The notes under the pieces are model-generated. The model saw nothing but the letters and a program-made list of their open reading frames with translations. It searched no databases and was not told the origin of the DNA. Source: an uncultured Actinomycetes bacterium (GTDB lineage Bacteria; Actinomycetota; Acidimicrobiia; Acidimicrobiales; RAAP-2). Taken from it: a stretch of DNA of 64,000 nt. Positions 1-64,000 of the stretch are shown here, one piece after another (the stretch's first letter is position 1; each line of letters begins with the position of its first letter). The stretch is taken from contig CAIQUD010000054.1 in NCBI GenBank assembly GCA_903874965.1, positions 1 to 64,000 on the forward strand. Direction: 5' to 3'. The position numbers and the translations under genes were made by a program.

Positions 1-1134
1 CCACTCCAACCTGTCGCTCCTACCCATCCAGTCGAACTGGACCCAACGACCCTTGATGGAAGCGAAACGTGGTCGATCACGAACGGCCTCGTTGATGTCG
101 TCATTGATCCAATCAGCGGCACCTTTTCGATCAATGGAGTTGCTGGGTTCGGTCAGTTGGTTGACGAAGGGGACCTTGGAGACTCGTATAACTACTCGCC
201 GCCAGCTGGCGACCTGTTGATTGATGCGCCAACGTCCGTCGTCGTGTCGCCACTTCACCGCGGACCAATTCGGGCGTCGGTCAAGATCACCTCCACGTAT
301 GAATGGCCAAGCCACGTTGATCCGACGCGGAACCGTCGCACCGGAATGGTTGAAGGCGTCGTGACGACCATCGTTGAAGTCAAAGCGGATGACGCCGCCG
401 TGCACGTCTCGACGTCATTTGCTAACCCCGCAAGAGATCACCGACTGAGAATCCACCTTCCGCTTCCCGTCCCTGCGCAACACTCTGTCGCCGAGTGTGC
501 CTTCGGCGTCGTTGAGCGAGGTCTCACTGCAGAAGGTCGTCCAGATGAGCTTGGTCTCGCTACTGCCCCTTCTCGGCGGTTTGTTCAGGCCGGGGGCCTC
601 ACCGTCGTCCATGAAGGGCTGAATGAATACGAGCTCGTTGACCGAAACGACGACGAGACCGAAGCGGGCACCTTGGCGCTGACGCTCCTTCGCTCCACCG
701 GCATGCTTTCAAGGCTCGGCATGAAGTATCGCCCGTTCCCTGCTGGACCACTTACTCCGGTCGAGGGATTGCAAATGGTTGGCTCAAACATCACCGCCCG
801 ATACTCCATTGCCTTTGGAGATGTTGACCCCTGGGTGTTTGCCGACAGCGTGCTCCAGCCATTGGACGTCCTGCACGCAGAGGGCGGCGGTACTCGGCAA
901 TCCGAAGGTTCAGCGCTGAGCGTTTCCGGCGCCATCATCTCGTCGATTCGACGCTCAAATGGTGTTATCGAGCTTCGATGCTTCAATCCAACGGGTGAAC
1001 CGACTTCGGTTGATTTCGGCGCTGCAGGTGGTTGGGAAATCGACCTTCGAGGCGAGCCTCTTCGGCAATTTGCTGGCGCACTCGATCTCGGGGCGTACAA
1101 GTTCACTACCGTCCGTCTTACCAACGAAGGGTAA
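1..1134 (+). CDS. Alpha-mannosidase / GH38-family C-terminal region (partial, 5' end outside window)
   Basis: Frame is open from base 1 to the TAA at 1132-1134; 'SVVVSPLHRGPIRASVKITSTYEWP...YELV...RSTGMLSRLGMKYRPFPAGP' resembles GH38 C-terminal domains. Confidence 0.65.
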   Translation, partial: PLQPVAPTHPVELDPTTLDGSETWSITNGLVDVVIDPISGTFSINGVAGFGQLVDEGDLGDSYNYSPPAGDLLIDAPTSVVVSPLHRGPIRASVKITSTYEWPSHVDPTRNRRTGMVEGVVTTIVEVKADDAAVHVSTSFANPARDHRLRIHLPLPVPAQHSVAECAFGVVERGLTAEGRPDELGLATAPSRRFVQAGGLTVVHEGLNEYELVDRNDDETEAGTLALTLLRSTGMLSRLGMKYRPFPAGPLTPVEGLQMVGSNITARYSIAFGDVDPWVFADSVLQPLDVLHAEGGGTRQSEGSALSVSGAIISSIRRSNGVIELRCFNPTGEPTSVDFGAAGGWEIDLRGEPLRQFAGALDLGAYKFTTVRLTNEG

Positions 1135-1155
1135 GACGACATCACGGACGGAACG

Positions 1156-1755
1156 ATGGCAAAAGGGTCTTCGGACCAAACCGTGGCAGTACTTGTGCCC
1201 GTCAAGTCCTTTGCATCAGCAAAGCAACGATTGCAACACGTGCTCACTGACGGTGAGCGCGAGAAGTTAATGCGAGCGCTCGCCACCCGAGTGATCTCCG
1301 CAGCTTCACCTCGTCCCGTCGCCGTTGTTTGTGACGATGAAGCAGTGGCATCTTGGGCCAAGACATTGGGCGCTGAAGTCCTCTGGACTCCGCAGTACGG
1401 CCTCAATGGAGCAGTTCGAGCTGGAGTTGATTCGTTGGCTGCTCGCGGATTTGATCAGGTGATGATTGCCCATGGGGACCTTGCTCACCCAGAAGAGCTT
1501 GGGACGATGGAAATTGGCGATGGTGTCTCGATTGTTCCGGACCAACGTGACGATGGAACCAATGTCTTGGCGCTGCCGACCGATGTTGACTTCGACTTCC
1601 TTTATGGTCCTGGATCATTCCATCGACACCTCGCTGAAGCAGTGAGATTGGGTTTCGACCCGACCATCATTCGATCGAAGGCACTCGCGCTTGACATCGA
1701 CGAGCCAGAAGACCTCGACACCCTCGATCTCCCAGCGCTTCTTCTCGAGCACTGA
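1156..1755 (+). CDS. cofC: 2-phospho-L-lactate / phosphoenolpyruvate guanylyltransferase (CofC/FbiD family, F420 biosynthesis)
   Basis: 'VAVLVPVKSFASAKQRLQHVLTDGEREKLMRALATRV...GDLAHPEEL...FLYGPGSFHRHLAEA' is typical of CofC. Confidence 0.85.
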   Translation: MAKGSSDQTVAVLVPVKSFASAKQRLQHVLTDGEREKLMRALATRVISAASPRPVAVVCDDEAVASWAKTLGAEVLWTPQYGLNGAVRAGVDSLAARGFDQVMIAHGDLAHPEELGTMEIGDGVSIVPDQRDDGTNVLALPTDVDFDFLYGPGSFHRHLAEAVRLGFDPTIIRSKALALDIDEPEDLDTLDLPALLLEH

Positions 1756-1817
1756 CGCGACTCGAGGTGGGGCGTATGCCCCACCTCGAGTGCACAACAG
1801 AACTTCGTTCCAGCAAC

Positions 1818-2156
1818 TCAGCGCTTGGCTGCAGCCTTCTTTGCAGGAGCCTTCTTTGCAACAGTCTTCTTGGCTGGAGCCTTCTTGGCGACTGCCTTCT
1901 TTGCAGGAGCCTTCTTCGCAACAGCCTTCTTCGCTGGAGCCTTCTTGGCGACTGCCTTCTTCGCTGGAGCCTTCTTGGCGACTGCCTTCTTTGCTGGAGC
2001 CTTCTTCGCAACAGCCTTCTTCGCTGGAGCCTTCTTGGCGACTGCCTTCTTTGCAGGAGCCTTCTTAGCAACAGCCTTCTTCGCTGGAGCCTTCTTGGCG
2101 ACTGCCTTCTTTGCTACTGCCTTCTTAGGAGCAGCCTTCTTTGCGGCGATAGCCAC
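1818..2156 (-). CDS. Lys/Ala/Pro-rich histone H1-like (AlgP/HctB-like) DNA-binding repeat protein
   Basis: '[36 protein letters not shown]...' low-complexity repeats; strong SD AAGGAGGTG just upstream of a GTG start (2156). Confidence 0.8.
1828..2140. repeat. In-frame tandem repeats (about 30 nt, higher-order about 60 nt) encoding ([10 protein letters not shown])n
   Basis: Repeated 'gccttcttcgctggagccttcttggcgact' units on the + strand. Confidence 0.85.
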
Positions 2157-2369
2157 TTGCGCACCTCCTTGGGGTGTCGGTACATCTTGCTGCGCTCACT
2201 AGTGAAATCCGAGCCTGAGCTCGAGGTCCCACTACTGACCACACTTGGTCGGTCGCAACCACGAGATCATCGCTGCGCGTCATCGCGGAGTGAACGACGG
2301 TCATCGGTGTTGCCACCCAGAGCGATGTCGATGAACGGACGCACGACGACGACGTCGACGGGTGACCAA

Positions 2370-2383
2370 CTACGCATGCGTAG
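2370..2383. promoter_or_regulatory. 14-bp perfect palindrome CTACGCATGCGTAG between divergent genes (candidate operator)
   Basis: Perfect dyad in the intergenic region between the histone-like gene (-) and the T4CP gene (+). Confidence 0.35.
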
Positions 2384-2447
2384 CTTGTCCTATCGGTGTC
2401 GATGTTGAACGCCACGCGTACCTCTTCTCGCACTAGGCATTCCATAG

Positions 2448-3890
2448 TTGAGTCGCGTAGAGACCCCGCGTCAAGCATTTACGATGCAACGCGCAAACTT
2501 GTTCGCGAAGAACACCGCGAGGTCGCGCGCGCAGACTCACGAAGTGATCGACCAACAGGCGCTGTCCGATGTGTTGGACGCGTCACGTCGTGGTGGTGGT
2601 ATCTACCTGGGACAGGCACAATCGCGATGGCTCTTCAGCGGAGAGGGACGCTCGGCAATGGTGCTCGGTCCAACAAGGTCAGGCAAGACCACGTCGATCA
2701 TCATCCCCAATCTCCTCGGCCACGCAGGACCAGTGGTATCGACTTCAACGAAATCCGAGCTCGTCTCACTCACCGCTGAAGCACGATCGACAATTGGTAA
2801 CTGCATGGTCTTCGACCCAACGGGCATGGCAGAACTTCCACCCAATGCGGCTCGAATTGGGTGGAGCCCTCTTTCTGGATGCCAGGACTGGGATATCGCC
2901 ATGGCGAATGCCCTGGCTATGACGAAGGCAGCGGGCCAACGCGCAATGACCAACGACCACTGGAGTGAGCGTGCTGGAGCGCTGCTTTCGACCCTCCTCC
3001 ATGCGGCCGCGATTGAAGAAGTTGGCATCCGAACCTTCGTGCAATGGGTCGATCGTGCCCAAGCAGGTGACGCTTCGAGAATTCTCGCAACAAATACCTG
3101 CTCAACACCGCAGGCCGAGGCGCTGCTTGATGGCATCCTGCAGATTCACGACCGAGAACAGTCAGGGATCTGGTCCACGGCTTCAAGCGTGCTCCGCGCG
3201 TATCGAAGTGAACAAGCACTTCAGTCAGCCGAGGGAACATTGTTCGACGCTTCGGCATTCTTAGAAGAGAGCAACTCGCTCTACCTATGCGGGTCATCCG
3301 CTCAACAAGAACTCCTTGCCCCATTGTTCGTTGGACTGCTTTCGTCGTTGAGAGACGCTGCTTACACGGCGTCAAATGCACAACTCGGCTTCGATCCGGT
3401 CTTGTTTGCCCTTGACGAGATCGCAAACATCGCTCCATTCCCCGATCTTCCGAACTTGATCAGTGAGGGAGGCGGCCAGGGGGTACTTACGCTTGCGTGT
3501 CTCCAAGATCTCTCGCAAGCGCGACGCCGCTGGGGACCGGAGGCAGATGGATTCGTCTCGTTGTTTCCCGTGACGATGTTGCTTCCCGGCATTGCAGATC
3601 GAACGACCCTGACACTCGTCCATGATCTCGCTGGTGAGCAGTTGGAGCTCCATGCCTCACGGACCGAACCGAGCCGCGGCTTTCCGCGACGCGCCTCAAC
3701 AACCTTGAGCGGCATGCATCGACCCGTTCAGCCAATGAATGTGATCGCAAAAGGATTGGAGGGTCACGCCCTCATGATCGGACCAACCCGAGACGTCATG
3801 CCGATTGAACTGACACCGAGTCATCGCTCCAAGCCGTGGTCGAAGCTTCGATCTCTTGATCGATCACGCAGCGATCGATCGCGCTTCTGA
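2448..3890 (+). CDS. VirD4/TraG/TraD-type coupling ATPase (T4CP-like), apparently without N-terminal TM segments
   Basis: Walker A 'GPTRSGKTTS', 'STKSELVSLT', Walker B 'VLFALDEIANIAPFPDLPNLISEGGGQGVLTLACLQDLSQARRRWG'; start may instead be ATG 2484. Confidence 0.85.
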   Translation: MSRVETPRQAFTMQRANLFAKNTARSRAQTHEVIDQQALSDVLDASRRGGGIYLGQAQSRWLFSGEGRSAMVLGPTRSGKTTSIIIPNLLGHAGPVVSTSTKSELVSLTAEARSTIGNCMVFDPTGMAELPPNAARIGWSPLSGCQDWDIAMANALAMTKAAGQRAMTNDHWSERAGALLSTLLHAAAIEEVGIRTFVQWVDRAQAGDASRILATNTCSTPQAEALLDGILQIHDREQSGIWSTASSVLRAYRSEQALQSAEGTLFDASAFLEESNSLYLCGSSAQQELLAPLFVGLLSSLRDAAYTASNAQLGFDPVLFALDEIANIAPFPDLPNLISEGGGQGVLTLACLQDLSQARRRWGPEADGFVSLFPVTMLLPGIADRTTLTLVHDLAGEQLELHASRTEPSRGFPRRASTTLSGMHRPVQPMNVIAKGLEGHALMIGPTRDVMPIELTPSHRSKPWSKLRSLDRSRSDRSRF

Positions 3891-5038
3891 TGAGCAGACG
3901 ATGCATGCTCGAGCCCAGCCGCACGATCAATCCACCGCATGAGCCGTTCAGGCTCGAGTGGCCTTGGGCCAAGAGCACCAATCGCAAGCGGACTCGCCAC
4001 GACGGTTCTTGGCGCGATTTCAGCTTCAAAGATTCGGGTTTGCGGTCCAGCGACTGCGTCAATGTTCCGCTCAAGCTTTTGGACGTCTTGTCCAGAACTC
4101 GCCCAAGCCCAAGCTTCAACAACCTTGCGTCGAGTGACTGGGCGGTCATCACCGAGTAGTCGTCGGACGAATTGCTCTTCGTCGAGCCGTCTTGGCACTG
4201 GTTGAAGAGCAATCGAGGCGCTCGTAAAGCGTTCAAGGTCAACGTCGAGACTCGCAGCGCGTCGACCCCACTGGAGCAGGAGTTGTTGTCGGTCAACTCC
4301 CTGCGCCTTCTCAGTTCGTGCTGGGTAACGACTGCCACTCGCACGGTGGCCTCGAACCTCAGCTGCCCTCGTGGAGAAGGCCGCAATTTCCCTCGGCTCT
4401 AGGTCGAGGTCAAGTCCGAGTTGCTTGCAGGATCCCAAGACTCCGGCGTCGTAGATCGCACTTGCTGCGGAAAGATGGGCATGGAGTCCCCGACGGTCAA
4501 GGGCCCCGAATCTCCCTTCCACGCTCCGTCCAAGGTTGGCAAGAACGAGATGGCTGTGGAGATGAGGATCTCCACTCCTCGAGATGCCGTGAGTGAATCT
4601 CACCCCTGCCAACTCGGTAACACGGCTTAACGTCTCGTCGCGTTGATTGGTGGCCAGTCCATGCAGTTCGAAATAGCGAAGCGCTCCTTCAAGCGCTTCA
4701 TGATGCGCTTCCACTACCTGTCTCCCAACCGTTGGTGGCGTAAGCAGTGCGTACAGGCTTACGGCCTTTGGTGGCACTGCGAGGACTTCAAGGATCGGGA
4801 TTTGGCGCTTCTGGTTCGCAAAGGAATGTCCGGCCCGGAGAGGCCGGGCCGAAGCAAGGAGTTCCAAACTTCGTTGGTTCACCGCAATCGCAATATCCCA
4901 ATTGTTTCTGCCGCTGCCAATTGGAGCTCGCTGGGAGATCTCGAGGTGCTCAAGTTCTCGACCGTGGTCTTGTAAGTAGTACTCGACGTCGAAGGTTCGT
5001 CGACCTCGAAGGCGAATCACCCCGTGAAGGTGCGGCAA
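3821..5038 (-). CDS. MobF/TrwC-family conjugative relaxase domain protein (no helicase domain)
   Basis: N-terminal 'VEYYLQD', 'LEVLAVPPKAVSLYALL', metal triad 'THGISRSGDPHLHSHLVLANL'; only about 400 aa. Start may be GTG near 5020. Confidence 0.85.
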   Translation of the reverse strand: MPHLHGVIRLRGRRTFDVEYYLQDHGRELEHLEISQRAPIGSGRNNWDIAIAVNQRSLELLASARPLRAGHSFANQKRQIPILEVLAVPPKAVSLYALLTPPTVGRQVVEAHHEALEGALRYFELHGLATNQRDETLSRVTELAGVRFTHGISRSGDPHLHSHLVLANLGRSVEGRFGALDRRGLHAHLSAASAIYDAGVLGSCKQLGLDLDLEPREIAAFSTRAAEVRGHRASGSRYPARTEKAQGVDRQQLLLQWGRRAASLDVDLERFTSASIALQPVPRRLDEEQFVRRLLGDDRPVTRRKVVEAWAWASSGQDVQKLERNIDAVAGPQTRIFEAEIAPRTVVASPLAIGALGPRPLEPERLMRWIDRAAGLEHASSAHQKRDRSLRDRSRDRSFDHGLER

Positions 5039-5046
5039 CTACTTGC

Positions 5047-7056
5047 CTACGACGTTGCTCGATACCTCTCCAGGATGCGACGTGCTGCTTCACGCTGAAG
5101 CCCGACATATGCCGGAGGAGCCATGACCCTGACGTCAGGACCGCCCATCAGCAACAGTCCCTCGAGCCATGGCATCGATGCAGCGGCGAGTTCGACGATC
5201 AACCCATCACCGATCGCTTGGACACTCTGCGCGGGCACAGAATCCGCAATCCAACGTGCGCCATTTCGAATTCGAAGCACCACTGACTCCGCCTCATCGA
5301 GGAAATCAGCCGTTAGCCCCGGACCGCTCTCAGGAGTGGGGAGGTTGGTCGCCTGCGTCCCCGCATCTTCAATCCAGTCAATCCGGTCAACTCGGAACAA
5401 TCGAAGCGCCTGGGCATCCTCACAGAACGCCTCAACGTAGCCATGGCCGCCGTCAAGAAATACCTGGAGTGGATTGATGACTCGAATAGTCATCTCATCG
5501 CGACTCGCAACGTAATACGCAATCTCAAGTCGGCGATGTTCCGTGACCGCCCGTCGAAGCAACTCCAACTGTTCGCGATGTTCCACATCAACAACAAGGA
5601 CCTCGACGGTTCCGAGGACGGCATCAAGTTTCGCGAGACCAGTTGCGAGTGGAGACGTTGGGTCGTCTTCAATTGCTGCAATCAAATGTGCCGACGCCGA
5701 GAGTGCGAAACCCTCGCGACGGTTGAGTCGCCGTGGTGTTGCCATTGAAGATGGCAACTTTGCAACGACCTTTTCATCGTCCACCATGATGTCAAGCAAG
5801 GCGTCAGGCGTATAGGGAGGTTCACCGCAGCACGCGGCGAGTTCGAGTTCCGCCACCACTTCGGCTTCACTTAGTGAAAATCGCTCTGCCAATTCCGCAA
5901 TCGTCGCTTCACCGACTTGGGCGAGAAAGGTCATCATGGCGAGGAGCCGTCGGAACCGAAGTTCTCCACGAGTCCTTGTGCCTGGCTCAGTCCCTCCAGT
6001 TGCCCACATTTCAAGCATTTGGGGCTCAGCACGTGCCTCCATGACTTGTTCGTCTTCGCCAACCTCAGACATCTCCACGATTGCTTCAAGCCAGGCAATC
6101 AGGTCGTTTCGAAGTGTCGGAGGACTCAGCACTTCGGCTCGATCTCTCAGCGACAGCACCCAATTCCGCGCGAAGAGTTGGTTGCCACATTGGAGGGAGA
6201 CGTCGAGTCTCTCGTCCTCACGACTCACGAGTCGAACGGTTGGTCCAAGTTCCGCCGCAACCCGCCCCGCTGCCGTTTCATCAACAGCAATCACCATGGT
6301 GGGCTCTTCATCACCTGATGACGCTTCGACGACGAGGGTTGAGAATTCAGCCCCTCGGTCGTAATCATCGGGCGGGGCGCCAGAACCTGGTTCATCAACG
6401 ACCGGCGGTCCATCGAATCGATCAACGCGAAAGACGCGCGGGGCCGATCGTTCGAGCGCAAAGCCGGTCAAGTACCACTGTCCGTTGGCGGAACGGAGTG
6501 AAGCCGGACACACGGAACGCTCGGTACCGTCGTAGGAAAAGGTGACGAGTGAAGCGGTCCGAACGGCGTCGAAGAGTTCATCGACGTAGGGAGGCGTCGT
6601 CAACAAAGCAAACGCTGGCACCACGCCAACTGGACCGGCGCCGAACTTCGCCAGCGCACCTTTGCCATATCCAGCCGTATCGCCCGCTCCGGCAACGGCG
6701 ATGGCGAGCGCTCGCTGCTCTGACTCCGTGAGATCAAGATCTGGAAGGTAGAACGCTCGCTCGTTGATCCGGTAGCCAGTCTGAGCCTCTCCGCCAATCT
6801 CGACGGTTTCAATGTCGATGCCTTCTTCGCGAAGCAACTTCTTATCTCGCTCGAATGCTCCCCGATAGGCCGTTTTGTTCGCGCTATAGCCCGGAACCTC
6901 CGCGACGATTTCGGCGAGTGACATCGCCCGTTTTGCTCCAAGAAGCACGAGCACTAAGTCAGTAAGGCGTTCCAACTGGTCGGTTTTGGCCACCGAATCA
7001 GATTTCTCGATCGGTGTCGACGAAGTCGTCACGTCGCCAGGTTCCCGAACGTCCAC
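5047..7056 (-). CDS. pafBC: Fused PafB-PafC-type HTH-WYL transcriptional regulator
   Basis: Two tandem HTH + WYL-like halves ('LSLAEIVAEVPGYSANKTAYRGAFERDKKLLREEGI', 'RLEIAYYVASRDEMTIRVINPLQVFLDGGHGYVEAFC'). Confidence 0.8.
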   Translation of the reverse strand: MDVREPGDVTTSSTPIEKSDSVAKTDQLERLTDLVLVLLGAKRAMSLAEIVAEVPGYSANKTAYRGAFERDKKLLREEGIDIETVEIGGEAQTGYRINERAFYLPDLDLTESEQRALAIAVAGAGDTAGYGKGALAKFGAGPVGVVPAFALLTTPPYVDELFDAVRTASLVTFSYDGTERSVCPASLRSANGQWYLTGFALERSAPRVFRVDRFDGPPVVDEPGSGAPPDDYDRGAEFSTLVVEASSGDEEPTMVIAVDETAAGRVAAELGPTVRLVSREDERLDVSLQCGNQLFARNWVLSLRDRAEVLSPPTLRNDLIAWLEAIVEMSEVGEDEQVMEARAEPQMLEMWATGGTEPGTRTRGELRFRRLLAMMTFLAQVGEATIAELAERFSLSEAEVVAELELAACCGEPPYTPDALLDIMVDDEKVVAKLPSSMATPRRLNRREGFALSASAHLIAAIEDDPTSPLATGLAKLDAVLGTVEVLVVDVEHREQLELLRRAVTEHRRLEIAYYVASRDEMTIRVINPLQVFLDGGHGYVEAFCEDAQALRLFRVDRIDWIEDAGTQATNLPTPESGPGLTADFLDEAESVVLRIRNGARWIADSVPAQSVQAIGDGLIVELAAASMPWLEGLLLMGGPDVRVMAPPAYVGLQREAARRILERYRATS

Positions 7057-7501
7057 CGACCTTCTCCCAGAGCTTCACCTGTTCGATGGACATCGTCCGG
7101 TCACCGCCCTTGCACATGTCGTAGATCGTGAGCGCAGCGACCGTGCAAGCGGTCATCGCTTCCATCTCCACACCGGTTCGATCAACTGTGTGAACCTCAA
7201 CCTCGACTTCGACGTAGGCATCACCAATGTGGAATTGCACCGTGGTGGTGCCGACCGCGACCATTTGACACATTGGTAAGAGATCGGCGGTGCGCTTCGC
7301 TGCTTGAATTGCGGCAGTGCGCGCGGTCGCAAGAACGTCGCCTTTGGCATTGGCATTTCGAGCAACTTTGTCCGTCGTTTCTGGCGCCATGATGACCCGG
7401 CATCGAGCCAGCGCCCTTCGGGTTGTGGGCTCCCGCTGGGCGGACTCTCTGGTTAGTCCTCCCTGAAGAGGATCAAACTCGAGGTGATGCTGATTGGGCA
7501 T
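6998..7501 (-). CDS. moaC: Cyclic pyranopterin monophosphate synthase MoaC, variant motif
   Basis: 'AKGDVLATARTAAIQAAKRTADLLPMCQMVAV...RTGVEMEAMTACTVAALTIYDMCK...KVGGRSGTW'. Confidence 0.85.
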   Translation of the reverse strand: MPNQHHLEFDPLQGGLTRESAQREPTTRRALARCRVIMAPETTDKVARNANAKGDVLATARTAAIQAAKRTADLLPMCQMVAVGTTTVQFHIGDAYVEVEVEVHTVDRTGVEMEAMTACTVAALTIYDMCKGGDRTMSIEQVKLWEKVGGRSGTWRRDDFVDTDREI

Positions 7502-7611
7502 GAGGGAAGTCTAGAACCCAACCCTTCAGAGTGGGCTGTGCGAGACCACACGCTAGGATTAGCAGTCAGTAGTAGCGAGTGCCAATGCACGTCGTGACGA
7601 GATGAGGTCCA

Positions 7612-7833
7612 ATGCCAACCTACGAGTACGCCTGCACCGCCTGTACTCATCGCTTTGAGATTGTTCACTCCATCAAGGATGACGCACTGAAGACATGTCC
7701 CGAGTGTGGTGGCGAACTTCGCAAGGTCTTCGGAACGCCTGGGATCGTCCTCAAAGGCGGAGGGTTCTACAAGACCGACAGCCGAGGAAGTACCAGTTCA
7801 TCCTCAACGTCGGAGAGTTCGTCGTCGGACTAA
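7612..7833 (+). CDS. FmdB/CxxC zinc-ribbon family protein
   Basis: 'MPTYEYACTACTHRFEIVHSIKDDALKTCPECGGELRKVFGTPGIVLKGGGFYKTD' with Ser-rich tail. Confidence 0.9.
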   Translation: MPTYEYACTACTHRFEIVHSIKDDALKTCPECGGELRKVFGTPGIVLKGGGFYKTDSRGSTSSSSTSESSSSD

Positions 7834-9185
7834 CTCCCCGACAGTGACATTTCTCCAATAGCGAGACTCTGTCCGGCAGCAATTCCCGGTAGCCACTCCA
7901 CGTCGCTGCCAATAGCGAGCACATTCGAGAGCATCTTCTGCAAGGTTGAAGCAACCGTTGCTTCCCTAAAAGGCTCGGCTAACTTTCCATCTCGAATGAG
8001 GAAACCCTCAGCGCCTACGGAGAAGTCGCCACTGACTGGGCTGACGCCAGAATGCACCCCAGAAATGCTTTGCACGTAGATTCCGTCTCCGACAGCTGAC
8101 AGCACCCCATCACGGTCGAGGGTTCCTGGTTCGAGGACGAGCGCCCTGCAACCAGGCCCAGGTGTTCCAGAGAATCCTCCCCGAACTGCCGATCCCGTCG
8201 ATGGTGCACCCGCACGACGTCCAGAGACCGTGTCGTAGACAAAGCCATTGAGCATGCCCGCAGTAATGAGCGAATTCTTCCTGCAGGCAAGACCTTCTCC
8301 GTCGAAGACTGATGCCCCATAGGCGCGGACATCCGTTGGGTCGTCGTAGAGCGTGACCATTGGCGAAGCGACAAGTTCACCAATGCGACCGGCAAAGAAC
8401 GACCTCCCCTTGACGACGGCTTCTCCACTGAGCGCTGCGGAAATGATCCCGAGGAGTTGAGCGACGACGCGTGGGTCAAAGACCGTCACACATTTCATGG
8501 AGGAAGGTTTGGTTGCACCCAGCATGGAAACTGCACGAGCAACCCCATCAGCTGCGGTCCCTTCGAGGTCAAGGGCCGCGAAGGATCTGCCGGCCGTGTA
8601 GCTATACCCCGTTTGGATTTCGTCACCATCACCTGCAATGACCTCTACTGAGGCAGAAGCCGAACTGCGGCGCGTCGTCGTTGCGATACCGGTGGTTGAT
8701 GCGAGCGCAACTTCAACTTCACTGTCGCCATAGTCCGCCGACCGAATGCCACGAACCTTCTTGGCAGACCGAACCAATTTCTCGAGTTCCATGGCAAAGG
8801 CGATTTTCGCTTCGGTCGTGACCGTCCTTATGGAAGGGTCGTAGAGATTGACGGCAGCAGGAGCCACGCCATCTGGCGAAGCGAATGCCACCGACGGATC
8901 CGGCGTTGCAAACTGTGCGTTGTCCCTCGCCGCAGCAATGGTTGCTTCGATGACCTCTGCGTCAAGTGAGCCCGCCCAGGCAAACCCAACCCGAGCTCCA
9001 TCGGGGGTTTCGTGGAGAATTCGAACACCAATGCCGGCTGAAGTTGCCGCTGCGAGTGACTCCACTTCGCCTTCGTAGACGCGTACTTCAGTCTCATTGC
9101 CTCGTGCAACGTAGACCTCCATGCCTTCGTTCTCCTTCGCGTAGGAGAGCAGTGTTGATGCCAGCGTTGCGAGATCGCCGCTCAT
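7830..9185 (-). CDS. pmbA: TldE/PmbA-family metalloprotease subunit
   Basis: 'FDPRVVAQLLGIISAALSGEAVVKGRSFFAGRIGELVASPMVTLYDDP...'; ATG at 9185 overlaps the tldD stop. Confidence 0.8.
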   Translation of the reverse strand: MSGDLATLASTLLSYAKENEGMEVYVARGNETEVRVYEGEVESLAAATSAGIGVRILHETPDGARVGFAWAGSLDAEVIEATIAAARDNAQFATPDPSVAFASPDGVAPAAVNLYDPSIRTVTTEAKIAFAMELEKLVRSAKKVRGIRSADYGDSEVEVALASTTGIATTTRRSSASASVEVIAGDGDEIQTGYSYTAGRSFAALDLEGTAADGVARAVSMLGATKPSSMKCVTVFDPRVVAQLLGIISAALSGEAVVKGRSFFAGRIGELVASPMVTLYDDPTDVRAYGASVFDGEGLACRKNSLITAGMLNGFVYDTVSGRRAGAPSTGSAVRGGFSGTPGPGCRALVLEPGTLDRDGVLSAVGDGIYVQSISGVHSGVSPVSGDFSVGAEGFLIRDGKLAEPFREATVASTLQKMLSNVLAIGSDVEWLPGIAAGQSLAIGEMSLSGS

Positions 9186-10573
9186 GCCGTGCCTCCAACC
9201 GTGCAAGAAGTAATTCGCATCGTCGGCTGTCCACATCCAACAGGCACCTGTTGGCCATCCTTGCCACACGTGCCAACCGTCATTGAGAAGTCGTCGGCGA
9301 TTGCATCAATCCTCGCCAAGATCTCTGGTCCATTGCCAATGAGATTTGAATCACGAAGCGGTTCAGTCACCTCTCCGTTTTCAATGAGATAGGACTCGCT
9401 CGTCCCGAAAACAAAGTCGCCAGTCGCTGTGTCAACTTGGCCACCGCCAAGCTGGCGGACGTAGATCCCACGTTCCGTTGACGCAATGATGTCGTCCGCA
9501 CGTTCCTTGCCGGCCAAAAGGTAGGTGTTGGTCATTCGAACCATTGGGAGGTGTTGATAGCTCTGACGTCGTCCATTGCCTGCCGAGGAGCGACCAGTCT
9601 TGCGAGCTCGGAGGAAGTCCCACATGTAGTCCGTGAGCACGCCATCTTCAATCAACGTGTTCGATGAGGCCTTGGTCCCCTCATCATCAATGCGAGCAGT
9701 CCCCCACTCGCCACTCATGGTGGAATCGTCAACGAGCGTTACGCCGGGGCTCGCCACAAGTTGTCCAACCCGATGGGCATAGACCGAAGTGTCTTTGACA
9801 ATGAGATCAGCTTCGAGACCATGGCCACAGGCTTCATGGAACAAGATCCCACCACTTCCTCCGGCAAGCACGATTGGCAGTTCACCTGATGGGGCTGGGC
9901 GGGCCGACAACTTGGTCACGGCCTGATTTGCCGCCTTCTCTCCAAGGCGACGAACCACGTCTTCGCTAAGCACCTCGAAACCTTCCGTGCGAGCGAGCAC
10001 TTGATAGCCCGTCTGAAGACCGGTGTCTCCCATCGCGACTGCCATCACCATGAGCCGCACGCGAACCTGATCGTCCGTCTCAAAGACGCCATCAGTATTT
10101 GCCACGACGATCCGTCGTCGTGAGTCTCCGAATCCAACACTGACCTGCGCGATTCCACCCTCGACCGATCGGGCTGCATCATCAGCGGCGAAGAGCAGTT
10201 CGAGTTTGGCCTGCTTTGAAATGGTCTCAGGGAGAATCTGTGCCGTTGGCAACGAGAGACCATTCGACGAGAGGGCAACCGTTCTCGATGATCCTCCAGC
10301 GCGAGCAATTGACGCCGCAGCAGCAACTGCTTCGAGCAGTGCCGCCTCACTGAAATCTGCAGTGTGTGCAAAGCCAACAGTTTCGCCAACCACAACTCGA
10401 ATGCCAACGCCTCGATCTCGACCAGAGGACAATTCCTCGACGCGCCGGTCATCAAGGGAAGCCCCGGTCGTCGATCGATCCTCTGCGAAGATCTCCGCCC
10501 ACTCTCCACCTCGATCGAGCGCAGCTTGGAGGACGCGTTGAGCCAAATCTGGAGTGAGGAGGGCAGTCGACAT
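9182..10573 (-). CDS. tldD: TldD-family metalloprotease
   Basis: 'GILFHEACGHGLEADLIVKDTSVYAHRVGQLVASPGVTLVDDSTMSGEWGTARIDDEG' (HEACGH zinc motif). Confidence 0.9.
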   Translation of the reverse strand: MSTALLTPDLAQRVLQAALDRGGEWAEIFAEDRSTTGASLDDRRVEELSSGRDRGVGIRVVVGETVGFAHTADFSEAALLEAVAAAASIARAGGSSRTVALSSNGLSLPTAQILPETISKQAKLELLFAADDAARSVEGGIAQVSVGFGDSRRRIVVANTDGVFETDDQVRVRLMVMAVAMGDTGLQTGYQVLARTEGFEVLSEDVVRRLGEKAANQAVTKLSARPAPSGELPIVLAGGSGGILFHEACGHGLEADLIVKDTSVYAHRVGQLVASPGVTLVDDSTMSGEWGTARIDDEGTKASSNTLIEDGVLTDYMWDFLRARKTGRSSAGNGRRQSYQHLPMVRMTNTYLLAGKERADDIIASTERGIYVRQLGGGQVDTATGDFVFGTSESYLIENGEVTEPLRDSNLIGNGPEILARIDAIADDFSMTVGTCGKDGQQVPVGCGQPTMRITSCTVGGTA

Positions 10574-10591
10574 GAGCGGTAGCGTAGCGCC

Positions 10592-11839
10592 ATGTCCCAG
10601 CCAGATCCACGTCTGGCGACGGCCACAAGAAGTCGGGTTGCATGGCTCATCCCAACGGCATTCTTCGCTCTCGGAGGCTTCTGGGGGTCGTGGAATGCCT
10701 CCCTTGCTGGAGTGCAGTCGCACTTTCATCTCTCGAACACCAATCTCGGAATTCTTCTCGCTATTGGCGTCTCAGTTGGAGCAATCACCGGAGCCGCTGC
10801 CTCACACATTGGACGCCGTGCACGCCCAGTTCATCTCCTCGCGGTCATTCTGCTGATTTGGGGCATCTTGCTCCTTCCGCTCGCAGGTGAGCACCGATTT
10901 GTTTGGTTTGCGCTCTCGTTCACCGCCGTCCAAATCGTCATGGGCGCCGTTGATTCAGTGATGAATGTTGGTGCCACCGCAGCGCTTGCTGGACGTCCCG
11001 GCGCCTTGGTCAGGTTCCACGCAATCTTCAATGTCGGCGCAATGGCCGGTGCACTCGGTACTGGTTTGACGGCGACCGCCGGAAATGGCGGAAGCCTCCT
11101 GTGGACCTGGCTCGCCGTTGGCTTACTCGTGGCTACCGGTCTTTGGGCGATCACTGAACGAAACGCACTTGACCCTCGGCTTGCCACCAATGTCCACGTC
11201 GGACTCCCGAGCCCAACCGCCGACATGGATCTGTATGAAGAGACCTCACGCGATGGTTCAATTTTCGAAATCTTGCGTCGAGATCGCCTCGTAGGGCTCC
11301 TCGTGATCTTTGCTGCAGCTGCCCTCGTAGAAGGAGGAGTGTTTACCTGGGGCGTGCTGTATCTCAGGACTGAGCTGCACATTGGTTTGCTCGTTGGTGC
11401 CTCGGCGTATGCGCTCGGCAACCTCGTTGCCGGACTCGGACGGGTGCTCGGTGCGCCACTCATTGGAACAAGGACACCACTTCGTGCGCTTGCTGTCGGA
11501 AGTGTGGTCACTGGCGTTGGATTGTTGATCGAAGCACACACCCACATTGAGGCCCTCGCCGCAGCGATGCTTGCGCTGACCGCGGCGGGCGTCAGCCTCA
11601 ATTGGCCGCTACTCATGGCAGACGTCGCCGCCCGTTCATCGTCGCCCAGTTCGTCGGTTGGAGCTTTTACCGCAGCCGGTTATCTCGGTTGGGTCGCCGG
11701 GGCACCACTCATCGGCATCGTTGCAGACCAGTGGTCGCTGTCGGCTGGCATTACTGGGGTCGCGTTGCTTGCCTTCATCATTGCCTTGGCCGCAACGGGG
11801 CTCATCAGGCGGGACGCAATTGCCGGGCGTCGGGACTAG
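10592..11839 (+). CDS. MFS transporter
   Basis: Multiple hydrophobic helices, 'SHIGRRARPVHLLAVILLIWGILLLPLAG'. Confidence 0.8.
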   Translation: MSQPDPRLATATRSRVAWLIPTAFFALGGFWGSWNASLAGVQSHFHLSNTNLGILLAIGVSVGAITGAAASHIGRRARPVHLLAVILLIWGILLLPLAGEHRFVWFALSFTAVQIVMGAVDSVMNVGATAALAGRPGALVRFHAIFNVGAMAGALGTGLTATAGNGGSLLWTWLAVGLLVATGLWAITERNALDPRLATNVHVGLPSPTADMDLYEETSRDGSIFEILRRDRLVGLLVIFAAAALVEGGVFTWGVLYLRTELHIGLLVGASAYALGNLVAGLGRVLGAPLIGTRTPLRALAVGSVVTGVGLLIEAHTHIEALAAAMLALTAAGVSLNWPLLMADVAARSSSPSSSVGAFTAAGYLGWVAGAPLIGIVADQWSLSAGITGVALLAFIIALAATGLIRRDAIAGRRD

Positions 11840-11867
11840 CGTAGAAGTGACCTCTTTGGAGCCGCCC

Positions 11868-13817
11868 GTGCTGTTGCCGACGATTGAAACGCCCGCAGAC
11901 CTCAAGAACCTTTCCTACGAGCAGCTTGACGAACTCGCTGAAGAGATTCGTTCGTTCATTGTCTCTACGGTCACGACGACAGGTGGGCACCTTGGCTCGA
12001 ACCTTGGTGTCGTGGAGTTGACCCTCGCACTCCACCGGGTCTTCCAGAGTCCGAAAGACGCAATTCTCTGGGACACCGGCCACCAGGCCTATGTGCACAA
12101 ACTCGTCACCGGTCGTCGCTATGGATTTCGAGACCTTCGAAAGCCTGGTGGACTCTCGGGCTATCCGAACCGCCATGAGTCCGAACACGACTGGATCGAA
12201 AACAGCCACGCCTCACCGGTGCTCTCGTATGCACATGGCCTCGCAACCGCCTGGCGCCTCGACGGATCAGATTCACCGACTGGTGGAAATCGGCGGGTTG
12301 TGGCCGTCATTGGCGACGGTGCGCTCACCGGTGGGATGGCTTACGAGGCGCTGAATAATCTCGGGCACTCAGGCACCAAGGTTCTCGTCGTGCTCAATGA
12401 CAATGGTCGGAGTTACGCACCGACGGTTTCCCACCTCTCGAGTTCCCTCACCCAGATTCGGCTCAACCACACCTATCTGCAGACAAGAGACCGCTTGCGG
12501 AATCTCTTGAAGGACATTCCGCGAGTTGGTGACCTTGCCTACTCCTCGGTCTCGGGACTGACGACCGCCATCCGTGAAGCCATCACGCCACGCACCTTCT
12601 TCGAGGCCCTCGGAGTTCGGTATGCCGGCCCAATTGATGGCCATGACATCCGAGCCCTCGAACAGGCAATGCGAGGAGCGCAGGAATGGGACGGCCCAAT
12701 GGTGCTGCACGTCCTCACGCAGAAGGGTCGCGGCTATGCGCCGGCCGAAGAAGACGATCTGCAACGACTTCATGACTACAAAGTCGGACGTGCCCAAACA
12801 GCGCTCAATGATGATGCTGAAGGTCTCGATCCGAAACCACCATCAGCGACCTACACCGACGCTTTCTCGCAAGCGCTGTTGGCCGCGGGTTCGGTGAATG
12901 ATTCGGTCGTCGCGTTAACCGCAGCCATGATGGGGCCAACGGGGCTCCTCCCCTTCAACGAGGCATTTCCGAAGCGTTGTTTTGACGTCGGAATTGCTGA
13001 AAGCCATGCCGTCACTGCTGCAGCGGGAATGGCGATGGGCGGACTCCGCCCTGTTGTTGCGGTGTACTCAACGTTCTTTACGAGAGCCTTCGACCAAGCG
13101 AACTTAGATGTTGCCCTGCATGGCCAGCCCGTGGTGTTTGCCTTCGACCGAGCAGGGATCACCGGCGACGATGGAGCGAGTCACCACGGAGTACTCGACC
13201 TCGCGCTCTCCTGTTCGATTCCAGGCATGACGGTGTTCGCTCCTTCCTCTGCGGAAGAAGTTGCTCCGATGCTTGAAACAGCATTGTCACTAGAAGGTCC
13301 GGCAACCATCCGCTTCCCAAAGACACCGGCCCGTCACGTAACTCCCGACCAAGTTGGCTCGGGCCTCGAGGCAAGGCTCGTGCGAGTTGGCGACGGAACC
13401 GTCTGCTTCCTTGGTATTGGCAAGCTCCTGGATGCGTGTGAAGAAGCGGCGGGACTCCTTGAGCACCATGGCATCAGTGCGACCGTTTGGGACCCACGTG
13501 TTGTTGCACCCGCTGACCCAGTGATGCTCGCCGATGCTGCTCGCCATCAACTTGTGGTGACCGTTGAAGACGGCATCCGACTCGGTGGTGCAGGCACCCA
13601 TCTCATCGATGGCGTCGAACTCACCGCACGCAGTTCAGGCGCCCTTCCTCCGTCGTCGATGACCCTCGGTGTGCCAAAGGCCTTTCTCGCTCATGGAAAG
13701 CCCGATGAAATTTTGGCTGGCCTTGGACTCGATGGGGACGGTCTTGCTGCAACGGTCTTGGCCGCGATGACCGGAGCACCGCTTCCGACGGTTCCGCTCG
13801 CCGGACTCGAACACTGA
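11868..13817 (+). CDS. dxs: 1-deoxy-D-xylulose-5-phosphate synthase
   Basis: 'GGHLGSNLGVVELTLALHRVFQSPKDAILWDTGHQAYVHKLVTGR', 'IGDGALTGGMAYEALNN'; GTG start 11868 inferred. Confidence 0.95.
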   Translation: MLLPTIETPADLKNLSYEQLDELAEEIRSFIVSTVTTTGGHLGSNLGVVELTLALHRVFQSPKDAILWDTGHQAYVHKLVTGRRYGFRDLRKPGGLSGYPNRHESEHDWIENSHASPVLSYAHGLATAWRLDGSDSPTGGNRRVVAVIGDGALTGGMAYEALNNLGHSGTKVLVVLNDNGRSYAPTVSHLSSSLTQIRLNHTYLQTRDRLRNLLKDIPRVGDLAYSSVSGLTTAIREAITPRTFFEALGVRYAGPIDGHDIRALEQAMRGAQEWDGPMVLHVLTQKGRGYAPAEEDDLQRLHDYKVGRAQTALNDDAEGLDPKPPSATYTDAFSQALLAAGSVNDSVVALTAAMMGPTGLLPFNEAFPKRCFDVGIAESHAVTAAAGMAMGGLRPVVAVYSTFFTRAFDQANLDVALHGQPVVFAFDRAGITGDDGASHHGVLDLALSCSIPGMTVFAPSSAEEVAPMLETALSLEGPATIRFPKTPARHVTPDQVGSGLEARLVRVGDGTVCFLGIGKLLDACEEAAGLLEHHGISATVWDPRVVAPADPVMLADAARHQLVVTVEDGIRLGGAGTHLIDGVELTARSSGALPPSSMTLGVPKAFLAHGKPDEILAGLGLDGDGLAATVLAAMTGAPLPTVPLAGLEH

Positions 13818-13827
13818 CCATCACTCG

Positions 13828-14331
13828 ATGGCCGTCTCAACTCCCCGAGCAACCGGCATCGATGAAGGCTTAGCCAACACCCTGATCGCCTATCTCGACG
13901 CGTTCCGCTCGCAACTCATCGAAGGTGTCCAGTCGCTCGATGAAGCAACCCAGCGGAAACGAGCAGTGCCGTCTGGTTGGACACCGATCCAATTGCTGGT
14001 GCACCTGACCTTTGTTGAACGCAGGTGGATTGAATGGGGATTCGAAGGCATCCCCATGGACGATCCATTTGGCGACCATCGTGACGAGAAGTGGTTTGTC
14101 CCGAACGACATTGCCTTGGACGTACTCGTAGCCGAGCTCATGCAGCAAGGCGTCCACACTTCATCGGTGTTTCGATCAGTCCCACTCTCGACCATTGGAG
14201 CAGAGAGCCCGCGATGGCGGGGCGCAAATCCTCCAACCCTTGAGCGGATTGCGCTCCATCTCATGGGTGAATATGCCCGCCATCTCGGCCATCTCGACAT
14301 CGTCGTCGAACAGGCGACAGCCGCCCTCTAG
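13828..14331 (+). CDS. DinB/DUF664-family protein
   Basis: Helical 4-bundle-like sequence with 'LLVHLTFVERRWIEW' and 'GEYARHLGHLDIVVE' His residues. Confidence 0.75.
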   Translation: MAVSTPRATGIDEGLANTLIAYLDAFRSQLIEGVQSLDEATQRKRAVPSGWTPIQLLVHLTFVERRWIEWGFEGIPMDDPFGDHRDEKWFVPNDIALDVLVAELMQQGVHTSSVFRSVPLSTIGAESPRWRGANPPTLERIALHLMGEYARHLGHLDIVVEQATAAL

Positions 14332-15437
14332 AAGGTCAGGACGCCGCGCGCAACGGTTCCGGTGTGCATGGCATCAACGACGGTCTGGAACTCTTCAAGT
14401 GGCGTCTTGAGCGAAACGAGCTCATCGAGGAGGAGTTGGCCTGACTGGTAGAGGTCGACCATGAGCTTCACGTCGTGATGCGGACGTGCCGATCCATACC
14501 TGCAGCCGAGGAGGCCGCGATCGATGTAGGCAAGGGCGTTGATGTCAACCGACACCTCACTCCCGCGAGGCGGGATACCAATAGCAACGGCATTGCCACC
14601 CCAGTCGAGACAGTCGAGCGCGCTCCGGAGCACGGCCGGGTGACCAACACAGTCAAAGGCCCACGTCACGCCACCAAGAGGGAAGAGGGCGCCCCATGCA
14701 TGCTCGCTTGACATGGGAACGGCCGCTCGAACCGCAGCGGCGGCGTCGATACCTTCTCCAGCCAAGACGAAGTCCGTTGCACCGAACTGACGAGCGAGCG
14801 CTTCTTTTCCGGGAACCGTGTCGACGGCAACAATCTTTGTCGCTCCAGCGATCTTGAGGCCTTGAATGACGTTGAGCCCAACGCCACCGACACCAAAGAC
14901 CGCCGACGTCTCACCTGGGCGAACCTTGGCCCGGTTGAGTACCGCCCCAACGCCGGTGAGCACTCCGCAGCCAATGAGGCACGCGGACGTGAAGGGAATG
15001 GAATCTGGAATCTTGACGACCTGGACCTCAGAAACAATCGTGTACTCCGCAAACACCGAAACGGCAGCGAAGTTCGAAGCTGGCTCACCTTTGTAGGTGA
15101 ATGGCGTCGAAATATTGCCAAGGGACGCCATGCACCACGTCGGGTGGCCGGTTGAGCATGCTCGACAGACACCGCAACTTGCGAGGGTGGCAATGACGAC
15201 ATGGTCGCCGACCTTGACGGACTTCACGCTTGAGCCAACGGCCTCAACAATGCCGGCACCCTCGTGGCCGAGCACTGCTGGGGGCTTCCACGGAATGGTT
15301 CCATTCATCACCGAGAGGTCGGAGTGGCATACACCAGCTGCTTCAACCTTCACCTTGACTTGCGTTGGGCCTGGATCGGCAATGCCGAGTTCGTTCGTGA
15401 CCTCAACTCCATCACCGGTATAGACAATGCCGCGCAT
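14328..15437 (-). CDS. Zn-dependent alcohol dehydrogenase (MDR superfamily)
   Basis: 'GVCHSDLSVMNG', 'LGHEGAGIVEAVG', 'SCGVCRACSTGHPTWC', 'VFGVGGVGLNVIQG'. Confidence 0.9.
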   Translation of the reverse strand: MRGIVYTGDGVEVTNELGIADPGPTQVKVKVEAAGVCHSDLSVMNGTIPWKPPAVLGHEGAGIVEAVGSSVKSVKVGDHVVIATLASCGVCRACSTGHPTWCMASLGNISTPFTYKGEPASNFAAVSVFAEYTIVSEVQVVKIPDSIPFTSACLIGCGVLTGVGAVLNRAKVRPGETSAVFGVGGVGLNVIQGLKIAGATKIVAVDTVPGKEALARQFGATDFVLAGEGIDAAAAVRAAVPMSSEHAWGALFPLGGVTWAFDCVGHPAVLRSALDCLDWGGNAVAIGIPPRGSEVSVDINALAYIDRGLLGCRYGSARPHHDVKLMVDLYQSGQLLLDELVSLKTPLEEFQTVVDAMHTGTVARGVLTF

Positions 15438-15446
15438 GGTTCCCCC

Positions 15447-17132
15447 CTACTTCGTGAAGACCGGGTCGTTCCCGGCCGCGAACTGTAAACGCAATTCTCG
15501 CTTCAACACCTTGCCACTTGCGTTGAGCGGAAGACTATCGACGAACACAAGGTACCGGGGCACCTTGTAGTTGGCCATTCGATCACTGGCGAATTGGAGC
15601 AGCGTCGTTGCAAGTGCTGCAGTTGGCTCGTCGGCGGTCACGACATACGCGCACCCAACTTCACCCATTCGCTCGTCGGGCACACCGAGAACGGCGACCT
15701 GCGAGATCGCTGCATGCTGACGAAGCGACGCTTCAATCTCTGCCGGGTAGGCATTGAACCCACCAACGACGTACATGTCCTTGAGGCGATCGGTGATGAC
15801 GATGTTGCCGCCAGCATCCATGGTGGCGATATCACCGGTGTGGAGAAATCCCTCGGCATCAATCGTCTCTGCGGTCGCTGCCTCATTGGCGAAATAGCCC
15901 TGCATGACGTTGTAACCCCGAACAATGAGTTCACCTGGCACACCACGCTCGACTTCATTCCCGCTGAGGTCGACAATTCGAACCTCGACCTCTGGGATCG
16001 CTCGCCCAGAGGTCGCTGCAATGAGCTCAGGAGGATCACCAGCTCGGCACATGGTCACGACGCCAGTTGCTTCCGTGAGTCCATAGGCAGTGAGCACGGT
16101 CTCGACGCCAAGGCGGTCTCGAAGTGCTTCGACGAGTTCAACGGGAACGAGGGCAGCTCCAGTCACGACCAGGCGAAGCGAGGACAACTCGGCGTCAGCG
16201 TCCGGGTCGGCCAACAGCGACTGGAACAGCGTTGGTGGTCCAGGGAGGACGGTGATCTGCTCTGCTGCAAGGTGAGACCGCACAATGGCTACGTCAAAGA
16301 CGGGCTCTGGGTACATGGTCGCTCCAGTCATGAGCGACGCGAGGAGCCCTGCCTTGTAGCCAAAGGTATGGAAGAACGGGTTGACGATCTGATAGCGGTC
16401 TCCAGATCGAAGTCCAACGATGCTTGCCCACGTCGCAAAGGTTCGAAGTGTCTGCGCATGGGTCGTTGCGACCCCTTTTGGATGGCCCGTCGTTCCTGAC
16501 GTGAAGACGAGATCACCAAGATCAGTCGGAAGGACCGCCTGTCGAGCACTCGTAACCTTCGATGCCTCTACCTCGCTTCCGCTGGCAAGGAGTTGCGAAA
16601 ATGCCTGCACGCGAATTCCGTCAGGAATGGTCGTCGCCTTGCCCTTGAGCAGGACAATCTGTGACAAATCGCCCAGATCTTCACCAATGAGCATGGCTGG
16701 ATAGTCGAACCCAAGGAAACCTTCAACGGTGACGAGAAGCTCAATACCGGCGTTTCGCAAAATGTAGGCAGCCTCGCTACCTTTGAATCGAGTGTTGAGC
16801 GGAACCAGCACGCCACCAATGGACGTAATCCCTAGAGCAGCGACCATCCACTCGAGACAATTGGGTGCCCAAATACCGACGCGCTGCCCCCTCGTTACTC
16901 CCTGAGCCAAGAATCCCGCTGCTGCTTCGTCAACTCGGAGCCCGAGCTCTTTGTAGGTCAGGCGAGTGGCACCGCCAGCGTCATCAAGGCCTTCAACGAC
17001 GGCAACCAACGACCCAAACTCTTGAACGGCATTCGCGAGGAGTCCCGGCAGCGTTTGAAATTGGAGGTCACCGCGCGGATCCTCTTCGCCCCCGAAGGTC
17101 ACGTCGCCATCATCCCAATCGAACTTGCTCAT
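15447..17132 (-). CDS. Acyl-CoA synthetase (FadD-type AMP-forming ligase)
   Basis: 'LVFTSGTTGHPKGVATTH', 'GYFANEAATAETIDAEGFLHTGDIATMDAGGNIVITDRLKDMYVVGGFN'. Confidence 0.9.
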   Translation of the reverse strand: MSKFDWDDGDVTFGGEEDPRGDLQFQTLPGLLANAVQEFGSLVAVVEGLDDAGGATRLTYKELGLRVDEAAAGFLAQGVTRGQRVGIWAPNCLEWMVAALGITSIGGVLVPLNTRFKGSEAAYILRNAGIELLVTVEGFLGFDYPAMLIGEDLGDLSQIVLLKGKATTIPDGIRVQAFSQLLASGSEVEASKVTSARQAVLPTDLGDLVFTSGTTGHPKGVATTHAQTLRTFATWASIVGLRSGDRYQIVNPFFHTFGYKAGLLASLMTGATMYPEPVFDVAIVRSHLAAEQITVLPGPPTLFQSLLADPDADAELSSLRLVVTGAALVPVELVEALRDRLGVETVLTAYGLTEATGVVTMCRAGDPPELIAATSGRAIPEVEVRIVDLSGNEVERGVPGELIVRGYNVMQGYFANEAATAETIDAEGFLHTGDIATMDAGGNIVITDRLKDMYVVGGFNAYPAEIEASLRQHAAISQVAVLGVPDERMGEVGCAYVVTADEPTAALATTLLQFASDRMANYKVPRYLVFVDSLPLNASGKVLKRELRLQFAAGNDPVFTK

Positions 17133-17932
17133 GGATGCTGGCTCGAGGTGGAGATGACTTCGCCTGACAAGTATGACGAGTAGCCACTGGCGAGAAAGAT
17201 GATCACATTGGCAACTTCCCACGTTTCAGCGCCGCGCCCAAAGAGCTCTCGGCTTCGAAGGAGGTCGAGGCTCTCCTGATCAATGACCTTGTTGAGGAAA
17301 GGGTGCTCCGCCAAGGAGGGAGAAACGGCGTTGATCCGCACATTGTGTTCGGCCGCTTCGGCCGCAGCACAACGCGTCAGCGCCATGACGCCGGCCTTTG
17401 CAGCCGCATAGTGGGCCTGACCAGGCTGCGCCCGCCAACCGAGGACCGACGCATTGTTCACGATGGAACCAGACCCTGCGGCATACATGTGCTTGAGTGC
17501 AGCGCGCATGCACCGAAAGGTCCCGTTGAGGGTCACATCGAGGACCTTGAGCCATTGTTCATCCGTCATGTCGACGAGATTGGTGGTTCCGCCGAGGCCT
17601 GCGTTGTTGACCGCAACGTCAATGCGGCCATACGTCGCAATTGTCTGCCCGTAGAGGTTCGTTACCTCTTCCTCATTAGTGACATCACAAGGAATGCCGA
17701 GAACCTCCACACCAAACTGCGTGCTCAGCTCTGAAGCCGTTTCAGCCGTTCGGCGAGGGTGCGCGTCCGAAACAATGACCGTTGCCCCTTCCTCGAGGCA
17801 ACGCCTTGCAGTGGTCTGACCAATGCCGGTCCCAGCTGAGGCCGTAATCACGACAACCTTGCCGTCCAAGAGGTGGTGTCCCCCCGTTTCGGGTGGAACA
17901 GGTGTTGAGGACGTTTTCTTCGTCAAGCTCAT
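17129..17932 (-). CDS. SDR-family oxidoreductase (IpdF-like candidate)
   Basis: 'VVVITASAGTGIGQTTARRC', 'NNAGLGG', 'YAAAKAGVMALTR'; C-terminus 'YLSGEVISTSSQHP'. Confidence 0.85.
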   Translation of the reverse strand: MSLTKKTSSTPVPPETGGHHLLDGKVVVITASAGTGIGQTTARRCLEEGATVIVSDAHPRRTAETASELSTQFGVEVLGIPCDVTNEEEVTNLYGQTIATYGRIDVAVNNAGLGGTTNLVDMTDEQWLKVLDVTLNGTFRCMRAALKHMYAAGSGSIVNNASVLGWRAQPGQAHYAAAKAGVMALTRCAAAEAAEHNVRINAVSPSLAEHPFLNKVIDQESLDLLRSRELFGRGAETWEVANVIIFLASGYSSYLSGEVISTSSQHP

Positions 17933-17954
17933 GAGTGACTAGCTCCTCAGTAGG

Positions 17955-19145
17955 TCAAGCAAGTGGAAGGGGTTTTGGTTCTGGTGGCAGTCCGAGGACT
18001 CGCTCGCCAATGATGTTTCGCTGAATCTGATTGGAGCCACCGTAGATGGTCTCAGAGCGGGAGAAGAGGAACGTCCGATGAAAGGCATCGAGGTCATAGT
18101 CCTGACCAACAACGAGCGCCGAGACGCCGTCAACGTCCATCATGAGTTCACCGAGGTTCCGATGCCACGTGGCCCAGAACAACTTTGAAATTGAGGCTTC
18201 CGGAGGGGCCGCTGGCCCGTCGACGCCCGTAAGCGACCGGATCGTATTCATCCGAAGGATCTCCAGCTCGACGAAGGTGCGAGCGAGTCGTTGGCGCCAG
18301 ACTGGATCAGTCGTCAAGCCTCGTTCGGTCGCTCGCTCAACCACTGCGTCAAATTCCCGGCGAAATCCCAAGAGGTGACCGAGCAGGCCCACACCCCGCT
18401 CGAACGACAATGTTGCGAGCGCCACGGGCCAACCCTGCCCGGGCTCGCCAACAACGAGATCTGCCTTGGTTCGCGCTTCGGTGAAGAAGACCTCATTGAA
18501 TTCTGAGGTCTTGGTCAACTGCTGAATGGGCCGGACCTCAATGCCTGGCTGATCCATTGGGACGAGAAGGTAACTCAGACCTTTGTGGCGAACACTTCCC
18601 ACTTCGGTCCGAGCGACGACGAAACACCAGTCCGACTGATGAGCAAGCGAGGTCCAGACTTTTTGCCCACTGATCACCCATTCATCGCCGTCGAGATATG
18701 CCTTGGTCGCAACATTCGCCAGATCCGATCCTGCATTCGGCTCGGAGTACCCCTGACACCAAAGCTCAGTCCCCGCAATGATGGGTGGGAGAAATCTTGC
18801 TTGTTGCTCTGGTGTCCCGAAGTGAATCAGCGTTGGTCCGAGCAAACCTTCACCGAGGATTGAAACCCGACCTGGGGCTTTGGCTCTGGCGTACTCTTCG
18901 GCGAAGATGACCTGCTCGTCCATCGATGCGCCGCGTCCACCAAAGGTGGTGGGCCATCCAATGCAGGTCCATCCACCTCGAGCGAGTTCAAGTTCCCATG
19001 CTTGTCGAACCTCGAAACCAAAGGTTTCGTCACCTGAACCTCCGCGACCTCCGAGCGCTGCGAACTCGCCGACGTTGTGCTCAGCCATCCATTGAGCTAC
19101 TTCTTCGCGAAAGAGCGCTTGGTCAACCGAGTCAGTCATGGCCAT
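17955..19145 (-). CDS. Acyl-CoA dehydrogenase
   Basis: 'WCQGYSEPNAGSDLANVATKAYLDGDEWVISGQKVWTS', 'YGGSNQIQRNIIGERVLGLP'. Confidence 0.9.
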   Translation of the reverse strand: MAMTDSVDQALFREEVAQWMAEHNVGEFAALGGRGGSGDETFGFEVRQAWELELARGGWTCIGWPTTFGGRGASMDEQVIFAEEYARAKAPGRVSILGEGLLGPTLIHFGTPEQQARFLPPIIAGTELWCQGYSEPNAGSDLANVATKAYLDGDEWVISGQKVWTSLAHQSDWCFVVARTEVGSVRHKGLSYLLVPMDQPGIEVRPIQQLTKTSEFNEVFFTEARTKADLVVGEPGQGWPVALATLSFERGVGLLGHLLGFRREFDAVVERATERGLTTDPVWRQRLARTFVELEILRMNTIRSLTGVDGPAAPPEASISKLFWATWHRNLGELMMDVDGVSALVVGQDYDLDAFHRTFLFSRSETIYGGSNQIQRNIIGERVLGLPPEPKPLPLA

Positions 19146-19197
19146 GGACAGGTAGCGTACCGACATTGAAGCAACCTGAGCCAAGTGAGGGGTCATC

Positions 19198-19605
19198 ATG
19201 GATCGTGAACCAATGGAACGGACTGATGCTGAGTGGCGCGAGCTCCTGTCGCCAGAGCGCTACGCGGTGCTTCGCGAGGCCGGAACTGAGCGTCCAGGAA
19301 CCGGCGAACTGCTCTATATGAACGACGAAGGCACCTACGTCTGTGGTGGATGTGGGACCGCATTGTTTACCAGTGAAGGCAAGTTTGACTCCGGTTGCGG
19401 TTGGCCGTCATTTGACCGAGCCATAGGACCCGACCCAGTCACGACTCGTGAAGACAGGTCCCATGGCACGATCAGAACCGAGATTCTGTGCACCGCTTGC
19501 GGCGGACACCTCGGCCATGTCTTTAATGACGGTCCGACCGAAACCGGGCTTCGCTACTGCGTGAATTCACTTTCCATTGACTTCGAACCGCAAAGCAAAA
19601 GCTAG
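19198..19605 (+). CDS. msrB: Peptide-methionine (R)-S-oxide reductase
   Basis: 'CGGCGTALFTSEGKFDSGCGWPSFDRAI', 'CTACGGHLGHVFNDGPTETGLRYCVNSLSIDF'. Confidence 0.95.
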   Translation: MDREPMERTDAEWRELLSPERYAVLREAGTERPGTGELLYMNDEGTYVCGGCGTALFTSEGKFDSGCGWPSFDRAIGPDPVTTREDRSHGTIRTEILCTACGGHLGHVFNDGPTETGLRYCVNSLSIDFEPQSKS

Positions 19606-19619
19606 GTAGTCGAAGCTGA

Positions 19620-20012
19620 TCAGAAGGGGTCTGATTCCACCGCCTCCTCAGGCGTTCGAGCGTGGCGGGACACCTCTGCGGTCGCAAAACGAAGTGAAGG
19701 CCCAAGATCTTCAGCAGTCAGTTCAACCTTGCTGCGACGGTGGCCCTCGTCGTCGGTCCAACTCCGTTGCACCAAGCGGCCAGTGGCCAAGATGCGCGTT
19801 CCCTTGGTCAGCGTGAGTGCAGCATTTTCGGCAAGTTCACGGAAACACACAACGTCAAAAAACGAGGTCTCTTCCTCCCACGTTTCAGTGGTGGCATTGC
19901 GCCACCTTCGATTGACGGCAACTCCAAGCGTTGTCGTCGCAACGCCGCTCGTCGTGTAGCGAATTTCTGGCTCACGGGTGAGATTGCCTTCAAGGGTGGT
20001 TGTTGCGGACAT
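19620..20012 (-). CDS. ssb: Single-stranded DNA-binding protein
   Basis: OB-fold SSB sequence 'LEGNLTREPEIRYTTSGVATTTLGVAVNRRW...FFDVVCFRELAENAALTLTKGTRILATGRL', C-terminal 'ESDPF'. Confidence 0.85.
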   Translation of the reverse strand: MSATTTLEGNLTREPEIRYTTSGVATTTLGVAVNRRWRNATTETWEEETSFFDVVCFRELAENAALTLTKGTRILATGRLVQRSWTDDEGHRRSKVELTAEDLGPSLRFATAEVSRHARTPEEAVESDPF

Positions 20013-20086
20013 TGAATTCCTCCTCAGTTAAGGAGGACAGCGTGCTGACATTGACCGCGCAGAACTTCGCTCAGAACCTGAACGCT

Positions 20087-20974
20087 TTAGACGTCGAGAA
20101 ATCTCCGAATTGCAATGGCAGAGCCAATGGAGCCAATGGTCATCCCGAGAAGGATCACGATGGTTTCGCACCAGAACAGTTGCCAATTGGACAAGAGCAT
20201 CTGATGCAGCAGGCCATCAGGTGACTGGCTCTCCGTTCGGACTCGCCAAAATGCCTCGCCAATCCAGATAAACAGCGCGGCAAGTGCAGAACCAATGAAT
20301 CCCTGGACGAGTCCTTCGAAGATGAACGGCACTCGAATGAACCAGTTCGTCGCTCCAACAAGCTTCATGACGGCAACTTCACGCTTTCTCGCGAAGATCG
20401 CCATGCGGATGGTGTTGAGAATAAGCACCGCAGACGACAGCAACAGCACCAACGCAACTACCAAAACTGCATACTGTGCGGTCGTAATCACCCGTTGAAT
20501 CGTCTTCAAATATTGGATCGGCGCAGTTGGCGAACCGAAGACGCCCGGTTGTCCCGAGAACTTCGCAATCACGAGCTTCGCGTCTTGAGATTCATTCGGG
20601 ATGCAACGAATCGATGACGGAATCTGCTCCGGCTTCAGAACTGAGAGTTCTGTTGCGGTCAAGAGATGCTGAGCTTCTTCATAGTCCTGTGCTTGGGTGC
20701 GGTAGTAGCAACCGTGGACATACGGAAAGGCATCGAGTTGCGTCTGCACCGCAGCGATTTCTTGGGCCGAAGCGCCAGGCTCCATCCAGACCGTGACGAG
20801 CGTTCCTTGCTGCCACTTGATCTCCGCGTTTGAGGCTCCTTGACCAAGGACAAGGCTTGCCCCAACCAAGAACAGAGAAATCATGACGGTGAAAACGGCG
20901 GCCGCAGTCGTGACTCGATTGCGCCAGAGGTTGGTGGTTGTTTCTTTGACGACATACTGCGAGAAGGAGGCCAT
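20087..20974 (-). CDS. ftsX: Cell division protein FtsX
   Basis: Adjacent to ftsE with TAATG overlap; 'ILNTIRMAIFARKREVAVMKLVGATNWFIRVPFIFEGLVQGFIGS'. Confidence 0.95.
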   Translation of the reverse strand: MASFSQYVVKETTTNLWRNRVTTAAAVFTVMISLFLVGASLVLGQGASNAEIKWQQGTLVTVWMEPGASAQEIAAVQTQLDAFPYVHGCYYRTQAQDYEEAQHLLTATELSVLKPEQIPSSIRCIPNESQDAKLVIAKFSGQPGVFGSPTAPIQYLKTIQRVITTAQYAVLVVALVLLLSSAVLILNTIRMAIFARKREVAVMKLVGATNWFIRVPFIFEGLVQGFIGSALAALFIWIGEAFWRVRTESQSPDGLLHQMLLSNWQLFWCETIVILLGMTIGSIGSAIAIRRFLDV

Positions 20975-21678
20975 TACCGCTGTACTCCGCCATCGCCGTC
21001 AATGCCATAGACACCGCGGTGCTGATCTCGAACCAAGGTGCCGTGGTCGAGTTCAATGACTCGAAGGCGCATTCGGTCGACAAGCGCCTTGTCATGGGTT
21101 GCCATCACGACCGTCGTTCCGGACTTATTGATCCGATCGAGCAGGGACATAATCCCCTCGGAGATCTTGGGGTCCAAGTTTCCCGTTGGCTCATCAGCCA
21201 AGAGAATCAGTGGCCGATTGACGAAGGCTCGGGCAATGGCCACCCGCTGCTGTTCTCCGCCAGAGAGTTCACTCGGGAGATTGTCACGCTTGTGGGCAAG
21301 TCCCACCAATTCAAGAACCTGGGGGACCTGAGCTTCAATCACCGACTTCGGACGGCCAATTACCTCAAGGGCAAAGGCAACGTTCTCAAACACCGTCTTG
21401 TTCTGCAGGAGGCGAAAGTCCTGGAAGACGCATCCGATATTGCGCCGAAGGTAGGGAACGCGCCACTTCGGAAGGTTGACGATGTCTCGTCCTGCTTCCC
21501 AGATCGTTCCTCGATCTGGAAGTTCCTCTCGGAGCAACAGACGAAGGAACGTGGTCTTTCCTGAACCAGAAGAACCAACCAGGAAGACGAACTCACCCTT
21601 CTCGATTTCAAGCGAAACGTCATCAAGAGCAATGGTTCCGTTTTTGTACGTCTTCGTGACGTGGTCGAGCTTGATCAT
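20974..21678 (-). CDS. ftsE: Cell division ATP-binding protein FtsE
   Basis: '[51 protein letters not shown]...[33 protein letters not shown]'. Confidence 0.95.
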
Positions 21679-21766
21679 GATTTCAGGTCGCCAAAGCGCC
21701 CCGATGGGCACGAAGAGCGTTCTCCCAGCCTACTGTCAGCCCCTCTGCAAATCATGGAGCCCACCA

Positions 21767-22915
21767 CTAACTCGTTGCCTGCCGTTGTCGTCGAAGTTCT
21801 GCTTCCATGAAGGCATCGAGATCCCCGTCGAGCACTGCATCGACGTTTCCGGTCTCTTCATTCGTCCGAAGATCCTTCACCAATTGATACGGGGCCATCA
21901 CGTAGGAACGGATCTGGTTGCCCCAGGCATTTTCTGTTCGTTTACCCGACAGGGCGTCCAACTCCGCTTGGCGCTCTGCTCGTTGGAGCTCTGCAAGTTT
22001 GTTGGCAAGAATCTGCATCGCACGAGCCTTGTTTTGGTGTTGACTCCGCTCGTTCTGACAAGAGACCACCACTCCCGAAGGAAGGTGGGTAAGGCGAACT
22101 GCAGAGTCGGTCTTATTGATGTGCTGACCACCCGCACCTGACGCTCGATAGGTGTCGATCCTCAAGTCCTTTTCGTCAATTTCAATTTCGCTGACATCTT
22201 CAAGGAATGGCGTGACATCAATTGACGCAAAACTGGTCTGACGGCGGTGCTGCGAGTCAAACGGTGACATCCGGACAAGCCGATGCACGCCCCGCTCTGC
22301 AGCCATCAAGCCATAGGCAAAGCGCCCCTTCACAATGAAGGTTGCCGAGAGGAGGCCTGCCTCTCCCCCTTCAGTGGCTTCATCCAGTTCGACGGAGAAC
22401 CCGCGGCGCTCCGCCCAACGTTGATACATCCGAAGGAGCATTTCTGCCCAGTCCTGCGCATCGGTTCCACCAGCTCCTGCATGCACTTCGCAGATGGCGT
22501 CGTACTCGTCGTAGGCGCCGGCGAACAAACTCCGAAGCTCGAGCCCTGACAGTTGACGCTCGAGATCAGCGACGGTTGAGGAAAACTCAGCCTCGAGCGA
22601 CTGGTCAGCGTCGCCGCTGGCCTGTGCCTCGGCAATGAGATCACGCAGCACTTCTGCATCTTCGAGTGCGCTTTTGAGGCCTGCAAAGGCATCCAGATCA
22701 GCATTCACCCGGCCAAGCTCAGTCGTCGTTGCTCGAGCAGCATCGGCGTCATTCCAAAGGTCTGGCTTGGAGGCCAACTCGTCGAGCTCCGCCTTCCGGA
22801 CTTCCTGTGCCTCGATTCCGAGGTAGCTCCTTGCCTCGGCAAGCCGTCCAATGAGCTCCTGGAGCACTGCTCCTGAGTCCCGGACGACCGCCTGGCTATC
22901 GACCGGCTGCGCCAT
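21767..22915 (-). CDS. prfB: Peptide chain release factor 2
   Basis: GGQ motif 'ASGAGGQHINKTDSAVRLTHLPSGVVVSCQNERSQHQNK'; 'RMSPFDSQHRRQTSFA'; continuous ORF; start ATG 22915 inferred. Confidence 0.95.
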   Translation of the reverse strand: MAQPVDSQAVVRDSGAVLQELIGRLAEARSYLGIEAQEVRKAELDELASKPDLWNDADAARATTTELGRVNADLDAFAGLKSALEDAEVLRDLIAEAQASGDADQSLEAEFSSTVADLERQLSGLELRSLFAGAYDEYDAICEVHAGAGGTDAQDWAEMLLRMYQRWAERRGFSVELDEATEGGEAGLLSATFIVKGRFAYGLMAAERGVHRLVRMSPFDSQHRRQTSFASIDVTPFLEDVSEIEIDEKDLRIDTYRASGAGGQHINKTDSAVRLTHLPSGVVVSCQNERSQHQNKARAMQILANKLAELQRAERQAELDALSGKRTENAWGNQIRSYVMAPYQLVKDLRTNEETGNVDAVLDGDLDAFMEAELRRQRQATS

Positions 22916-25637
22916 GGCAGAACTTGTACTTCCGGCCGCTACCGCAGTAGCAGGGTTCATTGCGGCCGATCTTGTCCTCGGGAGTCTTCACGACCGGCTG
23001 CAACACTTCACCGAAGTTGGCCTGGCCTGCTGGACTTTGCGCCTCAGTGCCATCGACAAGTTGTCCACGATCTGGAGCCAAATTGGCAAGGTACGACGAG
23101 TCAGGAACCGGCTCTTCAGCTGCGGCATACACCGCTCGATTCATGTCGACCTCATTTGCCTCTTGCGGCGCAGCTTCGATGTGCAAGACATAGCGGAGGT
23201 AGTCATCGTCGATGTTGTCGATCATGCTGCCGAACATTGAGAAACCTTCTCGTTGCCAGGCAACAAGGGGATCTTGCTGCGCAACCGCGCGGAGATTGAT
23301 GCCCTCTCGCAAGTAGTCCATTTCGGCAAGGTGTTCTTGCCAACGCTGGTCGATGATCTGCAACATCACATCGCGCTCAACCGCACGTGCCGTCTCGACG
23401 CCACCAGGAAGGCTTTCTGCGTGGTGCTCGTAGTAATCGAGTGCTTCTTCGACTGCCGAGTCAATGACTTGCGCTTGACTGGTCGCCTTGCCCAAATCCT
23501 CAACGGTGAACCGAGTTGGGTAGTACTGGTGCAACTCAACCAGCAACTGCTCCAAGTCCCAGCTTTCTGGATAATCACCAGGGCAGCACTGCTTGACGAG
23601 CGCCTCGACCGTCTCAGAGAGCAGTTCTGTGGTTCGCTCTTCTAAGTCCTCGCCGTCCATGATCCGGATACGCCAGGCGTAAATCACCTTGCGCTGCTCG
23701 TTCATGACGGCGTCGTACTTGAGCACGTCTTTACGAATCTCGGCGTTTCGCCCTTCGACGGTGTTCTGTGCCCGCTCGATCGCCTTGGTGACCATTTTCG
23801 CTTCAATTGGCTGATCGTCTGGGAGTGTCCGACCCATCACCCAACTGAGTGCTCCAGTTGCGAAGAGCCGGAGAAGATCATCTTCGAGGCTCAAGAAGAA
23901 ACGACTTTCGCCGGGGTCGGCTTGTCGACCGGCGCGTCCCCGCAACTGGTTGTCGATCCGTCGAGATTCGTGTCGCTCTGAACCGAGGACGTACAGCCCA
24001 CCAGCGGCTCTCACCTGATCGGCTTCAGCTGCACACTGGATGCGAATTCGCTCCAAGGTCTGGCTCAACTGAGCCTGGCCCTCTTCGCTTTCGAGCGAGA
24101 GCCCATTCGAGAGCACTTCGCGTTGGGCCAGAAGCTCGGCATTTCCACCGAGGACAATGTCGACACCACGACCAGCCATATTGGTGGCAACGGTGACGGC
24201 ACCGAGGCGCCCAGCTTGGGCGACCACTTCTGCCTCTCGGAAGTGCTGCTTCGCGTTGAGGACCTCGTGGGGAATTCCCCGCTTCGTCATCATGTCGGAG
24301 AGAATTTCCGATTTCGCAACCGACGCAGTTCCAACCAAGACCGGCTGACCCTTCTCGCGGCGCTCCACGATGTCATCAATGATTGCGTTGAACTTGGCCT
24401 GTTCGTTCTTAAAAATGACGTCTGGCTGGTCGATCCGCTGCGAGGGACGGTTTGTTGGGATTGGCACGACGGCAAGGTTGTACGTCGAACCGAATTCTCC
24501 AGCTTCGGTCTCGGCCGTTCCCGTCATTCCTGCGAGCTTCTCGTACATCTTGAAGTAATTCTGCAGCGTGACGGTTGCCCACGTGTGATTCTCGTCATTG
24601 ACGCGAACGCGTTCTTTGGCTTCAACCGCCTGGTGAAGACCATCAGACCAACGGCGTCCTTCGAGCGTCCGACCCGTGTTCTCATCAACAATGAGGACTT
24701 CACCGTTGGCAACGAGGTAGTCCTTGTCTCGGTGATACAACTCTTTGGCTCGAAGTGCCTGGGTGAGCTGATGGACGTAGTTGGTCGAAACCGCTTCGTA
24801 CATATTCTCAACGCCGAGCGCTCGCTCGACCTTGGCAATACCTTCATCGGTCGGAACGACGGTCTTCTTCTCTTCGTCGACTTCGTAGTCAACCTCGTTG
24901 AGGAGGGTCCGAGCAATCGAGGCGAATTGCCCGTAGAGCTTTGCGGTTTCTGAGGCAGGACCGGAAATAATCAGTGGCGTCCGTGCCTCGTCAATGAGAA
25001 TTGAGTCAACTTCGTCGACAATGGCGAAATGGTGCCCTCGTTGCACCATGGCATCCTTGCTTCGAGCCATGTTGTCGCGGAGATAGTCGAAGCCAAGTTC
25101 AGTATTGGTTCCGTAGGTGATGTCGCAGGCATAGGCCTCACGCTTTGCCTCGGCATTAACAATGTCTGGTCCTACCCGACCGACGGTCAGTCCGAGGAAC
25201 TGGTGAAGCCGCCCCATCCATTGACTGTCTCGTGTTGCAAGGTAGTCATTCACCGTGACGAGGTGGACACCTTTGCCGGCTAACGCGTTGAGGTAGACGG
25301 GAAGGGTCGAAACGAGGGTCTTTCCTTCACCAGTCTTCATTTCCGGGATCCACCCGAAGTGCAGGGCCATGCCACCCATGAGTTGAACATCGAAGGGACG
25401 TTGCCCAAGGACGCGCCATGCACCCTCTCGGACAACGGCATATGCCTCGACGAGGAGGTCGTCAAGCGTCTCTCCTTGTTCGAGGCGCTCACGAAATTCC
25501 GTGGTTTTGGCGCGCAGTTCTTCGTCAGACAACGCCTCCATTGCGGGCTCAAGGGCATTGATCAGCGGGACGATTTCCTGAAGACGACGGACCTTCTTGC
25601 CTTCACCGGCGCGCAGAACTTTTGAGAGAACACTCAT
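22896..25637 (-). CDS. secA: Preprotein translocase subunit SecA
   Basis: 'GMALHFGWIPEMKTGEGKTLVSTLPVYLNAL', 'ATNMAGRGVDIVLGG', SEC-C 'IGRNEPCYCGSGRKYKFCHG'. Confidence 0.98.
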   Translation of the reverse strand: MSVLSKVLRAGEGKKVRRLQEIVPLINALEPAMEALSDEELRAKTTEFRERLEQGETLDDLLVEAYAVVREGAWRVLGQRPFDVQLMGGMALHFGWIPEMKTGEGKTLVSTLPVYLNALAGKGVHLVTVNDYLATRDSQWMGRLHQFLGLTVGRVGPDIVNAEAKREAYACDITYGTNTELGFDYLRDNMARSKDAMVQRGHHFAIVDEVDSILIDEARTPLIISGPASETAKLYGQFASIARTLLNEVDYEVDEEKKTVVPTDEGIAKVERALGVENMYEAVSTNYVHQLTQALRAKELYHRDKDYLVANGEVLIVDENTGRTLEGRRWSDGLHQAVEAKERVRVNDENHTWATVTLQNYFKMYEKLAGMTGTAETEAGEFGSTYNLAVVPIPTNRPSQRIDQPDVIFKNEQAKFNAIIDDIVERREKGQPVLVGTASVAKSEILSDMMTKRGIPHEVLNAKQHFREAEVVAQAGRLGAVTVATNMAGRGVDIVLGGNAELLAQREVLSNGLSLESEEGQAQLSQTLERIRIQCAAEADQVRAAGGLYVLGSERHESRRIDNQLRGRAGRQADPGESRFFLSLEDDLLRLFATGALSWVMGRTLPDDQPIEAKMVTKAIERAQNTVEGRNAEIRKDVLKYDAVMNEQRKVIYAWRIRIMDGEDLEERTTELLSETVEALVKQCCPGDYPESWDLEQLLVELHQYYPTRFTVEDLGKATSQAQVIDSAVEEALDYYEHHAESLPGGVETARAVERDVMLQIIDQRWQEHLAEMDYLREGINLRAVAQQDPLVAWQREGFSMFGSMIDNIDDDYLRYVLHIEAAPQEANEVDMNRAVYAAAEEPVPDSSYLANLAPDRGQLVDGTEAQSPAGQANFGEVLQPVVKTPEDKIGRNEPCYCGSGRKYKFCHGAAGR

Positions 25638-25679
25638 GGTCCTCCAATCCTACCGGCTGGGTTTCAGAACGGGGATCGC

Positions 25680-25853
25680 TCAACCTGAAGATGGTTGCGT
25701 GCGGCTGACCTGGTCTTTGACCCCACACTCGCCTGCTGCAGGATTTCCCGGTTTCAGCATGGCTTGCACCACGACTGACGCCGAGTCCTCACGTCTCAAA
25801 TCGGACCCGGACGGGTGCTCGATCTGGCAGGACTTACCTCTAAACCGCACCAT
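25680..25853 (-). other. Unexplained secA leader: candidate structured RNA and/or 57-aa small ORF
   Basis: ATG 25853 to TGA 25680, peptide MVRFRGKSCQIEHPSGSDLRREDSASVVVQAMLKPGNPAAGECGVKDQVSRTQPSSG; several complementary segments in the same interval. Confidence 0.3.
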
Positions 25854-25944
25854 GCTCAGCGACCAAAAGTCGCCTTACGTGGGTCGTTTCGCCTGCGACT
25901 GGCATCGACTTGCAACCACAGACCCGCACGCAACCGAGAAAAGT

Positions 25945-27168
25945 CTACGTCGGCTGCGTCAAAAGGTCTTCTCCGCCCCTGAGCACCGGTCGAGCGGTCA
26001 AGAGCAACGAAAGTCCACTAACCGCTGCTCCACCAAGGAGAACCCACCTCGAACCAAGAAGCGTTACCAGCACGCCTCCGATGCCAAAGCCAATGATCGA
26101 TGCAGCTCCGAAAATGCCGCCGACAATCGCCATAACTCTCCCTCGAACCTCATCTCGTGTTCGTCGAGCCATGAGGATGCCAAATTGCACATTGGCAACT
26201 CCATTAGCAATGCCGGTTACGACGGCGCCGAGCGCGGCCTGCCAGATGGTCAAGGAACTCCCAACGATCAGGATTCCTGCTGCCATCGTTCCGCAGCAAA
26301 GCACGATGAGTTGGTCTGGGCCTTTCGCCAAAACAGTGTGATGGCGGGCGGTCAATGTCGCCGCCAACATGCCAATGCCAAAACAGGCAAAGAACACGCC
26401 ATAAGCAAGAGCAGACCCATGGAGCACATCCATGATGAAGAAGATGTCCGAGACATCAACAACAGAAATCGCCGCAATGAAGACCGAGAGGAGGATCACG
26501 ATCGAACGAAGCCCGCGATGGTGCCAAATGAACGTCACCCCCTTGAAGGTCTCGCCGCGGACTCGATCTTGACCTGCGCCTGAAGGGATTCGATCGACAC
26601 GTAACAGCATCGCCACAACCACGAGCACGAAAAACGTCACCGCATCGCCTAAGAGCGGCACGTGAAAGCCCGCGTAGTAAACGAGCACCCCGCCAAGAAA
26701 TGGTCCCATTGTCTGTGCTGCGGTCGTTAGCGACTGCTGAAGTCCAATTGCCGCTGGGAGTTCCGAATCGGAAACAAGGATTGGAACGAGAGCCCCCCAC
26801 GCAGGATTGACGACCGCAGTGCCCGCCGCAAGTGCTGCGATCAAAGCAAGGAGCCACCACCCACTCACGAGGGCCAGCCCAATGCAGAGGAGACCTTGAA
26901 CAACCAATGTCACGAAGAGAATTGGACGGGTTCGGACTCGATCAACCAGAAGTCCTGCCCACGGGGCCAGCAAGAGGAGCGGAAGGGTGCCGGCGAGCGC
27001 GATTGCGGCAAGACCAAAATGTCCGAGTTCGGCCTTGGCTCGAAACGCGAGCGTGATCAGCGCAACTTGATCACCGAGGATCGAAAGGCCCCTGCCAACG
27101 GCGATCGCCTTGATTGATGCTGGAAGCCGATCCACGGGGCAACAACGTACTCGCACCACCTGATTCAT
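25945..27168 (-). CDS. MFS transporter
   Basis: 12-TM-like profile; 'LPLLLLAPWAGLLVDRVRTRPILFVTLVVQGLLCIGLALVSGWW'. Confidence 0.85.
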   Translation of the reverse strand: MNQVVRVRCCPVDRLPASIKAIAVGRGLSILGDQVALITLAFRAKAELGHFGLAAIALAGTLPLLLLAPWAGLLVDRVRTRPILFVTLVVQGLLCIGLALVSGWWLLALIAALAAGTAVVNPAWGALVPILVSDSELPAAIGLQQSLTTAAQTMGPFLGGVLVYYAGFHVPLLGDAVTFFVLVVVAMLLRVDRIPSGAGQDRVRGETFKGVTFIWHHRGLRSIVILLSVFIAAISVVDVSDIFFIMDVLHGSALAYGVFFACFGIGMLAATLTARHHTVLAKGPDQLIVLCCGTMAAGILIVGSSLTIWQAALGAVVTGIANGVANVQFGILMARRTRDEVRGRVMAIVGGIFGAASIIGFGIGGVLVTLLGSRWVLLGGAAVSGLSLLLTARPVLRGGEDLLTQPT

Positions 27169-27234
27169 CGTTTCAGTTGATCACTGTGACGACCAGACAA
27201 AGCTCAGGCTACGTCCGTCGTTCAAGATTCGTTG

Positions 27235-28110
27235 TCAAGAAGTACGCCGAGCAAACCGTTCTTCCGAAGCCGTGACGCCAAGCCGCAACAAGAGAACCAC
27301 TGCGGCAAAAGGCAGGAGCAGCACCTTGACACCGCTCGAATGTTTCGCCTGATAGCGAAAGGCTGACCGATGATGTGCGAGCAGCATTCTGTAGGGCTGA
27401 CGCTTACGAGAGAGACCTTCAATGTGGGTCACCGTTGCGCGGTCAACAAAACCAACGCCAATCCCGAGATCATGTGCACGACGGCAAAGATCAAGGTCCT
27501 CGGCAAACATGAAGAACGCTTCGTCAAAGCCGCCGAGTGTTTCAAACACTGACCGACGGATGAGGAAGCAGGCACCCGACACCCAATCAACGCCCCATTG
27601 TTCATCCTTGCTCCACGCCGACTGGTAGCGCTTGGTGAACCCATTGGACGGCCATATTGGTGCCAAGAGCGCGTGTCCTGCAGCAATGATCATGTTGGGG
27701 AAGCGGCGAGCAGATGGGTACATTTCTCCGCTCGGATCAAGGATCATTGGTGCCGCAATCCCCCATTGCTCATGAACATCCAGTGCAGACACGAGCAGGT
27801 CAACTGCTTCGGCATGGACAACAAGGTCCGGGTTGCAAATGAGGAGAAACTCGGCCGAGCTCATCGCTGCTCCTCGGTTGACGCCCGCCCCAAATCCGAG
27901 ATTGGTGCCTACTTCAAGAAGTTGAACTCGATCGACGAGCGAGCCGAGCTCTGATCGACTGGTTCCTTCCGGAGCATTGTCCACCACAGTGACCCCACAC
28001 CCGTCATCGAGAAGTCCTTCGACGCAAGTGACGAGGTCTCGACCACTGTGAAAATCAACAATCACCGCGTCAACCCGATCGGCATTTGCCGACTGAGGAA
28101 TACCGACCAC
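27235..28110 (-). CDS. Glycosyltransferase family 2 (rhamnosyltransferase-like)
   Basis: 'VTVVDNAPEGTS...LLEVGTNLGFGAGVNRGAAMSSAEFLLICNPDLVV...SGACFLIRRSVFETLGGFDEAFFMFAEDLDLCRR'. Confidence 0.9.
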   Translation of the reverse strand: MVGIPQSANADRVDAVIVDFHSGRDLVTCVEGLLDDGCGVTVVDNAPEGTSRSELGSLVDRVQLLEVGTNLGFGAGVNRGAAMSSAEFLLICNPDLVVHAEAVDLLVSALDVHEQWGIAAPMILDPSGEMYPSARRFPNMIIAAGHALLAPIWPSNGFTKRYQSAWSKDEQWGVDWVSGACFLIRRSVFETLGGFDEAFFMFAEDLDLCRRAHDLGIGVGFVDRATVTHIEGLSRKRQPYRMLLAHHRSAFRYQAKHSSGVKVLLLPFAAVVLLLRLGVTASEERFARRTS

Positions 28111-28835
28111 TAGAAGTCCTTGGTAAACCGGAACTTCACCAGGGCTCGAAGTGCACCAATCCCGTCTTTCCACGTGATCTTCTTGCCTTCGTCAAATTCG
28201 CGTCCGGCATAACTGATTGGCACTTCATAGATCCGGTAGCCGCGACGGAGCACCTTTGCAGTGATTTCGGGTTCGAAGTCGAAACGATTTGAAACCACCG
28301 TGAGTCCTTCGAGGACGCGGCGGTCAAAGACTTTGTAGCAAGTCTCCATGTCCGACAGCGTCGATGCGTAGAGCACATTGGTCACGAGCGACAAGAGGCG
28401 ATTGCCAAGCCAGTGCAAAGGAAGCATGTTCTTGCGTTGTCCGGTGAAGCGACTCCCATAAACAACCGATGCCTTCCCCTTCACAATTGGATCAATGAGC
28501 GAAGGCCAGTCATCAGGGTCGTACTCGAGGTCGGCATCTTGGATGATGACGAGGTCGCCTCGTGCATGCGCAAGCCCGGTCCGAAGCGCCGCTCCCTTGC
28601 CTTGATTCTTGTGGTGAGGGATGACGCGAACGGTCGAATCTTCAAGCGCCCGAAGGATCTTGCTCGTCCCGTCGCTCGATCCGTCATCAACCACGATGAT
28701 TTCGAGGTCAAGGTCGAGGCTGACTTGCCGGACCCGTCGAAGAATCTCGGCGACCGTCGCCTGCTCATTGAAGACAGGCATGAGCACCGTGAGGCTCTTG
28801 TACTCCATTGGCGGCAACTTCGTCTCGGCCATCAT
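28110..28835 (-). CDS. Dolichol-phosphate-mannosyltransferase-like GT2 glycosyltransferase
   Basis: 'LTVLMPVFNEQATVAEILRRV...IIVVDDGSSDGTSKIL...NQGKGAALRTGLAHARGDLVIIQDADLEYDP'. Confidence 0.9.
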   Translation of the reverse strand: MMAETKLPPMEYKSLTVLMPVFNEQATVAEILRRVRQVSLDLDLEIIVVDDGSSDGTSKILRALEDSTVRVIPHHKNQGKGAALRTGLAHARGDLVIIQDADLEYDPDDWPSLIDPIVKGKASVVYGSRFTGQRKNMLPLHWLGNRLLSLVTNVLYASTLSDMETCYKVFDRRVLEGLTVVSNRFDFEPEITAKVLRRGYRIYEVPISYAGREFDEGKKITWKDGIGALRALVKFRFTKDF

Positions 28836-29773
28836 GATCCTTCTTCGGCTTTCAACGATGAAAGGTAGTCGACCAACAAGGTGAGTCCTTCGCGGAGTGA
28901 GACTCGCGGGGCCCAGTTCAGCAGACTCGTCGCACGTGAGATGTCGGGACACCGGCGTGTTGGATCGTCTTGTGGAAGTGGTTCGAAGACCAGCTCCGAA
29001 GAAGACCCAGTGACCTCCAACACCTCGGATGCCAGTTCGAGCATGGTGCGTTCGTCAGGGTTCCCCAAATTGATTGGGCCAAGTTCTTTGGAATCTGCCA
29101 TGGCAATCAGGCCTGCAACGAGGTCATCCACGTAACAGAGTGAGCGCGTCTGCAACCCATCTCCATAGATCGTGAGTGGCGAACCCTCCATTGCTTGCCG
29201 GACGAAATTCGAGACGACGCGCCCGTCGCCTGGATCAAGGCGAGGTCCATAGGTATTGAAGATGCGTACGATCCCAACGTCGACGCCCAACTTCGTTGCA
29301 TAGGCCATCGTGAGCGCCTCACCAAAGCGCTTTGCTTCGTCGTAGACGCTCCGGGGCCCAACTGGATTGACGTTTCCCCAGTAAGTCTCTGGCTGGGGAT
29401 GGACTGTTGGATCTCCATACACTTCGGAGGTTGAGGCTTGGAGGAATCGTGCGCCATTGTTGCGAGCAAGTTCGAGCAATCTCCTCGTTCCTTCACTGCC
29501 AACGGCGAGCGTTTCGAGCGGGAACTCAAGATAGAACGGCGGAGATGCCGGCGACGCCAGGTTGCAGACGAGATCAACCTTGCCGTTGACATCGACGCCT
29601 TGAGCGACATCGCATATCTGGACCTCATGACCTGCCTCGATTAACGCGGTCACATTCGAGAGATTGCCAGACGAAAGATCATCGAGGATGACGACCTGAT
29701 CCCCCCGCGCAGCTAGCGCATCTGCAAGGTGTGAGCCGAGAAATCCGGCCCCACCGGCAACTACGACCCTCAT
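28832..29773 (-). CDS. UDP-glucuronate decarboxylase / UDP-xylose synthase-type NAD-dependent epimerase
   Basis: 'VVAGGAGFLGSHL', 'NLASPASPPFYLEFPLETLAVGSEGTRRLLELARNNGARFLQASTSEVYGDPTVHPQPETYWGNVNPVGPRSVYDEAKRFGEAL'. Confidence 0.88.
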   Translation of the reverse strand: MRVVVAGGAGFLGSHLADALAARGDQVVILDDLSSGNLSNVTALIEAGHEVQICDVAQGVDVNGKVDLVCNLASPASPPFYLEFPLETLAVGSEGTRRLLELARNNGARFLQASTSEVYGDPTVHPQPETYWGNVNPVGPRSVYDEAKRFGEALTMAYATKLGVDVGIVRIFNTYGPRLDPGDGRVVSNFVRQAMEGSPLTIYGDGLQTRSLCYVDDLVAGLIAMADSKELGPINLGNPDERTMLELASEVLEVTGSSSELVFEPLPQDDPTRRCPDISRATSLLNWAPRVSLREGLTLLVDYLSSLKAEEGS

Positions 29774-31104
29774 GGGCGACCGATGCCGAGGTACTGAATG
29801 CCGAGTTTGCGAATTGCGGTTGGGTCGAGCAAGTTCCGTGCGTCAACAATGGTTGGGTTCTTGAGGAGATCACGAACTTTGGTGAAATCAAGCCAACGGA
29901 ACTCTCGCCATTCAGTGAGGAGCGCCACCGCATCTGCGCCGTCAACGGCGCCGTAGGCATCGCCACAAAGATCAATCCCGCTGAGGTCAGGAGCGTCGTC
30001 GCCCGGCTTCACTGTTGGATCAAAGGCGCGAAGCAGTGCACCTCGGGCCTGTAGGCGATGAGCAATATCAATTGCAGGAGAACACCTGCGGTCATCAGTA
30101 TTTGCCTTGAAGGTCAAACCCCAAAGAGCAATCCTTCGCCCCTCAAGCCCATCGGCCGCCCGGGCAATCTTGTCAACCACGCGCTGAATCTGGGCTTCAT
30201 TGGTTTCGACAGCCCCACGCAACAGTGAGAAGTCATACCCGTGATCTGAGGCAATGGAGATAAGTGCAGCGGTGTCCTTTGGAAGACACGAACCTCCCCA
30301 TCCAGGACCAGGATTCATAAATTCGAACCCGATTCGCTTGTCGTAGCCAAGTCCAAGCGTGAGGTCGCGAACATCGGCCCCAACTGCTTCACAGAGCCCA
30401 GCGATTGCATTGATGAAGCTGAGTTTGGTTGCGAGGAATGCATTTGAGGCGTATTTGATGGTTTCGGCGGTCGCGGTATCGGTGATAACGACTGCCGCTC
30501 TGGTCGCAGAGAAGAGGTCACCTACCGTCGTTGCAGCTGCCGGGTTGTCGGCACCAATGACAATTCGATCTGGGTGAAGGCTGTCATCAACTGCCGTGCC
30601 CTCCCGCAAGAACTCAGGGTTGGAAACCACAAAGACGTCAGGGCGACCAAGCGCCTCTTCGACCTTTCGTGCAGTACCAACTGGAACGGTCGACTTGTCG
30701 ACCACAATGGCTCCGGGCTTCAGACTGGAAGTAATTTCCTCCGCCGCTGCAATGACATAAGAGAGGTCAGCGGCTCCGTCGTCTCCTTGTGGCGTTGGCA
30801 CACAGAGGAAAATGACATCTGCGCCCTTGCTTGCTTCTGCGGCATTCGCCACGAAGGAGAGTCGTCGCGCTGCGACACCCTCACGGAGCATCTCTTCAAG
30901 CCCCTCTTCAACGATTGGCGACCGACCGGAGGTCAAAATTTCGAGTCGGACAGGGTCACGTTCGGCAAGAACGACGTGATGCCCAAAGTGGGCCAGCACT
31001 GCAGCCGTCGGCAATCCGACATACCCCGCACCAATAACGGTGACTCGGCGAGCCTGCCCTGGAGCTAACTCAGCTTTGAGTGATTTCGACAAGGCACGCT
31101 CCAA
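29770..31104 (-). CDS. ugd: UDP-glucose 6-dehydrogenase
   Basis: 'VTVIGAGYVGLPTAAVLAHFGHHVVLAERD', 'FMNPGPGWGGSCLPKDTAALISIA', 'ALWGLTFKANTDDRRCSPA'. Confidence 0.93.
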   Translation of the reverse strand: MERALSKSLKAELAPGQARRVTVIGAGYVGLPTAAVLAHFGHHVVLAERDPVRLEILTSGRSPIVEEGLEEMLREGVAARRLSFVANAAEASKGADVIFLCVPTPQGDDGAADLSYVIAAAEEITSSLKPGAIVVDKSTVPVGTARKVEEALGRPDVFVVSNPEFLREGTAVDDSLHPDRIVIGADNPAAATTVGDLFSATRAAVVITDTATAETIKYASNAFLATKLSFINAIAGLCEAVGADVRDLTLGLGYDKRIGFEFMNPGPGWGGSCLPKDTAALISIASDHGYDFSLLRGAVETNEAQIQRVVDKIARAADGLEGRRIALWGLTFKANTDDRRCSPAIDIAHRLQARGALLRAFDPTVKPGDDAPDLSGIDLCGDAYGAVDGADAVALLTEWREFRWLDFTKVRDLLKNPTIVDARNLLDPTAIRKLGIQYLGIGRP

Positions 31105-31998
31105 TCAGGCTACGAGCAGCCTAACAAGGCGATCGAGAGATTCTTCCCACTTTGGCAGTGGGCCAACACCTGCTGCGGTGAGTGCCTCCCCATCAAGAAC
31201 CGAGTACATCGGTCGACTCGCGGGTGGCGCTGGCAAGCGGTCAGCGGTTGCAATTGGGGTCACAAGATCAGGGTCGTACCCGGCCGTCGTAACGACTCTC
31301 CTTGCCAGTTCAAACCAAGTCGTAGGTCCAAAGTTGGTCGCGTGGAGGATCCCCCCGGTTGGCCGTTCAGAGAGACGGACGAGCGCCACTGCCAGATCAG
31401 CGGCAAGCGTCGGGCAACCGAACTGATCATTAACGAAGGTCATTGCAGTTCCCTCACTGGCGAGACGAAGGATCGTCTTCACGATGTTTGCACCGTGAAA
31501 TCCAGCAACCCAACTGGTCCGGACAATGGTGGTTTCCTCACCACAGACCAACTCGCCAGCAAGCTTGGTTCGGCCGTAGACCGAAAGTGGATTTGGTTGA
31601 TCCGTTGGCAGGTACGGGCGAGATCCAGAACCGTCGAAGACATAGTCGGTAGAGATCGCAAGCACTTTGGCATGAACCGCCCGAGCTGCCGCGACAATGT
31701 TCGCCGTCCCGTCTCGGTTCACGGCCATTGCCAGGTCGGGCTCACCTTCTGCCTTGTCAACGGCGGTGTAGGCAGCCCCGTGAATGATCAATTCAGGTTG
31801 GTAGGACGTTACGAACGCCATCGTGGCGTTGGCATCGGTCAACGAGAAGTCTTCCAAGTCGCACCCAAGAACCTCATGGGTCGAGACCAAGTGATCGCCA
31901 GCAAACACTTCCGAACCAGCTGCAGGAAGTCGGCCTCCAAAAGCATCGAGAAGGTCGGTCCCGAGTTGCCCCTTTGCACCAGTGATGAGGACTCGCAT
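31105..31998 (-). CDS. rfbD: dTDP-4-dehydrorhamnose reductase
   Basis: 'VLITGAKGQLGTDLL', 'YTAVDKAEGEPDLAMAVNRDGTANIVAAARAV', 'STDYVFDGSGSRPYLPTDQPNPLSVYGRTKLAGE'. Confidence 0.92.
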   Translation of the reverse strand: MRVLITGAKGQLGTDLLDAFGGRLPAAGSEVFAGDHLVSTHEVLGCDLEDFSLTDANATMAFVTSYQPELIIHGAAYTAVDKAEGEPDLAMAVNRDGTANIVAAARAVHAKVLAISTDYVFDGSGSRPYLPTDQPNPLSVYGRTKLAGELVCGEETTIVRTSWVAGFHGANIVKTILRLASEGTAMTFVNDQFGCPTLAADLAVALVRLSERPTGGILHATNFGPTTWFELARRVVTTAGYDPDLVTPIATADRLPAPPASRPMYSVLDGEALTAAGVGPLPKWEESLDRLVRLLVA

Positions 31999-32028
31999 CT
32001 CTACAGCCTACCGTCGCCCATGATTGCG

Positions 32029-32790
32029 CTACTTGGCGGCTGGGCGAACATGGATGACATCGCCCACAGAAAATGGGATCTCAACACCGTCGATTTGAAC
32101 AAGCAATGCGCCATCGTCGCCCACGCCAACGGCTTCGCCCTCTTTCGAACCATCATGCAAATGAATGGTGACGATCTGTCCAATGGTCGACAATGCCTCG
32201 CGGTACTCGGTCATCAACGAACGTCGACCGTCGACAGTGTTGAGTGCCGCTTGGCGGGGACCAAGTGCTTGAAGGAGTGCCTCCAAGAGAACGTCTCGAT
32301 CAACGTCATGACCGGTGGAGGTTCGCAGCGACGTGGCATTCGCCTCCGGAGGACCATCGAAGGTCAGGTTGATGCCAATCCCGACCACAATCGCGAGAGT
32401 CCCGGGTGCGCCACCGGGAGCTGCCAGATGGGCTTCTGCAAGAATGCCGCCGAACTTCTTGCCTTGGAGAAGAACGTCATTTGGCCACTTCAACTCCGGG
32501 GCAACACCCGTTACTTCCGAAACCGCCGATCGAGCCGCCAGAGCCATCGCAATGGTTGCCAAGTGAAGGAGTTCGGAGGGAAGTGTTGGCCGGAGGAGTA
32601 CGGAACACAGCAGCGACGCCTTTGGCGGTGCCTCCCATGAGCGATCTAAGCGACCTCGACCGGCTGTCTGAAAGTCGGCAACGAGCGTGAGTCCTGCAGG
32701 TGCGCCAGCATTCGCTCGCTCCCCAGCGAGGGTGTTGGTCGATGGAAGTGATGAAAATTGCTCAATTGTTGGATTCCAGCTGTCAGCCAT
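32029..32790 (-). CDS. birA: Biotin-[acetyl-CoA-carboxylase] ligase
   Basis: 'VADFQTAGRGRLDRSWEAPPKASLLCSVLLRP', 'ELKWPNDVLLQGKKFGGILAE'. Confidence 0.93.
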   Translation of the reverse strand: MADSWNPTIEQFSSLPSTNTLAGERANAGAPAGLTLVADFQTAGRGRLDRSWEAPPKASLLCSVLLRPTLPSELLHLATIAMALAARSAVSEVTGVAPELKWPNDVLLQGKKFGGILAEAHLAAPGGAPGTLAIVVGIGINLTFDGPPEANATSLRTSTGHDVDRDVLLEALLQALGPRQAALNTVDGRRSLMTEYREALSTIGQIVTIHLHDGSKEGEAVGVGDDGALLVQIDGVEIPFSVGDVIHVRPAAK

Positions 32791-32884
32791 GCCTAGAGGC
32801 TAGGTCCCTTGAGACCAAGAACCGCGTGAGGCGCCTCTGGTGGTCGTCTACCGTAAGAGGGATTGCTACGAAGGGAACGCTGCG

Positions 32885-34633
32885 GTGTTGAAGAAAGTAT
32901 TGGTCGCCAACAGAGGTGAAATTGCGGTTCGGGTATTGCGGACCTGTCGTGAGATGGGAATCGCCACCGTTGCCGTCTACTCCGAACTTGATCGCGATGC
33001 CCTCCATGTCCGTTTGGCCGACGAGGCCTATGCGCTCGGCGGCCAAACACCTGCGGAGAGTTACCTCAACACCGAAGCAATCCTCGATGCCATTGAGAAG
33101 TCGGGGGCCGATGCGGTCCACCCTGGCTACGGATTCTTCTCAGAGAACACCGACTTTGCTCGGGCCATCACGGCTCGGGGCGTGACCTTCATCGGACCGC
33201 CGCCAGAGGCGATTGAAGTGATGGGCGACAAGATCAGTTCGAGAATCGCAGCAGAGGCAGCAGGGGTTTCGGGCGTTCCCGGTCGGTCTGAAGTGCTCCA
33301 GAGTTTCGAAGAAGTCATTGCCTTCGGACAGGAATTCGGATGGCCAGTTGCGATTAAGGCTGCCCACGGTGGTGGCGGTCGCGGCATGAAGGTGGTCCAC
33401 AGCCCAGACGAGGCAGAAGCCGCACTCGAATCAGCAATGCGAGAGTCTCAGGCGTACTTTGGTCGAGACGAGTGCTACGTCGAGCGCTATCTCACCTGGC
33501 CACGCCACATTGAAATGCAAGTGCTCGCCGACACCCATGGCAACACCATCTGGCTTGGAGAGCGGGATTGTTCTTGCCAACGCCGCCACCAAAAACTGGT
33601 GGAAGAGTCCCCGGCTCCAAACTTCCCTGATGAAATTCGCCAGGCCATGGGCGCAGCGGCCGTCAAGGCAGCGAAGGCCTGTGGGTATGTCAATGCAGGA
33701 ACCGTGGAATTTCTTTACCAAGATGGCGAGTTTTACTTCTTGGAAATGAATACTCGTCTTCAGGTCGAACACCCTGTGACGGAGCTCGTGACCGGCCTTG
33801 ACCTCGTCGCTTGGCAACTTCGGATCGCCGCTGGTGAAGAGTTGACGATTCGCCAAGAAGACGTCCGACGGCTCGGCCACTCGATGGAAGTACGTATCAA
33901 TGCCGAGGACCCGTCAGGCGGTCGGTTCACCCCAAGTCCAGGCACCCTGACCAAATTTGGTCAGTCTTCTGGTCCAGGCGTTCGCCTCGACGCAGGGTAC
34001 GAAGAGGGCGACACCATCTCGCAGTTCTACGACAACCTCATTGGCAAGTTGATTGTTTGGGCTGAAGACCGAGAAGGCGCTCGACGTCGAATGCTTCGTG
34101 CACTCGGCGAGACCGTCATTGAAGGTGTCGCCACCACCATTCCAGCAGCACAGCGGATCCTCGAGCACAAAGACTTTGCAGCAGGTATCCACTCAACGAA
34201 GTGGGTCGAAGAGGTGCTCGACCTGACGGACCTCGTCGTCACCGTGAACCACGGAGAGTCAGACGACCAAGGACGAGTGCCGAACGCCGTCACTGCAGAA
34301 GTCAATGGTCAGCGGTTCGAGATGACGATTTACCTCCCTGAAGGCGCTCAAGTAGCGAGTGCAGCTCCAGGCACCAAGAAGCCCCGCAAGGAGCGTTCTG
34401 GAAGCGCAACCGTCGGCGTCGCCGGAGCCGTCACGGTCCCCATGCAGGGAACCATTGTGAAGGTGATGGTTGAAGCGGGCGATGCAGTTGAAGCCGGACA
34501 GACCATCTGCATCCTCGAGGCCATGAAGATGGAGAACCCAATCACTGCCGGCGCAGCAGGAACCGTGACCGAAGTAAAGGTCGCAGCTGGAGACAGCGTT
34601 GCCAATGGCGACATCGTCGCCATCATCGAATAA
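32885..34633 (+). CDS. Acetyl/propionyl-CoA carboxylase alpha subunit (biotin carboxylase + BCCP)
   Basis: 'LKKVLVANRGEIAVRVLRTCREMGI', 'GGGGRGMKVV', C-terminal biotinyl motif 'EAMKMENPI'. Confidence 0.96.
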   Translation: MLKKVLVANRGEIAVRVLRTCREMGIATVAVYSELDRDALHVRLADEAYALGGQTPAESYLNTEAILDAIEKSGADAVHPGYGFFSENTDFARAITARGVTFIGPPPEAIEVMGDKISSRIAAEAAGVSGVPGRSEVLQSFEEVIAFGQEFGWPVAIKAAHGGGGRGMKVVHSPDEAEAALESAMRESQAYFGRDECYVERYLTWPRHIEMQVLADTHGNTIWLGERDCSCQRRHQKLVEESPAPNFPDEIRQAMGAAAVKAAKACGYVNAGTVEFLYQDGEFYFLEMNTRLQVEHPVTELVTGLDLVAWQLRIAAGEELTIRQEDVRRLGHSMEVRINAEDPSGGRFTPSPGTLTKFGQSSGPGVRLDAGYEEGDTISQFYDNLIGKLIVWAEDREGARRRMLRALGETVIEGVATTIPAAQRILEHKDFAAGIHSTKWVEEVLDLTDLVVTVNHGESDDQGRVPNAVTAEVNGQRFEMTIYLPEGAQVASAAPGTKKPRKERSGSATVGVAGAVTVPMQGTIVKVMVEAGDAVEAGQTICILEAMKMENPITAGAAGTVTEVKVAAGDSVANGDIVAIIE

Positions 34634-34635
34634 TC

Positions 34636-35793
34636 ATGAACGCCACCGAGGCCGCCGACGCAGCAATCCTTGCGGCGCGACCTCAGTTGGTTACGCTCAG
34701 TCGTGACGTCCACGCGCACCCTGAACTCAATTTCGAAGAATTCTTCAGCTCCAATCGGGTAGCCGAAGCACTCGAAGCCAGGGGCTTCACCGTTGAACGT
34801 GGTGCCTTTGGTCTCGAAACAGCCTTCAGGGCGACCTTCGGAACCGGTGACTTCGTCGTGGCGATCTGCGCCGAGTATGACGCGCTCCCCCACGTCGGGC
34901 ATGCCTGTGGTCACAATGTGATTGCGAGTTCGTCCGTCGGCGCAGCCATTGGACTCGCGCAGGTCGCAGCAGACCTCGAGATGACCATCCTCGTTCTCGG
35001 GACGCCTGCAGAAGAGGGTGGCGGCGGCAAGATTCTGATGGCGGAACAAGGCGCCTTTGCTGACGCACATCTCGCAATGATGGTGCATCCTTGGTCGAGC
35101 GAGCGACTTGAGGCAACCTGCCTGGCGGTTGACCACTTTGACGTCACCTTCAGTGGCCACGAAGCGCATGCTTCAGGTGCTCCTTGGAAGGGAGTCAATG
35201 CTGCCGATGCAATGGTGATTGCCCAGGTTGCCATTGGCCTCTTGCGCCAGCAACTTCCTCCTGGTCACCAAGTCCATGGGATTGTGACCAATGGTGGTGC
35301 TGCACCGAATGTCATTCCGGGAACGGTGACTGGTCGATTCATGTGTCGAACGGGCCACCTCGATGAGCTCGCTGGACTGACTGAACGCGTTCGAGCGTGC
35401 TTTTCCGCCGGGGCGCTAGCGACCGGCGCAACCGTGTCGTTTGAAGAACTCTGCCCGATCTACTCACACATGGAGTCAGACCCAGAACTCCTCCAGTCCT
35501 ACCGGCGGCATGCCGAAGCACTTGGGCGCCATTTCACCGAAGACGACGAAGGGCTTCCAAAGCCAACGCTCTCGACCGACATGGCGAACATCAGTCTCCT
35601 TGTTCCAACGATTCATCCACTGATGAAGATCGAAGCAGGAGGCGCGTCAAACCATCAGTTCGACTTTGCCGCTGCGTGCATCACTGAATCTGCCGACCTT
35701 GCCATTACCGATGCTGCTCGAGCAATGGCCGCAACCGCCATCGAAGTTGCGAGTACTCCAGCGTGGCGAGCGAAGCTTCTTGCCAAGCCGTAG
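34636..35793 (+). CDS. M20-family amidohydrolase/peptidase
   Basis: 'DVHAHPELNFEEFFSS', 'AICAEYDALPHVGHACGHNVIASSSVGAAIGLA', 'GTPAEEGGGGKILM'. Confidence 0.92.
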   Translation: MNATEAADAAILAARPQLVTLSRDVHAHPELNFEEFFSSNRVAEALEARGFTVERGAFGLETAFRATFGTGDFVVAICAEYDALPHVGHACGHNVIASSSVGAAIGLAQVAADLEMTILVLGTPAEEGGGGKILMAEQGAFADAHLAMMVHPWSSERLEATCLAVDHFDVTFSGHEAHASGAPWKGVNAADAMVIAQVAIGLLRQQLPPGHQVHGIVTNGGAAPNVIPGTVTGRFMCRTGHLDELAGLTERVRACFSAGALATGATVSFEELCPIYSHMESDPELLQSYRRHAEALGRHFTEDDEGLPKPTLSTDMANISLLVPTIHPLMKIEAGGASNHQFDFAAACITESADLAITDAARAMAATAIEVASTPAWRAKLLAKP

Positions 35794-35819
35794 GCAACGC
35801 ATCAGGTAAGACTGTGCCC

Positions 35820-36116
35820 ATGATCTTGGAGCACGCCTACCTCAATGTTCGTCCCGGCACTGAAGATGCCTTCCTCGAGGCACTTTCCGCAGCCAAGCAA
35901 TTCATTGCTCGAACCGAAGGGTTCATTGGCATGGAGGTGTCGAGGTGCGTTGAGGAACCCTCAAACTTCCTGTTGCTCGTTGAGTGGGAAACCCTTGAGG
36001 CGCACACCGTTGGATTTCGTGAAGGCCCTGACTATGCACCTTGGCGCGCTGCACTCCATCATTTCTACGACCCCATGCCTGTGGTGCAGCACTTCGAGGT
36101 CGTTGAAGTCGCCTAG
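35820..36116 (+). CDS. Antibiotic biosynthesis monooxygenase (ABM)-domain protein
   Basis: '[69 protein letters not shown]'. Confidence 0.85.
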
Positions 36117-37744
36117 GGCTGGTAGACGCCGAACTCTTCACGCAACACATCGGCAACTTCACCAAGAGTCGCAAGACGACGAAGGGCTTCTTTCATCGGC
36201 ACGAGAAGGTTCTGTGTGCCAGTTGCAGCGCTCTTAAGGTCGGCCAATGCAGCGTCAACACCAGCTTGGTCTCTCGAAGCTCGAACATTCTTGACCGCTG
36301 CAATCTGCGTCTTCTGCAGTTGGATATCAATCGGGAACACCTCAACTGGTTCGTTGACCGATTCGGTGAACTTATTCACGCCGACAACAATCTGGTCGCC
36401 TGAGTCAATCCCTCGAGCAACTGCATAGGCAGCGGCTTCAATTTCGTCCTGCATGTAGTGGGCCTCAATTGCCGCAACGGCTCCACCAAGCTCATCAATA
36501 CGAGCAAGGTAGGTCCAAGCCGCCGCCTCAACCTCATTGGTGAGGGACTCGACGAAGTACGAACCAGCCAGAGGGTCGACCGTGTCAGCGACGCCGGACT
36601 CGTACCCGATCACTTGTTGCGTCCGAAGAGCGAGCTTTGCCGCGCGTTCGGTCGGGAGACCAAGTGCTTCATCGAAGCCATTGGTGTGAAGACTCTGGGT
36701 CCCACCAAGAACCGCCGAGAGTGCCTGAATTGCAACCCGAACAATGTTGTTCTCTGGCTGTTGCGCCGTAAGGGTTGACCCGCCAGTTTGGGTGTGGAAT
36801 CTGAGAGTCTTGCTCCGCTCATCCTTCGCGCCAAACCGCTCGGTCATGATCTTCGCCCACATCCTTCGAGCAGCACGGTACTTCGCAACTTCTTCGAAGA
36901 GATTGTTGTGCGCGTTCCAGAAGAACGACAACCGCGGCGCAAACGCATCAACGTCGAGACCGGCCGCCTGAGCCGCTTCGACGTAGGCAATTCCGTTGGC
37001 AAGGGTGAACGCAATCTCTTGGACTGCCGTCGAACCAGCCTCACGAATGTGATAGCCGGAAATGGAAATCGTGTTCCAGCTGGGAAGGTGCTCTGCGCAG
37101 TAGGCAAAGGTGTCGACAATGAGCCGCATTGATTGGCGGGGTGGATAGATGTAGGTTCCGCGAGCGACGTATTCCTTCAAGATGTCGTTCTGAATCGTTC
37201 CGCGAATCTTTGGACCTGGCACGCCTTGCTCTTCCGCAATGAGCTGGTACATGAGGAGGAGCGTCGAGGCCGTCGAGTTGATCGTCATCGACGTCGTCAC
37301 CGTGTCGAGCGGGAGACCACCGAGAAGAATTCGCATGTCCTCCAAGGAGTCGATCGCCACACCAACCTTGCCGACTTCACCTTCGGCGCGTGGATGGTCG
37401 GAGTCGTAACCCATTTGCGTTGGGAGATCGAAGGCGCAACTGAGGCCCGTCTGTCCCGCACCGAGCAAGAACTTGAAGCGCTCATTGGTTGACGCTGCCG
37501 TGCCAAAACCTGCGTATTGGCGCATGGTCCAGAGGCGCTGGCGGTACATCTCCTGGTGCACACCACGCGTATAGGGGAAGGATCCGGGGCTGCCAAGGGC
37601 TGTTTCGGGATCAAAGTTGGCGAGATCCTCCGCGGTGTACAGCTGATTTACCACGAGGTCGGAACTCGTACGACGAGATTGGGGCTGGTCGGTCACGAAT
37701 ACAGGATAGGTCGGGAGTGCAGGGGGTCCGCCTCCCTTCGTCAC
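36113..37744 (-). CDS. Methylmalonyl-CoA mutase-family large (catalytic) subunit
   Basis: '[47 protein letters not shown]', '[21 protein letters not shown]', '[12 protein letters not shown]'; no B12-binding DxHxxG domain. Confidence 0.92.
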
Positions 37745-37773
37745 CAGAGGGGCCGAGGACTAGCCTCAGTTCT

Positions 37774-39366
37774 ATGGAGAATGAAGTTGGTGGCGCTCAA
37801 CGTCCCGAAGGCGACTCCGCCCGACGACACCTCGTTGCCGCCCGAGGAATGGCAAACCGCGGTGCCACGGTTGACCCAACGACTCGGCTGAAGTTCATTC
37901 GAAGAGCGCTGACCTACCTCCTCAATCCAATTCTGAGCCGACAACACCTCGTCAATCAGGAGCTGATCACCGCCCAGGAAATTGCCATTGGAGACGCGCT
38001 TGCCATGGGAAGCGACCTTCGAGCTGACCAGAGAGCTGAGCTGAGAGCCACCGAGAACCAACTTCGAGAAGCTTTGCAACGGCTTGACCGAAAATACTTA
38101 TCGACACTCGCAGATGCTTCCGCCTTTGCAACAACGAACGAAGTTGCCCTCTCGCTCGACAACGAGTTGGTGCTGACCACTCCTCAAGGTCCGCCACTTC
38201 AAGCACCGCGAAGCGGCAAGGGCCTCTCGGTCACTGTTCATGGCGACTGGCAAGCGTTTAATGGCCTCGCTGCAGCTGCACGCCGTCTCGTCGTTGATCT
38301 CGTGAGCGCTGGCGTTGATGTTTCGGTCGCTGATTTCGACTCAGGTGCAACTCGGGCTGGAGCATTTGTTGACGATCCAATCGCGGGTCTCAATCGATCA
38401 ACCGACAACACCATCCATCTTTGGGCAGTCAACGTGAACGAATTTGGTCGCGTCAGTCATGACGAGCTTCATCCAACCAATCGACGGCGGTACAACATCG
38501 CTACTTGGTACTGGGAAATGGAAGACGTTCCCGCTCGCTTTGCCGAAACGGCTCGCCGACCCGATGAACTTTGGGCACCGAGTCCATTGGTCCGTTCGGC
38601 ATTTCTCGGCTCGACCAATGCACCAATTGTGCTGGTCCATCCTTCAATTCGACCCATGGTGCAAGCCAGTACTCGGGAACAAGTGTTGAGCGACCTCGGA
38701 ATTTCAACGACCAAGCTCGTCGTGCTCGTGAGCTTCGATGCTCGTTCGGTCGCTAATCGCAAGAATCCACTTGGCTCCATTGAGGCATTTCGTCGCGCCT
38801 TCGGTGCCAACGCGGCAGAAGCAGTGCTCGTGGTGAAGGCGCACTCGCTGTCTGACCATGATGCCTACGCCAGCAGGCTTCGATCGGAACTCGCAAGCAT
38901 CAATGGCGTCCTCATTGAGGAAGCGATCACTGATCAGGCATTCACCGACCTCTTGGCGGCGGCCGATGTCTATCTGTCCCTCCACCGGTGCGAGGGATTC
39001 GGGCTCGGCATGGCCGAAGCGATGCTGCTCGGCAAACCAGTTGTCGCCACGGGGTTCTCGGGAAACCGAGCCTTCATGAACCTTGGCAATAGTTGTCTCG
39101 TTGGCTACACCGTTCGTCCATTGGACGCTGCGGATCTCGCGCTTCATCCCGACCAGACCGATGCCTACGATCTCGGATCGCTTTGGGCGGAGCCCGATCT
39201 TGACCAAGCGGCCTCGTGGCTTCTCCTGCTCCAGACCGACGAAACTCTGCGGGTAGGAATTGGTAAACGTGCCCGCCTAAGCGCAGCTCAGACTTTTGAT
39301 CCCGCTCGGACCAGCCAAGTCATGGTGAACAGACTCTGGGAACTCCATGACCAACTGAACCCTTGA
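37774..39366 (+). CDS. Glycosyltransferase (GT4-like) with extra N-terminal region
   Basis: 'YNIATWYWEMEDVPARFAETARRPDELWAPSPLVRSAF', 'LSLHRCEGFGLGMAEAMLLGKPVVATGFSGNRAFM'. Confidence 0.85.
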   Translation: MENEVGGAQRPEGDSARRHLVAARGMANRGATVDPTTRLKFIRRALTYLLNPILSRQHLVNQELITAQEIAIGDALAMGSDLRADQRAELRATENQLREALQRLDRKYLSTLADASAFATTNEVALSLDNELVLTTPQGPPLQAPRSGKGLSVTVHGDWQAFNGLAAAARRLVVDLVSAGVDVSVADFDSGATRAGAFVDDPIAGLNRSTDNTIHLWAVNVNEFGRVSHDELHPTNRRRYNIATWYWEMEDVPARFAETARRPDELWAPSPLVRSAFLGSTNAPIVLVHPSIRPMVQASTREQVLSDLGISTTKLVVLVSFDARSVANRKNPLGSIEAFRRAFGANAAEAVLVVKAHSLSDHDAYASRLRSELASINGVLIEEAITDQAFTDLLAAADVYLSLHRCEGFGLGMAEAMLLGKPVVATGFSGNRAFMNLGNSCLVGYTVRPLDAADLALHPDQTDAYDLGSLWAEPDLDQAASWLLLLQTDETLRVGIGKRARLSAAQTFDPARTSQVMVNRLWELHDQLNP

Positions 39367-39383
39367 CCCACTAGGGGCAATGG

Positions 39384-40544
39384 TTAGGCAGTGTGGGGCA
39401 TGCAGAGATCGTCGTATTCCGCGATGACAATTGGCAACGCGTTCTCGCCACATGCCGGACACTCAGGATCGCGACGAACCTTGAACGTCCTGAAGGACTC
39501 TTCAAGTGCATCAAAGGCGAGTAGTCGACCAATGAGTGGGTCGCCAAGCTTCAAGATCATCTTGATTGCCTCAAGCGCCTGAATCGACCCAACAATTCCT
39601 GGAAGAACTCCCAGCACGCCAGCTTCGGCACATGATGGTGCCAATTCGGCGGGAGGCGGCTCAGGGATGAGGCATCGGTAGCAAGGGCCGTTGTAGGGAT
39701 CAAAGACCGTTACCTGGCCTTCGAAGCGGAAGATCGAGCCGTGGACCACCGGGATCTTCTTGAGCAAAGCCGCATCGTTGACGAGGTACCGAGTTGGAAA
39801 GTTGTCCGTTCCATCAACAATGACGTCGTAGCCGTCAATGATGTCCAAGATGTTGTCAGCACCGAGGCGGGTGTCGTAGGTCGTGACCTCAAGATCGGGA
39901 TTGATCGAGGTGAGCGCCACCTTGGCCGAGTCCACCTTGCGCATGCCAACGCGGTCGAGGTTGTGAAGAATCTGTCGTTGCAAATTAGATTCGTCGACGA
40001 CATCCATATCAATGATGCCAATGTGGCCAACACCAGCAGCAGCCAGATAGAGCGCCGAGGGTGAACCAAGACCCCCGGCACCGAGCATCAGCACCTTGGC
40101 GTCAAGCAACTGTTGCTGACCTTTTTCACCTACTTCAGGCAGGAGGAGGTGACGCTGGTAGCGATTGCGCTGCGCTGGCGTCAGCGTGCGGGGAGTAGTC
40201 CAAGGAAGACCACTGTCCTTCCACTTATTGAAGCCACCAATGACCGAGGTCACATCGCTGTAGCCAAGATCTTGCAGGGTCTTTGCGGCGAAGGCAGACC
40301 GGACTCCACCTGCGCAGTAGACGACGACCGGCGCAGTCTTGTTCGGCAGCTTCCCTTCAACTTGGAATTCCAGGTGACCTCGTGGGAGATGAATCGCACC
40401 GGGCACGGCACCTTGTTCATACTCGTCGGGTTCGCGCACATCGAGAAACGCAACCGTCCCGACGAGGTCTGCCACGTCGGCAGGCTCCGCTTCGACGATT
40501 TCCGACTTTGCTGCATTTAAGAGGTCACGGGGGGTGGACATCAA
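39384..40544 (-). CDS. Rhodanese-MoeB/ThiF fusion adenylyltransferase/sulfurtransferase
   Basis: N-terminal rhodanese 'FLDVREPDEYEQGAVPGAIHLP...VVYCAGGVRSAFAAKTLQDLGY' followed by ThiF/MoeB 'GAGGLGSPSALYLAAAGVGHIGIIDMDVVDESNLQRQILH'. Confidence 0.93.
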   Translation of the reverse strand: MMSTPRDLLNAAKSEIVEAEPADVADLVGTVAFLDVREPDEYEQGAVPGAIHLPRGHLEFQVEGKLPNKTAPVVVYCAGGVRSAFAAKTLQDLGYSDVTSVIGGFNKWKDSGLPWTTPRTLTPAQRNRYQRHLLLPEVGEKGQQQLLDAKVLMLGAGGLGSPSALYLAAAGVGHIGIIDMDVVDESNLQRQILHNLDRVGMRKVDSAKVALTSINPDLEVTTYDTRLGADNILDIIDGYDVIVDGTDNFPTRYLVNDAALLKKIPVVHGSIFRFEGQVTVFDPYNGPCYRCLIPEPPPAELAPSCAEAGVLGVLPGIVGSIQALEAIKMILKLGDPLIGRLLAFDALEESFRTFKVRRDPECPACGENALPIVIAEYDDLCMPHTA

Positions 40545-40615
40545 GGCTCCTCCACTGGGTTCGTTAAAACCCTACCAGTTAGGTCAACAATCCGATCCGC
40601 GTCTAGAACCACAGT

Positions 40616-41275
40616 GTGGATCTGCACGAAGTCCTCTCAAAGCGACGTATGTGCCGGAGCTTCTCGACGACACCGCTCGATCATGACCTCGTCATGGCGC
40701 TCACTGATGACGCCCTTAGAGCCCCGTCTGCCGGGAACAGCCAGGGCGTCGCTGTTCTTGTCCTCGAAGACGATGCACACCGAACCGCGTACTGGATGGC
40801 ATCGACCGATGCGGCATGGCGGGAGCAGAGCAAGCGCTACCAAGCAATGTCACGAGCACCGGTCATCGTGCTCGTTCTGTGTTCGCCTTCGATGTACGTC
40901 AATCGCTACGCAGCTCCAGACAAAGCGTCTTCAGGTCTTGGAGAGTCAGACGAAGTCTGGCCGGTTCCCTATTGGCATGGTGATGCTGCGTTTGCCACGA
41001 TGGCGCTCCTTCTCGGAGCAGCGTCAGAAGAACTTGGGGCTGCGTTTCTCGGAACCTTTCGGAACGAGGAAAACATTCTCAAAGCCTTTGAGGTTCCCGA
41101 TACTTGGCGGCTCTTCGGCACGGTGCTGCTGGGCCACCCTGACGGCGATGACCACCCTTCGGCTTCGCTCCAACGGACTCGGTCGCGAGCAGACCGAGTA
41201 CACCTCGGAACGTTTCACGACCGTCCTGGAACTAGCGAAGTTGACGAAGGTAACGAAGCAGGGTTCGGAGACTGA
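40616..41275 (+). CDS. Nitroreductase-family flavoprotein
   Basis: 'LSKRRMCRSFSTTPLDHDLVMALTDDALRAPSAGNSQGVAVLVLED', 'AAFATMALLLGAASEELGAAFLG'. Confidence 0.85.
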   Translation: MDLHEVLSKRRMCRSFSTTPLDHDLVMALTDDALRAPSAGNSQGVAVLVLEDDAHRTAYWMASTDAAWREQSKRYQAMSRAPVIVLVLCSPSMYVNRYAAPDKASSGLGESDEVWPVPYWHGDAAFATMALLLGAASEELGAAFLGTFRNEENILKAFEVPDTWRLFGTVLLGHPDGDDHPSASLQRTRSRADRVHLGTFHDRPGTSEVDEGNEAGFGD

Positions 41276-42698
41276 AGGCCGTTCCTCCGCGCGTCTGGTA
41301 GCCGCTGTCCGACTCAGAACGACCTGGACCAGCAATGTCCAAGTGCGCCCACGTGGTTGATCCAACGAACTCTTCTAAGAACAACGCCGCAGAGATCGAT
41401 CCAGCCACGCCGGTCTTGCCAATGTTCTTCATGTCCGCGATTTCGGAATCGATGTGACTTCGAAATTGCGGAGGAAGCGGCATTGGCCAATTGTGCTCAC
41501 CCTCTAGTGCTCCAGCGTCAAACAATGCCGTTGAGAGTGCAGGGTCATTGGCGTAGGCAGCGGCGATATCTCCAAGTGCAACTACCTGAGCGCCAGTGAG
41601 CGTGGCCACGTCAATCATCGTCGTGGGCTCGAGTTCGGCTCCGAGGCAGAGGGCGTCCGCCAAGATGATTCGTCCTTCGGCGTCGGTGTTCAAAATCTCC
41701 ATGGTCTTGCCATTGCGGGCAGTCAAAACATCGCCTGGACGAATTGCCGTTCCTGAAGGCATGTTCTCGGTCATTGGAGCAATGGCGGTCACCTTGACCT
41801 TGACCCCAAGTGCCTCGCAGGCAGACAAGGCGGCCAAGACAACCGCCGCTCCTGACATGTCGGTCTTCATCGTCATCATTCCCGCACCGGTCTTGAGCGA
41901 GAGGCCACCCGAGTCAAAGGTCACGCCTTTGCCAACGAGGACAACGTGACGAGTCTTCGCCGTGGCTTTCGCCGGCGTGTAGGTGCCACGAACAAGGCGA
42001 GGAGGTTCGGCCGATCCTTGAGCAACACCGAGAAGGCCACCGAGTCGTTCTTTCTCGATTCGGGCCTTCTCCCAAACTTCGACCTTCGTCAAGGGTCCAC
42101 TGGTCTTCAGGCGAGCCGCAGAACGCTTGGCCATCTCCGTTGGTGAAAGGTGCCCTGGCGGCTCATTGATCAAGTCCTTGGCGAATTCCACGGCCGCAGC
42201 AATGACTCGCGCTGCCTCAACGGAGCGTTCGAGACCTGTTCGACTTGACGAAGCAACGGTGAGTGACCCGATGCTTCGCTCTGGAGATGATCGGTGGGTA
42301 TTGAACTTGTAGGTCGCAAGAAGCGCCCCCGTGGCTGCTGCCTCTTGTGCCGATGCGTCGCCACCAGGCACGACGAGTGCAAGTGAGGCGCCTGCAGACG
42401 TCGAACGAGTGGCCGAAGCGCCAAAGCGTCTCCATCCCTCGGCGTCACCACTGCCAACGCCAATCAGCAGCAGCGTTGCACCTTCGAAGGATCTGATCGC
42501 AAACACCGATCCAGGAGCTGCCGAAAATGACGCTGTCGTTGCCCAAGCCGCGTCGACAGCAGTCGGAACCTCGATTCCGGCAATCGTAGGAAGTACCCCG
42601 GCGGCAAATCCGATTGCTGGTGTCGCAAGAACTGGGATGGCGAGGACATCTACCTTCTCAAGTTCCGTCAACTTTGCTACAGCTACTGGCACGGACAT
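41232..42698 (-). CDS. pepA: Leucyl aminopeptidase (M17)
   Basis: 'VGKGVTFDSGGLSLKTGAGMMTMKTDMSGAAVVLAAL', 'ILNTDAEGRIILADAL'. Confidence 0.95.
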   Translation of the reverse strand: MSVPVAVAKLTELEKVDVLAIPVLATPAIGFAAGVLPTIAGIEVPTAVDAAWATTASFSAAPGSVFAIRSFEGATLLLIGVGSGDAEGWRRFGASATRSTSAGASLALVVPGGDASAQEAAATGALLATYKFNTHRSSPERSIGSLTVASSSRTGLERSVEAARVIAAAVEFAKDLINEPPGHLSPTEMAKRSAARLKTSGPLTKVEVWEKARIEKERLGGLLGVAQGSAEPPRLVRGTYTPAKATAKTRHVVLVGKGVTFDSGGLSLKTGAGMMTMKTDMSGAAVVLAALSACEALGVKVKVTAIAPMTENMPSGTAIRPGDVLTARNGKTMEILNTDAEGRIILADALCLGAELEPTTMIDVATLTGAQVVALGDIAAAYANDPALSTALFDAGALEGEHNWPMPLPPQFRSHIDSEIADMKNIGKTGVAGSISAALFLEEFVGSTTWAHLDIAGPGRSESDSGYQTRGGTAFSLRTLLRYLRQLR

Positions 42699-42743
42699 TG
42701 GGCTCCTCTCGAAAGGTGGCACTGCGAACTTCTTCGAACTCGA

Positions 42744-43295
42744 TCAGGTTGTTGGTCCAACCGAACGAGTCCGAAGGAGATGATCTCCATCTTGCCAGCG
42801 TGCAAGGGTCCATGCGAGATCAGAGAGTCGATTGAGATAGGCGCGAACGAGGCCGCTCTCCCCTTCGAGGCTCACGGCGGTGCGCTCCGCCCGCCGGACG
42901 ACCGTCCTGCACACGTCGAGTGTGGCGGAAAGGCGATTGCCTCCAGGAACAACAAACTCCTTCAGTGGTTCAAAGCGTGCCGTGTAGGTGTCAATGTGGC
43001 CTTCGAGCCGCTCGACCATCGCCTCAGAAACCTTCGTTGCCCCGTCGACTAATTTGCTCCGATTTTCGGCATCGGTTGCCACTTCAGCCATCAGCACCCA
43101 CAGATCACGCTCCACTTCAATGAGCAAGAGATCAAGCTCGGAACCTTCGCCGGTTTCTGCTCGGGCAAGTCCAAGAAATGCCTGCGCCTCATCAACAGCG
43201 CCGAGGACTTCAATAGCTGCGTCGTTCTTCGCAACTCGACCTCCATAGAGGAGTCCCGTTGTTCCGTCATCGCCTTTTCGAGTGTAAATCTTCAC
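42744..43295 (-). CDS. PduO-type cob(I)alamin adenosyltransferase
   Basis: 'MKIYTRKGDDGTTGLLYGGRVAKND...VPGGNRLSATLDVCRTVVRRAERTAVSL...YLNRLSDLAWTLAR'. Confidence 0.92.
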   Translation of the reverse strand: MKIYTRKGDDGTTGLLYGGRVAKNDAAIEVLGAVDEAQAFLGLARAETGEGSELDLLLIEVERDLWVLMAEVATDAENRSKLVDGATKVSEAMVERLEGHIDTYTARFEPLKEFVVPGGNRLSATLDVCRTVVRRAERTAVSLEGESGLVRAYLNRLSDLAWTLARWQDGDHLLRTRSVGPTT

Positions 43296-43377
43296 GTAAC
43301 CAACCTACCGGTGGCGTCGAGGGACTATTCGCCCAAATGTTTAAGCACCGGTGGGTGACTTGTAGCCTGAGATGACC

Positions 43378-46300
43378 ATGCCGCGCAGCCCGTTCCTTGC
43401 TCAACGCCTCTCCATTGATGATTCCCCCTACCTCGCAGCGTTGCGGGAACGAGTCCTCATTTTTGATGGTGCCGTTGGCACCAACTTGCAGTTGCTTGAC
43501 CTGAGCGCGGAGGACTTTGGTGGTGAGCACTTGGCTGGGTGCAATGAACATCTCGTCAAGACTCGACCCGACGTCATCACGACCCTCCACGAGCAGTTCT
43601 TGGACGTTGGTTGCGATGTCATTGAAACCAACACCTTCGGTTCGTTCTCGCTCGTACTGGCCGAATACGACCTTGCTGATCAGGCAGCCTCGCTGACAAG
43701 GACCGCTACTGACCTCGCTCGAGCCGCAGCATCATCATTCTCAACAGCAACGAAGCCCCGATTTGTCGCAGGGTCAATGGGGCCAGGCACAAAGTTCCCG
43801 ACACTTGGACAGATTGCATACGTTGATCTCCGAGCAAGCTACGTCGAGCAAGCCATCGCACTCCTTGAAGGCGGCTCAGACCTCTTCCTCGTCGAAACCA
43901 TGTTCGACCTGCTTGGCGCCAAGGCTGCGATTAATGCCTGCAAGATCGCAATGGAAGAAGTTGGTCGCCGAATCCCGATCCAAGTCCAGGTCACCATTGA
44001 ACTGACTGGTCGCATGCTTCCAGGAACAGAAATCGGCGCGGCGCTGACGGCGATCGAAGCCATGGGTGTTGACGTCATCGGCCTCAACTGCGCAACTGGT
44101 CCGCAGGAGATGGGAGAACCGCTTCGCTATCTTGCCGAGCACTCACGCCTCCCGATTTCTTGCCTTCCGAATGCCGGTCTCCCTTCGGTCGTCAATGGCG
44201 CCATGCACTACGACCTGACGCCTGACCAACTCGCTGAGTATCACCATCAATTCATAACTGAACTCGGTGTTTCTGCCGTTGGGGGTTGCTGCGGCACCAC
44301 GCCAGCGCATCTTGCTGCGGTCGTGGCTCGATGTGGAGGAAGTACGCCACTGCAACGTTCCATTGACCATGAGCCTGCACTGGCATCGATTTACACGTCG
44401 GTTCCATTCGTCCAAGACAGTTCATTCCTCATTGTCGGTGAGCGGACGAACGCCAATGGCTCGAAGAAGTTTCGAGAGGCAATGCTCGACGGCGACTGGG
44501 ACACGACGACCGCAATGGCGAAGAGCCAAGTCGGCGAGGGCTCTCACGTCATTGACGTCTGCGTCGACTACACCGGAGCCGACGGCGTAGCCGACATGGA
44601 AGCCGTTGTCAGCCGATTGGCGACCCAGGCAACGGTTCCAATCATGGTCGACACCACCGAAGCGCCAGTCGCAGCGACGGCACTCCGCTGGCTCGGCGGC
44701 AGAGCAATCCTCAACTCCGTCAACCTTGAGGAAGGGAGCGGCGACGGGACGAGATTGCAGTCCTTTCTGCTGCTCGCCAGAGAATTTGGTGCCGCCGTTG
44801 TTGCCACGTGCATTGATGAGGAAGGTCAAGCTCGAACCGCCGAGTGGAAGCTCCGTTCGGCCCAGGCAATCTACGAGCTTGCCGTCAACGAGTACGGCCT
44901 TGCCCCAGAAGACTTGGTCTTTGACGCACTCGCTCTCCCCCTTTCCACGGGCATGGAAGAGTCCCGACGCGATGGCATTGAAACCATCGAGGGGATTCGC
45001 GCCATCAAGGCGGCGCTTCCTGGAGTGTCGACCATTTTGGGTCTCTCGAATGTCAGTTTCGGGCTGAATCCTGCAGCCCGTCAGGTCCTCAATTCGGTAT
45101 TCCTCCATGAGTGCGTCCAAGCGGGGCTCGATGCAGCGATTGTTCACGCCTCAAAGATTGTGCCGCTCTCGAAAATTGACGAAGAGGCTCGAACCGTGTG
45201 TCTCGACCTCATCTATGACCGCCGCAGCGAAGGCTATGACCCGCTTGCTCGCTTGCTCCAATTGTTCGAAGGCAAGACGGTGGCAAAGGCCGCTTCCACC
45301 TTGAATCTCGATGGTCCGGTCGATGAGCGACTGGCCCAGCGAATCATTGATGGCAACCGTGTTGGCCTTGAGGAAGATCTCGAACTCGCAATTCTCGAAG
45401 GATTCGCTCCCTTGACGATTGTGAACGACGTGCTGCTTGAAGGCATGAAGGTCGTTGGCGAACGCTTTGCCTCCGGCGAGATGCAACTTCCCTTTGTGTT
45501 GTCCTCCGCAGAGACCATGAAGCAAGCGGTCTCCTACCTCGAACCAAAGATGGAGAAGGCCGACCAAGGTGGCAAGGGCACGCTGGTGTTGGCGACCGTC
45601 AAAGGTGACGTCCACGACATTGGCAAGAACTTGGTGGACATCATCTTCACCAACAATGGCTATGAGGTCATCAACCTCGGCATCAAGGTTGGTGTGGCAG
45701 AGATGCTCCAAGCAGTTGAAGAGCATCAAGCTGACGCTCTTGGCATGTCCGGCCTCTTGGTGAAGTCGACGCTCATCATGAAGGAGAACTTGGACGAGAT
45801 GAACAAGCGAGGGCTTGCTCATGTCCCCGTGTTGCTCGGTGGTGCCGCACTCACGAGGACCTACGTCGAGCGCGACCTTAGAACGCTCTATGAAGGAAGG
45901 GTCTTCTATGGTCGAGATGCCTTCGAGGGCTTGCGCGTCATGGATCAACTGCAAGCAATGAAGAAGTCCGGCAATGACGATCCCCTTTTCGGCCGCGAGA
46001 TCTCAGAGAAGAACGTCAACCGCAGATTCCGGACCGGAGAAGAGGCAACTGAAGGTCTCCCCGATCGCGCCCCGAGTGTTGTTGCCGACAATCCCCTCTT
46101 TCCTCCACCATTTTTGGGGAGCCGAGTGGCGAAGGGTATCGCGCTTGACGAAATCGCCAGTTATCTCAACCTCACTGCACTGTTCCGAAATCAATGGGGT
46201 TTTCGACCAGAAGGTGACGAGGATGACGCTGCGTTCAAGGTGCGCGTCTCCGCACTCCTTCGAGAAGAGTTCGCCAAGGCAAAGGCACAAGATCTGCTGA

Positions 46301-46881
46301 TTCCCCAAGTTGCCTATGGCCACTTCCCCGCAAACGCCGATGGTCAGGACTTAATTATTTGGACCGACGACACTCGTTCGAAGGAACAAACGCGTTTCCA
46401 CTTCCCCCGCCAAGGTGCCGATCCTCACCTTTGTATCGCTGACTTCTTCCGATCAACAGCAAGCGGCGACGCCGACTACGCATCATTCATGGTGGTGACG
46501 ATGGGGAGTCGAGTCTCCGAGCGGGCAAAGGAACTGTTCGACGAGAACAAGTATCAGGAGTATCTCTTCCTTCACGGGCTCGGTGTGGAGATGGCCGAAG
46601 CGCTCGCAGAGTTCTGGCACCACCGCATCCGAGAAGAATTGGGATTTGTTGAAGAAGATGGTCCGACGCTCACCGGACTCTTCCGTCAGCAATATCGAGG
46701 TGGTCGCTACTCATGGGGCTACCCGGCGTGCCCGAACTTGGAAGATAACGCCAAGGTGGTCGAACTTCTTGAAGCATCACGAATCGGCGTTGAGGTGTCT
46801 GATGGCTTCCAGCTTCACCCTGAACAAACAACGGACGCCATCATTTGCCATCACCCGCAGTCGAAGTACTTCATCGCCTAA
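43378..46881 (+). CDS. metH: Cobalamin-dependent methionine synthase
   Basis: Hcy, pterin, B12 ('VKGDVHDIGKNLVDIIFTNNGYEVINLG') and SAM activation domains all visible; ATG at 43372 or 43378. Confidence 0.97.
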   Translation: MPRSPFLAQRLSIDDSPYLAALRERVLIFDGAVGTNLQLLDLSAEDFGGEHLAGCNEHLVKTRPDVITTLHEQFLDVGCDVIETNTFGSFSLVLAEYDLADQAASLTRTATDLARAAASSFSTATKPRFVAGSMGPGTKFPTLGQIAYVDLRASYVEQAIALLEGGSDLFLVETMFDLLGAKAAINACKIAMEEVGRRIPIQVQVTIELTGRMLPGTEIGAALTAIEAMGVDVIGLNCATGPQEMGEPLRYLAEHSRLPISCLPNAGLPSVVNGAMHYDLTPDQLAEYHHQFITELGVSAVGGCCGTTPAHLAAVVARCGGSTPLQRSIDHEPALASIYTSVPFVQDSSFLIVGERTNANGSKKFREAMLDGDWDTTTAMAKSQVGEGSHVIDVCVDYTGADGVADMEAVVSRLATQATVPIMVDTTEAPVAATALRWLGGRAILNSVNLEEGSGDGTRLQSFLLLAREFGAAVVATCIDEEGQARTAEWKLRSAQAIYELAVNEYGLAPEDLVFDALALPLSTGMEESRRDGIETIEGIRAIKAALPGVSTILGLSNVSFGLNPAARQVLNSVFLHECVQAGLDAAIVHASKIVPLSKIDEEARTVCLDLIYDRRSEGYDPLARLLQLFEGKTVAKAASTLNLDGPVDERLAQRIIDGNRVGLEEDLELAILEGFAPLTIVNDVLLEGMKVVGERFASGEMQLPFVLSSAETMKQAVSYLEPKMEKADQGGKGTLVLATVKGDVHDIGKNLVDIIFTNNGYEVINLGIKVGVAEMLQAVEEHQADALGMSGLLVKSTLIMKENLDEMNKRGLAHVPVLLGGAALTRTYVERDLRTLYEGRVFYGRDAFEGLRVMDQLQAMKKSGNDDPLFGREISEKNVNRRFRTGEEATEGLPDRAPSVVADNPLFPPPFLGSRVAKGIALDEIASYLNLTALFRNQWGFRPEGDEDDAAFKVRVSALLREEFAKAKAQDLLIPQVAYGHFPANADGQDLIIWTDDTRSKEQTRFHFPRQGADPHLCIADFFRSTASGDADYASFMVVTMGSRVSERAKELFDENKYQEYLFLHGLGVEMAEALAEFWHHRIREELGFVEEDGPTLTGLFRQQYRGGRYSWGYPACPNLEDNAKVVELLEASRIGVEVSDGFQLHPEQTTDAIICHHPQSKYFIA

Positions 46882-46891
46882 CGGCAATGCT

Positions 46892-46923
46892 GTCTGAGGC
46901 TCAGCTCATGAGATTCCTCAGAC
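46892..46923 (+). terminator. Stem-loop after metH
   Basis: GTCTGAGG (46892-46899) perfectly complementary to CCTCAGAC (46916-46923); no U-tract. Confidence 0.5.
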
Positions 46924-46945
46924 CTCACGATTCTTGACTTCTCTG

Positions 46946-47317
46946 TCAGCCTGAGGATGTTCCCCGCCGGTTCGGTCGTTTGCCAGTAATGAGCGATCTT
47001 TTGTACTGACGAACGGTCATGCCGCCGGCATCAAGACGCTCGCGACGTCGAACTGCCTCATCCCGCCAAATTGGATGGTGATACCACTCATACGCAGTCG
47101 ATCCACCAAGCGGAACCAGAACCACATGGCACGAAGCCGCCTCGCAATCATGGTCATCACAGACAAGATGCGTGCATCGACGATGATCATGTGGTTCATC
47201 GACGCAGCGATGACCATCATGCCAACGCCCGCCAACAGCTATTCCGAAAAGGAGATATCGGAGCTCTTCGGTCAACCGACCGAGCAATGAACGATGGATG
47301 ATCGGTGGAGCCACCAT
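46946..47317 (-). CDS. Uncharacterised His/Cys-rich small protein (reading frame uncertain)
   Basis: 123-aa ORF '...RWHDGHRCVDEPHDHRRCTHLVCDDHDCEAASCHVVLVPLGGSTAYEWYHHPIWRDEAV...'; competing frames exist. Confidence 0.4.
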   Translation of the reverse strand: MVAPPIIHRSLLGRLTEELRYLLFGIAVGGRWHDGHRCVDEPHDHRRCTHLVCDDHDCEAASCHVVLVPLGGSTAYEWYHHPIWRDEAVRRRERLDAGGMTVRQYKRSLITGKRPNRRGTSSG

Positions 47318-47322
47318 TCGCG

Positions 47323-48156
47323 TTAAGGGGCGACGAAGTTCGTCACCAGCGTTCCTATGCCTTCAATGGTGCTGGTCAGCTGCTTCCCGGGCTTCAAATA
47401 GCGCGGTGGCGTCAGCGCGAAGCCGGCACCCGCGGGGGTCCCAGTGAAGAGCACATCGCCACACTTGAGCGCAAGGTGCTTCGTCACATCAACAAGCAAT
47501 GGAACAACGCCTCGGAGCATCTTCGACGTCCGACTGTGCTGCACGATGACGCCATCAATCGCGCAAGAAAGTTCAAGGTCATCTCGGTTGGAGAGTTCAT
47601 CGGGGGTCACAATCCAAGGACCGATCGGACCAAACCCCGGAGAGGACTTTCCTAAGGAGAATTGACGCCCTGCAGCGAACTGCACCACTCGATCCGAGAG
47701 ATCTTGACCAATCGTCACTCCTGCAACGGCATCCCAGGCTTCATCGGCGGTGAGCTGAAAGGCATCTCTCCCCATCACAATGACGAGTTCCACTTCCCAG
47801 TCAACCGTGGCGGAGGGAAGCGTGACCAGTTCATTGGGGCCAGCAAGCGAGGTCGGGAACTTGGCAAACGTCACTGGCTCGGCTGCGAGTTCAATATCCA
47901 TTTCGGCTGCATGATCGGCGTAGTTCACTCCAATGGCCATTGACTGCGGAGGTGCAGGAACAGGAAGGGTCAACTCTTCCATGGCAAAGACTCGACCAAG
48001 GGGCTTTTCCTGCTCGATGAACGCCTTGACCTCAGGAAGTCGCCGAATGGTCTCCATTGGATCAGCGCTCAGACGCCCGCCCGATGCCTCCTCAAGGTCA
48101 ATCGCTAGGTCCCCAACGAGGACATGGGCGCGATGGTTGAGGGCGGCGAAGCGCAT
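47323..48156 (-). CDS. Fumarylacetoacetate hydrolase-family protein
   Basis: 'MAIGVNYADHAAEMD', 'TVDWEVELVIVMGRDAFQLTADEAWDAVAGVTIGQDLSDR', 'GDVLFTGTPAGAGFA'. Confidence 0.92.
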   Translation of the reverse strand: MRFAALNHRAHVLVGDLAIDLEEASGGRLSADPMETIRRLPEVKAFIEQEKPLGRVFAMEELTLPVPAPPQSMAIGVNYADHAAEMDIELAAEPVTFAKFPTSLAGPNELVTLPSATVDWEVELVIVMGRDAFQLTADEAWDAVAGVTIGQDLSDRVVQFAAGRQFSLGKSSPGFGPIGPWIVTPDELSNRDDLELSCAIDGVIVQHSRTSKMLRGVVPLLVDVTKHLALKCGDVLFTGTPAGAGFALTPPRYLKPGKQLTSTIEGIGTLVTNFVAP

Positions 48157-49823
48157 TAGCGGGTCTCCTTGAGGACGACGGGAACACTCAGGGTAGTCCC
48201 CTCTCGGACCCTGCTCGCAGCGACGCCGGCGTGATAACTCGAGCGGGTCAACGGCGAAGCCTCGACGTGCTCAAGACCCGCATCCATGCCCACAGCCTTG
48301 AGGTCATCAAATTCCTCCGGAGACCAGTAACGACTCACCGGAAGGTGTTGGGCCGTTGGTCGAAGATATTGACCAATCGTGACAATCGAGACACCAACTG
48401 CCGCCAAATCCGTCAAGGCAAGAGCGACTTCTTCTTGCGTCTCACCAAGTCCAACCATGATGCCGGACTTCGTCACGAGGCCTCGAAGCTTTGCTGCTGC
48501 TAACACCGCAAGGCTGCGCGCGTACCCCGCAGAAGGCCGAACGGCACGTTGAAGGCGTGCCACCGTTTCAACATTGTGGTTGAGCACCTCGGGATGTTCG
48601 TCAAAAATGCGGCGAAGCGAAGGGGGATCTCCCTTGCAGTCGGAAATCAACACTTCAACCGACGTCGAAGGCGATGCCTGCCTGATTGCTCGAATGGTCG
48701 CAGCGATGCCTTCAGCTCCACCATCGTCCAGGTCATCTCTTGCAACGCAGGTGACGACTGCATGAGCAAGGCCGAGTTCAATCACCGCAGTAGCAACACG
48801 GGAAGGCTCACTCGGATCGAGGGGGGCGGGCTTCGCCGTGCCAACTTGGCAGAAACCACACCGCCTTGTGCAGTCAACGCCATTCACCATGAAGGTCGCT
48901 GTTCCTTCAGACCAACACTCAGAGAGATTTGGGCAACCAGCTTCTTCACAGACGGTAATGAGTCGCCCAGCTTGGACGGCCGAACGGGTCGTGCCCACCT
49001 CGGTGCCAAGTCGGACCATCGACCGCAACCACTCTGGCTTCCGCTGTCGCACTGACAGTGCCTCACCGAGCGGAACGCCTGCTTGCGTCAGTCGCTTCAG
49101 CTGCGCCGACAAGTCGCCGCTAATTCCGCTTGCCCCCTCAACAACGGACGCCGAACGTACCTCGAGACCATTTGCGAGAGCGTTTGCCAATGCCTCACCA
49201 AGCAGCTGAGCAACATCTCGAATCGATGCTTCACTGCCGAGAGCTCGCAGCGACGTCACCGGACGTTCGAGACCGCACGGGACAATTGACCCGAATCGGG
49301 AGAGGTCGCAATCGACGTTGAGCGAAACGCCATGCATTGATCGCCGTCGGCCAGACGAATTGCGCACTGACCGGATGCCAACTGCACCAATCTTCGCCGG
49401 GTTGGGACCATCAATGCCTACCCAGATGCCTGGAAACCCCTCGAGGGAGCCAATCTCTCCGACGTCCTGTGATGACGAGAGCAGCTTGCGTATGACTGAC
49501 GCGACCGTCGCTTCAAGAAGGTGGACGTGGTTGGGAGCCGCTCCTGGGTCGTTGCCCAGATCGACGATTGGATAACAGACGACCTGGCCCGGACCGTGCC
49601 AGGTGACGTCACCTCCGCGATCAGTTTTGACGACCTGGGTGTGTTCATCAAGGACGTGACGAGGGTCACCGCTGCGACCAATCGTGATGACCTCGGGATG
49701 CTCAAGAACGAGTACGTAGGGATTCCTCGCGTGCTCGACGAGTCCGCGTTGCAGTTCGACGGCTTCCTCGTAGCCAACCCGCCCGAGGAATCGAAGTTCG
49801 AGAAGATTCGACTCAGTGGACAT
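48156..49823 (-). CDS. Single-ORF fusion: LipB octanoyltransferase (N-term) + LipA lipoyl synthase (C-term)
   Basis: LipB: 'GGDVTWHGPGQVVCYPIVDL', 'PAKIGAVGIRSVR...MHGVSLNVDCDLSRFGSIVPCGLE'; LipA: 'CEEAGCPNLSECW', 'DCTRRCGFC', 'ASPLTRSSYHAG'; no internal stop. Confidence 0.92.
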   Translation of the reverse strand: MSTESNLLELRFLGRVGYEEAVELQRGLVEHARNPYVLVLEHPEVITIGRSGDPRHVLDEHTQVVKTDRGGDVTWHGPGQVVCYPIVDLGNDPGAAPNHVHLLEATVASVIRKLLSSSQDVGEIGSLEGFPGIWVGIDGPNPAKIGAVGIRSVRNSSGRRRSMHGVSLNVDCDLSRFGSIVPCGLERPVTSLRALGSEASIRDVAQLLGEALANALANGLEVRSASVVEGASGISGDLSAQLKRLTQAGVPLGEALSVRQRKPEWLRSMVRLGTEVGTTRSAVQAGRLITVCEEAGCPNLSECWSEGTATFMVNGVDCTRRCGFCQVGTAKPAPLDPSEPSRVATAVIELGLAHAVVTCVARDDLDDGGAEGIAATIRAIRQASPSTSVEVLISDCKGDPPSLRRIFDEHPEVLNHNVETVARLQRAVRPSAGYARSLAVLAAAKLRGLVTKSGIMVGLGETQEEVALALTDLAAVGVSIVTIGQYLRPTAQHLPVSRYWSPEEFDDLKAVGMDAGLEHVEASPLTRSSYHAGVAASRVREGTTLSVPVVLKETR

Positions 49824-51231
49824 GAAGGCCGCGACCAGTAAGCGCTAGGAGAGTCTCGCCATAGGTCTCCGACAGCGAAGGATGAGGCGCCAAGAAGGTA
49901 TCGAGGTCGTTCACGTTAAGGCCGAGATTGACGGCGAGCGACGGACCGCTCAATTGCTCGGTCGCCCAAGGGCCAACGAGATGCACGCCGAGGACTCGAC
50001 CTGCTCGACCGTCTTCGTTGGTTGTGCAGATGACCTTGGCAAAGCCCTCGGACTCTCCCATGATTTGCGCTCGGCTGTTCCCACCAATCGGGTCCTTCTT
50101 GACCGTGACCGAAATGCCTCGATCTTGAGCCTGGGCCTCGGTGAGCCCAAGGTAGGCAATCTCAGGATGACAGTAGATGGCCCAAGGAATGGCGTCATAG
50201 TTAACCGGCGGCAAGGGTGTGCCAGCAAGCGAACCAACTGCCACGAGGGCCTCGGCAAATCCAACGTGTGCCAACTGCGGACGGCCGGCTACGACATCGC
50301 CAACCGCGTAGACACCCGGCAGCGACGTCCGCTGTTGGTCATCAACAATGATCGCCCCCTGGTCATCCATTTCGAGCTCTGTTGTTGGTCCAAAGAGTTC
50401 CGTCGTGAGCGGTGCCCTGCCGACCGAGACCACGACGAGATCAACATGCACCGTTGACCCGTCGCCAAGTTTCAGAATCGTTTCCCCGTTGGTGCCTCGT
50501 TCGTGACCAGCAACCATGGAATCCACGCGAACGGTAATGCCGCGCTTCGTGAAGGAGCGGGTGATCAAGCGACTGACATCAACATCGCAGCCTGCGAGAA
50601 GGCGCGGCAGTCCTTCAAAGATCGTGACCGTCGCACCAAGATCAGCAAGCAGCGACGCAAACTCACAACCAATTGCGCCACCACCAACAATGGCAACTCG
50701 AGCGGGAATCTCCTTCAGGTTGAGAAACCCATCACTATTCACAATGTGCACGTCATCAACAGGGAGTGCAGCAAGGGACCTCGGCGTGCTTCCTGGAGCC
50801 AGGATGACGGACGCTGAGGAAAGTTGGCGCGTGCCATTGGTGGACGTCACTTCGACGAAGCCCGGTCCGAGGAGCCTCCCGTGGCCTTCAATGATGGCTA
50901 CCTTGCGCGTTCGGAGCAACTTCGCGAGTCCCGTCGCGATCCCGTCAACGAGCGAGCACTTCGCCAGTTGCGTGGTCTCGAACTCAATCGAGACATCGGT
51001 CACCTTGATGCCAAATCGAGCCGCATCGCCAATGCTTCGAACGACCGACGCGGCTTCTAGAAAGTGTTTGGCCGGAATACACCCTCGGTGAAGACAGGTG
51101 CCGCCAAGGTCGGCCGCTTCGATGAGCGCAACGGACTTTCCCGCACTCGATGCCGCCAAGGCCGCCCCGTAGCCAGCAGGTCCACCGCCAATGACCACGA
51201 CGTCGAAGTTGGCGGGGGCGGTTTCAGTCAC
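49813..51231 (-). CDS. lpdA: Dihydrolipoyl dehydrogenase
   Basis: 'GGTCLHRGCIPAKHFLEAA', 'VAIVGGGAIGCEFASLLADLGATVTIFE', 'YAVGDVVAGRPQLAHVGFAEA'. Confidence 0.93.
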   Translation of the reverse strand: MTETAPANFDVVVIGGGPAGYGAALAASSAGKSVALIEAADLGGTCLHRGCIPAKHFLEAASVVRSIGDAARFGIKVTDVSIEFETTQLAKCSLVDGIATGLAKLLRTRKVAIIEGHGRLLGPGFVEVTSTNGTRQLSSASVILAPGSTPRSLAALPVDDVHIVNSDGFLNLKEIPARVAIVGGGAIGCEFASLLADLGATVTIFEGLPRLLAGCDVDVSRLITRSFTKRGITVRVDSMVAGHERGTNGETILKLGDGSTVHVDLVVVSVGRAPLTTELFGPTTELEMDDQGAIIVDDQQRTSLPGVYAVGDVVAGRPQLAHVGFAEALVAVGSLAGTPLPPVNYDAIPWAIYCHPEIAYLGLTEAQAQDRGISVTVKKDPIGGNSRAQIMGESEGFAKVICTTNEDGRAGRVLGVHLVGPWATEQLSGPSLAVNLGLNVNDLDTFLAPHPSLSETYGETLLALTGRGLHVH

Positions 51232-51240
51232 CCCACCAGC

Positions 51241-51726
51241 CTAGAGAGGCTTTGGATGTTTAGAACTCGTTCCGATTCCGCGTGCTGCTGCGGAGGTTGC
51301 CAACTCATCAACGACGTCATTCCAGCGATCGCCGGAGTGTCCTTTCACCCAACGCCATTCAATGGAGTGGCCTCCATAGAGGGCGACTTCAAAGAGCTGC
51401 TCCCAAAGGTCCCGGTTTGCCACCGGTTGCTTTTGGCTGTTCTTCCAACCGCGCCGAATCCATCCTTCGTGCCAACGATCTTGGAAGCACTTGACGACGT
51501 AGGTGGAATCAGAAACGACGGTGACTCCTGCCTTTGCTTCTGGGGTCCCAGCAAGGTGAACAAGTGCCTCAAGTGCCGCTTGGATTTCCATCCGCTGATT
51601 GGTGGTGTGCTCTGCAGCCCCACTTGCGTAGGGGCCATCTGGCACTGCCCAAGCCCAGCCTCCTCGACCCGGATTCCCAAGGCAGGAACCGTCGGTGTAG
51701 ACGATCAAACGACCTGTGTCGGTCAT
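51241..51726 (-). CDS. rnhA: Ribonuclease HI
   Basis: 'LIVYTDGSCLGNPGRGGWAW', 'TNQRMEIQAALEAL', 'VVSDSTYVVKCFQ', 'WRWVKGHSGDRWNDVVDELA'. Confidence 0.95.
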   Translation of the reverse strand: MTDTGRLIVYTDGSCLGNPGRGGWAWAVPDGPYASGAAEHTTNQRMEIQAALEALVHLAGTPEAKAGVTVVSDSTYVVKCFQDRWHEGWIRRGWKNSQKQPVANRDLWEQLFEVALYGGHSIEWRWVKGHSGDRWNDVVDELATSAAARGIGTSSKHPKPL

Positions 51727-52181
51727 GCTCGGATCGAGATCCAGGCCTGGGGGTCCTTGGTGAGGTCCGTCACCGCACCTGGAAGTTGACCGGTCGCGAT
51801 TTGTTCAAGCGTGACATGGTCGAGAACCTGTCGGAGCGCCGCCCGGGCCGCAACCCATACCTCTTGCAGGTGAACCGCAGCATCGGAGTAACTCACCTGC
51901 TCAGGGCGGTCACCTCGAACACCCGCCAGCGGACCATCGAGTGACCGCATGATTTCGGCCAACAAAATTTCTGACGATGGCCTGGCGAGTCGGTAACCAC
52001 CTGAAACCCCTCGTTGGCTTGCGACGAGTTCCGCTCGGCGTAGATCGGTCATGATCGCTCCGAGAAACCGGCTCGGAAGCTCTTGAGCTTTCGCAATTTC
52101 ATCAGTAGTGAGCGGTCGGTCTGCGGTTGCAAGAACGAGCATCGCCCGCACGCCGTATTCGACCTTTGCCGCGATCTGCAT
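51723..52181 (-). CDS. Rrf2-family transcriptional regulator (no Cys residues)
   Basis: 'KVEYGVRAMLVLATADRPLTTDEIAKAQELPSRFLGAIMTDLRRAELVASQRGVSGGYRLARP'. Confidence 0.88.
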   Translation of the reverse strand: MQIAAKVEYGVRAMLVLATADRPLTTDEIAKAQELPSRFLGAIMTDLRRAELVASQRGVSGGYRLARPSSEILLAEIMRSLDGPLAGVRGDRPEQVSYSDAAVHLQEVWVAARAALRQVLDHVTLEQIATGQLPGAVTDLTKDPQAWISIRA

Positions 52182-52262
52182 GCTTGCAGTCTGCCCTACT
52201 TCTCCATGATTCCGCCAGCATCACTAATTTCGAGTGAAACGCTCGAAAAAACCGAGCCGCAA

Positions 52263-52277
52263 ATTGTCGGCGACAAT
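52263..52277. promoter_or_regulatory. Inverted repeat ATTGTCG-G-CGACAAT upstream of thiE, in the Rrf2/thiE divergent region
   Basis: Perfect 7-1-7 dyad ending 5 nt before the thiE ATG. Confidence 0.4.
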
Positions 52278-52282
52278 GGAGC

Positions 52283-52903
52283 ATGGACTTTGCCAACCGT
52301 CGCTTGTACCTCTGCACGCCGGATCGCCCGGATCTCGCTCAATTCCTCCAGGTGGTCATCGCCGGTGGCGTCGACGTCGTGCAGCTCCGTGACAAACACG
52401 CAGATGCCGCGGTGATCCTTGATCGAGCTGCGCTGGCGTTAGAGATTTGTCGGAAGAATGGGGTCCCGTTCATTTTGAATGACCGGCCCGATCTCGCGCT
52501 CTTTCTTGACGCTGATGGTGTTCACGTGGGGCAGGACGATGCTCCCCCTTCACTATGTCGCTCAATTCTGGGACCAAACAAAGTCATTGGACTCTCAACC
52601 CATGCAGTGGGCGAACTTGACCGTGCGCTCGACGAGGACGTGACCTACCTCTCTGCAGGACCAGTTGAGGCAACACCGACCAAACCAGGTCGCGAAGCGG
52701 TCGGTCTTCACTACGTCACCGAAGCCGTCAGCCGAGCAAGCGTTCCGGTCTTTGTGACCGGTGGCGTCACGGCATCGGGAATTCCGGCACTTGCTAATGC
52801 CGGAGTCCGGCACTTTGTCGTGGTGCGTGCCCTCACTGAGGCAGAGCACCCTGGTGTGGCCGCAGAGCAATTGCGCCAGGCAATCGATCGCTACGTCAAC
52901 TAG
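52283..52903 (+). CDS. thiE: Thiamine-phosphate synthase
   Basis: 'LYLCTPDRPDLAQFLQVVIAGGVDVVQLRDKHAD', 'FILNDRPDLALFLDADGVHVGQDD', 'SAGPVEATPTKPGR'. Confidence 0.93.
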   Translation: MDFANRRLYLCTPDRPDLAQFLQVVIAGGVDVVQLRDKHADAAVILDRAALALEICRKNGVPFILNDRPDLALFLDADGVHVGQDDAPPSLCRSILGPNKVIGLSTHAVGELDRALDEDVTYLSAGPVEATPTKPGREAVGLHYVTEAVSRASVPVFVTGGVTASGIPALANAGVRHFVVVRALTEAEHPGVAAEQLRQAIDRYVN

Positions 52904-53583
52904 GAGTTCGAAGTGTCTGAGGAAGGGTTCCAGCCAGCACGCCGCGCGTGATCACCAAAGAGATTGCGCTTGTGGCTCCCCATGATGGACCCACCCTTGT
53001 CCGCCATGGCGGTCGCTCGAGCAAGTGCACGTTCCAAGACTTCGTCACCTGAAGCAGTCTCGTTGACAAGTCCGAGCGCAAGGGCCTCTTCGGCCCCATA
53101 TCTGGCTCCCGTCAGCATTGCCTGAACCAGAGATGGCCGCGGGACCTGCGCCGACATTCCGGCAAAGAGTTGCTCGGTAAACGGCATCTTGAGATCGATT
53201 TCATTCAGACACAAGTAACCGCGATCACTTCGCATCACCCGCCAATCAAACGCAAGTGACAGAATTCCTCCACCGGCAAATGCGTGACCATTGAGTGCTC
53301 CAACGCAGTAGGCAGGCAGCACCAGGAGGCGTCCGAGAAGAGCGGCTAGCTGTTCAACCGACGGGACGAGTTCTTCTGGGTGTGTTCCAAACCGGTCCAA
53401 ATCAAGACCATTTGAAAAGAACTTGTCGGATCCAGTGAGCACAAAGGCGCTCGGCTCAGGACGTGCCTCGATCTCCCCCAGGATGGCATGAAGCGCACCA
53501 AGCGAAGTTGGATTGAATCGGTTCTCGCCGCTGTTCATGCGTGCGACACCAACATTGCCTACCCACTCAAACTCCACCGTCAT
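52900..53583 (-). CDS. Enoyl-CoA hydratase/isomerase-family protein
   Basis: Crotonase-like 'KFFSNGLDLDRFGTHPEELVP', 'CVGALNGHAFAGGGILSLAFDWRVMRSDRGYLCLNEIDLKMPF'. Confidence 0.85.
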   Translation of the reverse strand: MTVEFEWVGNVGVARMNSGENRFNPTSLGALHAILGEIEARPEPSAFVLTGSDKFFSNGLDLDRFGTHPEELVPSVEQLAALLGRLLVLPAYCVGALNGHAFAGGGILSLAFDWRVMRSDRGYLCLNEIDLKMPFTEQLFAGMSAQVPRPSLVQAMLTGARYGAEEALALGLVNETASGDEVLERALARATAMADKGGSIMGSHKRNLFGDHARRAGWNPSSDTSNS

Positions 53584-53640
53584 TGCTATGCCCTCGCTTC
53601 GCTCACTTGGTTGCTGCAACCAGATCCGGCCCTACGTCAT

Positions 53641-53676
53641 GCAAGTGGCGTCGACCCGAAAGCCGACGCCACTTGC
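53641..53676 (-). terminator. 13-bp perfect stem hairpin (terminator-like) after the acyl-CoA dehydrogenase gene
   Basis: GCAAGTGGCGTCG (53641-53653) / CGACGCCACTTGC (53664-53676), 10-nt loop; no U-tract. Confidence 0.65.
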
Positions 53677-53707
53677 TGAAATTCATCATGCTCTGCAAGG
53701 AGCAGTC

Positions 53708-54823
53708 TTAGAGACCAATGCGTTGTGCAAGCTGCTCTCGGTGATAGGTGGGGTCGCCAAAGAGCAACTCAGAAGACTTGGCACGCTTGAAGTACAAGTG
53801 TGCTGGGTGCTCCCAGGTAAAGCCAATGCCACCGTGAATCTGAATGTTCTCTGCGGCGGCGTGGAAGTACGCCTCCGAGCAGTAGCTCTTGGCCAACGAG
53901 GCAACAACCGGCAACTCGTCTGAGTCATCAGCTGCCGCAAATGCTGCGTAGTACGCAGCCGACTTCGCTGACTCAACTTCGAGCAGCATGTCGGCACACT
54001 TGTGCTTGATGGCCTGGAAACTTCCAATTGGCCGACCAAACTGAATTCGGTTCTTGGCGTAGTCAACTGACGCATCGAGGCAACGCTGTGCCCCGCCGAC
54101 CTGCTCGGCGGCGAGGCCAACGGCGATGAGATCGAGCGCCTTACTCAAACCTGCGGCTGCCCCACCATCTTCGCCAATGAGGCGTGCTGGCGTGTTGGCA
54201 AATTCGAGACGTGCCTGCTTGCGGGTCTGGTCCATCGTCGGCAGTTGCGACCGGGTGAGACCCGAGGCATCTCCATCGACGGCGAAAAGACTGAGACCCT
54301 TGGATGACTTGGCGACCACCAAGATCAGGTTCGCAAGGTGCCCATCAATGACGTAATTCTTGTGCCCCGAGAGCGTCCATGCAGTTCCATCGTGCGTTGC
54401 GGTCGTGGCAACGGCATCGAGGTCGGGACGTCCATTGTCTTCGGTAATCGCAAGCGTTGCGATGGTCGAGCCATCGGCAATGCCAGGCAGGTACTCGGCC
54501 TTCGCGGCATCGTCACCGCTCGTGAGCAGGGCCTGAGCGGCCAAGACCACTGTTGAGAAGAATGGCGCACAGAGAAGGCTTGCACCCATCTCTTCGAGCA
54601 CGATTGCCGTCTCGACGAAGGTGAAACCCGCTCCACCAAACTCTTCTGGAATCGAGAGACTCTGCAAGCCAAGCTGCTCGGCCATTTGCGTCCACACGGC
54701 AGTGTCGTAGCCCTCGGAGGTTTCCATGAGGCGACGAACTTCCGTCTCTGGTGACTTCTCAGCCAAGAATCGGTTGACGGCCTTGCGCAGTTCATCTTGC
54801 TCTTCAGTGAAGACGAAGTTCAT
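53708..54823 (-). CDS. Acyl-CoA dehydrogenase
   Basis: 'MNFVFTEEQDELRKAVNRFLAEKSPE...IPEEFGGAGFTFVETAIVLEEMG...RIQFGRPIGSFQAIKHKCADM...IQIHGGIGFTWEHPAHLYFKR'. Confidence 0.92.
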   Translation of the reverse strand: MNFVFTEEQDELRKAVNRFLAEKSPETEVRRLMETSEGYDTAVWTQMAEQLGLQSLSIPEEFGGAGFTFVETAIVLEEMGASLLCAPFFSTVVLAAQALLTSGDDAAKAEYLPGIADGSTIATLAITEDNGRPDLDAVATTATHDGTAWTLSGHKNYVIDGHLANLILVVAKSSKGLSLFAVDGDASGLTRSQLPTMDQTRKQARLEFANTPARLIGEDGGAAAGLSKALDLIAVGLAAEQVGGAQRCLDASVDYAKNRIQFGRPIGSFQAIKHKCADMLLEVESAKSAAYYAAFAAADDSDELPVVASLAKSYCSEAYFHAAAENIQIHGGIGFTWEHPAHLYFKRAKSSELLFGDPTYHREQLAQRIGL

Positions 54824-54952
54824 ACGTACCCCTTGGTATTCGAACAGACGGCATCGGCTGTGGTGCCGTACCGTCGAAGGTTCTAGCAGCCTAACCCAGC
54901 GCTCGAGGCACCTCTCAAGGCCACCACGCTCCTTGCCTGCAAGACTTACCCG

Positions 54953-55567
54953 ATGGCGCTCACCCAGATCTACGCAGATGGCCGAGTCGAAGTCCAAGAA
55001 GTGGTCGTTGGACCGGTCGAGAACAATGTGTTCATCATTCGTTGCAAGAGGACCGGCGAGGGCCTCTTGATCGATGCGGCAAACGAACATGATCTCCTGT
55101 TGGATCTTTGTCGCCAATTCGGCGTGACCCAAGTGGTCGAAACCCATGGGCACTGGGATCACATCCAAGCCGTTCCTGCGATCAGAGAGGCAGGGATCTC
55201 CGTCGCGGTGACTGCGGCGGATGCCGAAATGCTGCCGTCCTATGACCTGCTTCTCGGTGACGATGAGGCAATCCATGTAGGCGATTTGACGCTGTCAACC
55301 CTCCTCACCCCTGGCCACACCCCTGGATCGGTCTGCTTTCGACTTGAAGGCACCGAGTTGCTCTTCAGCGGCGACACCCTGTTTCCAGGTGGGCCGGGCA
55401 ATACCTTTGGTGATGACGAAGCCTTCAAGACCATCCTCCAGTCCATTGACCACCGGATCTTCCAGGCCATGGCCCCAACGACGCTCGTCCTCCCGGGCCA
55501 TGGCAATTCCACCACCCTCGAGGCCGAGCGCCCTCACTTGGATGAATGGGCGGCAAGGGGCTGGTAG
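54953..55567 (+). CDS. MBL-fold metallohydrolase (glyoxalase II-like)
   Basis: 'THGHWDHIQAVPAIREAG', 'TPGHTPGSVCFRLEGTELLFSGDTLFPGGPGNT', 'LPGHGNSTT'. Confidence 0.92.
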   Translation: MALTQIYADGRVEVQEVVVGPVENNVFIIRCKRTGEGLLIDAANEHDLLLDLCRQFGVTQVVETHGHWDHIQAVPAIREAGISVAVTAADAEMLPSYDLLLGDDEAIHVGDLTLSTLLTPGHTPGSVCFRLEGTELLFSGDTLFPGGPGNTFGDDEAFKTILQSIDHRIFQAMAPTTLVLPGHGNSTTLEAERPHLDEWAARGW

Positions 55568-55621
55568 GCATCGTCAAGAATTCTCGTTGGGAATTGTTGA
55601 CTAGACCACTAGGATTTGACC

Positions 55622-56383
55622 GTGCCAAGCACTGAAACCCCTCCAATTCTTCAACTCATCGACCTTCACGCCACTGCTGGCGGAACGGAAATCCTTCACG
55701 GGGTAAATCTGGAAGTCGGCCGAGGTGAAATTCACGCCCTTCTCGGACCAAACGGAGCTGGCAAATCAACCCTTGCGGGCATCATCATGGGAAACCCGCT
55801 CTATGAAGTCACCAGCGGGACGATCCTGCTCGACGGTGAGGACATTGCGAGTTGGACGCCTGATATTCGTGCCAAGGCCGGAATCTTCCTTGCCTTCCAG
55901 TACCCGGAAGCAATTCCAGGCGTCTCGGTTGTGCAGTTCCTTCGACAAGCAATGGCCGCTCGGACTGGCGTCGAAGACCTTTCGGTCCTCGAGGTTCGCT
56001 TTGCCATGAATGACTGGATGGAGAAGTTGGGGATGGACCGCTCCTTTGCCGAGCGTCATCTCAACGACGGATTCTCTGGAGGAGAAAAGAAGCGGAACGA
56101 AATTCTGCAGATGGCCCTCTTGGAGCCTCGCTTTGCCGTCCTTGATGAAACCGACTCGGGACTTGATATTGATGCGCTGCGAATTGTCGCTCGAGGGGTC
56201 AGAACGGTTCGCGAAGATCACCAAGAACTTGGTTGCCTCGTCATTACCCACTATCAAAAGTTGATTGATGAGTTGCAGCCCACCCATGTGCACCTCCTCG
56301 TTGACGGAAGAATCGTCGAGGAAGGCGATATGGCACTCGCCGAGAGCATCGCCAGTGGTGGGTATGAGCGGTGGAAGGCGTGA
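55622..56383 (+). CDS. sufC: Fe-S cluster assembly ATPase SufC (paralog linked to sufS/sufU)
   Basis: 'GEIHALLGPNGAGKSTLAGIIMGNPLYEVTSGTILLDGEDI', 'FSGGEKKRNEILQMALLEPRFAVLDETDSGLDIDALR'. Confidence 0.93.
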   Translation: MPSTETPPILQLIDLHATAGGTEILHGVNLEVGRGEIHALLGPNGAGKSTLAGIIMGNPLYEVTSGTILLDGEDIASWTPDIRAKAGIFLAFQYPEAIPGVSVVQFLRQAMAARTGVEDLSVLEVRFAMNDWMEKLGMDRSFAERHLNDGFSGGEKKRNEILQMALLEPRFAVLDETDSGLDIDALRIVARGVRTVREDHQELGCLVITHYQKLIDELQPTHVHLLVDGRIVEEGDMALAESIASGGYERWKA

Positions 56384-57615
56384 CCGAGTTCGACCTTGCT
56401 GCAGTTCGGCGAGACTTCCCGCTCTTAAGCAAACAACTCCACGGGCGTCGGATTGTTTACCTCGACTCAGGTGCATCTGCGCTACCTCCCCATCAAGTCG
56501 TGACCGCAATGGCCACGTATCAAGAGACCACCCACGCGAACGTGCACCGAGGCGTTTACGGCACCGCCGAAGAGGCAACTCGCCTCTACGAACTCGCCAG
56601 AAAAGATGTTGGACGCTTTCTTGGCAGCAAGTCCGGTCAAGACGAAGTTGTCTTCACGAAGAATTGCACCGAGGCTTTCAACCTGCTTGCTCGCAGTTGG
56701 GGCCGAGCCAACCTGCGTGCAGGCGATGCAATCGTGCTCTCCGAGATGGAGCATCACGCCAACATCGTCCCTTGGCAACAACTCCAAGAGATGCTTGGCT
56801 TTGAGATTCGGTGGATTGGCATCACCGAAGAACGAACACTCGATCTCTCAAATCTCGACGAGCTTCTCGATGGAGCCAAGTTGCTCTCAATCACGGCGAC
56901 CTCGAATGTGCTCGGCACCGTCAACCCAATCACCTCTCTGGCGGAACGAGCACATGCCGCGGGCGCGCTCATTGCGATTGACGCGGCGCAAGCAGTCCCT
57001 CACGCTCCTGTTGATGTGACAGCGCTTGACGTTGATTTCCTCGCCTTCAGTCCACACAAGATGTACGGACCAACCGGTATTGGCGTTCTGTGGGCTCGGG
57101 CGGAACTCTTGAACGCCATGCCACCTTTCCTCGGTGGTGGCGGAATGATCAAAGACGTTCGCCTCGATGGTTTTATCCCCGCTGATGGACCGCAACGCTT
57201 TGAAGCCGGAACACCGCCGATCACCGAAGCCGTCGGCCTGTCTGCTGCGGTTCACTACCTTGAGTCCCTCGGCATGGAGGCTGTCCATGAGCACGAGCGA
57301 GCCCTTACGTCCTATGCGCTCTCCACGCTTGCTGCCGAATTTGGCAGCTCGATTTCACTACAAGGTCCCACTGATGGCCCATTGCGCGCCGGCGTGCTGA
57401 GCATCACCATTGATGGAATCCATGCACACGATGTGGCACAGATTCTCGATACCTATGGTGTCTGCGTGCGACCAGGTCACCACTGTGCAAAGCCACTGAT
57501 GCGTCGCCTTGGCGTCAATGCAACTGCACGTGCGAGTTTTGGGATCTACAACGGAACCGACGATGTCGATGTTCTCGTTGAAGCGCTCCACGCAACCATC
57601 AAGATGTTTGGGTAG
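56380..57615 (+). CDS. sufS: Cysteine desulfurase SufS
   Basis: 'VYLDSGASALPPHQVVTAMATYQETTHANVHRGVYG', 'SPHKMYGPTGIGVLW', 'CVRPGHHCAKPLMRRLGV'. Confidence 0.95.
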   Translation: MTEFDLAAVRRDFPLLSKQLHGRRIVYLDSGASALPPHQVVTAMATYQETTHANVHRGVYGTAEEATRLYELARKDVGRFLGSKSGQDEVVFTKNCTEAFNLLARSWGRANLRAGDAIVLSEMEHHANIVPWQQLQEMLGFEIRWIGITEERTLDLSNLDELLDGAKLLSITATSNVLGTVNPITSLAERAHAAGALIAIDAAQAVPHAPVDVTALDVDFLAFSPHKMYGPTGIGVLWARAELLNAMPPFLGGGGMIKDVRLDGFIPADGPQRFEAGTPPITEAVGLSAAVHYLESLGMEAVHEHERALTSYALSTLAAEFGSSISLQGPTDGPLRAGVLSITIDGIHAHDVAQILDTYGVCVRPGHHCAKPLMRRLGVNATARASFGIYNGTDDVDVLVEALHATIKMFG

Positions 57616-57640
57616 ACAGGGCAAGAGAGAAAGAACAGCC

Positions 57641-58108
57641 ATGGCAGATCTTGAAGAGCTCTACAGGGAAATCATCCTCGACCACTATCGCAATCCGAGA
57701 AATCGAGGGGAACTTCAGCCACCCGCGGTTCGAGTGGAGGGCTTCAATCCGCTCTGTGGCGACGAGATTGTCCTGTCGCTGCTCGTGGAAGATGGCACAG
57801 TTGCCGACGTCAAGATCGCTGGATCAGGCTGCTCGATCAGCCAGAGTTCCGGGTCACTGATGTCTGCTGCAATCAAAGGCAAGACGGTTGAACAAGCGCG
57901 AGGACTCATCGCGACGTTTAAGCAGATGTTGTCGCTCGGCGACGACGATGCTATTGAAGAAGGCGCCGAGCCGGTACCAGTCAACCTTCGGTCACTCGGC
58001 GAACTCGCCGCATTACAAGGTGTGGTCAAGTTCCCGGTGAGGATCAAGTGCGCCACGCTGTCGTGGAATACCTTGGCGCAAGGTCTCGACGAACTCCCCG
58101 CTTCCTAG
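57641..58108 (+). CDS. sufU: SufU-type Fe-S assembly protein
   Basis: 'MADLEELYREIILDHYRNPRNRGEL...NPLCGDEIVLSLLVEDG...GSGCSISQSSGSLMS...RIKCATLSWNTL'. Confidence 0.95.
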   Translation: MADLEELYREIILDHYRNPRNRGELQPPAVRVEGFNPLCGDEIVLSLLVEDGTVADVKIAGSGCSISQSSGSLMSAAIKGKTVEQARGLIATFKQMLSLGDDDAIEEGAEPVPVNLRSLGELAALQGVVKFPVRIKCATLSWNTLAQGLDELPAS

Positions 58109-58117
58109 GCAATTGCT

Positions 58118-58870
58118 CTAGAGAGCGAAGGGATCAACCGCCGCGGTGCGGTATTGGGCATAACCCTCAGCTTCAAGCACCGAAACGAGTTCTGGACCGC
58201 CTTCATCGACGAGTCGCCCGTCAACCAAGACGTGAATGACGTCAGGCGTCAGAACGTCCAACAGGCGGCGGAAGTGCGTAATCGCAAGTACGGAAAGTTG
58301 CCAACTCGGGTCGGACACCGCTGCGCTCAAGTGGCGCCCGATTGCCGCCAATGCATCAACGTCAAGACCTGAGTCAATTTCATCGAGCAGGGCAACCGAA
58401 CTCCTCAACACTTCCAACTGCACAATCTCCGAACGCTTTCGCTCTCCACCGGAGAGGCCAACGTTGAGCGATCGCGACAAGAGACCAACATTGAGTCCAA
58501 TCGCTTCGGCTGCTGACTCAAGTGAGGAGGTGATGTCAGCGGTTGATCGGTCCGGCATCGCCGCGGTAAGTGCCTCGACGAAGTGCACACCAGGCACTTC
58601 AACTGGGTGTTGCAGTCCCAAGAACAGACCTGCCTTGGCCCGCGCATAGGCCGGCAGGTGCACCAGCTCAACACCATCCAAGGTGATGGAACCACTCGTG
58701 ATGGTGGTTCCAGGCCTTCCCATGATGGCATGAGCGAGGGTCGACTTCCCCGAACCATTCGGACCCATGATGGCGTGGATTTCTCCGGGAGCCACTTCAA
58801 AGGAGATGCCATGCAAGATCTCACGCCCGGCCACGTTTGCGTGCAGGTCTTGAACAATGAGGCGCTTCAT
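58118..58870 (-). CDS. sufC: Fe-S cluster assembly ATPase SufC (paralog linked to sufD/Rieske)
   Basis: 'GREILHGISFEVAPGEIHAIMGPNGSGKSTLAHAIMGRPG', 'LSGGERKRSEIVQLEVLRSSVALLDEIDSGLDVDALAAIG'. Confidence 0.93.
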   Translation of the reverse strand: MKRLIVQDLHANVAGREILHGISFEVAPGEIHAIMGPNGSGKSTLAHAIMGRPGTTITSGSITLDGVELVHLPAYARAKAGLFLGLQHPVEVPGVHFVEALTAAMPDRSTADITSSLESAAEAIGLNVGLLSRSLNVGLSGGERKRSEIVQLEVLRSSVALLDEIDSGLDVDALAAIGRHLSAAVSDPSWQLSVLAITHFRRLLDVLTPDVIHVLVDGRLVDEGGPELVSVLEAEGYAQYRTAAVDPFAL

Positions 58871-59181
58871 GGGAGGGTCACCACGATCTTTCCGTCTACA
58901 ACCTTCACCGGGTAGACCGCAACGCCAACCGTTGCGGGAAAGCACATTGCTGCACCGGTGAGCAGATCGAACGTTGCACCATGACGAGCGCATTCAATCT
59001 CGCAGGTGTCGATGAAGACCTCACCAAGACTGAGCGAGAAGTCCTCGTGACTACATCGATCGGCCAAGGCGTAGAACGTGTCGTCCACTCGGGCGACTGC
59101 GAGACGAACGCCTTCGATGTCGAAGCGTTGTGCCGAACCAGACGACATCGAATCGACCTCCGCAAGCACATGCTCACCCAT
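58867..59181 (-). CDS. Rieske-type [2Fe-2S] ferredoxin
   Basis: 'DRCSHEDFSLSLGEVFIDTCEIECARHGATFDLLTGAA'. Confidence 0.9.
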   Translation of the reverse strand: MGEHVLAEVDSMSSGSAQRFDIEGVRLAVARVDDTFYALADRCSHEDFSLSLGEVFIDTCEIECARHGATFDLLTGAAMCFPATVGVAVYPVKVVDGKIVVTLP

Positions 59182-60463
59182 GGTCAACTCCAAGCGTCGA
59201 GGAAAGACGAGCGGAGAGGACCTCGCGCACGAGTGGAGCAACTTCAACAATCGGGAGCTGATCGAGCGCGTCATCAAAGAATCCGGTGACCAGCAGCCGT
59301 TCGGCAACTTCTGGCTCGATGCCTCGAGACTCCAAGTAGTACCGCTGCTCTTCATCAACTGGTCCAACGGTAGAGCCGTGCGCACAACGAACGTCGTTCT
59401 CTTGAATATCAAGATTCGGCACTGACTCCGCTCGGGCATGCTCTCCGAGCACAAGATTGTGATTGTTCTGGACCGCATCGGAACGGATCGCTCCATTGCG
59501 AATCTTGATGGTGCCGGTGTAGACGGAAGTTGCCGATTCAGCCACCGCTCCCTTGCACAGCAGGTCGGACGTCGTATGGGGTGCGGCGTGATCTTGAACC
59601 GTCCGAATGTCATGCACTTGATGCTCGGCACCAAGGTACAGCGATCGCAACTTGCTCGACCCGCCACTGCCGGTAATGGTCACTTCGGTGTGCACCCGGT
59701 CATACGCGCCACCGAGTCCAACCGAGAAACTCTCGAAGGTTGCATCGCGGTCAACGGTTGCCACCTGACGAGCCAAGTGCCATGCAAGTGGACTCGCCAA
59801 TTGCACGGCGACATGACGGAGATGTGCACCACTGCCAACCTCGAACTGACTGGAAGAAAGCGTCAGCGTCTTGCCGCCTCCAACCGCGATTTCAACAACC
59901 CGAGCTGAAGCACCGGCGCCCAAACGGACGACAAGCCAAGGTGCAGTGAGTGCGTGATCCTGCGCTAACTCGTGGAGGATGACAATCGGGTCACTCACGG
60001 TGACGCCATTTGCAATGTCAACGGTGATGAGTGCAGGCGTCAATGCATCGTGCAGGGCATCGAGGTGACTCCTATACGAAGGAAGGTTCGATGGCACGAT
60101 CTCACTGTCGGAAGTAATCGTCACGCCATCTGGAAGTCCCGGAGCAGTGATTGACGTGCAGTAGCCATCGACGAGCACCACGGTTGCTGCTCGTTCTCCG
60201 ACGAGACGGTCAAGTGTCGCTTGCGCGAGTGTCGGTGAGGTTGGCGCACCGACTGTTGCAAAGTCCTGAAGGTTGAGATCATTGATCGGCGAGTATCGCC
60301 AAAGTTCTTCAGTCGCCGAGGGGGCCTCAAGTGAAGCCGCTTCAACAGCTGCGCGTCCCCGAAGATCGACGAGCCACTCCGGCCCCTCGGTCGGTGCAGC
60401 GAGGTTGGTAGGGCTCAACAGAGGGAAACCTTTCAGAAGGTCGGCGGCAGAGTGGCCACGCAC
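59174..60463 (-). CDS. sufD: Fe-S cluster assembly protein SufD
   Basis: 'LYLGAEHQVHDIRTVQDHAAPHTTSDLLCKGAVAESATSVYTGTIKIRNGA...NHNLVLGEHARAESVPNLDIQENDVRCAHGSTVGPVDEEQRYYLESRGI'. Confidence 0.95.
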   Translation of the reverse strand: MRGHSAADLLKGFPLLSPTNLAAPTEGPEWLVDLRGRAAVEAASLEAPSATEELWRYSPINDLNLQDFATVGAPTSPTLAQATLDRLVGERAATVVLVDGYCTSITAPGLPDGVTITSDSEIVPSNLPSYRSHLDALHDALTPALITVDIANGVTVSDPIVILHELAQDHALTAPWLVVRLGAGASARVVEIAVGGGKTLTLSSSQFEVGSGAHLRHVAVQLASPLAWHLARQVATVDRDATFESFSVGLGGAYDRVHTEVTITGSGGSSKLRSLYLGAEHQVHDIRTVQDHAAPHTTSDLLCKGAVAESATSVYTGTIKIRNGAIRSDAVQNNHNLVLGEHARAESVPNLDIQENDVRCAHGSTVGPVDEEQRYYLESRGIEPEVAERLLVTGFFDDALDQLPIVEVAPLVREVLSARLSSTLGVDHG

Positions 60464-60545
60464 AACCTCTGCATTCTAGCGGGGAGACCTCCTTCTCCCT
60501 CCGGTTCCGCCCGCGGGCATTGCCCTCACTTAATAGGCTGCAAAG

Positions 60546-61388
60546 GTGACTAGCGCATCGAAGTTCGAATCCCCTGTTCTCTCCATCTCGGTCGAAGGCG
60601 CAATTGCCACCTTGACCCTTGACCGACCAGAAGCTCGCAATGCAATGGGAGAGCAGTTCTTCACCGATCTTCCCTTGGCAATTGCGGCACTCAATGATGA
60701 TGACGACGTTCGTGTCGTTCTCGTCAATGCCGCCGGACCCCATTTTTCGGTCGGACTCGACCTCAAAGCCGTCGCTGGAGCGCTCGGTGGTGGTGGGGCT
60801 GGTGGTAAGACTTCTCAAGCCACCAAGGCAGCGCGATTCATTGCGTCCCTCAAGCCCTGGCAGCAAGCCGTTACGGCCATTGAAGAAAGCCCGAAACCTT
60901 TCATTGCCATTATTCACGGCTACTGCATTGGTGGTGGCGTCGACCTGATCGCCGCGTGCGATGTCCGCTACGCAACTGCCGACGCAATCTTCTCGGTCCG
61001 TGAAGCCAAGGTCGCCATTGTTGCGGACCTCGGGAGCCTTCAGCGTCTCCCGAAGATCATCGGCGCCGGTCACGTGTCCGAACTTGCCCTCTCTGGCAAG
61101 GACATCTCCGCCGCTCGAGCACTTGCCATTGGACTCGTCAACGACGTTGGTGACACGCTCGATGCAACGACAACGCTTGCCACAGAACTTGCCCTTGAGA
61201 TTGCCGCCAACTCGCCGCTCGTCGTTGCGGGCACCAAAGCCGTCCTTGCTGCAGGCGAAAACATGACCGTCACTCAGGGTCTCGATTACGTCGCGGTGTG
61301 GAACGCCGGGTTCCTGGCATCTGATGACCTCAATGAGGCAATGGTGGCGTTCATGGAGAAGCGACCACCCATCTTCAACGGTCGTTGA
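60546..61388 (+). CDS. Enoyl-CoA hydratase / dienoyl-CoA isomerase (ECH1)-like crotonase
   Basis: 'HFSVGLDLKAVAG', 'IHGYCIGGGVDLIAACDVRYATADAIFSVREAKVAIVADLGSLQRLPKIIG'. Confidence 0.9.
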   Translation: MTSASKFESPVLSISVEGAIATLTLDRPEARNAMGEQFFTDLPLAIAALNDDDDVRVVLVNAAGPHFSVGLDLKAVAGALGGGGAGGKTSQATKAARFIASLKPWQQAVTAIEESPKPFIAIIHGYCIGGGVDLIAACDVRYATADAIFSVREAKVAIVADLGSLQRLPKIIGAGHVSELALSGKDISAARALAIGLVNDVGDTLDATTTLATELALEIAANSPLVVAGTKAVLAAGENMTVTQGLDYVAVWNAGFLASDDLNEAMVAFMEKRPPIFNGR

Positions 61389-61396
61389 GCTGAGGC

Positions 61397-61735
61397 CTAC
61401 TCTTCACGCTTCCAGAAGCGCCAGCCACCCTTGGTCCGCTTCGACAGCGGCGTCTCTGCGGCAATGGTCCTCGATGCTTCGGCGACAATTTCCCCAGCGG
61501 ACTCCAGCACTTCAATGAGGTCTGCTGCGTCAACAGCCGGTGGAGGTTCGACGGGCTCTGGAATGAGGCTCCCATGGCTCCAACCAACGTCGGCGAGGCG
61601 AGGAGCAAAACTGGGGCAGGCCTCTGGACACTTCCACGGTGCTTCTGGGGCTAAGTCGAGCGAACAGTATCGAGCTGCTTCGCCAGAGCTATATGTCCGT
61701 GATTGAAAGTGCTTGCACTGCTCGTTCATTCCCAC
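61397..61735 (-). CDS. Uncharacterised four-Cys protein in the suf locus
   Basis: 'MGMNEQCKHFQSRTYSSGEAARYCSLDLAPEAPWKCPEACPSFAPRLADVGW...' with N-terminal Cys residues; fits an 8-nt gap after the crotonase stop. Confidence 0.7.
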   Translation of the reverse strand: MGMNEQCKHFQSRTYSSGEAARYCSLDLAPEAPWKCPEACPSFAPRLADVGWSHGSLIPEPVEPPPAVDAADLIEVLESAGEIVAEASRTIAAETPLSKRTKGGWRFWKREE

Positions 61736-61885
61736 GTCGCCATCTTAGGAACTCTCAAGGGAGCGAATTTGGCGATTTGCATCTTGGGCCGAGAAGATGC
61801 TGCGAACTCGAAGTGAGCATGACCGATTGCTGATGAGAAGACAAGGTTTCCGTCCACTGCGGAACGGGCATCCTGGCGGCCAAAC

Positions 61886-63289
61886 TCAGCCGATCGAGCC
61901 TTCCATCTGAAGTTCGATGAGGCGACTCCACTCAACCGCGTATTCCATTGGAAGCGTTCTCGTGATTGGCTCAATGAAACCATTGACAATCATGCCCATC
62001 GCCTGAGCTTCTGAAAGTCCGCGGCTCATGAGGTAGAAGAGCTGGTCGTCGCCGACCTTTGACACCGTTGCCTCATGGCCAATGCGAGCGTCTCGCTCAT
62101 TGACTTCCATGTAGGGCTTGGTTTCGGAGATTGACCGGTCATCAAGCAAGAGGGCGTCGCAACGGACGAAGGACTTTGAGCCTTTGGCGCCTTCATCAAC
62201 ATGGACGAGTCCTCGATAGGTCGTGTTCCCGCCGTCCTTGCTAATTGACTTCGACACAATGGTCGACGTCGTTTCTGGAGCGGCGTGAACCATCTTCGCT
62301 CCAGCGTCTTGCTGTTGACCAGGACCGGCATAGGCGACCGAAAGAACTTCACCGGAGGCCTTTGGTCCCATCAGATAGACGCTTGGATACTTCATCGTCA
62401 GCCTGGAACCAATGTTGCCGTCAATCCACTCGACGTGTGCTTCGGCTTCAGCTCGGGCCCTCTTCGTGACGAGGTTGTAGACGTTGTTCGACCAGTTCTG
62501 AATCGTTGTGTAGGTGATTCGACTTCCAGGCAGGGCAACGAGTTCGACGACTGCGGAGTGGAGTGAGTCGGTTGAGTACACCGGCGCTGAACAGCCTTCG
62601 ACGTAGTGAACCTGGGAACCCTCGTCTGCAATGATGAGCGTGCGCTCAAACTGACCCATGTTCTCCGCGTTGATTCGGAAGTAGGCCTGAAGTGGTTGGT
62701 CAACAATGACGCCCGGGGGGACGTAAATGAATGACCCGCCAGACCAAACCGCCGAGTTGAGGGCTGCGAACTTGTTGTCATTTGGCGGAATGATCGTCCC
62801 GAACCACTTGCGAACGAGTTCTGGATACTCGCGAACGGCAGTGTCCATGTCGCAGAAGAGCACGCCCAAACGCTCGAGGTCTTCACGGTTTCGGTGGAAG
62901 ACGACTTCCGACTCATACTGAGCGGTGACGCCAGCCAAGTACTTCCGTTCAGCCTCTGGGATGCCAAGACGCTCATAGGTGTTCTTAATGGCGTCAGGAA
63001 GGTCGTTCCAGTCGTCAACTTGGCCACCGGTTGGCTTGATGTAATAGTAGATATCGTCGAAATCGAGATCTGGCATCTTGGCCGCGAACCACTCGAGCAT
63101 TGGCTTGCGTTCAAATCTACGGAGCGCCGAAAGTCGAAAATCGAGCATCCACTTCGGCTCTTTCTTCATGGCTGACATCTCGCGGACAATTTCTTCGCTC
63201 AAGCCCTTGCGTGGCTTGAAGACGTAGTCCTCCTCGTCGGACCAGCCGAGCTGGTACTTCCCAAGGTCGAGGTCGTGGATGGCCATCAT
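61886..63289 (-). CDS. sufB: Fe-S cluster assembly protein SufB
   Basis: '[39 protein letters not shown]...[54 protein letters not shown]'. Confidence 0.97.
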
Positions 63290-63420
63290 GCACTCCGTCG
63301 TTGCGCAGCCGGTGAAAGTCCGGGGAAAAGGTATTTCTCCAATGCCGATAGTAGCAACTCCCCGGTGCCCCCAAGCAGACAAGTTCAACGAGCGCTCAGC
63401 GCTCTGGCAGGCTTGGATCT

Positions 63421-64000
63421 ATGCCAACACCTCCTCGTCCGCAACAGCGGCCACTTGAGCTCTCAACTCATGGAATTACCCGAATCGATCCTTACTACTG
63501 GATGAACGAGAAGGACAATCCAGAAGTTCTCGCCCACCTCGAGGCGGAGAATGCGTTCGTCGAAGAGAGTTTTTCCGACCAACAGCCACTTCGCGAGGCC
63601 CTGTATCAAGAGATCGTCGCTCGAATTGAGCAGACGGATCTGTCGGTTCCCTACCGCCGAGGACCGTTCTGGTACTACGAACGAACCGAAGAAGGGCTCT
63701 CGTATTCAATCCTGTGCCGACGTCCAGCCGGGCCACTCGGCGAACGCCCTCCAATGGCGACCGGAGGAGATGACGAAGAGGTCATCTTCGACGAGAACAT
63801 CGAGGCAAACGGTGCCCCGTTCTTTGCCACGGGCAATCTCGCCGTTAGCCCAGACCATGGTTGGCTTGCGTACGCAACTGAAACCGAAGGCGATGAACGG
63901 TATCGACTTCGATTCCGGCGCCTTGCCGATGGCGTTGAATCTCCTGAAACGATTGAAGCGACCTACTACGGGCTCGCCTGGGCCAATGACAGCGCAACCG
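63421..64000 (+). CDS. S9-family oligopeptidase (oligopeptidase B / PtrB-like), partial at window end
   Basis: Manual translation from ATG 63421: 'MPTPPRPQQRPLELSTHGITRIDPYYWMNEKDNPEVLAHLEAENAFVEES...PYRRGPFWYYERTEEGLSYSILCRRP'. Confidence 0.85.
   Translation, partial: MPTPPRPQQRPLELSTHGITRIDPYYWMNEKDNPEVLAHLEAENAFVEESFSDQQPLREALYQEIVARIEQTDLSVPYRRGPFWYYERTEEGLSYSILCRRPAGPLGERPPMATGGDDEEVIFDENIEANGAPFFATGNLAVSPDHGWLAYATETEGDERYRLRFRRLADGVESPETIEATYYGLAWANDSAT

Follow-up and report, generated by a model that had tools for sequence, protein, structure and literature searches.

A Convergent Coupling-Type ATPase and Relaxase Pair as Part of a Putative Domesticated Conjugation-Type System in Uncultured Acidimicrobiales

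Introduction

Conjugation machinery normally belongs to mobile elements, and the occurrence of a VirD4-type ATPase next to a relaxase among core chromosomal genes raises the question of what such a pair does there. We addressed this question for two genes in a 64,000-nucleotide stretch of DNA (hereafter the window, meaning the whole stretch analysed) whose contig belongs to a MAG of 2.03 Mb (145 contigs, 85% complete). A preliminary description made from the letters of the window had called the pair an orphan with no T4SS, and had offered two explanations: a domesticated DNA-processing or transfer module, or a minimal unit of mobilisation dependent on machinery supplied in trans. Our analysis favors, with a probability of about 0.58, a reading in which the pair would form the DNA-processing half of a conjugation-type system that has been domesticated, is encoded on the chromosome and inherited vertically, and exports host ssDNA.

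Results

The Gene Pair and Its Setting

1818 to 2156, minus strand: histone H1/HC2-like AAKK-repeat protein (PF07382, E 6e-16)
2448 to 3890, plus strand: T4CP-1, candidate VirD4/TraG-type hexameric ATPase, 480 aa (PF02534, PF12696)
3821 to 3890, no strand: 70-bp 3' overlap of T4CP-1 and the relaxase, from ORF coordinates
3821 to 5038, minus strand: helicase-less MobF/TrwC relaxase, 405 aa (PF08751, E 4e-28)
5047 to 7056, minus strand: PafB-PafC-type fusion, 669 aa, with HTH_PafC, two WYL and WCX domains (Pfam)

T4CP-1 and the relaxase converge, as the preliminary description had it, and their 3' ends overlap; convergence is constant among relatives, and the length of the gap or overlap varies. 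The PafBC/WYL gene stops ~9 bp before the relaxase gene begins, and by this position the two genes form a putative operon; the PafBC/WYL gene adjoins the relaxase in every contig of the host's family (f1) that reaches that far. The histone H1/HC2-like gene that directly precedes T4CP-1 is a conserved syntenic neighbor, for which we claim no membership in the machine. Contigs of many relatives stop near it, possibly because its AAKKAPAKK repeats break assemblies. The first 12 kb of the window held no Rfam elements.

T4CP-1 starts with TTG (alternative ATG at 2484) and matches PF02534 (E 1e-24) and PF12696 (E 7e-16) as well as TraG-D_C and TrwB_AAD_bind. As in other T4CPs, it has a RecA-like motor and a TraG-D_C region, with Walker A (GPTRSGKT, residues 74-81, window ~2667-2690) and Walker B (LFALDE, window ~3399-3419); these and the other motor motifs are essentially invariant across the 44 aligned sequences. 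No stretch of the protein comes up to the hydropathy threshold for a membrane helix, so that T4CP-1 lacks the N-terminal anchor of the family and is predicted to be a soluble variant. Both features had been noted from the window and stand. The relatives' N-termini include one apparent exception (G013), which is probably an over-long ORF start. While phmmer found no match to T4CP-1 in the PDB, a fold search did: the best structural matches of its AlphaFold model (pTM 0.70) were Cagbeta and TrwBdeltaN70.

The relaxase begins with a TTG directly after a stop, with an in-frame GTG a few codons downstream, and is the only TrwC match in the whole genome. It matches TrwC/TraI in a phmmer search of the PDB, and its AlphaFold model (pTM 0.84) has the TrwC relaxase domain as best PDB match in Foldseek (E 1e-13, TM 0.70 on target). 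MobF relaxases typically have two pairs of catalytic Tyr, and a C-terminal helicase is common in them, if not essential to the relaxase-domain family. In the window protein, the TrwC relaxase domain is joined by the HUH metal triad (H150, H161, H163; all kept in 42 of 42 homologs) and by the N-terminal catalytic Tyr20 (codon at 4979-4981), kept in all 40 orthologs with data at the site, out of 42 aligned. Tyr21 is variable and TrwC's second pair of Tyr has no counterpart here, making this a single-Tyr variant; of the YY motif initially described, only the first residue holds, whereas the H..HxH triad of a ~400-aa protein was correctly read. TrwC is also the only domain that Pfam matched, which bears out the described lack of a C-terminal helicase; the C-terminus is a helical region of ~150 aa. 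In the sister family f22, the relaxase in the same convergent position (L138, 1063 aa) retains an AAA_30 helicase domain, and that of f28 (L152, 1042 aa) can be aligned to it over nearly its whole length. Since relaxases of sister families thus keep a helicase, it is likelier that f1 lost the domain than the reverse.

The pair is under purifying selection, with dN/dS between the window and the related genome G002 of 0.077 for T4CP-1 and 0.133 for the relaxase (0.08 and 0.13 when rounded; dS is near saturation and the values are rough) and of 0.03-0.07 for neighboring genes. Together with the invariant motifs, these values uphold the earlier argument that intact catalytic motifs speak against decay. 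The relaxase diverges faster than its neighbors: its identity to G002 is 68%, while T4CP-1 reaches 82% and WYL, MoaC and TldD reach 86-95%. Its catalytic residues nevertheless stay fixed.

Synteny and Inheritance of the Pair

Across 41 f1 genomes from 21 genera, T4CP-1 converged on the relaxase at all 41 loci examined. Where contigs extend, the order is an alpha-mannosidase-like gene, cofC, T4CP-1 facing the relaxase, and then WYL/PafBC, with moaC and tldE/tldD next in line in many genera. Family f21 (G068) has the same order and families f22, f48 and f60 have parts of it; the relaxase adjoins the WYL gene in f9, f28 and f33, and in some families, for example f45 (G168), T4CP-1 occupies the same place with no adjoining relaxase. 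Evolutionary distances among T4CP-1, the relaxase and the core neighbors correlate (Pearson ~0.6-0.9), as do those of the core neighbors among themselves, and the GC content of the pair (0.58) equals the window average and is host-like. Because of this fixed synteny, congruent divergence and host GC, the comparison indicates that the pair is inherited vertically and is not a mobile unit. The core-genome context described at the outset is thus confirmed and the domesticated-module explanation gains support, also from the kept motifs; the mobilisation unit borrowing machinery in trans is not supported, given vertical inheritance and the failure of our searches to find close plasmid or phage relatives of the pair.

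The same evidence bears on whether the pair is simply an integrated mobile element (ICE/IME) or the decaying remnant of one. In favor of such an origin, all parts descend from conjugation genes, and there are mobile relatives on actinobacterial plasmids; the pair nonetheless keeps the same chromosomal slot in 21 genera, at a location fixed across 41 genomes and not strain-variable as for an ICE/IME, the system occupies two fixed loci (see below), and host GC, purifying selection and the distance of plasmid relatives (at most ~38% identical for T4CP-1 and ~30% for the relaxase) leave this explanation scarcely credible, and we reject it.

The nearest mobile relatives of T4CP-1 are VirD4-like proteins (34-38% identity) on mycobacterial and rhodococcal plasmids of 14-20 kb (NZ_CP023148.1, NZ_CP118325.1, NZ_CP025550.1). 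It is possible that such proteins of small plasmids point to the source of the domesticated T4CP-1.

Candidate Cis Elements

2364 to 2395, plus strand: palindrome CTACGCATGCGTAG followed by CTTGTCCTATC, a hairpin and nick-like site; weak oriT candidate
2470 to 2478, plus strand: GTCAAGCAT, core of a conserved element upstream of T4CP-1, recognized by recurrence in relatives

The element GTCAAGCA was present in 30 of 44 T4CP-1 upstream regions (after shuffling, no 8-mer reached more than 14) and in 33 genomes when slight variants were included; a looser box lies ~20 bp upstream. This conserved element may be a promoter, an operator or an oriT. GTCAAGCAT was also considered as a regulon signal common to the second locus described below, but the stretch between HK and pilin at that locus did not contain it. 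The palindrome with TTGTCCTAT at 2364-2395, which we take to resemble the hairpin-nick oriT layout of R388, is identical in G002; a different hairpin stands at the aligned place in G001 and G004, and G009 has a hairpin with TGTCCTAT. As such an R388-like layout occurs in only about five genomes, this segment is a weak oriT candidate.

A T4SS Operon at a Second Conserved Locus

A search for the T4CP revealed a second, membrane-anchored VirD4 in the same genome, on a contig (C108) apart from that of the window (C54):

Locus 2, contig C108: serS, RR and HK; then pilin, VirB6, PrgI, VirB4 and VirD4; then ROK kinase

The pilin-like protein matches DUF6112 and, weakly, T4SS_pilin; the VirB6-like protein (7 TM) is assigned by TM pattern and position only, the PrgI-like protein has weak profile support (E 0.009 in L101), and VirD4-2 has one N-terminal membrane helix. 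Within f1 and in several further families, both the operon and the genes flanking it are conserved. On the evidence of these genes, with the VirB6 and PrgI assignments resting on position, TM pattern and weak profiles, locus 2 is predicted to encode a minimal monoderm T4SS, and the genome thus holds the gene set of a monoderm conjugative T4SS: VirB4, VirD4, VirB6/PrgI and a relaxase. The absence of a T4SS therefore holds for the window and fails for the genome.

The reading of the pair as an orphan is ruled out by this second conserved locus, with whose pilin/VirB6/PrgI/VirB4/VirD4 operon the pair co-occurs.

A natural deletion was observed in G029 (4 contigs), where the ROK/P450 genes and the HK gene no longer enclose the locus-2 operon; a pilin remnant persists (L126:9300-9584), and the relaxase/T4CP-1 pair is intact.

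Co-occurrence Across the Order

Among 298 genomes of the order, T4CP-1 (called at E <= 1e-70) was present in 71, and 69 of these 71 also had VirB4. In the sister family f16 (G063, G116, G277), a divergently oriented relaxase gene (product of 700-890 aa) directly adjoins the T4SS operon (L146, L147, L151), which links relaxase and T4SS physically. In G079, a single-contig genome from another family, VirB4 lies at ~209 kb, a relaxase-like gene at ~581 kb and a T4CP-1-like gene, with a weaker match (E 4e-52), at ~610 kb. No strong T4CP-1 match was found outside the order among the 397 genomes of the phylum sampled.

These data help to weigh a role inside the cell, in which the pair, under the PafBC-type regulator and not feeding the T4SS, would have been domesticated to process ssDNA during repair or replication or to act on incoming plasmids. 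T4CP-1 without a membrane anchor, a relaxase adjoining the PafBC/WYL gene, a lost helicase and the retention of the pair in G029 would all suit such a role; we nevertheless consider it unlikely in view of the joint presence of pair and VirB4 in nearly all positive genomes, the relaxase beside the T4SS operon in f16, and the second VirD4 that the T4SS operon encodes, which fits a DNA substrate.

ComEC (PF03772) was found in 0 of the 71 T4CP-1-positive genomes vs. 171 of the 227 other genomes of the order. In an rpoB tree (60 genomes, quick search, SH-aLRT support only), 18 of the 21 system-positive genomes grouped into a single clade next to an unresolved fork that holds f16 and f22, and two changes suffice for the distribution of the system. 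Fisher tests on the T4CP-1/VirB4 and ComEC counts ignore phylogeny and were not taken as independent evidence. The pattern suggests that the system replaced ComEC transformation in the clade, as a correlation and not as proof, because it amounts to essentially one or two evolutionary events.

The lack of ComEC also lends some appeal to a domesticated T4SS that brings in DNA from siblings in the manner of Ced, or exports protein, the relaxase being a substrate or acting on the recipient side. Import would close the gap, and Ced is itself a domesticated T4SS for import (PMC9905601). Ced and Ted have no known relaxase, and the conserved nicking active site suggests donor-side processing instead, so that we hold this explanation to be less probable again than a role inside the cell.

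Discussion

Proposed Mechanism

In the export reading that we prefer, the relaxase would nick a chromosomal oriT through Tyr20 and the HUH metal site, and soluble T4CP-1 would engage the relaxase-ssDNA complex or pump DNA. The substrate would then be handed to membrane-anchored VirD4-2 and on to the VirB4/VirB6/PrgI/pilin channel, with coupling via T4CP-1 and/or VirD4-2, and host ssDNA would be exported to a neighbor cell or the medium. Expression may be tied to ssDNA or DNA damage through the neighboring PafBC-type WYL gene; this is suggested because ssDNA binding to the WYL domains activates PafBC in mycobacteria (PMC11804915), and here by gene position only. We thus infer nicking, oriT, export, the division of labor between the two coupling ATPases and regulation from components read in the sequence. 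Counting against export are the intact pair of G029 without the T4SS operon, the missing anchor of T4CP-1, and the families with no relaxase beside T4CP-1. More tentatively, and with somewhat less than even confidence, we propose that a clade of ~20 family-level lineages domesticated conjugation as relaxase-driven chromosomal DNA exchange, possibly damage-induced, taking over from lost ComEC transformation.

Comparison with Known Systems

The closest parallels are domesticated or chromosomal T4SSs. Archaeal Ced/Ted of Sulfolobales and Thermoproteales are, like the system here, chromosomal domesticated T4SSs with VirB4, VirB6 and a VirB2-type pilin, and Ced is induced by DNA damage; however, Ced imports and neither has a known relaxase, whereas the present system is bacterial, with a catalytic MobF relaxase and two VirD4-type ATPases. 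To the authors of that work, no other organisms were known to possess a domesticated apparatus for conjugative DNA transfer (PMC9905601). The rvh T4SS of Rickettsia likewise forms conserved, scattered chromosomal islets whose phylogeny suggests vertical inheritance, and the scattered arrangement in G079 resembles it, but rvh is a diderm vir-like system considered for effector translocation, and the word relaxase is absent from the portion of that paper's text available to us (PMC2653234). The core T4SS of Patescibacteria shares a lineage-wide monoderm FATA-like VirB4/VirD4/PrgI/VirB6/pilin set, but most of its clusters have no relaxase and are thought to be co-opted for other functions (PMC12102498).

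Other systems share the DNA-processing side. The gonococcal genetic island combines a relaxase with a chromosomal T4SS and exports chromosomal ssDNA, but is F-like and a single mobile island in a sub-population of a naturally competent species (PMC12857230). TrwC/TraI and TrwB share the relaxase fold, HUH triad and catalytic Tyr, and the T4CP fold (as TrwBdeltaN70); the present proteins differ in having no helicase, a single Tyr, a soluble T4CP and a core chromosomal location. Mycobacterial distributive conjugal transfer (DCT) and Streptomyces TraB also transfer chromosomal DNA in Actinobacteria, but DCT uses ESX/T7SS and TraB is an FtsK-like dsDNA pump, and neither is described with a core relaxase and VirB4 channel (PMC12857230). 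No core relaxase-bearing system of this kind appears in the section on chromosomal DNA transfer of that 2025 T4SS review (PMC12857230), and a search of the open literature on Acidimicrobiia/Acidimicrobiales with relaxase, type IV secretion or T4SS returned nothing relevant, subscription papers lying outside the search; novelty of a core system combining relaxase and T4SS is accordingly provisional.

Implications and Disruption of virB4

Here, genes for DNA processing and for the channel belong to the core chromosome in all parts of a deep clade of uncultured Actinobacteria, and their catalytic residues are under selection. Should the system move host DNA, it would correspond in bacteria to archaeal Ced, with the addition of a relaxase that could give transfer a direction, starting at defined sites of the chromosome. 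The system would then give a concrete answer to how genes are exchanged in lineages without ComEC, and it would follow that relaxase and T4CP matches in surveys of mobility or of the spread of antibiotic resistance can be core chromosome genes and not plasmid markers.

In several genera (L130-L137 of G008, G045, G009 and G046; also G168 and G208), the core virB4 gene of locus 2 is broken in two around codon 290-300, and in L137 a serine recombinase gene (2456-3847, minus strand) abuts the C-terminal half. This suggests virB4 as an attachment site for mobile elements, by which the machine could be switched off.
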